A stretch of DNA of 64,000 nt from Capitulum mitella (Eukaryota > Arthropoda > Thecostraca > Pollicipedomorpha > Pollicipedidae). The stretch lies in NCBI GenBank assembly GCA_030062745.1, contig CP099839.1, positions 30,537,904-30,601,903 of the forward strand, given 5' to 3'. Below the pieces are notes generated by a model. It saw nothing but the letters and a program-made list of their open reading frames with translations. It searched no databases and had not been told where the DNA came from. Shown here piece after piece: positions 1 through 64,000 of this stretch (the stretch's first letter is position 1; the number at the start of each line of letters is the position of its first letter). The position numbers and the translations under genes were made by a program.

Positions 1-1000
1 CATTTTTGGCCCTGTTGCGGGTAAAAGGAAAATGTCTGCCAAAAAAGCGTTTTTAAGACAGAACTTAAAACTTTATGCGGATGTATAGGCAAATAGTTCG
101 GCAACATAAAGTTACAATTTCGTTTGTCTGAGGCCATTTGACAAGGTCAGGTCAAGGCCAGAAATCAAAATTTGGTTTCATAGTAATAATTTCGGTGCTT
201 TTTTAAATGCCAAATCCGGAATATATGTGATCTGGAAGGGTGCCCTCTACTTGCGTAACAAGTTTCAGATTGATATCAGGTGGGGTCACGGAACTATGAC
301 CTAAAATGTCAGTGCGCGCACTCCATATCACAACAGTTGTAAAACAGAATTTTGGAAACAGAGTGAATTCAAATGATTGGAAACGTTTTCAAGTAATGTG
401 GCATGCCCACAAGATCACTCCAAGTGAATCTAAGGTCAATGAAGGTCATTTAAAGCCAAAGGTCGGAAGCTGACCCGAAGAACATGTGACCATGACAGTT
501 CCCTCTTTTTCATGTTCCTGGCGCCGCCTATTCTAATATTATACAAACATTGCCATATGATTTGTGCTTCTTCAGCATGATACGACTAGTAGAAGCTAAA
601 AGAAGTGTGTTTAACTTTTTGCTAATTCAGTGGAAAAAATAGCTATTCTTGAACCCCTGTGAACGCCTACGAATTTTCTCAAAATCTTAAATTTATGGAC
701 CAGTGGTAAAAGTCCCATCCATGATCTCTCCATTCATGCCAATTTCATCGCAATCGGTCCACAAACAACGGAGTTAGAATAAATAAAAATACCCCCATTT
801 TGACTTTTTTCCCTGTATTCACCCCTTTTGGAATTCTGAAAACCTCTTTTTATAAAAATACGGTATACGTCATGGCAAGTCGATTGTTTTTTTTTTGTTG
901 CGATAAAATTGGTCGTGTAGTTCTCCAGATCTTGGGGGAGAGGACGAATCCGCCTCCCTGCCGAGAATCGGTCAAACCGTTTAGTTCTCCGGGAATATGG
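1..1000 (-). repeat. TTAA-flanked element, family E, copy E1 (left part outside the window)
   Basis: This sequence is a diverged reverse-orientation match to the elements at 7855-9063 and 32727-34148. Shared landmarks are a segment for TTGTTGCGAT(G/A)AAAT near 895-910, the GAATCCGCCTCCC block near 946, and the end CTCCGGGAATATGG at 987-1000. The flanking TTAA seems decayed to TGAA (1001-1004). The start lies beyond position 1. No coding capacity is seen. It is a non-autonomous DNA element; the piggyBac-like assignment rests on the better-preserved copies. Confidence 0.75.
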
Positions 1001-1004
1001 TGAA

Positions 1005-2440
1005 GCATCAACCCATTTGAAAACTTTGTTACATAACGATGCATGCGTTTACACTGCAACATTATTAAAAAAAAACCCTTTGTTTTGTGATCTTGTCCGA
1101 TCTTAATTTGTATGCAATTCAACGTCTGCATTTGTCAATGGAATTTGATTAAGAGTTATCCTTCAGTTCCATCGTCAATCTACAGGTGCTCCTAATGACA
1201 TTCCTTCGCTAACATAACGTGCTTGACGTCGTTTCATAGCGAAGTAATCATCACTTTACGTCTGAAAGGAAAAAGGTCGCTTCTTCGACACATGAGCATC
1301 TCCAGTCAATGTACAGCCTGGTAGTAACACTTCTGCCTGGAACACGATAGGTATATCCGCCATGTTCTTCACGGTCCTGTCACGCGGTAATCTAATAATC
1401 TGAGTCAATAGCTGAACAGCCACGTTTATGAAAGCATTTTAATGTGCGACTCATATTTCTGGACTTATTGTATCTTCACCGCTCATCAAGACGCTGCCGC
1501 TTTTGTCGGCACAAAGCACGACCTGCTCCCGTTTGCTGCACGGCGTCACGGAGTGCGAATTGTCTCTGCAGTCGTTCATGACCGTCAAGATCGTCAGATC
1601 ATTCGGAGCGCCGACTCTCCTCTTTTCTCCGTTCTCCCTCGTCGATGAACCGATGAGTAATCCGTCGTTTGGGGCAGCGTGTGACCACGAAAACCATTAG
1701 CAGACTTTCTCAGCGGCAAGTTTCTCCCATCCACAAAACGGAGCTCTTCCCAGCGGACGGGCTTCTCATCGCTGCCACTTCTGCAGGGAGGCCGAGAGGC
1801 CGAGAGACCGTTTCGTCGTAAAAAGGGTAAACAGTAGAAATGCTCTTAGGCCAGTTTAACGAGATGATTTCTTTTACTCTCCAACAAACCAAACCAAAAC
1901 GTAACTTACTTTTTTCGGATCGCACGTGGTCAAAACGGCTCTGATGTTATAAAAGCCCAAATACTTCGCCACGGCTTCATATGCCTTCGTCAGTGGGATC
2001 AATAGCCTCACATACTGATCAGTGGACCAGTGATCCTACTCACTGATCGGTAGGATTGGCATTCAGTTGAGGTGGGATCAGACAAACCTGTACTCATACA
2101 GACTCCGAAAAGAACTTTATCAACAACTAAGTAAAAAAGTATTTACGGCCCCAAACGAAAACGTGTTTAACATGCCAACAGGCACACCATTTCAACCCAA
2201 TAATGCTACTGCGGTCGATCCGTAAACGAAGAGAAGACTGGAAAGAAATATGCTTCTGAAAGATGACCCGGGTAAAGGGGGGGGGGCAGAAGGGCAAAAC
2301 CGTGGTGTAGTTCCTTCCCATTTACGAGTTTTATCCCACGACGAGCCATCCCTGTAGAGGCTGCGCGAGAATGTTCACTATTAAGCATAACAGCACACAA
2401 AGAAATAATAAAAAAAACAGCAATATCTTCCACTGCGTAT
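1005..2440. other. Intergenic, no gene seen
   Basis: Only short open frames occur here, with no recognisable domain or splice context. Near 1995-2075 there are several overlapping palindromic CTGATCAGTGG/CAGTGATCC/CACTGATCGG words. Nothing else is supported. Confidence 0.5.
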
Positions 2441-2448
2441 GACGTATG

Positions 2449-2593
2449 CAAGGGCGCAAGAAGTGAGGGCAAAGAGACCGCTGCCCTCCCAAACTTTTTT
2501 GAATTTAACGTTGACCCTAAGAGCGTTGACTGGAAAGAATTCACCCAAAATGCCTCTTGCCCCCCCCCCCATGGAGGACTTCCCGCGCCCCTG
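2449..2593. mobile_element. hAT-type MITE, 145 bp, with perfect 8-bp target duplication
   Basis: The left end CAAGGGCGCAAGAAG (from 2449) and the reverse complement of the right end, CAGGGGCGCGGGAAG (to 2593), form imperfect terminal inverted repeats. GACGTATG occurs directly outside both ends (2441-2448 and 2594-2601) and is an exact 8-bp target-site duplication. An 8-bp duplication with CA(G)GGGCG ends is typical of hAT elements. No coding potential; it was mobilised in trans if at all. Confidence 0.85.
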
Positions 2594-2721
2594 GACGTAT
2601 GGTGTGACGTTCTCATTGTAGACGCCCAGTAGCATGACTATTGAAACCGCTAAGGCACATTAAGGGCATATATAACTTTTGCTCGATTTTCACTTTGGTT
2701 TTGCCGTAAATCGGCGCTTAA

Positions 2722-3752
2722 CCCTATTCCTGGCACGGAGCTAGCCGAATCAACGTCTTTCTAGTCAACGCCCTGTTGAAGACGAAAAGAAAATGGCTGC
2801 CAAAATTAGTGTGTTTAAAATAGAACCTAAAACTTTATATGTGTGTATAGATAAATAGCTGGGCAGACATGAAAACATAACTTTGGTAGTATAAAATCAC
2901 TTTATAACGTCAGACCAAGGTCAAAAGTTAAAATTTGCTCTTATGCAATAATTCTGTTGTTGTTTTCCCAAATGCCAAATCCGGAATTTGTTTGACATGA
3001 AAAGTGCCCTCTACTCGTGTACTAAGTTTCAGGTTGATATCAGGTTGGGTCACGGAGCTATGACTTAAAATGTCAATGAATGTTATATCACGACAGACGT
3101 AAAATGGGATTTCAGAGATAAATTTAAATGTTTGGAAACATTTTTAAACGGTATGGATTGACCTCAAGACTATTCCATGTGACTCAAAGGCCATTGGGGG
3201 TCATTTAAGGTCAGAGGTCATAAGCTAACCTGATGAACATGTGATCATTACAGTTACCCCTTCTTCATGTCCTTGGCACCGACTATGCTAACATTATACA
3301 AACAGTTAAATACCATTTGTACTTCTTCAGCATAACTTGACTAGTAAAAGCTAAAAAAGTGCTTTAAATTTCTTATCAATGTGGTTTTTGAAAAACCAGT
3401 CCTCCCATTTTTGAAATTTTGTGAATGCCTACAAATTTCCTTTAAATTTAAAAACTACTGACTAATGGCAAAAGTTCGCTCTCGATTCATGCCAGTTGTA
3501 TCAAATTCGGTTCATAAACAGCAAAGCTACAACATGTCCAAAAATTCCCCCCATTTTGACTTTTGTGCACCCTTTTAAGATTTTGAAAACTTTTTTGGCT
3601 TTTTGGAAAACATTTTACAAAATGTTGTGTACGTCATGGTGAACCAATTGCTGTTTGTTGCGATGAAATCAGATCAATAATTCTCAAGATTTCATGGGGA
3701 CCGAATCCGCCTCCCCTGACGGGCTATACCGTCAAGCCCTCTGGGAATGGGG
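2722..3752 (-). repeat. TTAA-flanked element, family E, copy E2
   Basis: This copy is flanked by TTAA (2718-2721) and a decayed TTAC (3753-3756). The ends CCCTATTCCTGGC and, in reverse complement, CCCCATTCCCAG are the family E inverted repeats. The body aligns in order with copy E1 (for example GCCAAATCCGGAAT near 2972, TTGTTGCGATGAAATC near 3655). It contains an AGGTCAGAGGTCA direct repeat with 1-bp spacing near 3210. No open frame of note. Confidence 0.8.
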
Positions 3753-3756
3753 TTAC

Positions 3757-6166
3757 GCTTAAACAGCTCTCTGTAAAATACACCTACATTTATGATAACT
3801 GTAGACTTTAGCTGCATAAATTACGGAATGGAAGAACTGACACAGTCGGTAACTGTGAGTAACTTTGAATCATGGCGTCTCCGACGAATATTTTGTCTTT
3901 TTTAAAATAATTTCTGAGGTTCAGGAGGCCGATTACTGTGATAAAAGCGAATGGTTTCTGCACATTTCGAGATGTTCACGTCTGTTTCCGGATGCATGTA
4001 TGTATTAATTGCATGTATGCATATCCCGCATGCTAGGAATGGGACATGCCGTATTCAGTCAAGAACGAACCGACCGCGGCCGAGAGCCTCCTGCCTCTAT
4101 TTTCAGAAAAAGATTTACAGGGCAGGTGGATGCGACCGAAAAGTCACATTGGCATTTTTATTCGGAACTTTTCTTCGGGTGGGAGATGTGCACAGCATTG
4201 TCTGCGTTTGGACACTGTTTACGTTTTTGTCACGGGAGCACGGCACCATGTATACTGTCACTTAGATTTTATCCCATGCCTAGCATCATTGGTACCTCTG
4301 CTCGATACCGAATAAACTGAGTAGCCATGAGAACCGCAAAGTGCCAATAGACTGTACTAACAATGGTGATTTTTTCTGGAAATGCACCTTGAAATTTCTA
4401 CGCGCAAGATTTAAACAGGGCACAATAGGCCTTTTCATTGTGGCAATGCGTGACTTTAATAACAATTTACCTTTTTAGGGGATGTCGGCTGGGTTATTAT
4501 GCTACTATGTCAACGGGAATCTCTTATCTGTGGATCGACATATACGCGTGTCATCTATATCAATGTCAGGACCAGTCCTAGATCCCGTTAAATGACTGAA
4601 TGCCGTACCTTGCTTTTGTGCTAATTTAGCCAAGTACTAATCTTTGACACCTCAAATGTGAATGGAAAGACAGCAGTACAGAATTCTGAAATTTTAAGAA
4701 AGTTTCCTATTAAAGAATTTTTAAGGAGAGTTGGGAACAAATGGAGAAGAAGGAAGCGATTTTGTTGGTTACCGCTGAACTGGTTTTGGTAGTTCCCCGA
4801 TCGCCCAGCATCTTCAGACAGGCGCTGCTCCGCCCAGCATCTTCAGACAGGCGCTGCTCCGCCCAGCACCTTCAGACAGGCGATACTCTGCCCAGTATCT
4901 TCAGACAGGCGCTACTCACATTGCAACAGTTCGTCTCGAAACCGCAAACCACGTGACTTACTGCCTGGCCGCGGGGCGATGTGGCGACAGGACGGACAGC
5001 AGATGGCCATACGTGCACAGCACTACTACGTCGACACAAAACAGGGCACCAGTCATCGTGAAGTAACGCACGAATTGACGGATCCTGCGTCGGTGCTGCA
5101 ATCGTCGTGAAGTGTGCAATGCACGTGCACGAACTGTGGCTGGCAAACTATGGTCCGCGGGCAGGTTGTTACCCACCAGCGGCACACGTGGCTGAGAGTA
5201 CTCCGCCTTTTGTTCTCGTCCGGCGAGCCGTTTAAACAGTCGCCGTCGGTTTTTGCCGTGTCCGCGGTGTGTTGCCACCGGACGTCCGTGATCTGTGTAC
5301 GACGCTCTGTGAGCCGCTCACGTCAGAGCCGCGCCGACGGAGGGCGGGGCGGGCCGGAGCGACCGTGGCACTTTTACTCCGCGCGGCCTTCCTCGCGCCA
5401 TGGGCTGCGCTCATTGTTTGTGTGCGACCGAGCCTGCCCTGCACCTGTAAACGCACGTTACGCCTGCTGTGTCGCAAAACCGGCGAGTGGCGCGTCGCAA
5501 GAGGCTACTCGTAGCGTAATGCTGCTCGAGCCTGGTTTCCCAATGGTCCAAGCAGCGTTGAGCTGTGTTTGAAATGTAGCTTCACTGAAGCGTGGAACCT
5601 GAGGCAGACTTCACAGGGGATCTGAGCTTTACTGCTGCTATCAACAGATGGACACGCACAACGTCGCTTATGACGAAACTGAATCGCTCCACTTAATGAC
5701 ACGTTAAAGTGCCGATGTAGGACTGTAAACAACAACGGCTCTAAACACTATTTTTGGGCTTTTAAACAAAATCGTACCAGGCCACAAGCTGGTGAAGTCG
5801 TGAACAAACTGTAGCCGGCACCTCCTCGTGAAGAATACGGAAACGTGCTGCAAAAAAAACAACGCAGAACAAATGAACGCACTTTGCAGTTGTATCCTAG
5901 ATCTGCCTAGTGCTGCAAGCGCGTGTTTTCAATAGGTGATGTCGAAAGTCAGCCGAAGAAAAACTATTCTATTCTTCTGCGTTAATCCGTATAGAAGAAT
6001 GCTGCCTTCAACTATAGGCTATATGGTCACGTTTTCATTAGCCATACGAAGTTTTTGACTGTTGGTAGTTGGGTTGTATATCTTTGTATTTGTCTCACAC
6101 GACACAATTTTGATGGGAAGTTGTCCCACCCTGCTTCCACGTGGTGCGTTTAAACCACTCATCTGC
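3757..6166. other. Intergenic, no gene seen apart from a short tandem repeat
   Basis: The stretch holds the 29-bp tandem repeat at 4803-4918 and a moderately GC-rich patch (4960-5560) with overlapping frames on both strands. None has a recognisable domain. I make no gene call. Confidence 0.4.
4803..4918. repeat. 29-bp tandem repeat, 4 copies
   Basis: Unit GCCCAGCATCTTCAGACAGG followed by nine more bases starts at 4803, 4832, 4861 and 4890. The first two units are identical; the third and fourth carry a few substitutions. Because 29 is not a multiple of 3, the array shifts frame at each unit, which argues against a coding role. Confidence 0.95.
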
Positions 6167-6170
6167 TTAA

Positions 6171-7850
6171 ACCGCGCCCGACTGGTACCCTGACATAGAC
6201 GGCCGGACCCGGGAGGCGTTTCAGCCTCCCCCTCTACCTCGCGAAAGAAACGTCGAATAAAAATTAAACATATATCATCGGAAAGTTCGTCATGAGTACG
6301 TTACAAGGCACTGATTTTTTGGAGGGAGAATTTTTGCAAAATAATGCAACCTTTTGGGCTATATATATAAAATTTCAGAAGAGCTCTAGCTACGCCCGCA
6401 ACAAAGCTAAAGCAGTTCTAAGCATTTCAATGAAACTCTCATAGAGGCTACATTACTTATAATTTAGGACATACATATAATTATATATTGCATCAGGTGA
6501 CATGATATGATGCCATTTTTTATTCCCCTATATTTGTAAGGTTTTTGAACATCGCTGGCGAGTTGCTGTCCATGTGTGTTTCCAGAACGGTAGAAATGAT
6601 TAATACGAACATTTTTTAAGTCCCGACAGGCTTGAATAGCAATGACCCGAAGTGACCTGGTCTTGTTACCTGACCCTTCATCCGTTCCTCCATTCAGCCG
6701 TTTTCTTTGCATTGTTTCGTGTTCTGTCGAGGACCAATAACAACGCAAGCAAAAAGACAAGAAGTATCTCTGGATTGAAACTCTTTGGGTCTCCCAGCAG
6801 TTATTAGTAGGATACTGCATAAGGTCAGTTATATGACCTGGCCTGAAGCAGGATCATGATCTGATTGAAACACTTTTGTGTTTCATCTTCTTATGCCTAG
6901 ATCAAGAAATGGACCAGAGAGATAAACCTGGACATCTAAATATTAACTAAGATTCTACCACGGTGACCTCGCTTGACCTCAAGTGACTATGGAAGCGTCT
7001 TGTGCAATTTTGGACTGCGCATTAGACGTAAGTGCCTATTTTTACCCCAGGGATCAACAGAATGGGATTGAGACTCGTTTTTGCTAGCCTAACCCAAATG
7101 TGACCTGACTTGACCTCATGACCCTTCTCGTGGGTGAACACCGTTTGTCCTACTTAGTGACTTCCTTGGCCCAGGAATGCATTTCAGGCACCAGAAATGC
7201 ATTTCAGCTTCGACACGGTGACTTCGCATAACCTCAGGCGATTTAAGGTCACTTCACAGCTTGGAAGAGCCCTGATGACATTTTGGATTGGAAAGTCGAC
7301 TTCAGTGCCTATTTTTACCCCAGGAATCATCGAAACGGGATTTTAGACCCCTTTTTGCTAATTCATCCCAAATGCGACCTGGCCTGACCTAATGGCCCTT
7401 CATGTAGGTCAACATCATTCGTCATATTAAGTGACTTTCTTGGCCCAGAAAGGCATTTCAGGCACCAACAAGCCAAAGAATTGCTTCAAAACCGTTAGAA
7501 ATGAGAACATTGGTGGAAACTGAGCTGACCTCAGTCCATTGACCTTGACTTTAAAAAAAACCGAGATAGCGTAATTCTTGAGAATGTCCACGACTGCTAC
7601 CCCTAAAAGTTTTAAGTCGATTGATAGGACGGCGTGATTTGTAGAAGACTTGAAAAGTCGTAGGTTGGCCTTTTTACATGACCTAGGTCAGTGACTGGCA
7701 CGACCGGAAATTGAAGATTGTGCAGGACATACAAAAATAATGTAAGAGAAGGCATTGAAAATTTCAGCGCCCTGCGCAAGCCGTATTGTTTGCTATCCAC
7801 CAAAAGTCTTTGGAGGGCGTCAAAACGACCTCCCCCCGGTTGGGCAAGGG
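6171..7850 (+). repeat. TTAA-flanked element, family A-like, copy A3 (1680 bp)
   Basis: It is bounded by TTAA at 6167-6170 and 7851-7854. The left end ACCGCGCCCGACTGG resembles the left ends of A1 and A2. The right end, in reverse complement CCCTTGCCCAACCGG, is a weaker match. The interior is rich in TGACCT words and contains a ~255-bp direct duplication (6961-7215 and 7216-7470). The right TTAA is shared with element E3, so the two lie back to back. Confidence 0.6.
6961..7470 (+). repeat. Internal direct duplication within element A3
   Basis: Two diverged units start CGGTGACCTCGC (6961) and CGGTGACTTCGC (7216). They share GTGCCTATTTTTACCCCAG (about 7032 and 7305) and CTTGGCCCAG plus GCATTTCAGGCACC blocks. 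The offset drifts from about 255 to 273 bp because of indels. Confidence 0.8.
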
Positions 7851-7854
7851 TTAA

Positions 7855-9063
7855 CCCTAGTCCCGGAGGGCTAGACGGTATGGCCGATTCCCAGCAGGGG
7901 GGGGGCGGATTCGGCCCCCCCTGAGATCTCGAGAACTACTTGTCCGATTTCATCGCAACAAACGGCAATCGATTTGCCGTGAGGTGAACTACATTTTTAT
8001 AGAAAGAAATTTTCAAAATTTTGAAATTTGTGGATACAGGGGGGCAAAAATGTCAAAATGGGGGGTACTTTTGGACTTCGTATAACTCCGTTGTTTATGG
8101 ACCGATTTCGATGAAACTGGCATGAATCGAGAGATTATGAATAGGGCTTTTACCATGGGTCCGCAAATCTGAAATTTTGAGAAAATTCGTGGGCGTTCAC
8201 AGGGTTTCAAAAATAGCAGGATTAGTTTCCTAACAACTGGATGAACAAAAGAGGCAAACACCCTTTTTTGGCTCTGCTAGTCATGTTATACTAAAGAAGT
8301 ACAAATCGCATTACAATGTTTGTATAATGTTAGCATAGGCGGTGCCAGAGACATGAAAAAGGGGGAAATGTCATGGTCACACGTTTCTCCGATCAACTTG
8401 TGACCTTTGACCTTAAATGACCTCCAGTGACCTTGGAGCCACTTGGAATGATTTTGTGTGCAGTTAAGATTATCTGAAAACGTTTTGAATAATTTGAATT
8501 CACTCTGTTTTAGAAATTCCATTTCCCGGCTATTGTGGCAATGGGTACGCGCACTGACATTTTAGGTCATAGCTCCGTGACCCAACCTGATATCAAGCTG
8601 AAACTTGGTACATAAGTAGAAGGCACCCTTCTACGTCATATGTCTTCCGGGTTTGGCATTTGAAAAAAACTGCGCCGAAATTATTACGAAAAAACAAATT
8701 TTGACTTTTGACCTTGACCTGACCTTGTAAAATAACCTCAGGTAAACAAAACTACATCTGCACATGGCCCAACTATTTAGCTATACATCAATATAAAGTT
8801 TTAAGTTCTATCTTAAAAACTCGATTTTTGGCAGACATTTTCCTTTTACCCTTAACATGGCCAAAAATGGCATGAGGTGCCCCCCAAAAACGTTGCCTGA
8901 CTCCGCCCCTGAGCAAAGTGGAATTTTGAAATTTTGTCACAGCACGTAGAAAGAATAGCTAGGAAAAGTCACCAAGTTTCGTGAAGCTGCGTTAAAAAGC
9001 CTGGAATTGGCAAGCAAAAAACCCGAGGGGGGGCGGATTCCGCCCCCCCTGCCGGGAATAGGG
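7855..9063 (+). repeat. TTAA-flanked element, family E, copy E3 (1209 bp, best-preserved ends)
   Basis: TTAA lies on both sides (7851-7854 and 9064-9067). The ends are CCCTAGTCCCGG and, in reverse complement, CCCTATTCCCGGC. Just inside each end is a G-rich/C-rich self-complementary block (GGGGGCGGATTCGGCCCCC near 7902-7920; GGGGGGCGGATTCCGCCCCC near 9038-9057), so each end can fold as a hairpin. The length, TTAA and CCC-start fit a non-autonomous piggyBac-type element. Two clusters of TGACCT half-sites lie at 8401-8433 and 8709-8725. Confidence 0.85.
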
Positions 9064-9067
9064 TTAA

Positions 9068-11309
9068 ACTGATTGTGTTCCGATGGGGCCGATCAACACC
9101 ATACCAATGACACCACTCTGCCGAAGGAATCGACTGATTGCTGTTAGACACACCGATCTCCTTGACAATAATTTTGCCAAAGAGTCCGGATCACTTTCAA
9201 ACCAGCCCCTGTCACGGTCTGGTCGCTGGGCTTGGCCCACGGTCGAGATTGTTCGGGGAGCCACCGACCAGGTCCATCACCATGGCTATGATTGGAGCTC
9301 TCTCTGCCGGCGTCACGAGCGTGACGCGATTGGGCCGCCCAGTTCCCTTCTCCTGCAGTGTGTCGTTCTCATTAGAGTGGCCGGAACTCTGCGCAACATG
9401 CAGTTTCACGGAACGGTAGTGGTGTTTCTCTTCGTCGCTTATCAGGCATAAGCATGTGACGACAGCTGCATTCTGCTACAGTAGTTACGATGCTAGCAGC
9501 AGACTGGTTAGTTACATAAGCTGTTGTACATAAGTACATATACGTGTTTCAGCTCAGCAGCTGTACACCAAATGAGCTAACAAGATCTACGTTCAGAATG
9601 GCACGTATCATGCATTTCTGTTGAGCAAGACGTGAGCCCGGAACGTGGTATCAAGACCGCTCAGTCTGTCGCGATAAGATTGAATTCCGACAGCAGCTTC
9701 AGTCCAGTAGACTGAGTCATTGGCGCGATCCCAACTCAGGCTTCTGGTGTTGCGAGAAGCCGAAGCCTTGCTGTTTGAGTCCACTGTATGATGTGTTGAT
9801 TGTTCAAGTCGAGATTTCCGAAAACTGTTGGGATCTGAGTAGTCCGTTTCGTTTCAGTCATTGCCATAGGCTCAGCGTCAAAATCTATGCCATCTGTGGG
9901 ATCTAGATCTAGACCTATGCCATCTAGAAGATCTAGACCCTCTCCCCAATATCTCAAACTATAACTGATTGCTCCATGTATCAGCACGATCTGGCAGTTT
10001 CCTGATCTAATCTAATCTAATCTCATCCTGATCTCATTCCTGACCACGCGTTTGCGATGAGCATGGAACAAACCTCCCCTCCTCTGGAAACTCCCGGCGT
10101 GCCCAGTCAGCCGAGAACCCCAGACAGCTCGGCCTGTTTTGTTTCTGGGAACAGACTCCGTGACATTTCTCACTGATCTCGACCAGATTCCGTGGCTGCT
10201 GTGCACCATAAACAATCAGCTTTCTCAACAGAAACGACGGTGACAAAGCGAGAAGCTTGGAGCCGCTGTGGTCCCGTGTAGTTTACCGACTATTTCCTAC
10301 ATCAGCGCGGGAGTCACCAAACACAAAGGTCGATGGCCTGGTGATAGCTATATAGTGTTGCAACAGATGTCAGATGCTACGGCTCCATTACGTCACCACC
10401 TCCCATGCGCCGTATCCGGCGTGGTGGCTAGTGTGTCATAGCAGGCAGATATTGAATTCCGTAGCCTGTCGTTCCATTGCACGCAAACTTTTCCTTTCCA
10501 ACGACCTCTTTCGCTTTGCCAGACCTGCAAAACAGGGTGCAACTGCAGGTCTTGGCCCGGCGTCAGAGAATGACGCTGCAGAAAGCAGTGTTTGATTTGT
10601 AGCCAGGTCGAAGCCTATTTGCAGCTTTTTGACAACTTTATTGACAGGTTTCGTGGTTGCTAGGATGGCTTTCGCCTGGAGGATGGGAAATAGTACCACC
10701 TCATCTCGTTGGTCTTATCCTGGCCCAATACAGCTGCCAGGCTCGACCTCCTGTGCTCAGTCAGCGCGGTCAGGGCAAAGCCGGGCATCGGCTAAAACCT
10801 GCTGCAGAGATCGACGTCACTTTCGTGATTCGGAGTTCGGCCTCGATAGACGAACTCTCCTCTGATCACAGACACATTGTAACTTTACAGATAGAGAGCG
10901 ATACACGTGCATCCCTAGCTTTAAAATGTACGAACTTTAGAACTATTAAACGAACTTTTTACATCACCATGGCGAAGCCAATATCTATTCCCACAACACA
11001 TGTAATACTGTACCAACATATCTACGAAGTAGTAGAGTAAGTGCTTCTGTACGAACTTCTGTATCAAGGGTAACTGATACATAATATTGGATATTATTAA
11101 ACTGTTGCACAAATGATGCATGACATTATACTTTTTTCCAGTCCATGATAACATTTTTAACAACAATAAGCATCTTGGGCTACATTTCCTTTTGGAATTC
11201 ACGCCAGTTATTGCTGGCTTCACTCTCTTGTCACCTATCGCATTCCATGAGCACTTGCTCTCCATACACCCCCATATCTATAGCTATGTTACATGATGTA
11301 TCAAGATGC
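9068..11309. other. Intergenic, low-repeat stretch, no gene seen
   Basis: This is mixed-composition sequence between elements E3 and A1. Open frames up to 127 codons exist on both strands (for example 9083-9451 and 10657-11040), but none shows a domain, conserved motif or credible splice structure. A small pentamer run (CTAAT repeated) occurs near 10008-10022, and GATCTAGA words repeat near 9901-9935. Confidence 0.4.
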
Positions 11310-11313
11310 TTAA

Positions 11314-12526
11314 CCCGCGCACGACCGTCGGTCCGTTTCGAACATCGGCGACTGGGGGGGGGGCAGTTGGCCGCCCCCCTTTAACTCACGAACGGTTAGT
11401 CGCGCGATAAAAATAAGCACACCGTTGGAAAGCTTGTGACGAGTACAGCTCGAAACTGGCCTCATTTTTAGTTTTAGATAATATGTAAGCCAATTCACAC
11501 CCTATAAATGTTTTCGCACAGCCGACTGCATGAGACCGAGAAATGGCCAGAATCTCAAGGGCTGTGACTAACAACGCATAGGTAAATGCGCCAGCGCACA
11601 AGTAAAGGTCCCCGGATGCCGATACACGTCTAATTTCTCAGATTTGTTCAATATATACCCCGAAACGTTGAGTTAAAGACACGGCAATTCTCGCGCTAGC
11701 TATAGGCGTGCGCCGCTGCCGTATGCGGTCACAAAATTGACGGGAACTAATTTTAACGTTCCTTTATTTTCGCGAAAAAAGACGATCTATGTAAATTTTA
11801 TTGATCTTTGTGGTTCTTGTGATGGTTTCTCGTGCTTAAATTTTGGAAAAATTCATTAATTACCAGTCTACACAATTGGCGGAGCTTTATTGGTGAGAGC
11901 CTGTTTATTTCCAAAATATGCTACTTTTTCAAACTTTTTGAGGTTCCTGGCATTACTCACGTTTGTGCAAGCTAGTTCTGCCATTTTCTACTCATTCTGA
12001 GTAATTCATCGTCGATTTTGACGGTGGTACAATTTGGCTCACTACAGTTATTCATGACCTGACCTCAGGTCAATGGCTGGAAGTCATTGGTACTTTGCCC
12101 AATGACGGTAACTAGATGTCTGCTTCATTCCACACTAAAAATGTTATTCCGTCAATTTCCGAAAAAAACGACCACATATCCTAAATATGGGCTTGAACTT
12201 AGGTCAGTGACCCGGAAAAGTCCGAAAAATCTGAGATAGCAGATTTGTTGCATCTATCACGATCACTAATCCCTGACAGTATTATTGAGATGTCTTGTTT
12301 CGCGAAAAATTGGAGGGCGCTAAACTTTTTTGGACATGGACATAGGTCTGTTTGACCTGACTTAGGTCAGGCACCGGACCTGACCTGAGGTCAAAATTTT
12401 GACACGAGATGTAAAATTAATGCAGCAAAAGGTACACAAAGTTTCGTGACTCTGTGTTTGTTCGTTCATTCGCAATCTTAGAAAAACCTCAGGGGGGCAG
12501 TCAACTGCCCCCCAGTCGGGGACGGA
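11314..12526 (+). repeat. TTAA-flanked element, family A, copy A1 (1213 bp)
   Basis: TTAA flanks both ends (11310-11313 and 12527-12530). The left end CCCGCGCACGACCG pairs with the reverse complement of the right end, which begins TCCGTCCCCGACTGG. A G/C-run hairpin (GGGGGGGGCAGTTGGCCGCCCCCC) is near the left end and AGGGGGGCAGTCAACTGCCCCCC near the right. Copy A2 aligns to it on both sides of its insertions, so A1 serves as the uninterrupted reference copy. It is rich in AGGTCA/TGACCT words (12340-12400). Confidence 0.8.
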
Positions 12527-12530
12527 TTAA

Positions 12531-14039
12531 CACGCGTCCGGGTGCGGGGGGGGGTAATTTGACACCACCCCCCTGAGGTTTTCCGGAATAGATCCCAAAC
12601 CACGCGGCGCAGCCACAAAAAATTGGCATAGCTGTGCAAAACTGAATAGCGGATCTTTTGATGTTCAAAAATAGCGAGGTCTTTTAGGTTCACCAAGTTA
12701 CGGCGGGTTATAGTTTTTTTCTTCAAAGTCAGGTTATAGTTTTTAGGAATGGTCATTTTTAGGGCAAATTTCAAAGTGCCGCCACGAATACAGTCTTGAA
12801 AACAGACTTTAAAGCTTTTTAAGGGTGCACAGACGACCAACGAAAAAATACAAAAATAGTTTGATCTGGGGTGAAGCCACGGGGTCAGGCCGAGGTCAAA
12901 GATCAGAAACTGTTTCCAGGCATGGAACTTCTGTTCTTATCATCTCAGCCAAAAAATCGTTGTATAGGTAGAGAGCTTCTTCATCTTCTACCGGTGTACC
13001 AAGTGGCAGGTCGGTATTAGGTCAGGTCACAAAAATATAACCAAAAATGCGTTCGCGCGTATCCATTTGCTGTACAGGCCAAACAATGAAGCGCCACCAG
13101 TGTGTTGTTCAGAGCTTAATTCAAGGTTAAATGGCGCAAAACAATGTCAGGGATGACTTAGCATACATTCCGATGTATGTTCTTCTAGGTCATCTCAGAC
13201 CATGGCTTGAAATGAACTTTATTGACCTTGGTACACTCGTTTCTGCCATAACTTGCTTTCTAGGGTATTCTTTGACGCTGATTTCGAATTCAGCGCACGA
13301 AATTACCTCGGTATGGCACACGCTGGTGTAACCACATGTAAAAAAGAAATGGATAAGATGGGTCTTGCTTTCGGTTCAACATTCCGTGCACGCGTACAGT
13401 TCTGATGAAGTCGGAGGACCCAGTGAAGTTTTTACTTCCTAGTGCGCTAGTACTGAATACCTTAGTGGTAAAATTGTACCGGATGACGGTATTTGGCTCT
13501 GTGGAGCACATTTTCGCGATTTTAATGTTTTTCAGCGTTACTTTAGGTCAGTGACTTAGGTTAACCTCATATAGCCTTGGGTGGCCTTGGTCGTAGAAAT
13601 TTGAACCGTGTAGTGTTTCTGGGTGCCAAAGTGGAATTCACCGCTCGAATTTACCTTGAGATACCATAAAACAAGATATACAAAAAACAGCTTCGTGAAG
13701 TCATAACCATATGGCTTAAGTTGCGCTGAAGCACTAATTTAACCATAAGTTCTGACCCAAGCATTTCAAATTATATATCATCTACTATAATTATGTGTGG
13801 CCTACAAAAATGCCTACAAAAAATGTCATAGCGGTGTGAGAAACGGTTTTCGCGGCTCAAGCGAAAATAAGGTGAGCCTCACCAAAGTTGACCCTCTTTG
13901 ATCTTATTTAATCGTGAAGGTCACGCCTTAGAAACATCAAACTTCTACACAAGAAGGTTACATTTACGCCGCAAATTTGGTGGATTTAGCTCCGTTGGTT
14001 TTCGAGATATTTCTGGGTCAAAATGACCCCCCACCCGTG
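12531..14039 (+). repeat. Probable TTAA-flanked element, family B (1509 bp)
   Basis: It begins at the TTAA shared with A1 (12527-12530) with CACGCGTCCGGGTGCGGGG. A related inverted sequence, reverse complement ACACGGGTGGGGGG, ends at a TTAT (14040-14043). The interior carries the same TGACCT/AGGTCA-rich style but no copy in this window to align with. The right boundary is uncertain. Confidence 0.4.
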
Positions 14040-15653
14040 TTATATTTGACACGCCACCTGGGCGAATGTTGATTTATTGTTAAATCTCATAAAATATGAA
14101 ATGTTATCTATACAATTTGAAAAATTAAAAAAGGATGGTGGTTCAATAAAAGACACTGTCGTGCTGTTACTTGCTAAGATAAATTTTTCTGCGAGCAGTC
14201 TGTAGTAATGACCTGAGACGATCTGTACACAACGTCATACATCAACCCGCGCCCGACGGTCGGTCGGTGCCATGCACGTCCGACGTGGGGGGGGGGTTAG
14301 AGGTTAGAGTGGGGGTGACCAGAGTTAGAGGGGGGGTGACCGCTCCCCCTCTAACTCACAAACGGTTGGTCGGACGATAAAAATTAGCACACCGTGGGGA
14401 AGCTCGTGACTAGTAGAGCTCGGATCTGGTCTCATTTTCTGTTTCGGATAACATGTAAGCCATTTACGACCTATATATGTTTCCTCATAGCGGACTGCAT
14501 GAGACCGAGAAACTGCATAGATTTCAAGGGTTGTGACCAATTAACATAGGTGGGCATCGTTACTAAAAAATGTAACTTCGTTACTCGTTACTCCGTTACT
14601 CAAAAAAGCCAGTCCGTCACTCGTTACTCCGTTACTCTGCCTTAAAAAGTAACGGAAGTTACCGTTACTCTGTTATTTCGTTACTTTTTTAAATGCAGTG
14701 AAAAACAAGCGAACGCGGGTTTTAAGTCTTTTATGCTGCTTTGTGGTTGTAAACAAAAAGCGCTTACCCAAAACACTCCGCTAGCTGCCCACTGCCCTCA
14801 CCAGCCGTTGTAGAGTCGGCGGCGCCGGGACAACAGCCGCGGCGGGTATTCTACCACTGTGTTAGCCACAATGTTCAAACCAACGAATTCCTGTTCATTG
14901 CCCGCGGCGCCGACGGAGCGGGAACAACCGGTGCTGGAGCGGACGCATGCAAAATGTGACAAACAGCGGACATCTGTCGACTGGGTTTGATCAACAATGC
15001 CTCTCGAAGTATCCGCCCTGAACATAATGGTCTCCGTTCAGAGCTCGTTTCGGTCTCGCGAACTTCTTGTTTTGTTTTGAAATTATGTGTGTGTATTAGT
15101 TTGTGTACGAGCGCGTGCGTGGAGGTAAGATTCCTGATACCCCTGACTTTTTTTTTAATACCAAACGACGAAGGACTCAAAAAACATGACTGATATGGAT
15201 TTTATTATTGTCGAATAAAAGACTAAAAAAAGGTGCTTTAGTACCTCTTCAGCACCCTTGAAAAGACAAATTAGCTATAAAAACATGGTCATAAGTACGA
15301 TGCAACGGAGGATGTTAGCCGTTCACAAGTGGAACATTTTGGAACGATGACGTGACCTGACCTGACCCTTGTGAAAGGCCAAAATTGATATCAATGAACT
15401 CGCTATTGTCTTACGGTTCAGTATATGTCGCTTAAGTTCAGCTTTTCAGGGACAAGGTATTGTGTCTATTTACCTAATTCGAAGGACGTGTTTTGACCTT
15501 TCATGGCGTCTGGTAGCCTCAAAATTGACCTGAGGTCAAAACTCTTGAATGTTTTCGTCTCGGTTTGACAAAACCTTTCCGCCGGTGTTTTCCTTTTTTC
15601 CGTGCGACATATGGGAGCCGAGATCCTGGGAGGTGCGGAAATCCGCGCTCCCC

Positions 15654-15691
15654 CTCCGGCCGGGCAAAGGGCATTCTGAGCCCGGCCGGAG
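15654..15691. repeat. Perfect 12-bp inverted repeat (hairpin) beside a TTAA
   Basis: CTCCGGCCGGGC (15654-15665) and GCCCGGCCGGAG (15680-15691) are exact reverse complements separated by 14 bases. Downstream is GACGGTTTAA, with TTAA at 15697-15700. This looks like the right end of another TTAA element with a terminal hairpin, but no matching left end was found. Confidence 0.8.
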
Positions 15692-15715
15692 ACGGTTTAA
15701 AAACACTTCATTTAA

Positions 15716-17114
15716 CCTATTTTCTGTGGGGGGGGGGCAGATTCTGCTACCCGTGTCTTTTTGCTTGTCGCTCCCACACTGTTTGCCGCAGCGTCACAAG
15801 ATTTTCTGGCATTTCATGGAATTCATACACAAGTGTTTTGTCAACATCTTAAAAAAATCGGTCCCGCAGAGGCGGTTCCAAGCCCCCGTTTTCGGCGGTA
15901 ATGTGCTGTGCGTGAAGCTGCAAAGTTGTGCGGTTCACTATCGTGACATTCTGAGTAGAAATAAAGATCACTGACTCATTTATATAGTCATACACATCCT
16001 AAACAATGCGTATGCACACACATTTTCAGGCGAACGCACACCCAGGTACTGAAAAAATGGGGGAGCATACTATTGTGCTTATGGTGCCCTCCCAATTTTG
16101 TTTACCTGGATCCACCTCTGCGCTACATATAAACTTAAACTGGCTTGCTAGTTGTACATCTGATGTTTATATCACCCAAAACAAACAAAGACAAAGGAAA
16201 TTTCTTATTTCAAAAATCACCCTTCTTGCCCTCCCTGGAACTGCCTATGGTTTTCTATTTTAAATTTCAGCTTTCGGTATATAAAAGACTTGGATATTCC
16301 AAGCTGAACCGTGTTATTCCCATGAAAATTGGTTGGCAAACACGGCCGCAGTGACCTTTCAAAAATCCCGAAACTTTGGAGTTTGTTTGCCCCCACGGCC
16401 TATTTTCTCAATTTTTGAATTTTTGGGGTCCAGAATTGGAGATCTCGTTGAAACATATTAAATGGCATTCATTCCATCAACACTGGACGAATGCATCTCG
16501 AGATCTCTGGAAGAGCGGGGAGGGGAGGGGTCAGAATTGGTAATCTTCACCTTTCGGCCAATGCATATTTTTCGAAGGTGCAAAAGTGGCAACGGCTAAT
16601 ATCATGTTTGAGTTTGGGTCCTCACTTCTGCGTCCACAAAAAATAATGTGTCAGCCGAAAGGCGTTTCGGCCAGATGATATTTTTTCGGGAACGCAGGAG
16701 CGGTAACTCGAATCGCATGGACAATGTAGCCTGTCCTCCAAGTTAAAAATGATTTAACCTAACCTAATTTAAAACCTACTGTATGGTTGCAGGGATTGCC
16801 CTAGATGGGCGTGTAAAACTAATTTTTTGTTAGGTTTAATTTGCCTGTTCTTTGGTTTGGTTAGCTCGTATCGGCTGAAGGCAAACATGTGTCAACTGAA
16901 TCAAAATTCAAGAGTTACCTAATCAAGTCAGTTTACACATCCAGTAGGGGCCAGTGCTTAGAAAAATACCTGAATGGGCTAAATTGTTCACACAACTTGT
17001 GTTGCCACTTCCGCGTCTCCAAAAATTACGCGTAAGCGTCGGCCGAAAGGTAGATTACCGCAGATCTGCCCCCCCCCAGGGTAATGTGAATCTCACTGCC
17101 TGCAGAGAATATGG
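15716..17114 (+). repeat. TTAA-flanked element, family D (1399 bp), nested in the hAT element
   Basis: TTAA lies on both sides (15712-15715 and 17115-17118). The ends CCTATTTTCTGTGG and, in reverse complement, CCATATTCTCTGCAGG are inverted repeats related to those of family E. A G-run lies just inside the left end (15728-15738) and a C-run near the right (17069-17077). It separates the BED exon from most of the left part of the hAT element. No coding potential is apparent. Confidence 0.65.
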
Positions 17115-17200
17115 TTAAGGCAAATAGTCCAAGCAATAGTCGACAAGCTTCATAATTATGCTTCACTACTGACAACTTATTGTGCACATTCTGTTCTCAC

Positions 17201-17476
17201 CTGGAAATACCGTAAATAATGCTTCCTCTTGATATGTGCCTTTAGGTTTGAAAGGCTACTCTTGTGATCCTTGATTATAACCTCTTTCGGTCGGCACAGG
17301 ACATACGTAAAAATGGCGTTTTTCCCCTCCTCCTTAAACTCACAGTACGTTTCTAGATGTGGCCATGGGTGACCCAGACCGGGCTCGTCCTCTTCCTCCG
17401 AAGCTGAGGCACCGTCGGACTCGGAGTCAAGGTTTTCGACCTCCAGTGGCGGCGTAAAGACGCCTTGATGGGACAT
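17201..17476 (-). pseudogene. BED-type zinc-finger exon of a hAT transposase (remnant)
   Basis: The 99-codon frame starts MSHQGVFTPP and has an acidic linker, then a BED-like finger from about residue 38: Trp38, the aromatics Tyr44 and Phe47, Cys61, SNLKAHIKRKH with His81 and His86. BED fingers bind DNA at the N terminus of many hAT transposases. The first zinc-ligand Cys, expected at residue 58, is Tyr (TAT; TGT needs one G-to-A change), so the finger is probably broken. The frame reads through a strong splice donor, CAG|GTGAGA, after Gln92 (exon edge 17201), which fits a first transposase exon. No downstream transposase exon is visible. It lies within the hAT element at 14545-18165. Confidence 0.7.
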
Positions 17477-18869
17477 TTTAGTGTCAGGTAGTTAAAATTT
17501 CAGGCCAGTCAAGAATCAATCACCACTCCATCGCCCCATGGACATCACAGATCCAAGGCCATGGCGGCAGTAATCATGTGCTCAACAGCCTCGAGTGATC
17601 TTGGCGGGGAACCGTGAGGCGGTGGTAAGCAATCCGTGACTAACTTGAGACAACATTGAAAACTGCCGTCAGCTGGCTGTTCCAGTATAAATGACAATAA
17701 CTTCGATATCTTTTAGCCTGAAAAATGACGACTGGTGAATTTATAATTTTAAGTCATATCAAACTTACGCATAATTCAATACTTTTGTCCCAAAAGAGAC
17801 CAACATTGCTGCCAACTTGCCGTCAACGTTTATCAGCTGACGAATATTGTCAACAAGTCTACTCCGCGATTGTCAGCTGAGTGCGCGCCCAGCCGCGCTT
17901 GTATCGCCGCACGCTATTGGGTGTTGGCTATTCAAGTAGCCAATGGCGTGTGCCGATGCAAATAAACCCGGGCGGTGTCTGTAAGGAGTTTAAAAAGTAA
18001 CGGAGTAACGGACCAAAAAGTAACGGAGTAACGGACCACAAAAGTAACTTCCGTTACTCAGTCCGTTACAGTAAAATAAAAGTAACGGGTCCGTTACTCC
18101 GTTATTCAAAAAAGTAACTTCGTTAGTAACGGAGTAACGGAGTAACGGACCAGTGCCAACGTATGCCAATTAAGTCTAGATAAGGGCACCAGCGAACAGG
18201 TAAAAGCCTGCAGATACCGATTCATCACTAATTTCGCTGGTTTCTTTTATATGTACGCGGAAACGTTGAGTTAAAAATACGGCGACTTTCGCACCGCTGC
18301 ACGGGGGACACCATAGACGAGCGCGGTATAAAATTAACGGGAACTAATTTTAATGTCCTTTTATTTCCGCGAAATATGCTTTTTCAAATGATGTTTCTTG
18401 ATCCTAGTAATTTTTCTGATGATTTCTCGTGCTTTGATGTTGAAAAATTCAGTAGTTACCAATTTACACAACTGGTGGACCCTTATTCGCGACAGTCTGT
18501 TTATTTCCAAAACCTGCAATTTTTTTAAGCTTTTTGAATTTTTTGTTTGCATTATATTTGTTATCATTATGTTATATACATTATATCATTATATACAACA
18601 TGTTATTTGCAACTGTGCGAGCCAGTTTTGCCATTTTTTACCCGATCTGAGTCATTCATCGCCGATTTTGATAACAGTGTGTTTTGACTCATACAGTTAT
18701 TAGACATAACAGTTATTCGTGACCTGACATCAGGCCAGTGATCGGAGGTCATTGAAACTTTTCCTTTTGACGGAAACCGGATGTCTGGATTTCTCCACCC
18801 CCATATTGTCATAAATAATTACCAATTTTCGAAAAAGACGACTGATGTTGAAAACGGGCTTGACCTTAA

Positions 18870-20449
18870 CACGCGCACTGGAAGGGGGATCTTTTTGTGC
18901 CCCCTCCCCCCCACGCATGTTTTTCTTGAATATCTCGAGAACGGATTTTAGCTGGTTGTTGCTACTTCGTGGCATTTATGGCAATTGAATACCTCGTCGA
19001 ATGACGCAGAAAAATCGGAAATCGGCCAGAAATTTATGAAGTTTCAAGCATTTGAAGTCAAGCAAGCATAACGAAAACGACGGTTGTCGCTGACAAATGG
19101 GAACTTTGTGAAAGGACCAGCGTTCTACCTAAGATTACCGTTTGAGCACAATCATGCGACGACATTTGGGCATATGTGATGGATGTACCAAGACCAAAGT
19201 CAGGGTCAATAGGAGTCAAGTTCATCAAATGTCAATGTCGAACAGTTTGTGACCTGACCCAGATTTGCTTTGCAACATGTCGGTTTGTATGAAATACGCA
19301 TCCAAAGATCCTAATAAAAACATGTGTGCGCACACTGATATGCTTACAAATACCAAGGCCAGTGAAGGTCAAGGTCATTTAAGGTCAAGGTCAAATATCT
19401 TATGACCTGTCCCAGATTTGTTTTGAGACATGTCGATTTGTATGAAATATGCATTCAAAGACCCTAAAAAAAACAGGTATGTGCACATGGATACGCTTAC
19501 ATATATACCAGGGTCATTTAGGGGCAAGGTCACCAAAGGCCAATGTGTTATGATAATGTCGTGTGGGAAGTTTCTGGTTGACCTGTCTCGCTAGTTTCTG
19601 GTTGACATGTCTCGCTAGCTTGCTCCTGCCAGCGAGGTACATATGTGACATCTGAGCTCTCGGCGGCCGGCGCGGCTGCAGTGAGAGAGCATCTCCGGAG
19701 GGCAGAGCGCGCAGTGGCAGCGGGGGGACGGGCGTGGCTGTGTATGTGCTTGCGTTGCTTGCTGCCTAGAACGCTCAGAAGGACTTTAATACAACTACAG
19801 CCAAGGGCAACTATTTTGCGACCTGGTCCAAATTTGCTACACAATATGCCAATTTGCGTGAAATATGCATTCAAAGACCTTAATAAAAACACGCTGACAC
19901 ATTGAAACTCACAAGTATATACATGTATACATATACATACATACATAAATAGAAACGCTGGAAATAACCAAATGTATCAATGTTGACTACCTTCACTGAA
20001 AATACGCCAAACGATACGTGTTTCGCCTTTATGTACACTCAAGCTGCCCCGTGTTGCTCGAAATCTGATCTGCAAAAGATGAAAAAATGACGCCATAGGT
20101 CAATGACCTGACATGACCTCGATCCAAAATCCTCAGTCAAGACGTCAAATGGATGGAAGTTTTCGTTTTCCTTGTTTTAACGGCCAAACAAAGAGTCTTT
20201 CCCGTTTCGTTCGAAAAGTTGTATGAAATGGCCCGTACGGGCCGAGAAAACGTCAAAAGTTGACCTTTCCCACCCCATTTGATCTTGAAGATATTGATCT
20301 AGGGTCATAAAAAATGCACACAATGTAGACCGCTATGGCCTCACCCTCTCCATAAGTCATGTCTGTAACTCGTTCCGTTGCCGAAATCGGAGGAACACTT
20401 TTTGACCCCCTCTTCCAGTGCGCGTTAGCACGAAACTCCACTGCGCGTG
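18870..20449 (+). repeat. TTAA-flanked element, family C (1580 bp), nested in A2
   Basis: TTAA flanks both ends (18866-18869 and 20450-20453). The left end CACGCGCACTGGAAGGGGG is matched near the right end in reverse complement (TAACGCGCACTGGAAGAGGGGG), with a further short CACGCGCAGTGGAG end outside it. Uninterrupted copy A1 reads GGGCTTGAACTTAGGTCAGTGACCC where A2 has GGGCTTGACC-TTAA-[C]-TTAA-GTCAATGACCC, so A1 gives the empty site and shows TTAA duplication. The interior has a ~154-bp tandem repeat and a GC-rich insertion at about 19553-19805. Confidence 0.8.
19244..19920 (+). repeat. ~154-bp tandem repeat, three units, third displaced by an insertion
   Basis: Units begin near 19244 and 19398 with GTGACCTGACCCAGATTTG / ATGACCTGTCCCAGATTTG. 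A third partial unit starts near 19807 with GCGACCTGGTCCAAATTTG. Each continues with a GAAATA(T/C)GCAT(T/C)CAAAGA block. About 250 bp of GC-rich foreign sequence (19553-19805) sits between the second and third. That insert contains its own 24-bp direct repeat (19569-19592 and 19593-19616, AGTTTCTGGTTGAC...). Confidence 0.75.
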
Positions 20450-20761
20450 TTAAGTCAATGACCCAAGCATCCGAGAAAACAGATTTGTTGCATTTATCAA
20501 AATCTCTAACCCTTGAAAGTTTTGCTATGATATCATGTTTGCGAAAAAGTTATCGAACGCTAAACTTTTTTGGACACAGGCCCATCTGACCTGGCTTAGG
20601 TACCTTACTTGACCTGGAGTTAAAACTTTGACACAAAGTGTAAAAATGATAAAGAAAGAGATACACCGAGTTTCGTGACGCTGAGTTTGTTCGTTCCCTC
20701 GCAATCTCGGAAAAACCTCGGGGGGGGGGGCGGTCAATCTCGCCAGTCGAGGGCGGGTTAA

Positions 20762-21599
20762 AGATGTAACAGCACAAGTTTTATTCAAGCAGTCAGAATG
20801 AGTCTCAATTCTCTGTGTATGAATAATGGTATGTCTAGCATATCACTTTGCTGGTGCTAGTGTTGTCGAGGTTTAGGACTGGCGAACTTAACAACATTGC
20901 CAGCAGAACTGTCCAACCTGGATTCAGAACTTGCAATTACAAAACACAATGCGAAAAATGCGGCGATGCGGCGAAGCAATGCCTGAAATCCTCTAAATTA
21001 TTGGGACCGTGCAATGCTTGAGCTTGGTCTGATTCAGAAACCCAGGTCTGCTCCAATATTCTCGGATAGATAACAGAACTCAGATGCTGAAGAAGTCACT
21101 CGCTTTGCTGCGGGTTGCCCTGCACTCTTACGGTGCTATCGCATGCCATTCGCGTAACCTATATAATTTAGGGTGGTTCGAAAAAAAACTGACAAATGGG
21201 CAGGGTATGGGTACTTGGTCTCCGGTCGGCAAATCAAGAAAATCGTCGTTAAACGGTTATAGTCGGGCGTTTTGAACAGGCACGCTAGCAATGCTTAAGC
21301 GCAAACATGCCGACGCCCGGCGTTGCAGTCTGCATTGGCCGTGCAGTGTCGGCCGCTGCAGGTAATATCAAGCGGCGAGCGGCGGGCCGGCGAAAACGAC
21401 CATGTATCTGGGAACACAGGTGTCGATTTGTATATATTTGGGTGGGTCCTCGCCCCCCCCCCCCAAATGTTGAGCTCGGCCTCCCGGTGTTGAGCTCGGG
21501 TCCCCTCAATGGTGCTCTTGGCCCCCAATGCTTCTTGCCCTCAGGTTGTCCGACACATATTGGCTTTTCCTATAGTCAAACACAAACATCTCACTAAAT
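20762..21599. other. Intergenic, no gene seen; includes one copy of a dispersed coding-like repeat
   Basis: Between the end of A2 and the LINE I see only short frames. The segment at 21303-21415 is related to one at 30025-30130 (separate entry). TGTTGAGCTCGG occurs twice near 21467 and 21487 beside a C-run. Confidence 0.4.
21303..21415 (+). repeat. Dispersed repeat with conserved frame, copy 1
   Basis: The plus strand here matches the minus strand at 30025-30130. Both translate in the same frame with a shared TPGVAV..GRA.SAAA.N.K pattern, then a GR/GE basic stretch. Preservation of the reading frame between diverged copies suggests a relic of a mobile-element protein, but I do not recognise the family. 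Confidence 0.55.
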
Positions 21600-24500
21600 G
21601 GTTTGTCCTGTCAACACAAACCATTATCTCCACGTGTGAACCAGGGGCAGGTCTGTGAAGAGAAGTCATCTCCCCTGCGTTAAGTTTTTTTCTCCTGTGA
21701 AGTTCACCTTTTATCGCAGTAACCCCGTGAGTCGATCGCAGATCGACTTCTTTTTAATAAGTCAGAGTCTCCTGTACTTTGAAAGGCGGCCCATTACCAA
21801 AATATTTGACGGGTATTTTTCCGACCATAAAACGATTTCACTGGAGATTGCAGTGAATCAAGCTGAAACAGGCAAATCGTAATGGAAGATTCACAATGCA
21901 CTTTTAAAAGAGAATGCAGACGTTTCGGCCAAAAATAATGTGCATTATTCAGGAGAATGGCGCAGAGGGGGCGAAACGTACCACGTTGCTTGAGACGATA
22001 CTCTGCGTCCTGCGTGGTGAAATGATCTAGTACTCTGCGCGAAAGGAGCGTGAAAGAAACGAGAAATTCGAAACTATTAGTCAACAAACAAATGAACTGA
22101 CTGATACCGAACAGGCACACTCCGTCGACTCCCAAGCGCTATTAGCCTCACTTTATGAGAAACGAGATGACTTGGTCGAAACGATGACGAAAGTAAATGT
22201 TTCATGCCAAAGTAAGGAGGAGACATCTGGCCGAAAAAAGCACGGCCTACTTCCACGGACTCCAAAAGCGCGAAGGGCGACAGAATACGTGTCGTTCTAT
22301 GTTAATGACCTACTCGAAAAGTGAGCATGACCTGCTAAATAATAGAAAGGAAAACATGTCAACTGAATGCCAGTATTTCTACTACAAACTTCATGAGCAG
22401 AAAACAGTAGATCCCGTACTTGTCAACAGATTCTGCTACGGTCCCCCGGTAATAACAACAGAACAGCGCACGGTGTGTGACAGGGAGATCGGTATAAATG
22501 AGTTGAGCCTGACCTTTTTTTCCATGAAAGATGGCTCTTCACTTGTCCTAGTGGATACACAGCTGAGTTTTATAAAGTGTTTTGGCCGGAATTAAAAGGT
22601 TTGGTACACGGAGCAATCAATGAAATTTTCACCTCTGGCTTCATGCCGCAGAGTATTAGCAGTACCGTGACGACTCTCATACACAAACGAGGCAAAGATA
22701 CTAAGCGTATGGAAAACCTGAGGCCAATCAGTCTCCTCAGTGTCTTGTACAAGTTAATAACTAAAACGTTGGTCAGGCGGTTGAGCAATGTTGTTGGCAG
22801 CGTGATAGACAGCGACCAAACCGACTTCATAAAGGGCTGTTATATTGGGAAGTGTGCGCACAGTCCTTGATCTAATAGAATACTGTACTGAAAACGATAC
22901 GAGTGGACTACTTGTATGCTATGACATGTAGAAAGCTTAAGATTCCGTCAGTTGGGAATATTTAAAAACCGTCATAAGAAACTTTGAATTTGGGAAAAAC
23001 GTTCAGAAATGGATGAACATATTCTACGGCGATGAATCGGGACCAGCTCCATACGCAAGAGTGCAGATCTACAAATCGTTGTCCACACCCTATCAGATAC
23101 GAAGGGGACTGAGGCAGAGATGTTCCCTCAGTTGTTATCTGTTCTTATTATCTGTTGAGCCTCTCTTAATACAAATTAGAGAAAACTTAAATGTACGGGG
23201 GTTATCGATTGGCACAGTAACTCTGAAAACCGTGGCTTGTGCAGACGTCACAGTTCTTTTGGACGATTCGTAATGCTCCCTGAAGGCATGTTTGGACGTC
23301 TTTAGCGATTTCGAATGTGCCTCAGGGCTCCAGTTAAGCCTTCAGAAAATCAAAGCCATGTGGATAGGAAGCGACGCCTTTGGCAGAGAGCGCCCGCAAA
23401 ACGATGCCGGGCTAACCTGGACAAGAGGCCCAGTTGAGATACTCGGTGTTAAAATAGGTCAAGCATCACATTGTAATATTGTCGAAATGAATTACACATA
23501 AAAGATACATGCCGTGGAAAGACATCTCAATGCATGGTTACGGAGGAGCCTCACACGCTTTGGAAGAGTCTACCTGATTAAATCCGAAGGGATCTCGCAG
23601 TTAACCTATCTTATGTCCGTCATCCCACAACAGGAAGCAGACATGATGGAAAGTATGGGAAAAAATATCGCTCCATTTTATATGGAGGAGTAAGCGGGAC
23701 AAGATTAAAAGGGCTGTTCTAAAAAAACAGCATAAAATGGAGGGCTTAAAGTACCCGACATTGCAACGACTACAAAAAGTTTGAAAGTGGCATGGGTGAA
23801 ACGTTACTTAAAGCAACCGCAAGCCAAGAGGCGAGCGGCCGTCATACATGTGCTCTCTATGCAAGGAGGCACATCAGCATTGGAGTGCTGTACGGACGAC
23901 AAGCAAATAGAAATGCACATAAAAAACGTATTTAGGGGGAAACTGCCAAAGCCTGGAGAACAGCAACTATGCAGAATGATTTAGAGGCCGAAGAAATATT
24001 AAGCCAAGTCCTGTGGCTGAACAAGCACATTCGTCTTGAGCGCCACCCTAATATTCCTCAGACAAGGCTGCAACAAATAGGCATTGTACGGCTAAAAGAC
24101 ATACACGATTCTGATCACAGAAAGCTCCTTACTCCCAACCAGATGGCAGCCAAATACGAAATCCACCCGATGCACAGCCTTGCTCTGTTGCGATCGTTGC
24201 CAGCTGAATGGAGGCGCAAATTAGAAAGGCACAAGCCGAGAGTACCCGTAGAAAATAAGGCCATGGAAGACATGCACAAGGTACAAAATGTGTCAAATGG
24301 TCATCCTGTAAGATATTATCCGCCATGGAGTCGCCCAGAGTCACAAGAACGCTGGATTTACGAACTGCGATTAGGCCCGAATTTTAATTGGACAAACGTC
24401 CATACTAGGATTTACGAGACTACTGACGACAAAACGTTAAGATGGGTACAGTTTAGATGTGTCCACAGGGTTACATCTACCAACAGGCTTCTTTATATAT

Positions 24501-25027
24501 ATGGCCTAAGAGAATCAGATAAACGCCATTTTTGTCCCATGTACAGCGAAGGCATCTTACATCTTTTCTGGTGTATCTTACATCTTACATCTTTTCTGTC
24601 CCAAAAGAGGCTTTTTTGGAGAATGTGTTTCAGTTTGCTTAATGTCCCAGCTCTGGGCAAAAGTGATGTCATCCTCGGAGTCAGCCGGTCAGCCGGGTCC
24701 CCAAAAAATTCGAATGAAATGATACTGCTAGGAAAAGCATATATATGGGAATTCAGAATAAAAGACACAGTCCTCAACGTGCGCGTCTTTGTCAAGAAGG
24801 TACTGCAGTATCTCAAAATTGAGAAATACACTAGTACTATCGACGGAAGTAGTGAAAAATACCGTAGTAGATGGGAAAGTATCGAAGCGCAACTCGAAGG
24901 GGAACTGTTGGGATAGGGTATAGGAGTCCATCAATGATCTCCATTGACATATCGGTGCGTCACGCAGCGCTGTGCGCGTACTGATGTTGTCTATGAGACG
25001 TCTATGTCTATGTCTTCGATGACTATA
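21600..25027 (+). pseudogene. Degenerate LINE (non-LTR retrotransposon), L1/Tx1-like
   Basis: Pieces of one retrotransposon protein lie in order in different frames. 21655-21882 encodes the end of an APE-type endonuclease (SRSQIDFFLIS, then SDHKTISLEI). 22197-22595 is a linker with EKSTAYFHGLQKR. 22577-22870 has the reverse-transcriptase motif ENLRPISLLSVLYKLITK. 22854-23273 holds the first catalytic Asp region, interrupted by two stops (near 22928 and 22937), then IRRGLRQRCSLS and CADVTVLLDDS. 23969-24916 is the C-terminal part with a decayed Cys/His finger (HFCPMYSEGILHLFW). The ADD catalytic doublet reads AD-V. The 3' tail ends in TCTATG repeats (24998-25012). The 5' end is truncated within the endonuclease. 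It is inactive. Confidence 0.88.
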
Positions 25028-25723
25028 GGCGAGTTTAAACGGGCATTTGGAAAGCTGCCAGATTCCCGGCCAGGTTGGCCGAATGGACCAACTTTAGAAT
25101 AAATGCTTATTTAAACTACAGTTGGTTCTGGAAAGGCGTATTTTAACGTCATAGGACAGAATGAATGGATTGCAATGCAAACAAGCTTGAAATGAAAGGA
25201 GGAGAAACCCTGGCTTTCTGTACTACATGCCATGCGTAGTAACTTCCTCGCGTGTTCTGCCGTTTTATAGGGTAGCTCTGGCCAGCCTGGCTGCGTCTCG
25301 CCAGTGCGGCCGCTGGCCAAATCCAGTGGTTCACAAACGGTATGTACCTTGACAAGGCCGAAAGGTTTTACAACGAAGGCGCTGATTAGTCTAAGACTTA
25401 TAAGCTGGAAGCAGAGGGAGAGTGGCAAGGGAGCGGAAAATTCCTTCGCTCATTGTGCACGTTCGTAGCGTCTGTGTTTGAAGCGATTTGTGATTTTCGA
25501 AACCTAAAAAAGGTAAGTAGGTTGGTATACGGATTTAGTTAGCTGTAATTTCATGCAGACCAGCATAGGTCGCAGCGTTGCTTAAACTGTCATGTTTAAC
25601 AACAAGTGAAGGGAACGTGAAGGAAACCCAGAACCTTGCGAATGCTTAAACTGGCTAGAAAGGTGCACCTGGCCAATCTGGCCGGGAATCTGGCAGCTTT
25701 TCAAATGCCCGTATAAACGCGCC
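25028..25723. mobile_element. 696-bp element with ~53-bp terminal inverted repeats
   Basis: The left arm (25028-25080) starts GGCGAGTTTAAACGGGCATT. The right arm (25671-25723), read in reverse complement, starts GGCGCGTTTATACGGGCATT. The two match along about 53 bp with few differences. It abuts the 3' tail of the LINE. I could not fix a target duplication (flanks ...ACTATA and TTATGAG), so the superfamily is open. The interior has no supported frame. Confidence 0.8.
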
Positions 25724-26009
25724 TTATGAGTCTCTGGAATATAAGGTGGCGCCATTCTTGTGGTAGTTGTTGACGGTGGGCGTCTGTGTGTGGCAGTGTT
25801 CTATGAAAGAGAAAATAATTGGTCATGCTATAAAAGTTTTTTTCTCCTGTTTGGGCGAGGTCTTGCAGTATGAGCGGGATCACACCTCAGGTTTGGCTTC
25901 TTGTTTTACCGGGCAGCATTGATCTGGTAGGCATCGTTCTGGCGGGGAATCGAAGGCGGCCCGCTAGCCCCTCTCAATAATAGGACGCGGGCGGCCCGGC
26001 GTGCCATTT

Positions 26010-26335
26010 TTTACAATAAAAGATAAAAATAAATTTGATCCGACTGGTTTCTGGGGTGATGTTAGGAATCGGAGCCCGTGCTAAGCATAGCTCGTTGCAC
26101 AGACTCCGACCCCCACACCGGATCGAACAATTTCAAGTAACGGCTGATTTTGCGGCAAAAGTTTAGCGTGCCGCCAAGGGTGCGACATGACCGTGTGATG
26201 GTCAACTTGACAATCTTTTAGCCAGTTGCCAGCTGACCCGTGGGCCAAATATCAAACGCCGGGACGACTCGAGCCCTTCTTGCCAGGATGGAGGCAGCGT
26301 TCTGTCAACTGAGCTACCGATAACGTAATGGTGTG
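26010..26335 (-). repeat. tRNA-derived SINE-like element
   Basis: On the minus strand an A-box-like TAGCTCAGTTGACAGAACG (around 26317-26299) is followed about 25 bp on by a B-box-like GGCTCGAGTCGTCCC. This spacing is that of a tRNA-type RNA polymerase III promoter. The anticodon arm and acceptor stem do not fold well, so this is a SINE head or tRNA fossil rather than a working tRNA. An AT-rich end (26015-26040) may be its tail. Boundaries are approximate. Confidence 0.4.
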
Positions 26336-27303
26336 GTTTCGCATTATCTGAGATGAGGAGTGACCAGAGCGGCTTATTTTGACATCAGAAAGTGTTTTGT
26401 TAAAAGGGTAAGTTTGCACTGTATTTGACCCTATTTGACGCGCTCAAATTTAACGCGAATTCGAATATAACACCATGAGTCATTCGACGTCCTTGTTTTG
26501 CTCTTTCTAGAACTGAGAAGTTTTTTGGTCAGCTGATTTGGCGTTTTATTGCTTCTTTTTTATACCAAAATGTAACAAACTACTAAAAAAGAATCTCTGA
26601 AAGATAACTTTACGCATCTGATTTCCGAGCCATCGACGTAATCGTAGGGCAACTGGCGAAGACGACAGGGGGATTAGACCTTACCTCCCTTCTCCTGTAA
26701 TGACGACGTTGTTTCTTTCCATGCATCGTCATAAGACTCATATTAAATCTTCCAAACCTTGGACGGGCATGGGGCAACGAAAATAGGGGTGACTTAGGAT
26801 GTTCGGGCAACATAGGGTCAGTATGAACGCCGATTTTTTTGCTTAATTTAGTGCGGCCCGTTTATTTCGCAATGACATTTTACGGACCTCAACGATCACG
26901 ATATAACGGGGTCAAGCTGTATGTTACTCTACGCAAGTTTTGGGTCTGTTGAACGCCATATTCACTTATTCTTTTTACCTGTGAATCGACTTTCTTATCT
27001 TTCCGTAAACTTAAGTATATGTATCCAGGCTTAGAAAAAGGAAGGCTCGTAACCCACTACATATATCGATTTTTTCAAAGAAAACACCGCAGAAAATGGA
27101 TTAATCTCTTTCAACGGCTGCTAAATGGGACCAAAACATGACGGTGTTTGACAGACTGGACTTGGGCACCTGTAGTCTTGATTCCCACAGCACTTTAGGC
27201 AAATTCCAGGGGCCGATCCGCGCAGTTAGTATCGGCTTTGCAATGAACATCTGCACATAGACAACGTTGCAATTACTTTTTGTATTTGTAACGTTTTTTA
27301 ATG

Positions 27304-27306
<3 letters not shown>

Positions 27307-27352
<46 letters not shown>
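27307..27352. repeat. (TA)n microsatellite, 46 bp
   Basis: Uninterrupted TA dinucleotides. Confidence 0.97.
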
Positions 27353-27354
<2 letters not shown>

Positions 27355-27455
27355 AGAATGTACCATAAAATCTATTAAATACTTGTAAAAACAGGAATTT
27401 CCTGAGCAGTGACAAAGTCTGACTGGTTTTTACGGGTTTAGACCGGTTATAACCG

Positions 27456-27583
27456 GATGAAACCAGGAGAGCCGGATAAAAAATGCTTCTGCTGGCATTT
27501 TGCTAACTCCGTAATAACAGATGAAACCAGGAGAGCCGGATAAAAAATGCTTCTGCTGGCATTTTGCTAGCTCTGTAATAACA
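27456..27583. repeat. 64-bp tandem duplication
   Basis: Units at 27456-27519 and 27520-27583 start GATGAAACCAGGAGAGCCGG and differ at only two sites near the end (AACTCC versus AGCTCT). The near-identity indicates a recent duplication. Confidence 0.95.
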
Positions 27584-28664
27584 GCACTGAATCTATTTGA
27601 ATATCCCGTGATTAATTAGATTTCGACATGCAAATATAGCATCCGCTCCTCTAGCTGATTTTTCTTCTTGGTCATACAGACATACTCAGCCTAGGCTGAC
27701 AACAGTGATAACCACGTCATGCACGGAAGAAATGCCATGAACTGTATGCACTTTGCGTTAGCGAAAACTGCATTATTTCTAACTTTTCCAATCCCTTATT
27801 ATTTTTCCTTATCCGTTTTTTACTCCAACATCTTGTCCTGAAAATAGTAGCATAGAAGAGTTTACATAAAGAGTCTCGGGATGTTACTTAAACACATCAT
27901 TTTGTGCTTATTAGCAGTTGCATTAATTTGTGGGTGGAAATTCATGATTGTTTTATTCCTTTGCGTATTGGCATGGGTATCGATTCCTCTAATGTTGACG
28001 TGGGCCATTCAATGCGGAGCTGGGTCCCTCCGAAGCTGATTTTGCACCCCTCCCCCCGCCACCACCAATATTCTCTGTCAGTTTTAGTACAACGTTAGTA
28101 GCAGTTTTAGTGAAATGGAAGCTTCATGAAATAAATAGCTGTAATTGCGAGCAAGACCAAAAGTCGAGAGAGTCGTATTTCATCTATCAGGAAAAAAGCT
28201 GCGTGGTCCGGCCCGGCCATGACGGTGCCTGGAGGCTAATGACTTCTCAGCTGCTGGGCCCAAAATGATGAAAACAACTCGTTTTTGTATTTTATTTTAG
28301 GTACTTGCACTAGCAAAGTTCCCATATTTTCTCCCACACAGCTATTCTGGGAGTAGTTTTCATCGTTAGACCTATTTTGCCATTGTTGGTGTTGAATCGC
28401 TCAGCATCGGCAGCGAACCAACTCAAGGGCGCGCGGAATGTTTAAACTTGCATTGTTTCAAATGCAAAACAATAAAATAGATCAACAGGCGTCCCTTTGT
28501 ATTGCAGAATGTATAATGGGAAAGTAATGATGCAAGCGACAACGAAGTAGGCCTCACTCGTCATGCTCCCCACAAGTCATATTACTGGCAGATAACAGTC
28601 AGGCAGAAAACATAAAATAAAGCGTGAAATGATATAAAAGATTTAGCAAAGAAATGTTGACAGG

Positions 28665-28808
28665 CAGGGGCACAGCCAGGATTTTCGGAAGAGGGAAGGG
28701 CTGGAGTTCAGTGTGAACTGAAATCATACGAAAACCGCCTGCTGGGAAGACCATGTGCAATGGTTTCCAAGGGGGGGCCGTGCCCTGGGCCCCCCTTCGC
28801 TATGCTTG
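28665..28808. mobile_element. hAT-type MITE, family M1, copy 1 (144 bp)
   Basis: The start CAGGGGCACAGCCAGGATTTT and the body (GTGAACTGAAATCATACGAA, CCGCCTGCTGGGAAGACC) are shared with the elements at 48395, 61986 and 63591. Flanks TTGACAGG (28657-28664) and GTGACAGG (28809-28816) match at 7 of 8 bases. Confidence 0.75.
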
Positions 28809-30024
28809 GTGACAGGTTGTGTGGTCAAATAGGCACAGTGATAACTTTCACAAGCCATAATTGAAATGACTGTTCCTGATCTAAGCCACTGGTGTGATTT
28901 CCTACCTGTTTATGGGTGTCAGGGAACCACAGTACCAAACTGGGCACCCGTATTAGTTAATGGGTACTCACCGGGATGTCGTTCTGTATACGTTCGGAGG
29001 AATTTGAACTCTTCCAATGCTGATTTGAGCCCTGCCGATAGCCATTTATCCCTGCCAATGTTTTTTTGCATCTTAACAATGAAACGTCGATAGGTACCTA
29101 CAACAATACTTAACGATTTTGGTCATGTCAATATGCAACATGTTATCACCTTAGCTTAATACAATTCATGTACAAGTGCATGCATATACATATACAAATA
29201 CATATGAAGCATTTTTAAGTCAAATGTGAAAAAATCGCCCAGAAAATAAAAAAAATGCTGTGGGTCAAAAAAATGTGGGCTAAATCTATTGAGAAACTCA
29301 TGTTTAGGAGGAAGTTAGGTTCTCGAGCCCTCGGCTCGGACCCCCATTCATTTACAGAAATCGACACCACTATCCAGAAAAGATGCTTCCAAATGCTTTA
29401 TAAAACCACTTCGTAGGAGTCTGGGGAAGTCTGGGGCGTAGATTTTACGTGCGCAAATTTTCGGTCGATTCTCCTGGCGGATTACCAGTTGCAGCAACAC
29501 GAACAATCGAGATTCCACCAATACGTCAGTACTCAATGGTGGCGATGACGTAAAATACAAATAAAAAATTGCATATCGTTTTGCATCAAGATGAAGAGTG
29601 GAATCTTTCCAGTCTAGTGTTTTGGAAATCAGCAGCATTCAGGCGAGAATCAACACCAACTAGAAAGGCGTAAAATTAATGGGAAGCGTCCTTCCAACAA
29701 CAGTCCAAGCTATAACCATCCTGGAATAATGAATGAATTACTTTAGCAACCGGGGTCGGTCGCCATGGCTGCTCGGATCGTCGTTCGTGATTGCAGAGCT
29801 AGCTGGGTGTGTCATTTGAACTGATGTGATGTCACAACGCCGCGAACGCGCTTGGTTTCCACAATTCCCGCCAATGACGCAATGCCGACCGAAATCTGGA
29901 CTGTTCGTGGTGATGCGAATGCTGATCCGTTCGGAGTATTACTCCGAAAATTGCAAGGGTGAGATCTACGGCCAAGACAACTGTACGGCATGATTTCATC
30001 AAGCGTTCGAAAGTACTATACTGC

Positions 30025-30130
30025 GATACACGGTTGTTTTCACCCGCTCGCTGGCTGCCTTTGGTGTTAGCTGCGGCAGCCGACGCCGCGCGGCCCATGG
30101 AGACTGCAACGCCGGGGGTCGTTGTTTTTG
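30025..30130 (-). repeat. Dispersed repeat with conserved frame, copy 2
   Basis: This is the inverted partner of 21303-21415. Its minus-strand frame continues on for about 100 codons to 29832 (ERLMKSCRTVVLAVDLTLAI and onward), longer than in copy 1, so this copy is the better source for identifying the parent element. Confidence 0.55.
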
Positions 30131-30971
30131 CCCCTAGATTACGAGCGCTCTTCGGTTCTGGAAAGGGATGAACGTCCCCAGGCCAACATGGAAAAAAACC
30201 AAAACCAACCATGGAAAACCATTTTTGAATGATAGGTTGGGTTGCTCCTGTCTGTATGTGCATCAGAGCACCCAATCCCAACCCAATCCAATCAGAAGCA
30301 CAAAGTTTCGCCCTTGCATAGACAGCCTAGTCTGGCGCCCACTGGTGTTACGGCCGGCGAACTGACTGACCAACCAGGTAGCGACGGCCACGGTGGCGAG
30401 ATGCACACTGGTGGGAACCACCGGAGACTGGGGAATTTTGTAACGTTCCGCTCTCCGTCCGGTCCGCTGTCGTTCGGATCACGATTGACGTCCTGTTTCC
30501 TACCCACGGGGTGCTCGACTCGAGTTCGCAGGTAGACGCTGTATTTCAGTCAGCAGAGCGGCAGACGGCAGAGAAGGGCGGAGAACAGCGGAGAACAGCT
30601 CAGTACTGTGCAGTCCAGTGGCAGGACCTTGCTCCGCGTTGTGAATTGAGAAGATAACCGAAGTGGTGAACTCACGGTCGTGAAGAGGGAGTCAGAGCAG
30701 AGCAGAGCAGCAGGGTCGGCGGTGGCTGGCCGTTCGAGCAATCCATCCGGGGTCTCGAGATTACGGCTTATATGCCTGGCCGGGGTGTGACGTAAGACGT
30801 GCGACGTGGTGGTGAAAAAGTAAGTGACGTCTTGTACAGTGGTGGGTTGTGAAGGTTCTAGCAGCTTTTGCGGAGGAGGCCAGGGTGTGAGCGCGTGATC
30901 TCTGCGTGGTTGGCCTCTGGCACGCGTCTTGTGTGCCCAGGCCAGGGCGTCGTACAAAGCGCGCGTCGTAG

Positions 30972-31073
30972 AAAGCGTTTCACAAATCACGCAGCGGCAG
31001 CGATAAGGCATGTGACTAAAAACATTTAACAAATCTCACAAATCTAAAAGCGTTTCACAAATCACGCAGCGGC
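30972..31073. repeat. 27-bp exact direct repeat pair
   Basis: AAAGCGTTTCACAAATCACG plus GCAGCGGC-type continuation occurs identically at 30972-30998 and 31047-31073, 75 bp apart. Confidence 0.9.
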
Positions 31074-31309
31074 GCGCGCGGTACGAGGCAGACGCTCAGG
31101 CAATTGCTATAACTTCACTCGCCAACAGAATTGTTAGGTTCAAGTGGTGTTACTATTTGCGGGCCGTCACGTTGACACTATGAGCTTTCATAAAGATATG
31201 TTCGTTGCGGTTGGACATCTCGAGAGAAATGCCATGCAGTTTGCAGATGGCGGTGCACCATTTCATCGCTTTGCTGTTCAGAGAAATAGGGAGAGGAAAA
31301 CTAGGAAGA

Positions 31310-31315
31310 TTTATT
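31310..31315 (-). terminator. Poly(A) signal AATAAA, candidate for the PAM2/hendecad gene
   Basis: The minus strand reads GCACAATAAATC here, the only AATAAA I find on that strand between the stop codon (32078) and 31300. It would give a 3' untranslated region of roughly 750-800 bases. The untranslated stretch includes a run of five TGACCT words (31558-31590, on the plus strand). Confidence 0.45.
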
Positions 31316-32077
31316 GTGCTTTGCAATAATAATCGTAATAAACGCACAGGAGATGACCAGACACGAGCTCAATAGGCGACAGCGACCAGGACAGAGAAGC
31401 AGCAACTTCCTCCGCGCGGTGTCCTGGCCCACCAGTCGCGCTCGCACATCCACAGAGAAAAATACTCCGACGGCCACAAGCAGAGCAGCGAGGCGTCCAG
31501 ACAGCCTGTATGGCGGCGCCCAAAGCCGAGCGAGCAGGACTACTCGGCGCCACTAGCCTGACCTGACCTGACCTGACCTGGCATGACCTGCGGCGGGCGC
31601 GGCGACTCGACGGTCCGACCCGGACCGCCGGCCGGCCGCCCCAGGCAGCGCACATCGCACACCGCTTAAAAATACCTCCTAATCTGATAGGGTGGAATAC
31701 GACGCTATTTTAAGACTGCAGGAACGCTAAGCTCAAGCCGGACAACACGCTCGTCGCCCTTCTCTTCGCCAGCTTCTGACACTGCTGACACGGCTGGGCG
31801 CAGCTGTCCTGCCCCCAGCCGGGCAGACTGCCGCTCTCTTCACCCTGCCCACCGCACGCTCACGTCCGCCTCCCGCCAGTCGTCACGAAGGGTGTGCCAC
31901 AATAAGTTACCAAAATAAACTAAAAATAAGCGCTTCAAGCCTCTCATTGTTCCAGTTCGTTGCGGGCGTATATCACAATCTGCCACTCGGCCAGCGCCTC
32001 CCGCCAGGTCTGGCTCCACCGCCGCCGCGCCGGCCCCAGCGCCAGTCTCGGAGTCCGCAGAGCTCGGCCAGCGCCAT

Positions 32078-32409
32078 CTACATCGCCTCCACCGGGTGGT
32101 GGTCCACGCCGTTGCCGTTCTCTAAGCTGCCGGACTCGGGGTGGTGCCCGTTGGCCTCGGTCGCCCGCTTGTCAGCGAATTCTGTCGTCGAGGCGTCGGA
32201 CGTGAACTTCTCCATCCCGCCGCCGTTGCCGACTGGCGCCACTGTCTCAGCCCCGATGGCCGACGCCGCCTTCTTGCAGGCCGCCGTTTTGCCGGCGCCG
32301 ACCTTCTGGCCCGCTGCGGTGGTGGCCGCCTTCGTCCGGCCTGCTCCGGTCGCAGGGCGGGAAGGCGGCGTCTTCGTCGCCGCTCCAGGACCCGTCTTCT
32401 TCACTGTAT
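32078..32409 (-). CDS. Last exon of the PAM2/hendecad protein gene (C-terminal 109 residues)
   Basis: This frame is open to the stop at 32078-32080 and starts after a pyrimidine-rich acceptor (GCCTCCTGCCTCAG, ending 32410). The acceptor is phase 1, which matches a CA|GTGAGT donor at 34221/34220, so joining keeps the frame (total 6390 nt, 2129 residues plus stop). The peptide begins TVKKTGPGAATKTPPSRPAT and continues the Lys/Thr/Pro/Ala-rich style of the end of the previous exon. It becomes acidic and Gly/Asn/His-rich toward the end. The match in composition and phase is the main support; I see no domain. The open frame does extend upstream of the acceptor into the intron (to 32500), with a hydrophobic stretch I regard as intronic. 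Confidence 0.6.
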
Positions 32410-32489
32410 CTGAGGCAGGAGGCACACCGTAAGCGGCTGGCACCACAACGATCATACACTTACAGACAGGTAAGACAAACAAAATTAGC

Positions 32490-32650
32490 AGTGACCGCAT
32501 CCATGACGTTTTCTAACATGACACCACTACGCCCTGTTATTTTCGCAAAGCGATTTATGACAGATGGTTTTGGAAACGTGTTATGACTCTACTTGGTGGA
32601 TGCCAAAATATACACAACAAACTAATACATACCAAGCTTGCGAGCTGCAC
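32490..32650 (+). repeat. Arm 1 of an inverted duplication in the intron
   Basis: This stretch (from AGTGACCGCATCCATGACG to AAGCTTGCGAGCTGC) is the inverted partner of 33846-34034. The shared tract CACTACGCCCTGTTATTTTC continues identically into GCAAAGCGA. Arm 2 is longer, owing to extra AGTACTT-like words. Confidence 0.85.
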
Positions 32651-32726
32651 TTTTGATGAAACTGACGGAATGTGTCCTCCAGATGTCTCAATCACATCAA
32701 AAGTGGCCAAAACCTCCCATCTTTAA

Positions 32727-34148
32727 CCGTATCCCCGGAGGGCTAGACGGTATGGCCGATTCCCGGCAGGGGGGCGGATTCGGCCCCACACCCTGAGATC
32801 TCGAGAACTACACATCCGATTTCATCGCAACAAACGGTAATAGATTTCCCATGACGTAAAACACACTTTTAAGAAGAGAAATTTTCAGAATTACGAAAGG
32901 GGTGGGTAAATGAAAGGGCAAAATGAAAGGGGGCAAAACTGTGAAAATGGGGGATATTTTTGGACTTCTTATAACTCTGTCCTTGATGGACGGGTTTCGA
33001 TGAAACTGGCATGAATCGAGAGGCTATATGAGACTTTTACCATTGGTACACATATTTGAGATTTTGAGAAAATTCATGGGCGTTCACAGGGTTTCAAAAA
33101 TAGGAGGATTATTTTTTCGATGACTGAATGAACAAAAAAGACAGAACCACTTTTTCACTCCTGCTAGACATGTTATGCTGAAGATGTACAAATCGTGTTA
33201 CAATGTTTGTATAATGTTAGCACAGGCCGTGCCAGGGACATGAAGAAGGGGGAACTATCATGGTTACATGTTCTTCAGATCAACTTATGACCTTTCACCT
33301 TAAATGGCCTCCAGTGACCTCGGAGTCACTTGGGATGGTCTCTTGCGCATTTAATATTATCTGAAAACCTTTTCAATCATTTGAATCCACTCTACTTAAA
33401 AATTCCATTTTCCGGCTATTGTGATATAAGGTACAGGAACTGACATTTTGGGTCACAGCTCCGTGACCCGACCTGATATCAAGCTGAGACTTGGTACAGA
33501 AGTAGAGGGCACCCTTCTACGTCATATATATTTCGGGTTTGGCATTTGCAGAAATATCGTTTGCAAAATTATTACTATGGGACCAAATTTTGACTTTTGG
33601 CCTTGACCTGACCTTGTAAAATGGCCTAAGATAAATAAAATTGTATTTGTATTTTGCCTTACTATTTAGCTATACATCCACATCAAGTCTGAAGTTCTAT
33701 CTTAAAAACACTATTTTTGACAGTCATTTTCCTTTTACCCTCAACAAGGCTAAAAATGGCCTTAGGTGCCTCCCAAAAACGTTGCCTGACTCCGCCCCTG
33801 AGCAAAGCAGAATTCCGAAATTTTGTCACAGTACGTAGAAAGAATACGCAGCTCGCAAGCTTAGTATGTACTAGCTGTGTTGTATGTATATATTTCAGCA
33901 TCCACCAAGTACCCATAAGTACTTGTAAGACTCAAGTACTCATAAGACGTTTCTGACCATCTGTCGTAATTCGCTTTGCGAAAATAACAGGGCGTAGTGG
34001 TGCCATGTTGGAAAACATCATGGATGCGGGCACTAGGAAAAGTCACCAAGTTTCGTGAAGCTGCGTCGCGTCAAAAACCCTGGGATTGGCAAGCAAAAAA
34101 AAAAAAAAACTAGTGAGGGCGGATTCAGCCCCCTTGCCGGGAATAGGG
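32727..34148 (+). repeat. TTAA-flanked element, family E, copy E4, inside the intron
   Basis: TTAA at 32723-32726 and 34149-34152 flanks ends CCGTATCCCCGGAGG and (reverse complement) CCCTATTCCCGGC. It is co-linear with E3 except for a 189-bp insertion at 33846-34034, between AGAAAGAAT and AGGAAAAGTCACC. Excluding that insertion it is about 1233 bp, close to the 1209 bp of E3. It lies antisense to the host gene. If the intron is not removed, translation of the gene runs into the E4 end and stops at 34033. Confidence 0.88.
33846..34034 (-). repeat. Arm 2 of the inverted duplication, inserted in element E4
   Basis: Absent from E3, this 189-bp insertion is the reverse complement of the nearby intron segment at 32490-32650. 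Because E3 supplies the state without insertion, the direction is clear: sequence was added to E4, most simply copied from the neighbouring intron. Confidence 0.8.
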
Positions 34149-34220
34149 TTAAGCCGACATCGTCCACACGTACCAGCACGTGGTCACGAATCGGACATCC
34201 GTCGACTCCACAAAACTCAC

Positions 34221-37200
34221 TGGGGACTCTGGTGCCGAAGCCGATGCCGGGGGTCCTGGTGATGCTAGCGGCCGGCCGAGACGTCAGAGACGCCGAGATC
34301 TTAGTGTTGACTGCCTCTTTGGCCACCTTGGTGCCGGGACGGCGCGCCGGCGAGCCGTTGGTGGCGGTGGCGCCAGTGCTGCGGCTCGTGGTCGTCGTCG
34401 GTCGGCTCCCGAAGGCGGGCCGGGTGCTGGAGGGCGCCGCCGGCCGCGTGCTCAGGGTGTTCGGCCGCGCCGGCTTGGCGGCCGGCTTCTGCTCAGACGT
34501 CTTCACGTCCGACTTGGTCGGCGACGGCGTCTTCTTCAGCAGGCTGGTCCTGGACGCCGGCGCCGCCCGTGGTGTGGGCGTAGTCTTGGCAGCAGCGGGC
34601 GAGGGGCGCGGCTTGGGCGCCGTCTTGGTGGCGCTCGTCGTCGGCTTCGTCGGAGACGCGGCAGACGTGGTCGGCGTTCTCGACGTGGTTCGGGTGGAGG
34701 TCGGCCTGCCGGTGGCCGATGCGGGGGACCTGGGCGACGTGGCGGAGGTGGTGGACGCCCTGGCCGTGCCGAGGGTCGACGTCTTGGACGGCGCGGAGGC
34801 CGTGGTCCGGGCGGAAGTAACTGTGGACGGTCTGGCCCGCGGCGTCGTGGTGGTCGTCTTAGCCGCGGCGGTGGCGCTGGCAGGCCTGCCGGTGGGTGAC
34901 TTGGCCGCTGGACCGGTGCTCGGCTGGGACAGGGCCTTGGTGGTCGGCTTCGCTGTCATTTTCGTCGCCAGTTTTCCGGGGGCGCTCGCAGACGCCTTCG
35001 CCGGCGGTCGGGCGGTGTCGGTCTTCCCGACCGTAGTCTTCTTCAAAGGCTCTTTGCCGGTCTTTTTCGTCAGTGACGCTTTCTTGTCGACTTTGGCGGC
35101 TTCGGGCTTGGTTGGCTTCTTGGTTACGCCAACAGCGGAAGCCACTGCCGCGGCTCCAGCCGCGACGGCGGCGGCGGCGGCGGCTACAGCAGCCGTCAGA
35201 GGCGATTCTGTCTCCTGTTTCTCCTCCTCCTTGGCAGCACTTTCCGTCTCTGGTGGCGCTGGGGTTGGCTCCGCCTCCACCACCGGCTCGACTTTCGGCT
35301 TGGCCTCCACGGCGGGCTCCGGAGCCACAGCCTCCACAGAGGGCTCCAGGGTTTCGACCTCTGCAGCGGGCTCCGGAGCCATAGCTTCCACAGAGGGCTC
35401 CAGGGTCATGGCTTCCACAGCGGGCTCCGGAGTCGTGACGTCCAAAGCGGGCTCCGGAGTCTTGGCCTCGGCAGCCGACTCCGCCCTTGCCGCCGGCTCC
35501 GGAGGCGGCAGCTCGGACAGCAGCGGCTCGGATGGCTTGTGGATGGGCGTGTGGTACACGAATCCGCCGGGGACCGCCTCCTCGCTCTCGCGCTCCAGAG
35601 CGCGCTCCATCGCCTCAAAGTGCTCCTGTTCCGGACTGAGAATGTCGGCGCTGTGGTGCGAGAACGTCTGCATGTCTTCATGGAAGGACGCCTGCAGCAG
35701 CTCGTTGGACTCGATCGGGTCCAGCTCGGGCTGCTCGGGCGACTCGGCCATCTCGCGGCGCACCGCCTCCACCTCGCTCTGCTCGATCGTCTCGAACTCG
35801 TCCGCGGCATCCAGGCCGGCCGGCGCCAGTTCGCTCAGCCGGTCGGCGGCTGAGTCGGCGGCCGACTCCAGACCGCTGGCGACCTTTTCGGCCATCGGCG
35901 CCAACGCGTCGGCCTGCTCCTGCAGGAATCCGCCAGCGCGGTCCAGCATTTTCTCGACCGCTGGTGAGATGTGCACGTCGGCGGCCACCTCCCGCTCAAA
36001 CAGGCGGTCCGAGACGTCTTCGGCCGACTCCTGAAGAGAGTCAGCGGCAGTGTCTGCCGCCTGTTTCCCGGAGGCGGCTAGATCCTCGGCGGGAGATACC
36101 ACTTCCTCGTGGACGAAATCCTTCGCCGCTTCAGCGTGGCTTTCGGCTTCGTCTGCCGCAGTTTCAGCCATGCCTTCCACAAACTTCTCAATGTCGTCCG
36201 CGGCTTTACCAAGGTCGTGGGCCAGCTCCTCCGTGTCCTGTTTGATGGTCTCAGGCACCTCCGTGACGCTGGGCGCATCCGGCTCTTGGTCGTGGGCCCC
36301 GACCTTGTCGGCGACCGTCTCGTAGGCCGAGCTCACGCTCTCAGTGACGTAGTCTGCGGCGGAGGAGGCCGCGCCGGCGGCCGAGTCGACGGCTGACTGC
36401 AGGCCACCTACGAGGCTGCCCATCAGCGACTGTCCGGCGGACTGGGACTCGTCAAAGGCCTCCTCGGCGGCGTCAGTCGCAACCTCAGCGGCCTCCTCAG
36501 CCTCCTCGACGGCACGCTCCCCGGCTTCAGTCACGCTCCCGGACACAGACTCCACAGAGTCGGAGACGGCCTTGCTGAAGAAGTCGGAGCCTTCCTGCAC
36601 GCCCTCAGCGGTCGCGCCGTACGCCGAGCTGAAAGCGTCGGCAGCGGTGTCGTACGCTGAATGGAGATGCTCCTCACTTCCTTCGGCGCCGGCAGCCAGT
36701 TTCGCCTCCAGTGAGGCGGCGTTCTCGGCAGCGGCGTCCAGGCCGGTCTGTAGGCTGCTTTCCATTTGGTCGACGGCCTCCACCGCCTGCTCGCGGGCCG
36801 AGTCCAGAGTCCGCGAGGCCTGGTCGGCGAAGGAGTCGGCGGCTGCGTCCACCTCTGCCGCAACAGAGTCAGCGAGCTCACCTGCTCGGTCGGCAGCAGA
36901 CTCATAGGCGTCGGCCGCCTCAGCCGCGGCAGAATCCGCAGAACTCTGCGCCTTGTCGGCGGCGGATGACTCCAACACGGTTTCACCCTCGTCGACGGTC
37001 GACTCAACGCCAGACTTCATCTTGTCGGCGCTGAACTCGACATCGGCCTCCACCTCGTCCCGGATGAACTCCATCGCGCGCTGTCCCTCGTCAGCAGCAC
37101 TTTCCAGAGCGCCGGCCGCCTCGGCGTGGAAGGCCTCCGCCTTGCTTGCGGCTGAGTCAAGCACAGCTTCCCCTTCACTAGCGGCAGATTCGTCGACGTC

Positions 37201-40200
37201 TGCTGTCTCACTAGCGGCGCGATCGAAGGCGTCCTCAGCTTCGTCCGCTGCTGCCTGGAGCGCGGACTTACCCTCGCTAGCGGCCGACTCCAGCGCGCTC
37301 TCCGTCTCTCTGGCAGCCGTATTGAACGCGTGGGCCGCCCCGCTGGCGGCCGAATCGATGTGAGCCCCCAACAGGCTGGCGGTGGACTCCAAGGTCGCGT
37401 CCGCGTCCGACGTGGAGGTCGCGGAGGTCTCGAGCGCCGCTTCGGCCCGCTCGGCGTGCGACTCGACCGCCTCGGCAGTCGTCTCGGCGGTGAACTCGAC
37501 GTCGTCGCGGATCTCTTCGGACGCCGCCTCGGCCGATTGGACGCCGGTTTCGAACGCATCGGCTACGGCGGCGTAGGAGGCAGCCACGTGCTCACGGGCC
37601 GAATCGAGCGCCGTCTCCGCGCCGGCGCTCACCGCCTCGGCCGCCGAGCCCAGCTCGCAGGCGGCCGCATCGTACGACGAGCCGACGAAGTCGCCGACCG
37701 CCTCGAAAGCGCCGCCGAGCCGCTCCTGCACGGGCTCGAACGCCAGGCCGGCGTGCTCAGCGGTCGCCTCGTCGGCGAGCTCGTCCACCTTTTCAGCCGC
37801 CTCGTCGGCGAGCTCGTCCACGTTCTCCGCCGCCTCGTCGGCGAAATCGTCCACCTTCCCGGTCGAAGTCTCGTACATGTCGGAGGCCCGCTCGGCAGCG
37901 GCGTCCATCAAGCGCCCAGCGTCGGCGGCCTTGTCGGCGGTCGCGTCCTGGGCGGTCGCGACTGCCTCCGCCGCCGCATCATCGGCCGTCTGCAGTGGAG
38001 CGGCACCGAACTCGGGCACCGCGTCCAGCGCCGACGTCACCGACTCGAACGCCGAGCCGAGGCTCTCGCCGGCCGACTCAAGAGCCGAGCTGGCGGTCTC
38101 TGCAGCCGTACTGAACGCCGAGGCGGCCGTCTCGACGACCGACTCCCGGGTCGCGTCGGCAGCCGAAATCGCCTCGTCGGCGCCGGCGCCGGCCCGCTCC
38201 GCCATTTCGTCGTAGGCGTGCTGGGTTCCCTGCTCGGCCTCCTCCGCATTCTCTGCCGCCTTGTCGTAGACGATGTGCGCGCCCTCTGCCATTTTGTCGG
38301 AGACGGTGTCTGCTGCTTCAGCTATTCTGTCGCGGCCGTCCTCAGCCACCTCGGCAGTCTTGTCGTAAACATCTTCGGCCGTCTCCGCTGATTTGTCGTA
38401 GGCTTGATGGAAACCCTCTTCCGCCTCAGCTGCCTTCTCTTCCACCTTTTCGTGTGTAGTGTACGCGCCTCCAGCCAGTGTGTCGTACGCAATATCTGCA
38501 GCATCTGCCATTTTGTCGTGGGCAGTCACGGCAAAGCTTGGCATTTTGTCGTAAGCCGTTTCGGCTGTCTCGGCCGATTTCTCGTAAACGTGGTGGAGTT
38601 CCTCTTCTGCCTCCTCCACTTCCTGTGCCGTCATGTCCTGGACGATGTCCATCTCCTCAGCCATTCTGTCATAGGCCGTCTCAGCAAGTTCCGTGGCTTT
38701 GCTGTGAGCAGCTTCAGTAGTCTCCGCCGCTTTGTCATATGCGTGTTGAAGTCCCTCTTCCGCATCCGCCGCCTTCTCAGCCACCTTCTGATGTGCGGTG
38801 TCTGCGTCCTCAGCCATTCTGTCCTGGGCGGTCTCAGCAAACTCTGCTGTCTTGTCGTAAGTGGCTTCAACTGTCTCTGCTGATCTGTCGTAGACTTCAA
38901 AGAGACCCTCTTCTGCCTCTGCTTCCTTCCCTTCCGCCTTCTCGTACGTGGTACCTACACCTTCCGCCAGTGTGTCGTATGCGGTATCCGCAGCGCCAAC
39001 CATTTTCTCGTAGGCAGTCTCAGCGAGTTCCGTCATTGCGCCTTGGGCAGTCTCAGCTGTCTCCATCGATTTGTCGAAGGCGTGTTGGAGTCCCCCTTCC
39101 GCCTGCTCCGCCTTCTGCGCCACATTTTCATAGGCAGTGTCTGCGCCCTCAACGAGTCTGTCCTGAGCAGTTTCAGCAAGCTCCGCAGTTTTACGGTACG
39201 TAGCTTCGGCTGTCTCTGCCGATTTGTCCGATGCAGTTTCCAGGCCCTGTGCAGTTTTGTCGTAAACCATCTCAGCACCCTGTACTGTTCTGTCATAAGC
39301 AGTTTCAACGCCCTCTACCGTCTTGTCGTACGCAGTTTCAGCGCCACGGGTAGCCTTGCTGTCGACAGTTTCGGCTCTTTCTGTCAGCAAGTCGCTGGCA
39401 GTGTCAACTGCCTGCCCATAGGTGGTTTCGGCAAATTCTGCAGACTTATCGTGCACGGAATGCAGCTCCTCCGCCGTCTTGTCGTAAACGGAATGAAGTC
39501 CCTCTGCAGTCTTGTCCACTGCACTCTCAGTGACCTCCGTCGTCTTGTCGTAAGCGGAATACAGGCCCTCTACCGTCTTATCCACTGCACTTTCAGTGAA
39601 CTCCACCGTCTTGTCGTACGCGGAATGCAGGCCGTCTGTCGTCTTATCCACTGCACTCTCAGTAAATCCCGCCGCCTTGTCGTAAGCGGCATGCACTCCA
39701 TCCGCTGTTTTGTCGTAAGCGGAAAACAGTCCTTCCGCCGACTTGTCATAAGCGGAATACACCCCTTCCGCCGTCTTGTTCACTACAATTTCAGCTCCTT
39801 CCGCCGTCGTGTCGTAGGCTGAGGACACACCCTCCGCCACTTTGTCGTACGCGGAATACAGTTGCTGTTGCGTCTTGTCGGCGGTGCTGTCCGCCTCCTG
39901 CGCCGCCCTGTCGTAAGCCGTCTCCGGGCCGCCACTCTCGCCGGCGAGTCTGGACACGGCGTCGGTGGCGGCGGCCACCTTCTCGCCCACCATGTAGGCG
40001 GCCGAGTCGAGCCCGCTGCCGAGCTGGTCGAGCAGACCACCGCCGCCGGGCTCCGGCAGTTCCGTCTCGAAGACGGCGCCCGAGGGCACGAACTCCGCAG
40101 CGGCCGGGTCCAGGTGCAGAGAGTCGCCGCCAGCGAACGGCGTCGACTTCAGCTGGCCGGGAGTGAATTCGGGCGCGCTCGGGTTCAGCGGCGAGCCCGG

Positions 40201-40278
40201 CTCGTCGCCGTTCCGCGAGCCGTTGGCGCCGTGCGGCCCGTCGTGGCCGTTGCCAGACGCGAACGGGTTGAAGCTCAT
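34221..40278 (-). CDS. PAM2-motif, hendecad-repeat (LEA/perilipin-like) giant protein, first coding exon
   Basis: The exon encodes 2019 residues; the start has a strong context (GCCGCCATGA). Residues 30-40 (LNPSAPEFTP) and 55-65 (LDPAAAEFVP) fit the PAM2 motif, which docks to the MLLE domain of poly(A)-binding protein; the second has Asp for Asn. Residues 122-700 are about 42 eleven-residue repeats, consensus YDKTAEGxxSA, with six 18-residue units (for example HQKVAEKAADAEEGLQHA). Residues 700-1600 are Ala/Glu/Asp-rich and helical-looking, with more 11-mers. Residues 1606-1670 repeat a 9-mer (TPEPAVEAM). Residues 1695-1718 are an Ala-rich hydrophobic segment. Residues 1719-2019 are basic and Lys/Thr/Pro/Ser/Ala-rich. 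No signal peptide is seen. Hendecads of this type in LEA, perilipin and synuclein form amphipathic helices on membranes or lipid droplets, or coiled coils; the basic tail resembles microtubule- or RNA-binding tails. Function is inferred; I do not recognise the family. The readable frame runs on to 34033, but the last ~60 codons are intron and transposon. Confidence 0.88.
35251..35461 (-). repeat. 27-bp coding tandem repeat (9-residue EP repeat)
   Basis: The coding strand encodes TPEPAVEAM, TLEPSVEAM, APEPAAEVE, TLEPSVEAV and APEPAVEAK in series (residues about 1606-1670). The repeat is Pro- and Glu-rich and likely extended. It lies between the acidic helical region and the Ala-rich segment. 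Confidence 0.85.
38180..39915 (-). repeat. 33-bp coding minisatellite (hendecad array) with 54-bp spacer units
   Basis: On the coding strand, 33-bp units (one per 11 residues) repeat from residue 122 to about 700. From residue 382 on, every third to fifth unit is a 54-bp (18-residue) unit with GLQHA/GLFEV/ELHHV-type ends. The 18-mers begin near residues 383, 445, 497, 548, 609 and 671. Units are diverged in sequence but keep length in multiples of 3, so selection on the protein is the likely cause of the regularity. Confidence 0.9.
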
Positions 40279-40371
40279 GGCGGCGCGGCGATGTCCCGGC
40301 GGCGCCTACCTCTGCGAACGGGGAGCAGAGTCAGTGGGGCCAAACAGCGCCGGCAGGCGAACGACGTCGAC

Positions 40372-40403
40372 TGCCGTCTTACGCCGGCGCCAGCTAAAAA
40401 TAG
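40372..40403 (-). promoter_or_regulatory. Candidate core promoter: TATA/MEF2-like box and initiator
   Basis: Reading the minus strand, CTATTTTTAG (40403-40394) is followed 30 bases later by GGCAGTCG, an arthropod-type initiator with A+1 at 40372. The spacing is that of a TATA box and transcription start, giving a 94-base 5' untranslated leader before the ATG at 40278. CTATTTTTAG also fits the MEF2 consensus YTAWWWWTAR. An alternative is that the leader is spliced: CTCCCCGTTCGCAG at about 40333-40320 could be an acceptor. Confidence 0.4.
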
Positions 40404-43400
40404 GTCACACACGGAGAGCATTTACTTCGGTTTGACGCACTCCTTTTGCGGTCTGTGCTAATTCTGATGGATGCGTCGGTCCGTAAGAAGCAGTTAAGTC
40501 GCGAGGTTACTTAATTTTCGACAGCCTCCGCAACCACTTTGTTCCACCATCCACCAGGGATTTGTAATTAAAGGAATTCAAGTGCCCTTCACTGTCTAGT
40601 CTCGACAGGCGAGCGAGTTGTTTAATTGCCGACAAACCGCAGAGTTGCTGGGAACAGACAGACATGCCGTGCGGGAGCAGCAGCTATCAATCACATCCAC
40701 AGTTGAGTGCCAGCTGCGCATAATCGTGACTTGAAACACGAGCTCGTGGACGTTTAACGCTCACATCCTTAGGAGAACATGGACATTTATTTCGCGAAAC
40801 ATTATAAACGTGACAAGTTCTAAGTGTGTTATATGAATTAATTTCTTCGAAGGCAAGATAGGCGTGACGAGCATTATGTGAGATGTACTGAGTGTACCTG
40901 AGGTATGAGTACACCAGGCAGACTGGCCGGAAAATGAAGAATGTGACGTTTGCTAGCAAGCACTTCTAATACGGATAAATTGAAGACGCTGGCCCACAAT
41001 CGCACATCTAAAAACTGAAAAAGACGATCCCACGTATTGTGTTGCCTTAATATTGTGCTGTAAATGGCGAGTAAATCGAATAGAAAGAAAAAGACGTCGA
41101 AAATTCGCCGACAGAGCTGCAGCGAAAGCATCAGTTCAAAACCGTGGATCTTCCATTTAAGCCCCCATGCTTACAACTTTATTCCGGACCCTGCAACACA
41201 ATCTTGGTCAAGCCGGGCGCACTGCACGTAACGCCTAACACGTAATATCAGATAACAAGAGTCTTGCATGTTCTTGCGCCACAATGACTTTAATTAATAG
41301 CATATTTCCGTTTGAGAGGCATAAGACATGATTCATTTTTCCTCTTCTCCTTCCTGTCAAGTACAGTTTTCCTGCAGTAAGATTTCTGCGTTTTGGTAAA
41401 CGTAGATTTCATGTTATTGCAGCACTAAGTCAACCAGAGTTAGCTTTGTCCACATTTGCAAAAAAATTACTGGGATTGCCCGCTTTTTTGGCTCTGAACA
41501 AACAACAATGCAGGACAATCGTGCATGCGTTACTTCATTATAAACAGCAAGTTTTTTGCCAAACACACAGGCATTATTGTGTCACACATCTTTGCATTCC
41601 ACCCTTTACAAGTCGGCAACCGTCCACCGTTGCCACAAGGTTGAAGACTCGGCAAGACTGTGAACATTGCTAACCTTATGAAAACCGAGCTAATGTTCAA
41701 GGTGGTTATGAACGCCTAACAAATGGGGAAATGATTAATGTTATTGGCTTTCCGACATTTTAATCTACGCGCATCGTAACAATGACGACTGTTAATATCC
41801 ATGCCACATCCACGCTATCAATTTCAGCCTAGACTCGCCATCCTCATTTTGCTTCTTTCCAACAAAAAGGCGTTCAGCAGTGTTCCGGCCGGCGACTTCC
41901 ACTGCCTTGTACGGCCCGGCTCGGAGGCTCCCTCTCGGCGCCCCTCGCCGCCCGTGCCAGCGTCACGCGACGGCGTCCGTCGTGACGGTGGCAGAGGCCG
42001 TCTGCCGGGGCAGAGGAGCGCTGCGTCCGGCCGGCAGCGGTCTGCCGGTCCTGTCCCCCTCCCGCCTCCCCCGTCCGGGGCCCGGTCAGTGTGGTTCGGT
42101 CAGACGACGAGGGCCGCATGTGCGGAGGACGGGCGTGGCGTGCGCCGCATCACTGTGTGGGCGACGCAGTTCATCAGGCAGACAGAGTGCTGGCCATTAC
42201 CGGCCGGTCGTGTCCGGAAGAAGTGGAGGGCTCGCCGCCGCGGAGGCCGCTGCCACCAGCAAAGGTCAGCCATTACCGCGCGCCCCGGCCGACCGTTAAC
42301 TTTCGGCGACGTCCGCCATTACCGTGCAGCGGTGGTCGTGCAGGAACGACAGCGGTCTCCAACGCCTGGCCCCGCCTCGGAGGCGGAATGCTACAGAAAT
42401 CATTAACGATGTTTATGAAGGTGGTTGTTGCGTGTCAGTCGACCATTATCGAACCATTAGTGTCCACAGAACATGGATAAGGTTCTTCATTACTGCAAGG
42501 CAATGGCGGTCTGTATTTCACAAAGTGCAGCCCTTCGTCTGTGTGAGGCAACCATCGATCCTCACGTGGCAGCTGCGGCGTTTAAGGACGGTAGAACAGT
42601 TTATTGTTGTCTGGCTCAGATTTCCATTGCCCGCCCAGTAAACGCAACTTCCGCCACAGGACAAAGCCACTCGTAACGGTGTGGTACACTTCTGTTTGAT
42701 AGCGTGTCCAGGAGCCAGGAAAGCAGACACCATTTCAGCCGGGAATCAGCCAGTCTGCAGACCAAGATGATTAGTCATTGAGAATCTCTGCACTGCAAAA
42801 CTGACTGCCTGTCGCACTTTTATGATCACTAAGACACCACTGGCGTCGTTCTCACGTTATGAATCCCACACGCGAGAACAGCCTATGTTTTTGTGTATTA
42901 TCATTGTCTTCATAACGGGCTTGTTGGTAAATCGCAAGGCATGCCTTCAAAATGCGCGGCACTCATTAAATCAAATTTAACCTAAAATGTCGAAAGGTCA
43001 TTTGCCAGTTTCACTGCTGTGCTGCTTTGACACATCAGAAAACATAAGGTGTCCACTTGGTTTTCGAGCACTAAAAGGAGTGATTACAATAATTCCGTGA
43101 CTTTCTGATGGCAAAAGAAATGCAGAAAGTTAAAATGGGGCGAGGGAGCAACACAGAGACATAACTCGATCATAGCTGAAAATCATTGCTATTGTACATG
43201 ACTCCATATGAAAGCAACATATACAGCAACAACATATTTGACACACGGCGTCCGACACGAAATGTTCGCAAACGAAAGCGACGGGAAACCTTCATCACCT
43301 CCAAAGTCCCCGGGCACTGTTGGACAGGAGGTGATGACATGAATTAGCCGGCTGTAGTAACGGTAGATATATCAGAGGTCCCCTGGAAGCCAGCTGGGGC

Positions 43401-44320
43401 GACATGCTGTTATTCTTGAGTGGACGTGTTTAGCATCAACGGTATCTACCATGTGTAACCACTGACGCGCAGAGCACTAAGAGAGATGGACTGTATTTGC
43501 CCTGTCACCGTGCTGGAAAATACTACATTGCGAGCTGAAGACTATCGCCAGCTGGATAGTGGTCGCGCTGTGTAATGGATTTCAGCTATTCCCGGCATTA
43601 CCAGTCTGCAGAATGGCGCAGAGGTTTCGTGAAACATCGTTCCCGGATGTGGTCATCAGAGTGGTCGATTCCAGGACTCGTCGGCAAACTGCCAGCTGCT
43701 TCTGGGCACTAAGGTCACGGGCCAGCGGCCAGCTGGCAGGGGCAGATGCGGCGCGAGCCAGCTGGCGGCTGGAGATGAGGCCACGGACAGCCTCCTCCGC
43801 GCAGCACCCTTCACTCTCGCCAAACTCCCATTGTTCCGCGTTACTCACAGAGCGCCCATTGTGGCACCCTCCCCACGCCGATGCCATCTTCGCCCTGAGC
43901 CTCCACGCCCGTCCCAAGCGCCGGAGCAAGACTCGCACCACGACGCCGAGTGTTCTTCGGCCGCGCCCGACACGTGCACGTGCACCACTCAGCGCACGGC
44001 AGCTGCAGACGAGAAAAACGCGGCGGCGCGTCGCGTCCAATTCGGCGCGGCTGCTGTCTCTGCCGCAGCCAACGGCCTCTGGCAGGCACCATCCGGGACG
44101 TGGCTGGCTTTCATCAGCAGCAGCCGCGCGCCGGGCGGCCCCGGTCCCCGCAGCAGCCGGAGACGTCACCGCCATCCCCCAAACATACAGAGTGACCGCG
44201 CCCATCGGCCGACGAACGGCCGTCGGCGCCAGCGTTAGCCCCACGCGGCCGAGTCCCGCCACAGTCGACGTTTCGCTGCTCATCTGGGTGACTGAGCTCG
44301 GCCGCCTGCCGCCGCGAGCA

Positions 44321-44350
44321 GCGGCGGCGGCGGCGGCGGCGGCGGCGGCC
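44321..44350. repeat. (GGC)n microsatellite
   Basis: About ten GGC triplets in a GC-rich region. Confidence 0.95.
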
Positions 44351-45390
44351 GTGAGCGCTCGTGAGCGGCGGCGGGCGGCAATTTTCCGGTCGGTTTCCCG
44401 CCGCCGGTCGTCGATCCCCGGCCCGATGATGCGGCACCGCGGCGGCAGCGGATACGCGGACACAGCCGGGTCTGCAGACGCTCCCAGCGGACACGCGGGC
44501 ACAGCCGGATCCGCAGACATTTCCGGAGGATGCTCGGACACAGCCAGACCTGCGGAGATTCTAATGAGTCGGGGCCGGTGGACAGCCGGACACGGCCGTG
44601 ACTGCGAGAGCACAGCCGTAGCACGACCGGCGGACACGGGAAGATGTCGGGACGACTTTAGGAAATGGACACTGGCGTGTAAACACACCCAGCTGTCATG
44701 CAGGATGTGCCTGCACCACACGAACTCTTCAGAACTGTCTGAATGTTGCCGCGATCATTCGACATCTTTTCTGAACGGCCAGTCGCAGGCGGATCATGGT
44801 GATCGCCCTATTACGAAGCACGGGTGGGGAATGTGGCGACAGCTGATCGTCTTTCACCATCAATAACCTCACGCATGAAAAAGGAAACGGAAGTGCCGGC
44901 GCCCCAGCCATGGCCCCAAATCCCCAAATGACGACGATATCTCGAGCATTTGCGTATACTGCTGTTTACGTCACGTTTTATCGTGGGGTCTGGCTCCGTG
45001 ACCGTAAAGAGAGAGCACAATCGTACAGCGACCGCGGACTCCGGATCAGACCATCGGACACCACCATCGGAAACCACCGTCGGACACGACTGAATTTCAC
45101 AGACCCGCAGTCCGACGTCACCTGTGGAGACATCAGCGCTGCACCATGACTGACAACGTTGGCGTCGGAAACACACCAATGCCAGAAGCACATCGTCCAA
45201 CGTCAGCAATGAAAACACACCAGGACCAGAGACGCAGTGCCCAACACCAGCAGTGGACTGACCAGAGCCGCAGTAGCCAGTACCGACACTGGCAGCCCAT
45301 CGGTGGCGCAGTGAACACGTCCCAGTCCGGGCTGTCTGCTTACACGGTCGCTGCGGTGACGTCGCATGGCGCGTCCAGAATTTTAACGAC

Positions 45391-45397
45391 GGCGGCA

Positions 45398-45432
<35 letters not shown>

Positions 45433-45433
45433 A
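45391..45433. repeat. (GGC)n microsatellite with one GCA interruption
   Basis: About 14 triplets, interrupted once near the start. Confidence 0.95.
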
Positions 45434-46703
45434 GACACTCGGCGACCTTGCCTCTACGTCCGGTGGCAATGTACCACTGTCGGTTCGAACTGGCGCCAGC
45501 CAGCCGACCGGGTAACCATCAGATAGCCATCAGGTAATCATAGGGTAACCATCAGGTAACCAATGAAGGGAGAGGTGACTGACTGGACGTTATCGGCCGC
45601 CGTTGACGTGACAGTTTGGCAGTGCTTCACGCGCTGCAGCGCTATTGTGCTGGTCCTGCGCTCGAAAATGAGAATGACAAATTTAGCGCTGACAGAATGA
45701 TTATTACAAACGATCGCTACTGAAACGGAACGTAATACGCACTCACAGGGACTCCTGTCCAGCTTGAAAGTGCACTTGTGCTAAATGAGAATATGGTTCA
45801 CGTGGAAGTGGAATTTAAGTACGTCGTTATAACAAAGAACAACCTACAAGAAGGAAAGCAAGGTACTCTCCATAGCCCATATGACGCGATCCTACTGCAT
45901 ATATACTTAAATACTAATCTGAGGGGACACTGCCTTTTCGAATAGAATGACATCGAAACGAATGGTATTAGACACATCCGACAAAGGAATTTCCAGAAGC
46001 ATTAGCCAGGCTAGTGAAATAAATTTCGTTATAGGGACGACCGCTTTAGCATACTCTGCCGGAACTGATCGAGGTTTAACAAGACTACTGAAGGCATTTA
46101 CCTGCACACATTCTGGACTCATCCCGAGCTGAATCACATCGCAATTACCACCAACAGCGGGGTATTTTGGCTGCGATAATTTGGCTCCAATAGCCTGCTG
46201 CGTGACAGCCCGCCGATGACATTCTGACTCATGACCTCGATCCCGCGACGCTGGCACGCATTAGCCTGCCGTTACGCGTCCTCTGGTCCCGTCACGTGAC
46301 GCTGCCACGTCACGAGGCCGCTTGGCCCAGGCCGCCGGCCACAAATGTGTAAAACAGCATACCCCTGTTCTAGTGATGCCATCACCGCGTCTCCTCAGAT
46401 CTCACTCAAGTAAAAATAAGCGCACGAGCGTGGGTCATCGACGGCACCGCCCGAGGCCATTCTGCGTCGAGCGCTGAAGTCGGCGCGGCTCACCGCCGGA
46501 GCGCGAAACTCAGCGCCGTGCGTTTCGCTCGAGCAGCGGCGACTGTGGCGCGTGACTGGGCCGACGACCGGTGCATGCCAGTACGTCATGCAGCATTGCA
46601 TGACCGGTGTGCAGTGAGTCACCGCTGCAGCAGGCGCACTGCGCCGGCCCGGACCCTGTCGCCCTCCCCGCGCGCTATCAAGCTCGAGCACAGAGCTCTG
46701 GAT

Positions 46704-46740
46704 CTATTTATAGCCGCCGATACTACGCAGTGCACTCACC
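46704..46740 (+). promoter_or_regulatory. Possible plus-strand core promoter with MEF2/TATA-like box
   Basis: CTATTTATAG (46704-46713) is a full match to YTAWWWWTAR and contains TATTTATA. GCAGTGCACTCACC follows at 46728-46740, putting possible initiator A residues 24 to 33 bases after the TATA start. It stands in GC-rich DNA with CAGAGCTCTG just upstream. There is no linked gene that I can name. Confidence 0.25.
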
Positions 46741-46995
46741 AGCTACCACTCACGAGTTTCTAACACAGGGAATCGGAAAACGGCTTAAAGAAGTGGGTAG
46801 AAACGGCGAGCACTTGTAGAAAACTGCCACGTTTTGTAGCTGCTTGAGATGCATATCAAGCAATCTGGAGGTGAAATGTAAGAAAACACGCCACCAGAGG
46901 TGATATTAACGCAATGAAATGTAATAGTGGAGGAAGGTCGATGTCAAATCAATACCCGCGTAAAGTCTAATCGCACCGCGCCTCCCTGACATAAC

Positions 46996-47267
46996 CAGGC
47001 ATGTAGCCAGGATTCCTCCGGCGGGGGGGGGGGGAAATGTCAAATTTTTTCATACACCACTGACATATGATGAAACTTATACAAAAAAGCAGGGATTTTG
47101 CGTAACTGACCTCATTTTTAACTCATAATAATACATATAATGTTTGTTTTTGCAACAGATATATGATCACTATTCCGTATTCGTGCGAAATCGCTATATA
47201 TTTAGTGTAGATCGCTTGGCTCAGGGGGAGCCGTGGCCCCCATGGTCCCCCCTTGGCTACGTCCCTG
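46996..47267. mobile_element. hAT-type MITE (272 bp)
   Basis: The left end CAGGCATGTAGCCAGGATT and the reverse complement of the right end, CAGGGACGTAGCCAAGG, are inverted repeats. The flanks GACATAAC (46988-46995) and GACATACT (47268-47275) agree at 6 of 8 positions, an aged target duplication. Inner G-run and C-run tracts lie near the ends. Confidence 0.75.
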
Positions 47268-47289
47268 GACATACTGCAGTGTGTAGAAC

Positions 47290-47537
47290 CAGTAGCGTTG
47301 CAAGGATTTCCGTGAACGGGGGGGTCAAGGTAAAAATAAGAAAGTTTGATGCACTCTTAGCGTTTGACTGGAAACACGAGGAAATTGAACCTACAAATAG
47401 CACAACTGAAAGTACGGAACTTTTCACTTTTTGCATTATTGTAAACAAATCACCTGTGACAAACGCCAATTTCTAGCCTTTCGTCATAGGGGGTAGGGTC
47501 AACTGACCTTCCTGACCCACCTCTGGCTACGCTAATG
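47290..47537. mobile_element. hAT-type MITE (248 bp), adjacent to the previous one
   Basis: The left end CAGTAGCGTTGCAAGG pairs with the reverse complement of the right end, CATTAGCGTAGCCAGAGG. Flanks TGTAGAAC (47282-47289) and TATATAAC (47538-47545) agree at 6 of 8. It starts only 22 bp after the preceding MITE ends. Confidence 0.65.
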
Positions 47538-47545
47538 TATATAAC

Positions 47546-48386
47546 CACTAATTTGAGGAGGAATAGCCAGAATAATGCTACGTATTGGATAATCCAGTAG
47601 TCGCAGAGTATTTGCGCCAACGTTAATTCGGTCTGTAATTGTTTTTTTCAGATTTAGCTTCACCCGTGGTGCTCCATACAGCCGACGGTAATGTATAATG
47701 GGTAAAGATACGCGCTTGTGCATACATCAACATCACTGCGTTTCGGTCATTGCCGTTCAGGTGAATCTAATTTGTCTCTTTTATCCTATTCGTACCGATG
47801 TTCTTTTTACCCATTCGCCCATTCTTTAAAATCGCACAGACATGGCGCAAACCTACGGAAGCCTGCGAACCTGCCAGCATACATAGCCTAAGTCTATGTT
47901 TCATTCAGATTTGCGTAATTATCTTTCAGCCGTGCCAAAGAAAACATGCTGAATACTGTTTAATATTCCAGCCAGTCGTTGTCGTTTGACCAGCACTTTC
48001 CAAAAACGTACTCGACCAAATGGAATGAATTATCCGAGAACATCCCGCCTGACTCAGGCAGGTTTCCATCCCCTCACCCCCCGTGACTCACGAGCCAATC
48101 AGTGACGTCACGTCAGGGACACGCGAGTGTCGAGAACGGTTCAAGCGTGCCACCGGTCGTGCGCGTTCAAGCGTTTCGCAGCAGAATGTGGGTCAAAATG
48201 ATGATCATATCCCCAACAGCCTAATTCGATGAAATTCCACTGACAGGGCCTATAATCAGACTTGATGAAAAATGCATTTCATATGCATTTTGCCTACGCC
48301 AAAAGCTTCTCAGAGTGCGACAATACCAAGGGGTAAATGAAGAAAGTCTTGCATGACCGAAATACCATAGCCCGTGCACAATCTGC
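47546..48386. other. Intergenic, no gene seen
   Basis: Mixed-composition DNA with short frames only. A small GC-rich patch lies near 48055-48185. Confidence 0.45.
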
Positions 48387-48394
48387 ACTGGATG

Positions 48395-48569
48395 CAGGGG
48401 CCCAGCTAGGTTTTCCTTAAAGGGGGAGGGGGAGGCAGAACTCAGTGACAACTGAAATCATAAAAAAAGCGCCTGCTGGGGAGACGACCTGCAATGGGTT
48501 TCACTAAAAAGAGCGGGTGTAAGGGATGGGGGACGACCCCCCGGGTCCCCTCCTCTGGCTGTACCGGTG
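48395..48569. mobile_element. hAT-type MITE, family M1, copy 2, perfect target duplication
   Basis: The left end CAGGGGCCCAGCTAG and reverse-complement right end CACCGGTACAGCCAG are inverted repeats. ACTGGATG is duplicated exactly at 48387-48394 and 48570-48577. The body shares AACTGAAATCATA and GCCTGCTGGGGAGACGACC with the other M1 copies. Confidence 0.9.
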
Positions 48570-48577
48570 ACTGGATG

Positions 48578-50190
48578 CACTGTTAAATGCAATGCGCCTG
48601 GAAAATACAAAAGGCAAAGAAACGAGGACGAGGTTTGAAATGGACAACAGACTTAACTATATGAAAATACTTTGTAAGACAATAGGGACAACTAAGTAAT
48701 GAAACGAATCTGGATTTGCAAGCGGTAAGACGTCAAAAAAACGCCATCCTTGCTACCGACATTGCCATCTACTTTCATCGTGGCGGATCCAGAAAGCAAG
48801 CCAAACTGTAAATTTGATCGCAGAAAATTGAAACATATGGTCATTAGTCGTTGGCGTTCGTGACATTCGTTCGTGAGCAAGCAGAGACCACGTCAGCCTG
48901 AATGAAGTGAAACGATAAAAGTGGCTCGGCGTGAACCCGAGAAATACACGAACTCCACACGAGGGGAGGGGTGGGGGAGACGGGCGGTTCCGTCAGCAGC
49001 TGACTAAGCTCAGCTGTCTCGCTGGCAAATGCTGACAGCTGACTCATTGCGCCACATGTGCATCCGTGTGCAACATTGCATGTGCAGCGAACCCATCATC
49101 TTCTCCCTCCAAACGTGGCGAAGGACCGGCAGACAATGTCTAACCTTGCGTCAAGTTCACAGCCACGTGTCGACATCCAATGGAAATTGGCAAACAAATA
49201 TTTGCCTTTTTGCCAAATGCGGGAAAAAACTCTGGTGCCCAATTCATGATTGTTTCATAAAGCCCGTGCCTGCCCATTGCCATGATAACACTTCAAACTT
49301 TTTACGCCATCGTATGGGACAACTCGGATGTAATCTGACGTGTATGTTGCTTATAAAATACGTTTGTTTATAAAATCTATGTTTTTAATGACACGAGCAG
49401 TAACAGTGCAACAACACTGCGTTACAATTGGAAAGACAAAACGAAAATTGTCTACTCAACGGCAATTATGTCCTTCATGTCATTGTTTAGAAGAAAACAT
49501 GCCAGCTTGATCTTCTGTTTTTGCCGAAGCAGTGTACGCAAGAATAATCATTTCAAAGACGGTCTGCCAGATAAAACATCGTGAAGGCCTGCAGAACGAT
49601 CTTCCGTGACCGGCTACAGTAAACAAAAATCGGCAATGAGTAAATGATTGAACCCTCAGAAAGCTGGTTTTGACGTGCCACAATAACCCAGATGGAGCAT
49701 AAGAGGAACACATGGCGTGTACTGGCTGGGGGCAAGGGATGACGCTTCCAGCTTTTGCGAAATAATCATCCATGGTTGGTGATGCCGGAGGCATGGGGGT
49801 CCGCATCCCTCCCAAATATTCCCAGATTTTAGCACTACACCTATGGCAATGAGTGGGAAGAAACGGCCTGAAATCCTGTGTCTCCCCCTATGATTTTCGG
49901 ACATCTTCAGACAGCTAATCATCCCGTTCACGGGCCTTGGATGGAAAAACACACCGCAGGACAGTTTCTTTTCCTCCCCCTGCAACGCCCCAAGGGAGGC
50001 GTTTGCCAGCACACGCCACTTTTCGACCCGTTTAGTCAGGGGGCTCACTCGTGCGTCATCGCGTTTCGGTTGGCACCGGGGGCGCTTTGCTACTCACCTG
50101 CTCTGAAGGCGGTTCCGGTGTGGCCGCGACAGATAGCCCGAGGCGCCGCCCGTGCGCTGCAGCTGTCTGCTCCCTCTTCCGACGCGTCAC
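48578..50190. other. Intergenic, no gene seen
   Basis: Frames up to 130 codons occur but lack domains. The last few hundred bases become GC-rich and lead into the candidate first exon that ends at 50252. Confidence 0.4.
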
Positions 50191-50258
50191 AGTCCTCACG
50201 CCACCCGGCTAAGTGAACGGAAAGGAGTCCACTGAAACCAACAACAACAATGGTGAGT
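50191..50258 (+). promoter_or_regulatory. Candidate first exon end: start codon directly followed by a splice donor
   Basis: The string ACCAACAACAACAATG|GTGAGTCACG places an ATG (50250-50252) in an A-rich, arthropod-style start context immediately before a full GTGAGT donor. Several conserved metazoan genes, such as calmodulin, have an intron exactly after the start codon. GC-rich promoter-like DNA lies upstream. I find no matching downstream exon in the remaining 13.7 kb, so the gene is not identified and the call could be chance. Confidence 0.35.
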
Positions 50259-52744
50259 CACGGATGCGATAACGCTATCGCAGCACATCGCAAAACAGTC
50301 CGCCGTGCATTTATCGACCCATGTGGCGCGCTGCGGACTGAATCAAATTACGTAACGTTCCGCGTTTTGACCGTGACCAGAATTCGAAACGAAAGTGGAC
50401 GTTTCACGACGGTGCGTGCAGGAAGCGGCAACGCTCAGCCGACGCCGGCCTTCGCTCGGCGCTTACTCGGACCGATACTAGGCCGGGACAGTCGACCAAT
50501 CATCCTTGGAAGGTCCCGCCAACCAAGGGCGCGCAGCCACTCGACCAGGCAGCAGCGGGCGAGGACCTCACCCGCCCTGGTGACGGTCCTCCGCCGGCGG
50601 TGGCACGAGCGTCGCCTCCCATGCTGCGCCACTCTAGCTGCTCAAAGACCGTGTACCGTGCGCTCCACGCGGCAGACAAGCTGAGACGTCACGGCCTGGA
50701 CGGTCAAGTGACGTACGCCACTAGCGTCGCCCGGACCGGACCTCCCACGTGACCCTGTCCTTCCGGCTCAACCGTGACAACGCCACCCGAGCACCCTAAT
50801 GAGGGCGGCGTGAACTGTCGTGATGGCGGTAAGAGCGAGCTCCCACAGCGAACCGGGTCACGGCTGCGTCTGGTGGCCGCGCCGCCGGCCGTCCTCTGGC
50901 CGCGCACGCGACCGCCGCACGCCACACGGCAGCCGATCGTGCCGATCACGTGCCTCACGCACGGCCGAGCGCTCATGGGCGGTTACAGATGTCCCAGAAC
51001 TCACAGCTCTGCTCTTACAAATTCTGCCGTCCTCGCGCGCAGGCTGGTGATGGTCGCGGATCCCGCCGCGTCGGCAGTGAGAGAGACGGAGATGTCATCA
51101 GTAGATGACTTGTCATCAGAGCCCGTCCTGATGACGCGACGTTACGTCAACGGAGAGCGATGATAGAGCCGGCACGGCGGCGCAGTCTGCGGCCTAGAGC
51201 CGTTGCTGATCCCCGGCCCAAGTCGGCCGCACCGGCAGAACTTCCAGCGCGGCAGGCGGACCGCGGGGACGAGCTAACTGGCTTTCCGGGACAAGGGGGG
51301 GGGGAGGGAATTCTGATGCAACCTCAGGCCAGATGTGCAGCTTCGTCATCAGCTGGTGAGACGTAATGGACGCTGTGGTATTACCCATGACTCCTCTGTC
51401 CCAGAGCGGGCCGGGTAGAACAACAAGCTGGTGACGGCTAGCGATGGCGGCCACGATGGAGTCATCCTCAATTCAAACGGAACAACACGCATTGACGAGT
51501 TTCCGAAGCACGCTTGGGTACGGTTCTGGCGTGGTGAAACGTGCGTGACGCCGCATATGTACAACATTTTGGGGGCCGACCAACAGCTGGATTGACTGCG
51601 CCATAACCAGAAGTTTCAGACACAAACTGTGTGTGTAGCTAACATCTAAAAATATGAGAAACACGTTTTCGTTTGCTCTGTTTTCTCGCCTCAACAAGCA
51701 TTGCAATGTTTTCATATAGCGCAATCAAAATGCCAACATCTCCACTAGATGACAGGCTAACAAGACATCGTCAACAAACGCAGCACGAAAAAATCCTTCT
51801 AGCTAGGTTTATCCAAGAGTGTGGCTTAGCTGCACGGTGCAAAATTGGAAACAATCTTTTGTTCGCACAGCCGATCTCACGCGTTCCCTTTCGTATTAAA
51901 ATCAGAAGCACTGAGTCCGCAGCTGTCTTCTTTAGTAATCATTATGATTGTCATACAAATCATTAAGTAACAGGGATTGCTAAAAGTGAATTAAAACACT
52001 CATTTCTATTCAACGTTTGCGCAACGAAAAGCACGTACATTAAATCATTTGACAGAACTGTTCAGTTCAAAAGAAACATGTGCAATAAAAAAGACGATTA
52101 CTGAGTGGACGATGAAAGAGGTTCAGTATGAAGAAGTATTCACCATTAAAAATGTCTTAATGGACCAAAAGACTCGGCATCAACAACATTAAGCTCAGGA
52201 TCCGCGCAAAAAAATTGATCTCTGGCAGTGCAATTCCAATTCTAGTTGTAAAAGCAACGGCTTACGTCCGAGGGCATCACTAAGACGTGTCTGGTCAATG
52301 CCAAACGAAACAAGGAGTGTCATACACAACAAAACCTGAACGAATAACCTATCATCATATCAACCCATTGCAGAGGCTCCTTCGCCGACCACGAGCCTGG
52401 CGACACCGCACCAACCACGACGAAGCTCAGCACCACCTCAGTCGACCACCATCTGCTCCGGACGCAACTGCAGCACACACTGCGGCCAGCACGGCTCCTA
52501 TCACAGCACGGGCCGAACGGGAGCATCACCTGCGGACACCATGTCACAACAGCATCTGAGGCGGCGGCGCCGGCGCCAGCGCCAGTCCACCTGTCCTTCA
52601 TGCTGGCTGGGCAGCCCTTCATGGTGGCCGGCCGCGGCGCGCTGCGGTCGCCGCCGCCGCCTGACCACGGCGCCGTTCCCAGACGCGTCGTGACCCGGCC
52701 CGGCTGCCTAATGGCGGCGGCGGCGCCGCGTGTCACGGCCCGCG

Positions 52745-52745
<1 letters not shown>

Positions 52746-52775
<30 letters not shown>

Positions 52776-52782
52776 GCCGCCG
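52746..52782. repeat. (CCG)n microsatellite
   Basis: Twelve CCG-type triplets with one CTG near the start. Confidence 0.95.
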
Positions 52783-54008
52783 ACTCGCCGCTCCGACGCC
52801 GGACGGCGTGCCGCGCGCGCGGCCGACGAGCAAAGTTCAGTCGCCTCCCCCGCCTTCGGCGGCTGCGAGGCGGCACACCTGGGACGCGAGCCGCTAATGT
52901 AATCACGCCGCCGCGCCGGATGCAACAATAAACGGAGCGCGAGATTGGCCAGAGCTCGGCTCTGAATTAGCCGGCGTCGGGTGCCGGCTGCCACTGCGAG
53001 GCGGCTCGCTGAGTCAGCGCTGATTCGGCTCGCCCGCCGTGCCGCGGATCTGCCTGCAGAGGCTGGCCGAGCATCGCCCAGTTAGTCACCGCCGGCCCGT
53101 CCGCGGCCTTTTAAACAGCCAACACCAGGCTTCGCTCTGGAAAGGGAACCCAGTTACCAGGAACAGCCGAGTTCTGGTGTCCGACCGGCAGTCCGTAAAC
53201 GATCAGTTTCTGTATGGCGGTATCTGTTCACAGTGACACGGTATTTCAGGGATCGTTAGACTACAACGTAAAGCATAAAACGTAGAAATGTGGGACAAAA
53301 ATAGCTGGGCACGCAATATATTAGAAAAGAGGATTAATTTTCGGAATTCAGAACAAGTGTGGAGGCCACGGCTCTGATAACTTGAGCTCACCCTTCCCTC
53401 GTCCCACTTCGGCTGTCGATGACATTAAACAGAGTTAATGACATGGCATCCAGGTCACGCCATCAGACGTCAAGACGCCTCAGACATTAGATACCATCTG
53501 CCACGCATCAGACGCCTGATGTCAGCCGTGGCTCGTCTCAAACCGGCCATGCTCTGTGTCACTGTGCTCACCACGCTCCAACCTCGTAAAGCTACGTCTG
53601 AACTCAGTTCACCCATCACGTGCCCCTGGGAACATGAATTCGTCACTGGGAATTAAACGACTCCCTCCAGTGGCTTTGTAATTCGAAACATCATCCGTAA
53701 ACATCGTCATCTGCCCGACGGGCGTGGCAAGACGGCCAACGAATTTCGGATAAATCTTCCCACCAGGCGACCCCCAGTGGCGGACGGCGAGTCCATCCTC
53801 CAACCCCATCTTCACACCAGCCGACCCCCGGCGACGGCCGAGCGCGTCGCCGAGCGTCGACCCCTCATCCGTTTCCGGTCGACTGCTCGCCGCCGGCCGG
53901 GCCGCTACCCGCGCCGCGCGGCCGCCGCCCAGCCATTCGGCATACATGACAAGACAGGAGCACTCGGGCCGAAATGCCGTCCGTTTCCGGCCGGCCGGGC
54001 CATTAGAG

Positions 54009-54032
54009 CGCGGCGGCGGCGGCGGCGGCGGA
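54009..54032. repeat. (GGC)n microsatellite, short
   Basis: About eight GGC triplets. Confidence 0.9.
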
Positions 54033-57000
54033 CGCGGCCTCCGCCGCTCTGCGCGCCGTCCCGTCGCCGGCCGCTCGGCCGCTGCATAACGCCGCTACCA
54101 GAGCGCGGCTGACGGAAATGTCAGGTAAATCGGCGCGGCGGTCACGGCGCACCTCCGCCGGCCGGCGCGGCCAATCGCGCCCGACCGCGCCACCGACGAG
54201 ACGGACGAGTGGCCGCCAGCCGGAAAAGAGACTCGGGCAGAACCCGTCGCGTCGCGGGCCCTGCGTAACGTCATCCCCCCTCCGGCCATGTGATGGCAAC
54301 ACCTGGCTGGCCGCCCCACGCGGCCCGACGCGGACACCGGCTCACGTTGTTTGTCGTGCCCCCTCTTCCCTTCCCGAGCGATCACTGGTGGAACGACGCG
54401 ACCGGGAACCTGCCATCGATCGGGCCATTTAAAGCGGCCGCGGGGCCGGATACGGTGGGGAGAGGGACAAACGTGGTGGTCAGGCACCAGGCGACCCGAA
54501 ACCAAACACGGCCGAGCGTCACAGATCAGCGCACGTACTTCGGACATTCGGCTCCGGCCGGTCAATAGTGATACTAATCTGGCAGGCCTCTGAGTAAGAC
54601 AGCCAGAGTGATGGTTATGACCGCAGGGGACGCGATGCAAATGGACACGAACAGGAAAAGACAGGGCAGTGAAACAAAACAGAAGCGCAGAATGGGGCCG
54701 CATGCGTTTACACAGAACAATGTCATAAATCAACAGGACGGTGCAAGGTGCTTTCAGCGGACACAAATGTAGAAAATCCATCGCGTTCACTCCAGCGGTG
54801 TGCATCACGAACGACCGAGATATATCAATAAGCGAAAATATGCTGTTTCGGACGAGACTGCAATGAATTATGCGTACGAAATCGGGCGCCACATCCCTCC
54901 CGGAAGTCGGCGTTCCCATTCCGCAGCCGGCTAGTGACCGCTTCGCGCAAGGGTCGTGACGCCGGACATCGGCCGCGTTGATTTGCGTTCTGACGGCGTA
55001 CGACCAGACCGGTCGACCAGTTAAGCCCTAGATGGAGCCGCGCCGGCCGCTGGCGTGGGGGGGAGTGAGTCACCGGCCGGCTAGCGATTCGGCGACGCCG
55101 CGAGGAGGGGGAAGGGGGGGGGGTCGGTGGCCTATCGACTGGTAGCGGCCTCGTGGTGCCCAGCTGCCGCCAGTTGTCAGAGACAGAGGCTGGATGGACG
55201 TCAGAGGTCACCTTCCAGACGGAACGAGCAGGATGAGCACCGCTGCTTTTTCTGCCGTTGCTTTTATCCTCTGAGCGAACACTAACGAGACTGCACCGCT
55301 GCCATCGTTACGTTCATGCTGTGTCGTGACTTTCCCCTTCCGATTGTTCGTGAGAGTCTGACAGGAAGACGGCAGGCGGTTCACAGTGAAACTGTGCGGC
55401 TGGCTGGCGGCAGTGCTCGCCGCCGAACGTTTGCATCCCGCCAGGCACCCCGCCCGTCCTCTCGGATACCTTGCAGTCAGTGGGCCGGCGGCGAGGGTCC
55501 CCGGGGGCGCCTCTGCGGCCTGGGGAGGCTGTTGCGTCATGGCGTGACGGCCGCATTAGTGGCGGATACTGCAGAGGGCGTGGCGTGTCGTGAGGCCGGC
55601 AATGTTTGCGTGGCCCACCACGTTATCTCCAAACATGTCAACACCGAGCCGGTGCGCGCGGCCTCGTTCGCGGCGAGCCGAGCTCGGCAGGGGCGCCGCA
55701 GGCGGTGTCCACAAACCCCTGCCCCTAGCCCTGTGCGCCACGTGAAGAGACATCCACGGCCAAACGGGTCGCGCGACGACTGCCAGGATGAACAGTGACC
55801 AGGTACCGGTTGTCGCTCTGGTCATGCGGCGAAGCGTCCGATGGGTTCAGAGACACGGTCCGGACCGGCTCTGGCCCGGAAACCCTACCCGCAGGCTTCC
55901 GACCCGGCACGGCGCGCGACTGCAGCATCACGACGACCGCCGCCGACCCGGCCAGACCAGACGCCATCACCTTCGCTTCCGGTCACGTGATCCGCGGTCA
56001 CGCCCTACCCCCCCCCCCCCGCAGTCTGCAGAGACTGAGCTCCTCAGCAATACGACCCCCGGCCGGTGGACGGCGCCTGCGCTTCGGAATGCGAGCCGGC
56101 TGGCCGCGGCCGACGCGGGGCGGCAGCCGATAACAGACCGGGCTGCAGCCTGCATGCCGACCGGCGCCTGGAGACGGGCGACGGGCGCCGGCGGGCGACG
56201 GCCCCGCGGCGGTGGCGCTCCGGCGCCGCGGCTTGCATGCAGCCGGCCGCGTGCAGCCCCGCCCGGACCGCGCCGCTCTCACCGCGGCCGGCGGCCGCCG
56301 AGACCGCGCCGCTCAGGCGGGCGTGTCGGCGGCTTGACGGCCGCCGCCACCGCCGCCGCCAGCGTTCTGGCCGACGGCGCGACAGACGCGGCCGCGCGAC
56401 CGCCCGGAATGCGGCGCCGCGGCCGACGGCTTACCCGACGCCATGCGCGGCTACGCGGCGGGTGGGGCGGCCGTCGACGGCGCGTGCGGACCGCTCGGCG
56501 CACGGCAGCGGCCGCGCGCGCCGCTCCCGCAGCCGGCCTTGCCGCCGCCGTCCAGCGAGAACGTGGGGCGCCGATGAGTCAGCCGGCGTCTGCGGCGGCG
56601 GCCGCCGGCGGCGCCACCGTCGCCGTCTGGCCGGCTGCCCGCCACCGCCTGACTCACGTGGACCGACGCTGAAGCCGGCTGCCCGACCGGAAGGCGCCGG
56701 CCGACAGCTGCGGCCTGCATCATGGCCGACGTGTGGCCGACCGGGTGGCATCAGTTCGCCCCGCGGCCGCAGCCCATCGGACCGCTGGCCGGGACCGGAG
56801 GAGGCGGGGGGGGGGACTCCCTGCTCCACCTCCCGCCAAGCCGCCTCACTCAACAGACCGCCACCGTCTGTTTAGCCGTAGCTAACAATGTTCAAATCAT
56901 GCGTTTTTATGGCAACGTATCTAGGCGAAAGAACGTAATCAAACATGACATGGCGATGTAAATATTAAAGGGCGCCACCGATCCAGTTTACGCAAACGTG

Positions 57001-58934
57001 AACCAGGCACTTTTCGAGTGAGACTGTCATTACGAAAGGTCGTCCTGGAAGCCTAACAAAAGTGAACTGTGTAAATGCAGCGAAAATCGCGCTTGCCTAA
57101 CAGACCACCTTGAGGATTCCCTACTATGTTGAACTGGAACAAGTTATCCTAGTTGGTTCGCCACCCTTCCCGAAGGACCAAAAATAAAAATCATTTGTTG
57201 ACGAAGACTGAGGGCCCCAGGCACCAAATGGCAAATTCAGCAACACCCAACACCGACCCTTAAACAAAATTAAGCCGATTTGCGGCCGTGATTTCACGCC
57301 CCCGGGACAACCCGTCTGGAAAGACTTCTGAAGCCGGTAAAGCCGGAGGACGAAAGTGTATTACGCCATTGGTGGACGTGCAGAACGGCACGGCGCCTGT
57401 GAACACCCTCAGCGCCGGGGGAAGGTGTTGTTGCGCAGCCGCAGCGTCCGAAGCACCGCCGACGCGGACGGACCACAGCCCTTCCCGTGGTCTGTTGTCT
57501 GTTGTCTGATCGCGGCTCCTGAAGGACTGAGCGCACGTGGCGACCGGTGCGCGACCGGTGGAAACTTCGGGCGAAATCACAGAATCTGCCGCGGGCCTGG
57601 AACTGCTGATGGGCGCTCCGGCTGGGCCAGTGTTGTTATTTTCGCAAAATATAAACCAATTTCAGACGAAATTCCGAGGAAGAAGTCATGTTAATGTACA
57701 AGACTGTCTAAGAGTCAAGTCTGCCCAAGAAAATTCCGATAAATTTTTCAATGGTGCAGCAGTAGCAGACATTGTTATACATGGACATATATGGACTCTG
57801 TGGGAATGGGAATGTCTGTTCTTCAATTTCTTAGTCTAGTCTGTTGTTTTGTTCTGGCCAATGGTGGCATAATATCTTGTGTTCTGTTTGGATTTGATAA
57901 TGACATTAAAGTCGTAGCAAATGTGGTGCATTTCAGTTTTCACTCAGAAGTCCATGATGACTGATTTAACCAGCAACAATCTTGTTTCACTTGTACTTTC
58001 ACTTCAAATGTATGCAATGTGGATATGAGTATTTAAAGATGTGGATTTGAACTGGGTATGCGAAATGCACATACAAATGCAAACGCAAAGTTTAGCCAAC
58101 TATGGTGGTAAATTATTATAAAAATGATAGTTTTCAACCATGCTTGGAATCGAGTTCATAACTGGAATATTAAGCATCATTTGGTTTTCTTAAATTTCCT
58201 GGCAGTTGGCTTCCAAGAACCTTCCAATAAGCTTCCAGTAGAAATAATAAAAAACTTCTTTCCGAGAAATAAATGCTTTTCCCAATCGAATTCCGATTCG
58301 TAAATCGGAAAATCTTGGAGATGTCGGAATTCGAGTTTCGATAATCTGTCTGAAGTCTGAAGAAACTTCTGCACGCGTCCAAGGGCAGCTCTCAGGCCAT
58401 GAACCATCCGAGAAACGGACCAGACCCCGCTCCAAAGGCGGACCAGACCCGGTGTGAGCCCGGTCCCGCCGGCCGGCGGCGCCAGACCGGCGCCAGCGGC
58501 CCTGTTTAACCTCGAGCCGTCGCCTTTCGCCGTCCGCCGGCGCCGACGGCCGGCTCCGGTTTCGGTAACGGGAGCGAGTCCGGCGCCTCGGCGAGCCGGC
58601 CTCCCGCCACGGCGCCGGCGGCAGACGTGCTCGGGCGTACTCTGGCGGGGCGTGCTCGGGCGTAGACGACGACGACGCGACGACGGCGGCGGCGGCGCTG
58701 GACTGCGGAAGTCTGCGACCAAGCCTGTCTTTCCGAGCCCGACAAGGCGGCGCAATGCGCGATACAGCGCTGGTGAAGCAGGATTAGGCGGCAGGTGGAA
58801 CAGGACGCAGACGACGGAGACACGCGCGAGGGTACCCGAGGTGTGGAGGGACAGAGGTGTAGTCCTCTGCTCTTTATTTGCGCCGGGAAATGGGCGAGGC
58901 GACCCAGCACAACAGATGGAGAGCATCGCGTATA

Positions 58935-58984
58935 TACATACATACATACATACATACATACATACAGACAGACAGACAGACAGG
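58935..58984. repeat. Compound microsatellite (TACA)n(GACA)n
   Basis: About eight TACA units (58935-58966) are followed directly by GACA units to 58984. Confidence 0.95.
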
Positions 58985-61900
58985 GAACAGAGGAACGGCG
59001 CCAACGGTTGCTTGACAGAGTTGGCACCGATGAAGCGGGAATGGTCATCATCCCTGGGGAGAAGTGACAACACCTTTGCTCAAGCCCTAGCGTTGCGAGT
59101 GAACCTATCATAACACCGCTAATCGTTTTACTCACATGCGGACGTGGAAGTGCCGGATCTATTCAATATCAGAGACATGAGTGCCATGAATTATGCAGTG
59201 GATCGGTTCCATGGGCATATGAACGGGAAGGGGGCTCAGGGGGCCATGGCTCCCACTTTAGGAGAAGTTTAACATTAAAAAAGGTCTGTGCCCCCCCCCA
59301 CACACACTTTCCAGCATGGTCCTATGCCTCTAGTCAGTTTCCCGTTCAAGCCACTCTTCGAGAGCTTATAAACGATCAAAATACTACAGTTACCTGCCGC
59401 AGCTGTTACCTATGGAGCCGAGCAATTCCCCGTATGAAGAGCGATCAATTCGCCAACAACGCCAGCGGATCTGGGCCGCGTCCGCCTGTCGGGCAAATGC
59501 CTGAGATGACTTCGCCACCTGGATAATCGTGAGACGCTGTGCGACTCCACAAAGGAAATCAAATTGAACGCTTGCGGCGCGGCAGCCCGGCCGACAGTGA
59601 CAATTCACGGCAGAAGGAGCCGAAACGTCCGTGACTTCGAGAACCCGAGCGGCCGGAAAGGCGCCGCCGCGGCAAAGGCCAGCCATAAGTCGACGAGCGC
59701 TGACCTTTCGGAAGGTCAGGGCGCCGGCCGCGGCCACGGTGCGGGGTTGATAACCCCCCTGCAGTTCCCTGAGCAGGTGCGGCAGTGGCGCGCCACCCGG
59801 CTCCGGGGAGCCAGCCGGCACGGTGTTGGAGACGCCTCAGATAATGCCACGAGGCGCCGGACGCGGCGGCCACTGGCGACCGGAAGCCACACAGCCGATG
59901 GCGACGCGCAGGAAAGGCTGGCGTTCAGGGTCACAGCGCTGCCATTTCTCAGTAAAAGATACCTACCTGGATGTAGACGCGTTTACGTTCCTATGGATAT
60001 TCATCTCGTGCGCAATGAGTCCTTCCATGATGAAAGCATTTCCTCGTCCAGCCAACACGTAGTAAGAAGGACTTGCGATAGAGCCTGAATCAACCAAATT
60101 ATTCGGCAATCCATTGCCAGGAAGGAGACGAAAAACGAATGTCATGCTTTTACATGGTGGTGAAAGGAGCTTCGAGGTGAGATGACTGGCAAATGCAATC
60201 GCCTATGGTAATCGCATAAAATCGTTCGAATAACTCATTTGACTAAACGGATAATGTATTAGATAAAACTTGAGACATCCAGCGACGCGCGATGGGCACC
60301 GTTACACCATGGAAATTGGCACAATGGCCAGGCTTGACCGTCTGAGAGGAAAGCAACCAAGCAACAGTCGCCGTTCGGGTCGGTCGGATTCACGCTATGA
60401 ATCATCCGTAACGTACAGCGTGGCACTGATAGAGCGATTTTCCCCGCAGCCAACAATCGCCTCGCGTCGCGTGGCTGCCGCCCAAAAATGGGGCCGACCT
60501 TGATGGGAAGCAGCCGCCAGTGACGGGCAGCCTTGTGCGCCTCGAAACTCGCCAGTCCGCCCTAAGCCAATGCGCCTTGGGCAACTGTGGCGGTTCAGCC
60601 GTGGGCACCACGCCCTGCCAGCGCCGCAGGCAACCCCCAGGCGACACACGGGCACCCGATCCCGAGCGACTGCCGCTGTCGCACGCTGTCAGAAGCGCAG
60701 GCGGAGGCCAAACGGTCCGCTCTTGGAGCGGGACGCGAGCAGAACTGTCCACCTCCGCCCTCCCCGCCAGTCGCGCCGTCACCCCGTGGAGACGAAGACC
60801 GGATCGCAGCAACGATGCGGAGGCGGGGAGACGAACACCAGACCGTGGACAATGATGCGGCCGCCCGGCCGTCGGCCCGCCACGAAGCTCGTAGATGTTC
60901 CAGAACGTGCTGCCAAAGGCTTGGCTCTAATTGGCGGAAGAACCGGGTCCAGAACGCCTCATTGTCGGAGGAAAATTGCACTCTTTTGAGTGCGGCATTA
61001 TGCGAGGGCCGAGCCAGAGAAGACTGAGACCGCCTTGTCCTATCTGACAGCCACGAAACGGAGAGGGCGGCCATTGTCGCACGAGTTCTTCCGTCGTTCT
61101 GACTGTAATGCTGCCGCTGTCTTGTACAAGGCGTACCGACGGCGGCAAAGCTGCGCGGTTAGAAAAACAGCATAGCGGTGCGGCGAGAGTTCGCACGTAA
61201 ATTAAGAGCCCGGCACACGAGTGCCCAGCCCGGTGTGCCGACTAAGTTGCACGTGTGCTGATCTTCGGCAACTCATGACAGCACGCGCGGCCGATACCTC
61301 TGCACAGCTCTTATACACCGCGCACGCGGCAGCAAATGCATGTCAGACAGCCGCGTTCCGCAATGGGCCGCGGGGCGTCTGGCAGTGACGATGGCAGTTC
61401 CGAGTGGGACCGCCGGCTGTGCGTCACCCGCGGGCAACGAACAGCAGACGCGCCGTGTCTACAGCGGCACTACCTCCGAACAAGCGCACGTCGCACGCGG
61501 CTGGGGAGGTTAACGGGGCCATCGCCCGTTGGCCACGGCTGGGGGGAGGGGGAGCGGGGCTCTCGCCCAGTGGCCGCGGCTGGGGGAAGGGACTGGCGGG
61601 GCTTTTGCCCGGCGGCCATGGTTGGGCTAGCGGGGCTCTCGCACGGTGGCCGTGGCGAGTGGGAGGAGCTCCGTTGGACTATTTAGTGATGGGCGTTGAA
61701 CCGTGAGGGAGGTCACTTGCACACGCTATCGGGGTGTCACCATCATGCGCCGGGACTGAATGGACCGCCATCCATCTGTAGGCGTGCGGCGGCGCACGGC
61801 CGCTGGAAGGGCTTGGCTCCATCTTTTGGCACCTGGCCTTCGTTGGGATTCAGAGAAATCCAGGAAAAGTGCCAACATGTCTTCGAGGCATCTGACTAAG

Positions 61901-61985
61901 CCATCTGCCGAAGTGCGTGTCACCGTTTCCCATCGTGACCCAGACAGGAGACAGCGATCCCTTCTCCTGGCCCTGACGGTGTATT

Positions 61986-62153
61986 CCGGGGGCGCAGCCA
62001 GGATTTTCTAATGGGGGGGGGGGGGAGAGCCCCGTATGAAGTGAAATCGTACGAAAACTGCCTGCTGGGAAGACGATGTGCAATGGTTTTTACAAAAAAA
62101 TCGGGCCTAAGTGGAGGGGGCCCGGCCCCCGGACCCCTCTTTGGCAGCGCCTG
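61986..62153. mobile_element. hAT-type MITE, family M1, copy 3 (ends less certain)
   Basis: The start CGGGGGCGCAGCCAGGATTTT, the body (TGAAATCGTACGAAAACTGC, CTGCTGGGAAGACGATGTG) and the end CTTTGGCAGCGCCTG match family M1. I see no clear 8-bp duplication (GTGTATTC versus TGGCTCCA), so the copy is older or rearranged. Confidence 0.75.
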
Positions 62154-62351
62154 TGGCTCCATAAACCGAACAATGTCTTCTTCCCTAGACTGGCCGTTAG
62201 CATCTGCCCTAAACCGGCCATCGGCCCCTCCCCTAGACCGACCGCCGGCCCCTTCCCCTAGACCGGGCGTCGGCCCTGGCCCGGCTGTGAGTCAGCTGAG
62301 CGGCGTTCGATAGCCGACGGCCACGCCCGGCGGCGCCGCCGGCTAAAAACA

Positions 62352-62359
62352 GCCGCCGC

Positions 62360-62405
<46 letters not shown>

Positions 62406-62445
62406 CCGGCCCGGCCCGGCCCGATCCGGCCCGGTCCGGTCCGTC
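62352..62445. repeat. (CCG/GGC)n tract running into CCCGG repeats
   Basis: GCC triplets switch to GGC triplets (62352-62406), forming a self-complementary junction. A pentamer-like CCCGG/CCGGT stretch follows to 62445. It is strand-symmetric enough to fold on itself. Confidence 0.9.
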
Positions 62446-63582
62446 CGGCGGTGCGCCCGCTCTGCCGCTCCACGGCTCGAGGATGCGGTGAACCGCAGAG
62501 AACGGGAAACGGCGGCCGCTGACCGGCAAAACGAAGCCAAACTGCAGGCCGACACGAGGACGGCGTTGGAAAGCACCGGGTCTGGTGTGGAGCCTAGGAG
62601 CAGGAACGGCAGGAAAACGCGGCCCAACGGCAGCTTTGGCGGAAAATTATTCCCGTTCAACGGCAAGGAACCCGCGTTATAGCAGAAGTATAGAGGCAAG
62701 GTTTGCACCAGAAAAGAAGGGCACAGAAAAACAGTCCTTCACACTTTTGTGAAATTGGACGTTGCGTCTATGAACGGGAAATGGAAAGACACGTCTGGAA
62801 AGCCTAGTCGTCGATGGTAGACTCTCACTAGATCGGTGGTAAAACGGAAGACGCATGCCAGTGCACAAAACGGCTGCGAATCTGTGGCCAACGAGGACTA
62901 TTTTCTGCCTTCTGAACACACCAAATGTTCTCCAGTACTAGGGACGATTCTTCTTTCTCGATCATCCCGTGAAAATTCGGCTAACGCCACAGCTGCGCAA
63001 TTTCGAATACCTCAGACTCTCAAAAGAACAACAGCGAACCCTTAGCTACAGCCTCCTCAGCCGCAGCGGTTCTAAATCCGCCACAGTGCAGACAGGCCGA
63101 TCCGCACCAGACGAGACACCGGTCGGCAACACAGCTGACCGTCCCGGCCGCTTCACGACCGAGCGACGGCGCCACGTGGGTGGCCGGCTACCCTGACCTG
63201 CCCGACAGAGCGGTCCACACCTACCGGGCTCGGCTGCTGTCGGGGCGGACCGGGGCTGGCTGCTGGGACTTTGTCGCGGCGTGCACCGACCGGAGCTGGA
63301 CAGCCGACTGCCGTCCGGCCGGACTGACGCTGCGCGTCAGCTGACTGCCGAGGGCGGCGGCCGCGTCGGCGCGCTGCGGCCGCCGCGAGAGCGCCCTCTT
63401 CACCGGCCTGGCCGGCCGCGGCGCTGGCCGGCTCGCCGCCGAACGACCCTCCCTGCAAGCTCGATCTTGAGATACTGCCTCCTGTAGAATGTCTCTTGTG
63501 GGCTGTCTTCTGTGGAAGGACTCCTGTGGACTGCCTCTTGTGGGCTGTCTCTTGGTAATGAACCGGCGCAGCCAGGTAGGTA
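62446..63582. other. GC-rich intergenic, no gene seen
   Basis: Short overlapping frames on both strands, without domains. Confidence 0.4.
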
Positions 63583-63590
63583 TTCCTACC

Positions 63591-63743
63591 CAGGGGTGCA
63601 GCCAGACTTTTCTTAAGGGGAGTTCAGTGTGAACAGAAATCACACGAAACCGCCTGCTGGGAGGACGGTGAGCAATGGTTTTCACAAAAAATCGGGGGGG
63701 GGGGCGGGCCCTCCGGGCTCCAGCCGCTTTGGCTGCGGCTGTG
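63591..63743. mobile_element. hAT-type MITE, family M1, copy 4, perfect target duplication
   Basis: The left end CAGGGGTGCAGCCAGAC and reverse-complement right end CACAGCCGCAGCCAAAG are inverted repeats. TTCCTACC is repeated exactly at 63583-63590 and 63744-63751. The body shares GTGTGAACAGAAATCACACG and CCGCCTGCTGGGAGGACGG with the other M1 copies. Confidence 0.9.
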
Positions 63744-64000
63744 TTCCTACCATTTTATTGCACACATGGGGAAATCGACCTTGTTAAAGAGCACGTGGAT
63801 TTCGAAAATGAATGTGGATTAGTTTTGCATGTTATAGGATTTCTAGTTTTGCATTTTATGAGATATTTTATAGGATAAGATTATGTACATTGGATCTTTA
63901 GGAATTGCGGTAACAGCCGATTTTTGGAAATCTCTAACCATACACGTCAACCAGCCGCTCTCACGCCTCTGCCCTCCCCCTCCCCTCAGCTACGCTATTA

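Follow-up and report, generated by a model that had tools for sequence, protein, structure and literature searches.

A predicted giant protein of Capitulum mitella that joins two N-terminal PAM2 motifs to a long acidic hendecad array and a basic tail

On the minus strand of the 64,000-nucleotide stretch of Capitulum mitella DNA analysed here, referred to as the window, an ORF scan identified a reading frame that opens with an ATG at 40278 and remains free of stops to 34033 (2,081 aa). The read-through 3' end at 34033 was discarded, as the sequence past 34221 passes into a dispersed repeat (the segment 34033-34152 has a counterpart at 8959-9067), and the coding end of the first exon was therefore placed at the donor at 34221, leaving an uninterrupted run of 2,019 codons at 34222-40278. 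The proposed gene comprises the following elements:

34221..40278, minus strand: coding exon 1, 6,058 bases from the ATG to the donor CCA|GTGAGT, encoding residues 1-2019 plus one base
32410..34220, minus strand: proposed intron, mostly dispersed repeat
32078..32409, minus strand: proposed coding exon 2, phase-matched, 110 residues, with a TAG stop at 32080-32078
31310..31315, minus strand: AATAAA polyadenylation signal, the sole AATAAA or ATTAAA from 30000 up to the stop codon

In this model the joined exons encode 2,129 aa, with the second exon extending a basic tail rich in K, T, A and P and closing, by composition, with a short acidic to neutral C-terminus. Its acceptor has 11 pyrimidines in 15 positions and falls outside the list of acceptors scored for the region. 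The intron contains an inverted pair (32490-32648 and 33848-34034), and copies of its dispersed repeat are present elsewhere in the window, at 7851-9067, 1-1004 and 2770-3755. Across residues 122-1330 the frame of exon 1 is the only one of the six without stops, the antisense frames having 9, 31 and 18; long antisense ORFs such as 34055-36034 on the plus strand were discarded as a probable by-product of GC-rich codons. The possibility that the window contains a further, partial gene copy was also rejected, since tblastn of four pieces gave six rows, all within the gene. No match was returned by Rfam at gathering score in the window, by the prokaryote library NCBIfam, or by the solved structures for the 2,019 residues (E<=0.01) and for a 49-residue PAM2 piece (E<=10). 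Likewise, no relative was found in viral contigs for a 107-residue middle piece and the 2,019-residue protein, nor in genome contigs for residues 1-120, absences that say little given that both collections consist of viral and prokaryote sequences.

The N-terminus carries two PAM2 motifs, with the sequences and at the residues that the initial annotation had given, and both were recovered by pattern search and by Pfam:

40159..40188, minus strand: PAM2 motif 1, LNPSAPEFTP, residues 31-40
40084..40113, minus strand: PAM2 motif 2, LDPAAAEFVP, residues 56-65

The motifs differ at 10 of 30 bases. The strict pattern L[ND]xxAxEFxP matched twice among the 127,996 residues obtained by translating the window in six frames, in each case at these motifs, and a relaxed pattern likewise gave two six-frame matches, both in this gene, while the core A.EF.P matched four times, twice elsewhere. 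When residues 1-80 were shuffled 200,000 times, at least one strict match appeared in 9 shuffles and two in none; the strict pattern accepts D at the second position to accommodate motif 2, which makes the test slightly generous. With the Pfam model for PAM2 (PF07145, cut-off 20), residues 1-100 scored 27.0 bits in two stretches, which places the segment in the family, the full 2,019 residues scored 21.2 bits in one stretch, and motif 2 by itself reached 13.7 bits, under the cut-off. Both motifs conform to xxLNxxAxEFxP, the consensus given in the literature, the second with D replacing N, and both keep the Glu, Phe and Pro described as essential PAM2 residues (PMC5118804). The proposed binding of the motifs to the MLLE domain thus has sequence in its favour, through the consensus fit and the Pfam score of the pair, and binding of PABP by the pair is likely. 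By analogy, however, the presence of a PAM2 motif would not equal binding, as the PAM2 peptides of TOB1 and PAN3 retain the three key residues and are described as lacking PABPC1 interaction in cells (PMC5118804). A PAM2 pair per protein is also reported for eRF3 and the plant ataxin-2 proteins CID3 and CID4, although their pairs overlap, whereas the starts here lie 25 residues apart (PMC4105795). The ataxin-2 domains LSm and LSmAD were not found at E<=1, so that PAM2 alone of the ataxin-2 set was matched.

Downstream of the motifs, the protein is dominated by an array of eleven-residue repeats (hendecads), followed by a linker and the tail:

38182..39915, minus strand: hendecad array, lysine-stripe block of YDKTAEG type, residues 122-699
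38209..39099, minus strand: super-repeat part with 7-residue inserts of EEGLQHA type, residues 394-690
36019..38181, minus strand: hendecad array, acidic block without the lysine stripe, residues 700-1420
35059..36018, minus strand: acidic proline-bearing linker, residues 1421-1740, with the last weak hendecads and then a tandem repeat (27/54 bp, 35299-35483)
34222..35058, minus strand: basic T/A/P/S/K-rich tail, residues 1741-2019, continuing into exon 2

In total, 112 full units were counted across residues 122-1553, and the eleven-residue signal exceeds that of shuffles in every block of 120-1560, being clear over 122-1420 and weak beyond 1420. The first count of about 42 repeats of YDKTAEG type is close to the 40 units found with D/E and then K/R at the second and third residues (among the 49 full units beginning no later than residue 700, 35 are of this kind); the eleven-residue frame itself, however, runs far longer. 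Six 7-residue inserts, at residues 394, 456, 507, 558, 620 and 682, are spaced by 62, 51, 51, 62 and 62 residues and produce a super-repeat within the array that is also detected as lags of 51 and 62. These lengths equal 17 turns (62 residues, 3.65 per turn) and 14 turns (51 residues, 3.64 per turn), which is what maintenance of a straight stripe along the helix would predict. The full length of the array, the six inserts and the probable second coding exon (32409-32078) are features beyond those first described.

The array has the anatomy of an amphipathic helix. Charged residues occupy face positions 3, 7 and 10 in just 3, 4 and 3 of the 112 units; the uncharged face spans about 164 degrees, position 1 is acidic in 89 units and position 0 aromatic in 43. 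The mean hydrophobic moment is 0.306 over residues 122-1500, and the hydrophobic power at 96-101 degrees is 88.9, whereas none of 200 codon shuffles exceeded 9.2. Over residues 122-690, the polar face carries lysines on one side and acids on another. In residues 1100-1420, codons one repeat apart agree at second positions (0.44 vs 0.31 expected) but not at third positions (0.32 vs 0.31 expected); in the three earlier blocks third-position agreement is above expectation (0.36-0.47 vs 0.26-0.36), and the repeats there are therefore younger. Thus, because the uncharged face is kept, the hydrophobic power surpasses that of shuffles and second rather than third codon positions agree in residues 1100-1420, the array is under selection as protein.

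An acidic region followed by a basic tail, as proposed from the first inspection, was borne out by the charge profile. Net charge is negative in every 100-residue block of 1-1700, lies between +10 and +16 in the four blocks of 1701-2100, and is -4 in the final 29 residues. Within the array it averages about -5.8 per 33 residues, and every 33-residue segment with its start in residues 121-1470 carries a net charge of -2 or below. The tail (1741-2019) matched no Pfam family at E<=10. The tau-type microtubule-binding motif KxGS, characteristic of Tau/MAP2/MAP4, is absent from residues 1741-2129, and [ST]xIP is absent from the tail, so that composition is what points to microtubules.

Pfam includes models for the LEA, perilipin and synuclein families, none of which, including the PAT and four-helix perilipin models, matched the 2,019-residue protein at E<=1 or either of two array pieces at E<=10 (HMMER filters remove most matches above E about 0.1, and other pieces were also searched at E<=10). 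The description of the array as LEA/perilipin-like consequently holds for its 11-residue amphipathic period, which is the repeat trait of group 3 LEA proteins, and does not extend to family membership. The leading family was Apolipoprotein A1/A4/E (PF01442), whose score for the 2,019-residue protein, 84.8 bits (E 8.2e-24), falls below its cut-off of 90 and probably reflects a periodicity match. ApoLp-III followed, below cut-off, and a gp58-like phage family reached 18.5 bits on one array piece against a cut-off of 34.5. The top literature matches among open-licence papers held no described protein combining PAM2 with a hendecad array, consistent with the initial annotation's statement that no described family joins them.

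The reading that we prefer, tentatively and at somewhat less than an even chance, is a two-exon gene for a PABP-recruiting scaffold protein of the cytoplasm, roughly 2,129 residues long, that tethers poly(A) mRNPs to a cytoskeletal or condensate scaffold. The hendecad array, judging by its computed anatomy, would form an extended Ala-rich amphipathic helix that may pair along its uncharged face with itself or with another partner, serving as both rod and spacer. The basic T/A/P/K tail might then bind an anionic polymer, for instance microtubules or RNA, or alternatively the acidic array of an adjacent copy, and these parts together would tether poly(A) mRNPs so as to concentrate or park them. 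This scaffold is supported by the PAM2 pair, the selected array and the charge split between residues 1-1700 and 1701-2100, as well as by two precedents. Upa2 of Ustilago maydis is a dimerising scaffold in endosomal mRNA transport whose PAM2 motifs bind PABP on transported mRNPs (PMC9249222). Unkempt loses PABPC binding upon deletion of its PAM2-like motif, located in a disordered region, and dimerises through a helical coiled coil (PMC11009413). Neither is an exact counterpart: the fungal Upa2 combines four PAM2 motifs with a GWW anchor, and the fungal Upa1 carries a FYVE domain (PMC9249222), whereas Unkempt is an RNA-binding protein with CCR4-NOT motifs (PMC11009413), and the source texts, in the portions drawn on here, make no mention of a hendecad array for any of the three. 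The scaffold reading is weakened by the sub-cut-off score of motif 2, by the non-binding TOB1 and PAN3 peptides, and by the finding that mutation of all four Upa2 PAM2 motifs left endosomal mRNA transport undisturbed (PMC9249222).

An alternative, also raised by the initial annotation and in our view unlikely, is that the array is a giant amphipathic helix lying on a membrane or lipid droplet, as in Perilipin 4, to which PAM2 brings poly(A) mRNPs. The 11-residue period, the wide uncharged face and the aromatics at position 0 suit such a role, the best-scoring Pfam family is an apolipoprotein model, albeit below cut-off, and the hydrophobic moment is within the range of alpha-synuclein (0.30) and Plin3 (0.35) and above that of Plin4 (0.257; PMC5889406, section 6). 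Plin4 is likewise a giant run of 11-residue amphipathic repeats with an asymmetric polar-face charge, comparable to the lysine/acid asymmetry here; its 968 residues (about 1,300 here), however, are described as weakly basic 33-mers free of indels, whereas the present array is strongly acidic, Tyr-bearing and interrupted by 7-residue inserts and other phase shifts (PMC5889406). Charge is an objection, in addition to the missing perilipin and synuclein matches, since changing the Plin4 helix from +1, a Plin4 trait rather than a family definition, to -1 per 33-mer released it from droplets into the cytosol (PMC5889406). This weakens the lipid-droplet claim without removing it, because two Thr-to-Val changes per repeat, which add hydrophobicity, rescued the Plin4 charge mutant, and the authors call electrostatics not essential (PMC5889406).

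A structural rod, cytoskeletal, axonal or cuticular, in which the PAM2-like motifs are unused for PABP, is quite improbable. A long helical array with a basic tail would be in keeping with a filament or a MAP-like protein, and motif 2 is under the Pfam cut-off, but two strict matches at the N-terminus, a result seen in no shuffle, argue against it.

Little probability is also given to a LEA-type protectant, in which the array would be disordered in water, fold on drying or osmotic stress and shield the poly(A) mRNPs or stress granules recruited by PAM2. Against it stand the lack of a Pfam LEA match and the surplus of acidic residues, the stripe of tyrosines and the basic tail, which are not known as LEA features. 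In its favour, C. elegans LEA-1 isoform K is of similar build, being a very long protein (1,397 aa) with 61 copies of an eleven-residue motif for which an amphipathic helix is predicted, although PAM2 is not mentioned in the part of that source used here (PMC8670023). Plant ERD15 joins PAM2 to a following acidic region and is induced by dehydration in Arabidopsis; maize ERD15, in contrast, has 113-159 aa and a PAM2 with a PAE1 motif, with no helix array mentioned in the relevant text (PMC9779859). Finally, an artefact of the gene model, with the PAM2 segment and the array on separate transcripts, or a pseudogene, is very unlikely. Good internal donors do exist at 37272 and 36882 (8 of 9 consensus bases) and the intron is mostly repeat DNA, but the frame is a single stop-free one of more than 2,000 codons, exon 1 has no acceptor of at least 12 of 15 pyrimidines (yet the one used for exon 2 has 11), GCCGCCATGA lies at the start, and the helix face stays uncharged along the array.

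Returning to the scaffold, a broader and more doubtful proposal is that the protein founds a family of giant PABP tethers, with a PAM2 pair at the end of an array longer than that of Plin4 and with the basic tail anchoring it; one molecule would thereby line up poly(A) mRNPs along a surface of lipid, microtubules or condensate, the switch from lysine-striped to all-acidic repeats setting two binding zones. If true, PABP-binding motifs on a very long amphipathic helix would offer a simple route to bulk tethering of poly(A) mRNPs, of the sort that work on Upa1 and Upa2 addresses in a fungus, and would suggest that LEA/perilipin-like repeats have been co-opted beyond stress protection or fat storage. 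A minor feature was also noted ahead of the PAM2 pair, an example of the tripeptide type recognised by EH domains:

40261..40269, minus strand: candidate NPF tripeptide, residues 4-6, possibly a chance occurrence

In our judgement, the giant hendecad-repeat protein encoded on the minus strand belongs with the PAM2 scaffold proteins, as a variant of them. The two motifs that the initial annotation had taken for PAM2, LNPSAPEFTP (residues 31-40) and LDPAAAEFVP (residues 56-65), bear this name well: both agree with the consensus xxLNxxAxEFxP as it appears in the accessible text of PMC9249222, with D in place of N in the second, and the Pfam PAM2 profile scores 27.0 bits in two stretches on residues 1-100. 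For the 2,019-residue protein the score is 21.2 bits, and for motif 2 alone 13.7 bits, below the cut-off of 20. The strict pattern L[ND]xxAxEFxP, which allows D at position 2 on account of motif 2 itself, has two matches in the six-frame translation of the window (127,996 residues), both in this gene, and the core A.EF.P has four, two of them outside it. Among 200,000 shuffles of residues 1-80, at least one match was seen in 9 with the strict pattern and in 146 with a relaxed one, and two matches in none with either. With differences at 10 of their 30 bases, the two motifs are not a fresh duplication. Binding is not settled by sequence alone, because PAM2 peptides of TOB1 and PAN3 with the three key residues present are described, in the part of PMC5118804 available, as lacking PABPC1 interaction in cells.

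The gene model and the other features of the window are as follows:

40278-34221, minus strand: exon 1, residues 1-2019
34220-32410, minus strand: proposed intron
32409-32078, minus strand: proposed exon 2
1-1004, 2770-3755, 7851-9067 and 32723-34152: dispersed repeat, about 1.1 kb long; the three other copies are 71-82% identical to the one in the intron
22197-24913, plus strand: LINE-like reverse transcriptase, broken across several frames (of four pieces tested, one gave 25.7 bits with RVT_1, below the cut-off of 29.6)
52323-53081 and 54098-55027, minus strand: long open frames within the upstream, GC-rich part, for which Pfam lists no family at E<=0.01

The open frame runs from the ATG at 40278 (context GCCGCCATGA), with an in-frame TAG 10 codons 5' of it, to a stop at 34033, giving 2,081 codons. 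The protein begins MSFNPFASG, and its single NPF (40261-40269, minus strand) is the type of tripeptide bound by EH-domain endocytic proteins; it would suit an endosomal link, but may be due to chance. The 3' end at 34221, as initially annotated, coincides with the final base ahead of GTGAGT, a splice donor of fair quality that agrees with the consensus at 7 of 9 bases. We think that the frame stays open past this base by chance, because 34033-34152 belongs to the dispersed repeat: it matches 8959-9067, the adjoining 32723-33846 matches 7851-8957, and the window holds the further copies listed. The intron copy also carries an inverted pair of 74% identity (32490-32648 and 33848-34034).

Joining 34221 to 32409 keeps the phase and extends the protein by 110 residues, NTVKKTGPGAATKTPPSRP... 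to ...DHHPVEAM, followed by TAG, so that the proposed two-exon model predicts a protein of 2,129 residues. The first 62 residues of exon 2 are rich in A, T, G and K (10 K/R, one D/E) and resemble the preceding tail, and the AATAAA at 31315 is the sole AATAAA or ATTAAA between the stop codon and 30000. Counting against this exon, 11 of the 15 bases preceding CAG at its acceptor are pyrimidines, and the site is therefore absent from the candidates with at least 12 (40311, 33123 and 32938), of which 40311 could border a 5' untranslated exon just ahead of the ATG. Two good donors lie within exon 1, at 37272 and 36882. An antisense frame of 659 codons (34055-36034, plus strand), across tail and linker, is probably a shadow of GC-rich codons.

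The hendecad array is apparent from residue identity at lag 11, which reaches 0.34 in residues 120-740 and 0.26 in 741-1420 (95th percentile of shuffle maxima, 0.143 and 0.167). A phase-tracking profile, whose scores are partly circular because it was trained on the same protein, finds 112 complete units in residues 122-1553, with about 18 phase jumps along its printed path; against 20 shuffles per block, it scores +492 versus -212 (120-740), +143 versus -100 (741-1130), +81 versus -75 (1131-1420) and +6 versus -41 (1421-1560). Residues 1561-1740 do not score above shuffles, and the profile fits neither the first 80 residues nor the tail (1741-2129). Six 7-residue inserts of the EEGLQHA type interrupt residues 394-690 at spacings of 62, 51, 51, 62 and 62; these lengths correspond to 17 turns (62 residues, 3.65 per turn) and 14 turns (51 residues, 3.64 per turn). 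Between array and tail, at 35299-35483, lies an in-frame tandem repeat of 27/54 bp.

In a helix of 11 residues per 3 turns, positions 10, 3, 7, 0 and 4 lie together on a face that spans about 164 degrees, and they are charged in 3, 3, 4, 9 and 10 of the 112 units; acids occupy positions 1, 5 and 8 in 89, 66 and 58. Position 2 is K or R in 88% of units in 122-393 and 83% in 394-690, falling to 8% in 691-1100 and 14% in 1100-1330, so that the two halves of the rod differ in their chemistry. Over residues 122-1330 the sense frame has no stop in 1,209 codons, against 9 to 60 in the other five frames, and near 98 degrees it has a hydrophobic power of 88.9, whereas none of 200 codon shuffles exceeded 9.2; the high value in antisense frame 0 (60.2) is read here as shadowing by these codons. 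One repeat apart, second codon positions agree at 0.61, 0.55, 0.55 and 0.44 in four blocks (expected 0.32, 0.34, 0.31 and 0.31) and third positions at 0.41, 0.36, 0.47 and 0.32 (expected 0.26, 0.26, 0.36 and 0.31). The repeat pattern is thus kept in the protein sequence; the last block shows this plainly, whereas earlier blocks retain some DNA-level likeness.

The membrane or lipid-droplet role first suggested for the array fits its amphipathicity better than its charge. The mean hydrophobic moment is 0.306 in residues 122-1500 (shuffled, 0.118) and 0.366 in 122-287, computed at 98.2 degrees in 33-residue windows with a Fauchere-Pliska scale; comparison with the 0.257, 0.30 and 0.35 reported for perilipin 4 (Plin4), alpha-synuclein and Plin3 is approximate, as those were obtained with Heliquest (PMC5889406, in the part available). 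Net charge, however, averages -5.8 per 33 residues, the most positive window being -2, whereas the Plin4 helix carries +1 per 33-mer. According to that paper, Plin4 changed from +1 to -1 was lost from lipid droplets, extra hydrophobicity restored it, and its authors hold electrostatics not to be essential. For these reasons lipid binding by the array is possible yet disfavoured, most so for the lysine-poor second half.

The layout would suit a tether: a pair of PAM2 motifs at one terminus, then a rod of at most about 1,300 residues, and at the far end a basic tail, whose net charge in 1701-2100 is +10 to +16 for every 100 residues. As the tail has no KxGS or [ST]xIP motif and no listed Pfam family, its partner is a guess, the simplest being an anionic polymer such as RNA, a microtubule or a neighbouring copy's acidic rod. 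The initial statement that no described family combines PAM2 with such repeats held to the extent that, in the open-licence literature and among the matches listed, no paper was found that links PAM2 with a LEA, perilipin or hendecad array; a group of orthologues that is annotated but unstudied may well exist. Chimeras in which ataxin-2 is combined with membrane and lipid-linked domains have been reported (PMC12898128), and the main text of that paper uses neither the term apolipoprotein nor late embryogenesis abundant. In the accessible text of PMC9249222, Ustilago Upa2 offers a precedent for a multi-PAM2 scaffold in mRNP transport, although its own PAM2 motifs can be dispensable; for the RNA-binding protein Unkempt, the part of PMC11009413 available describes PABPC binding as abolished when the PAM2-like motif is deleted.
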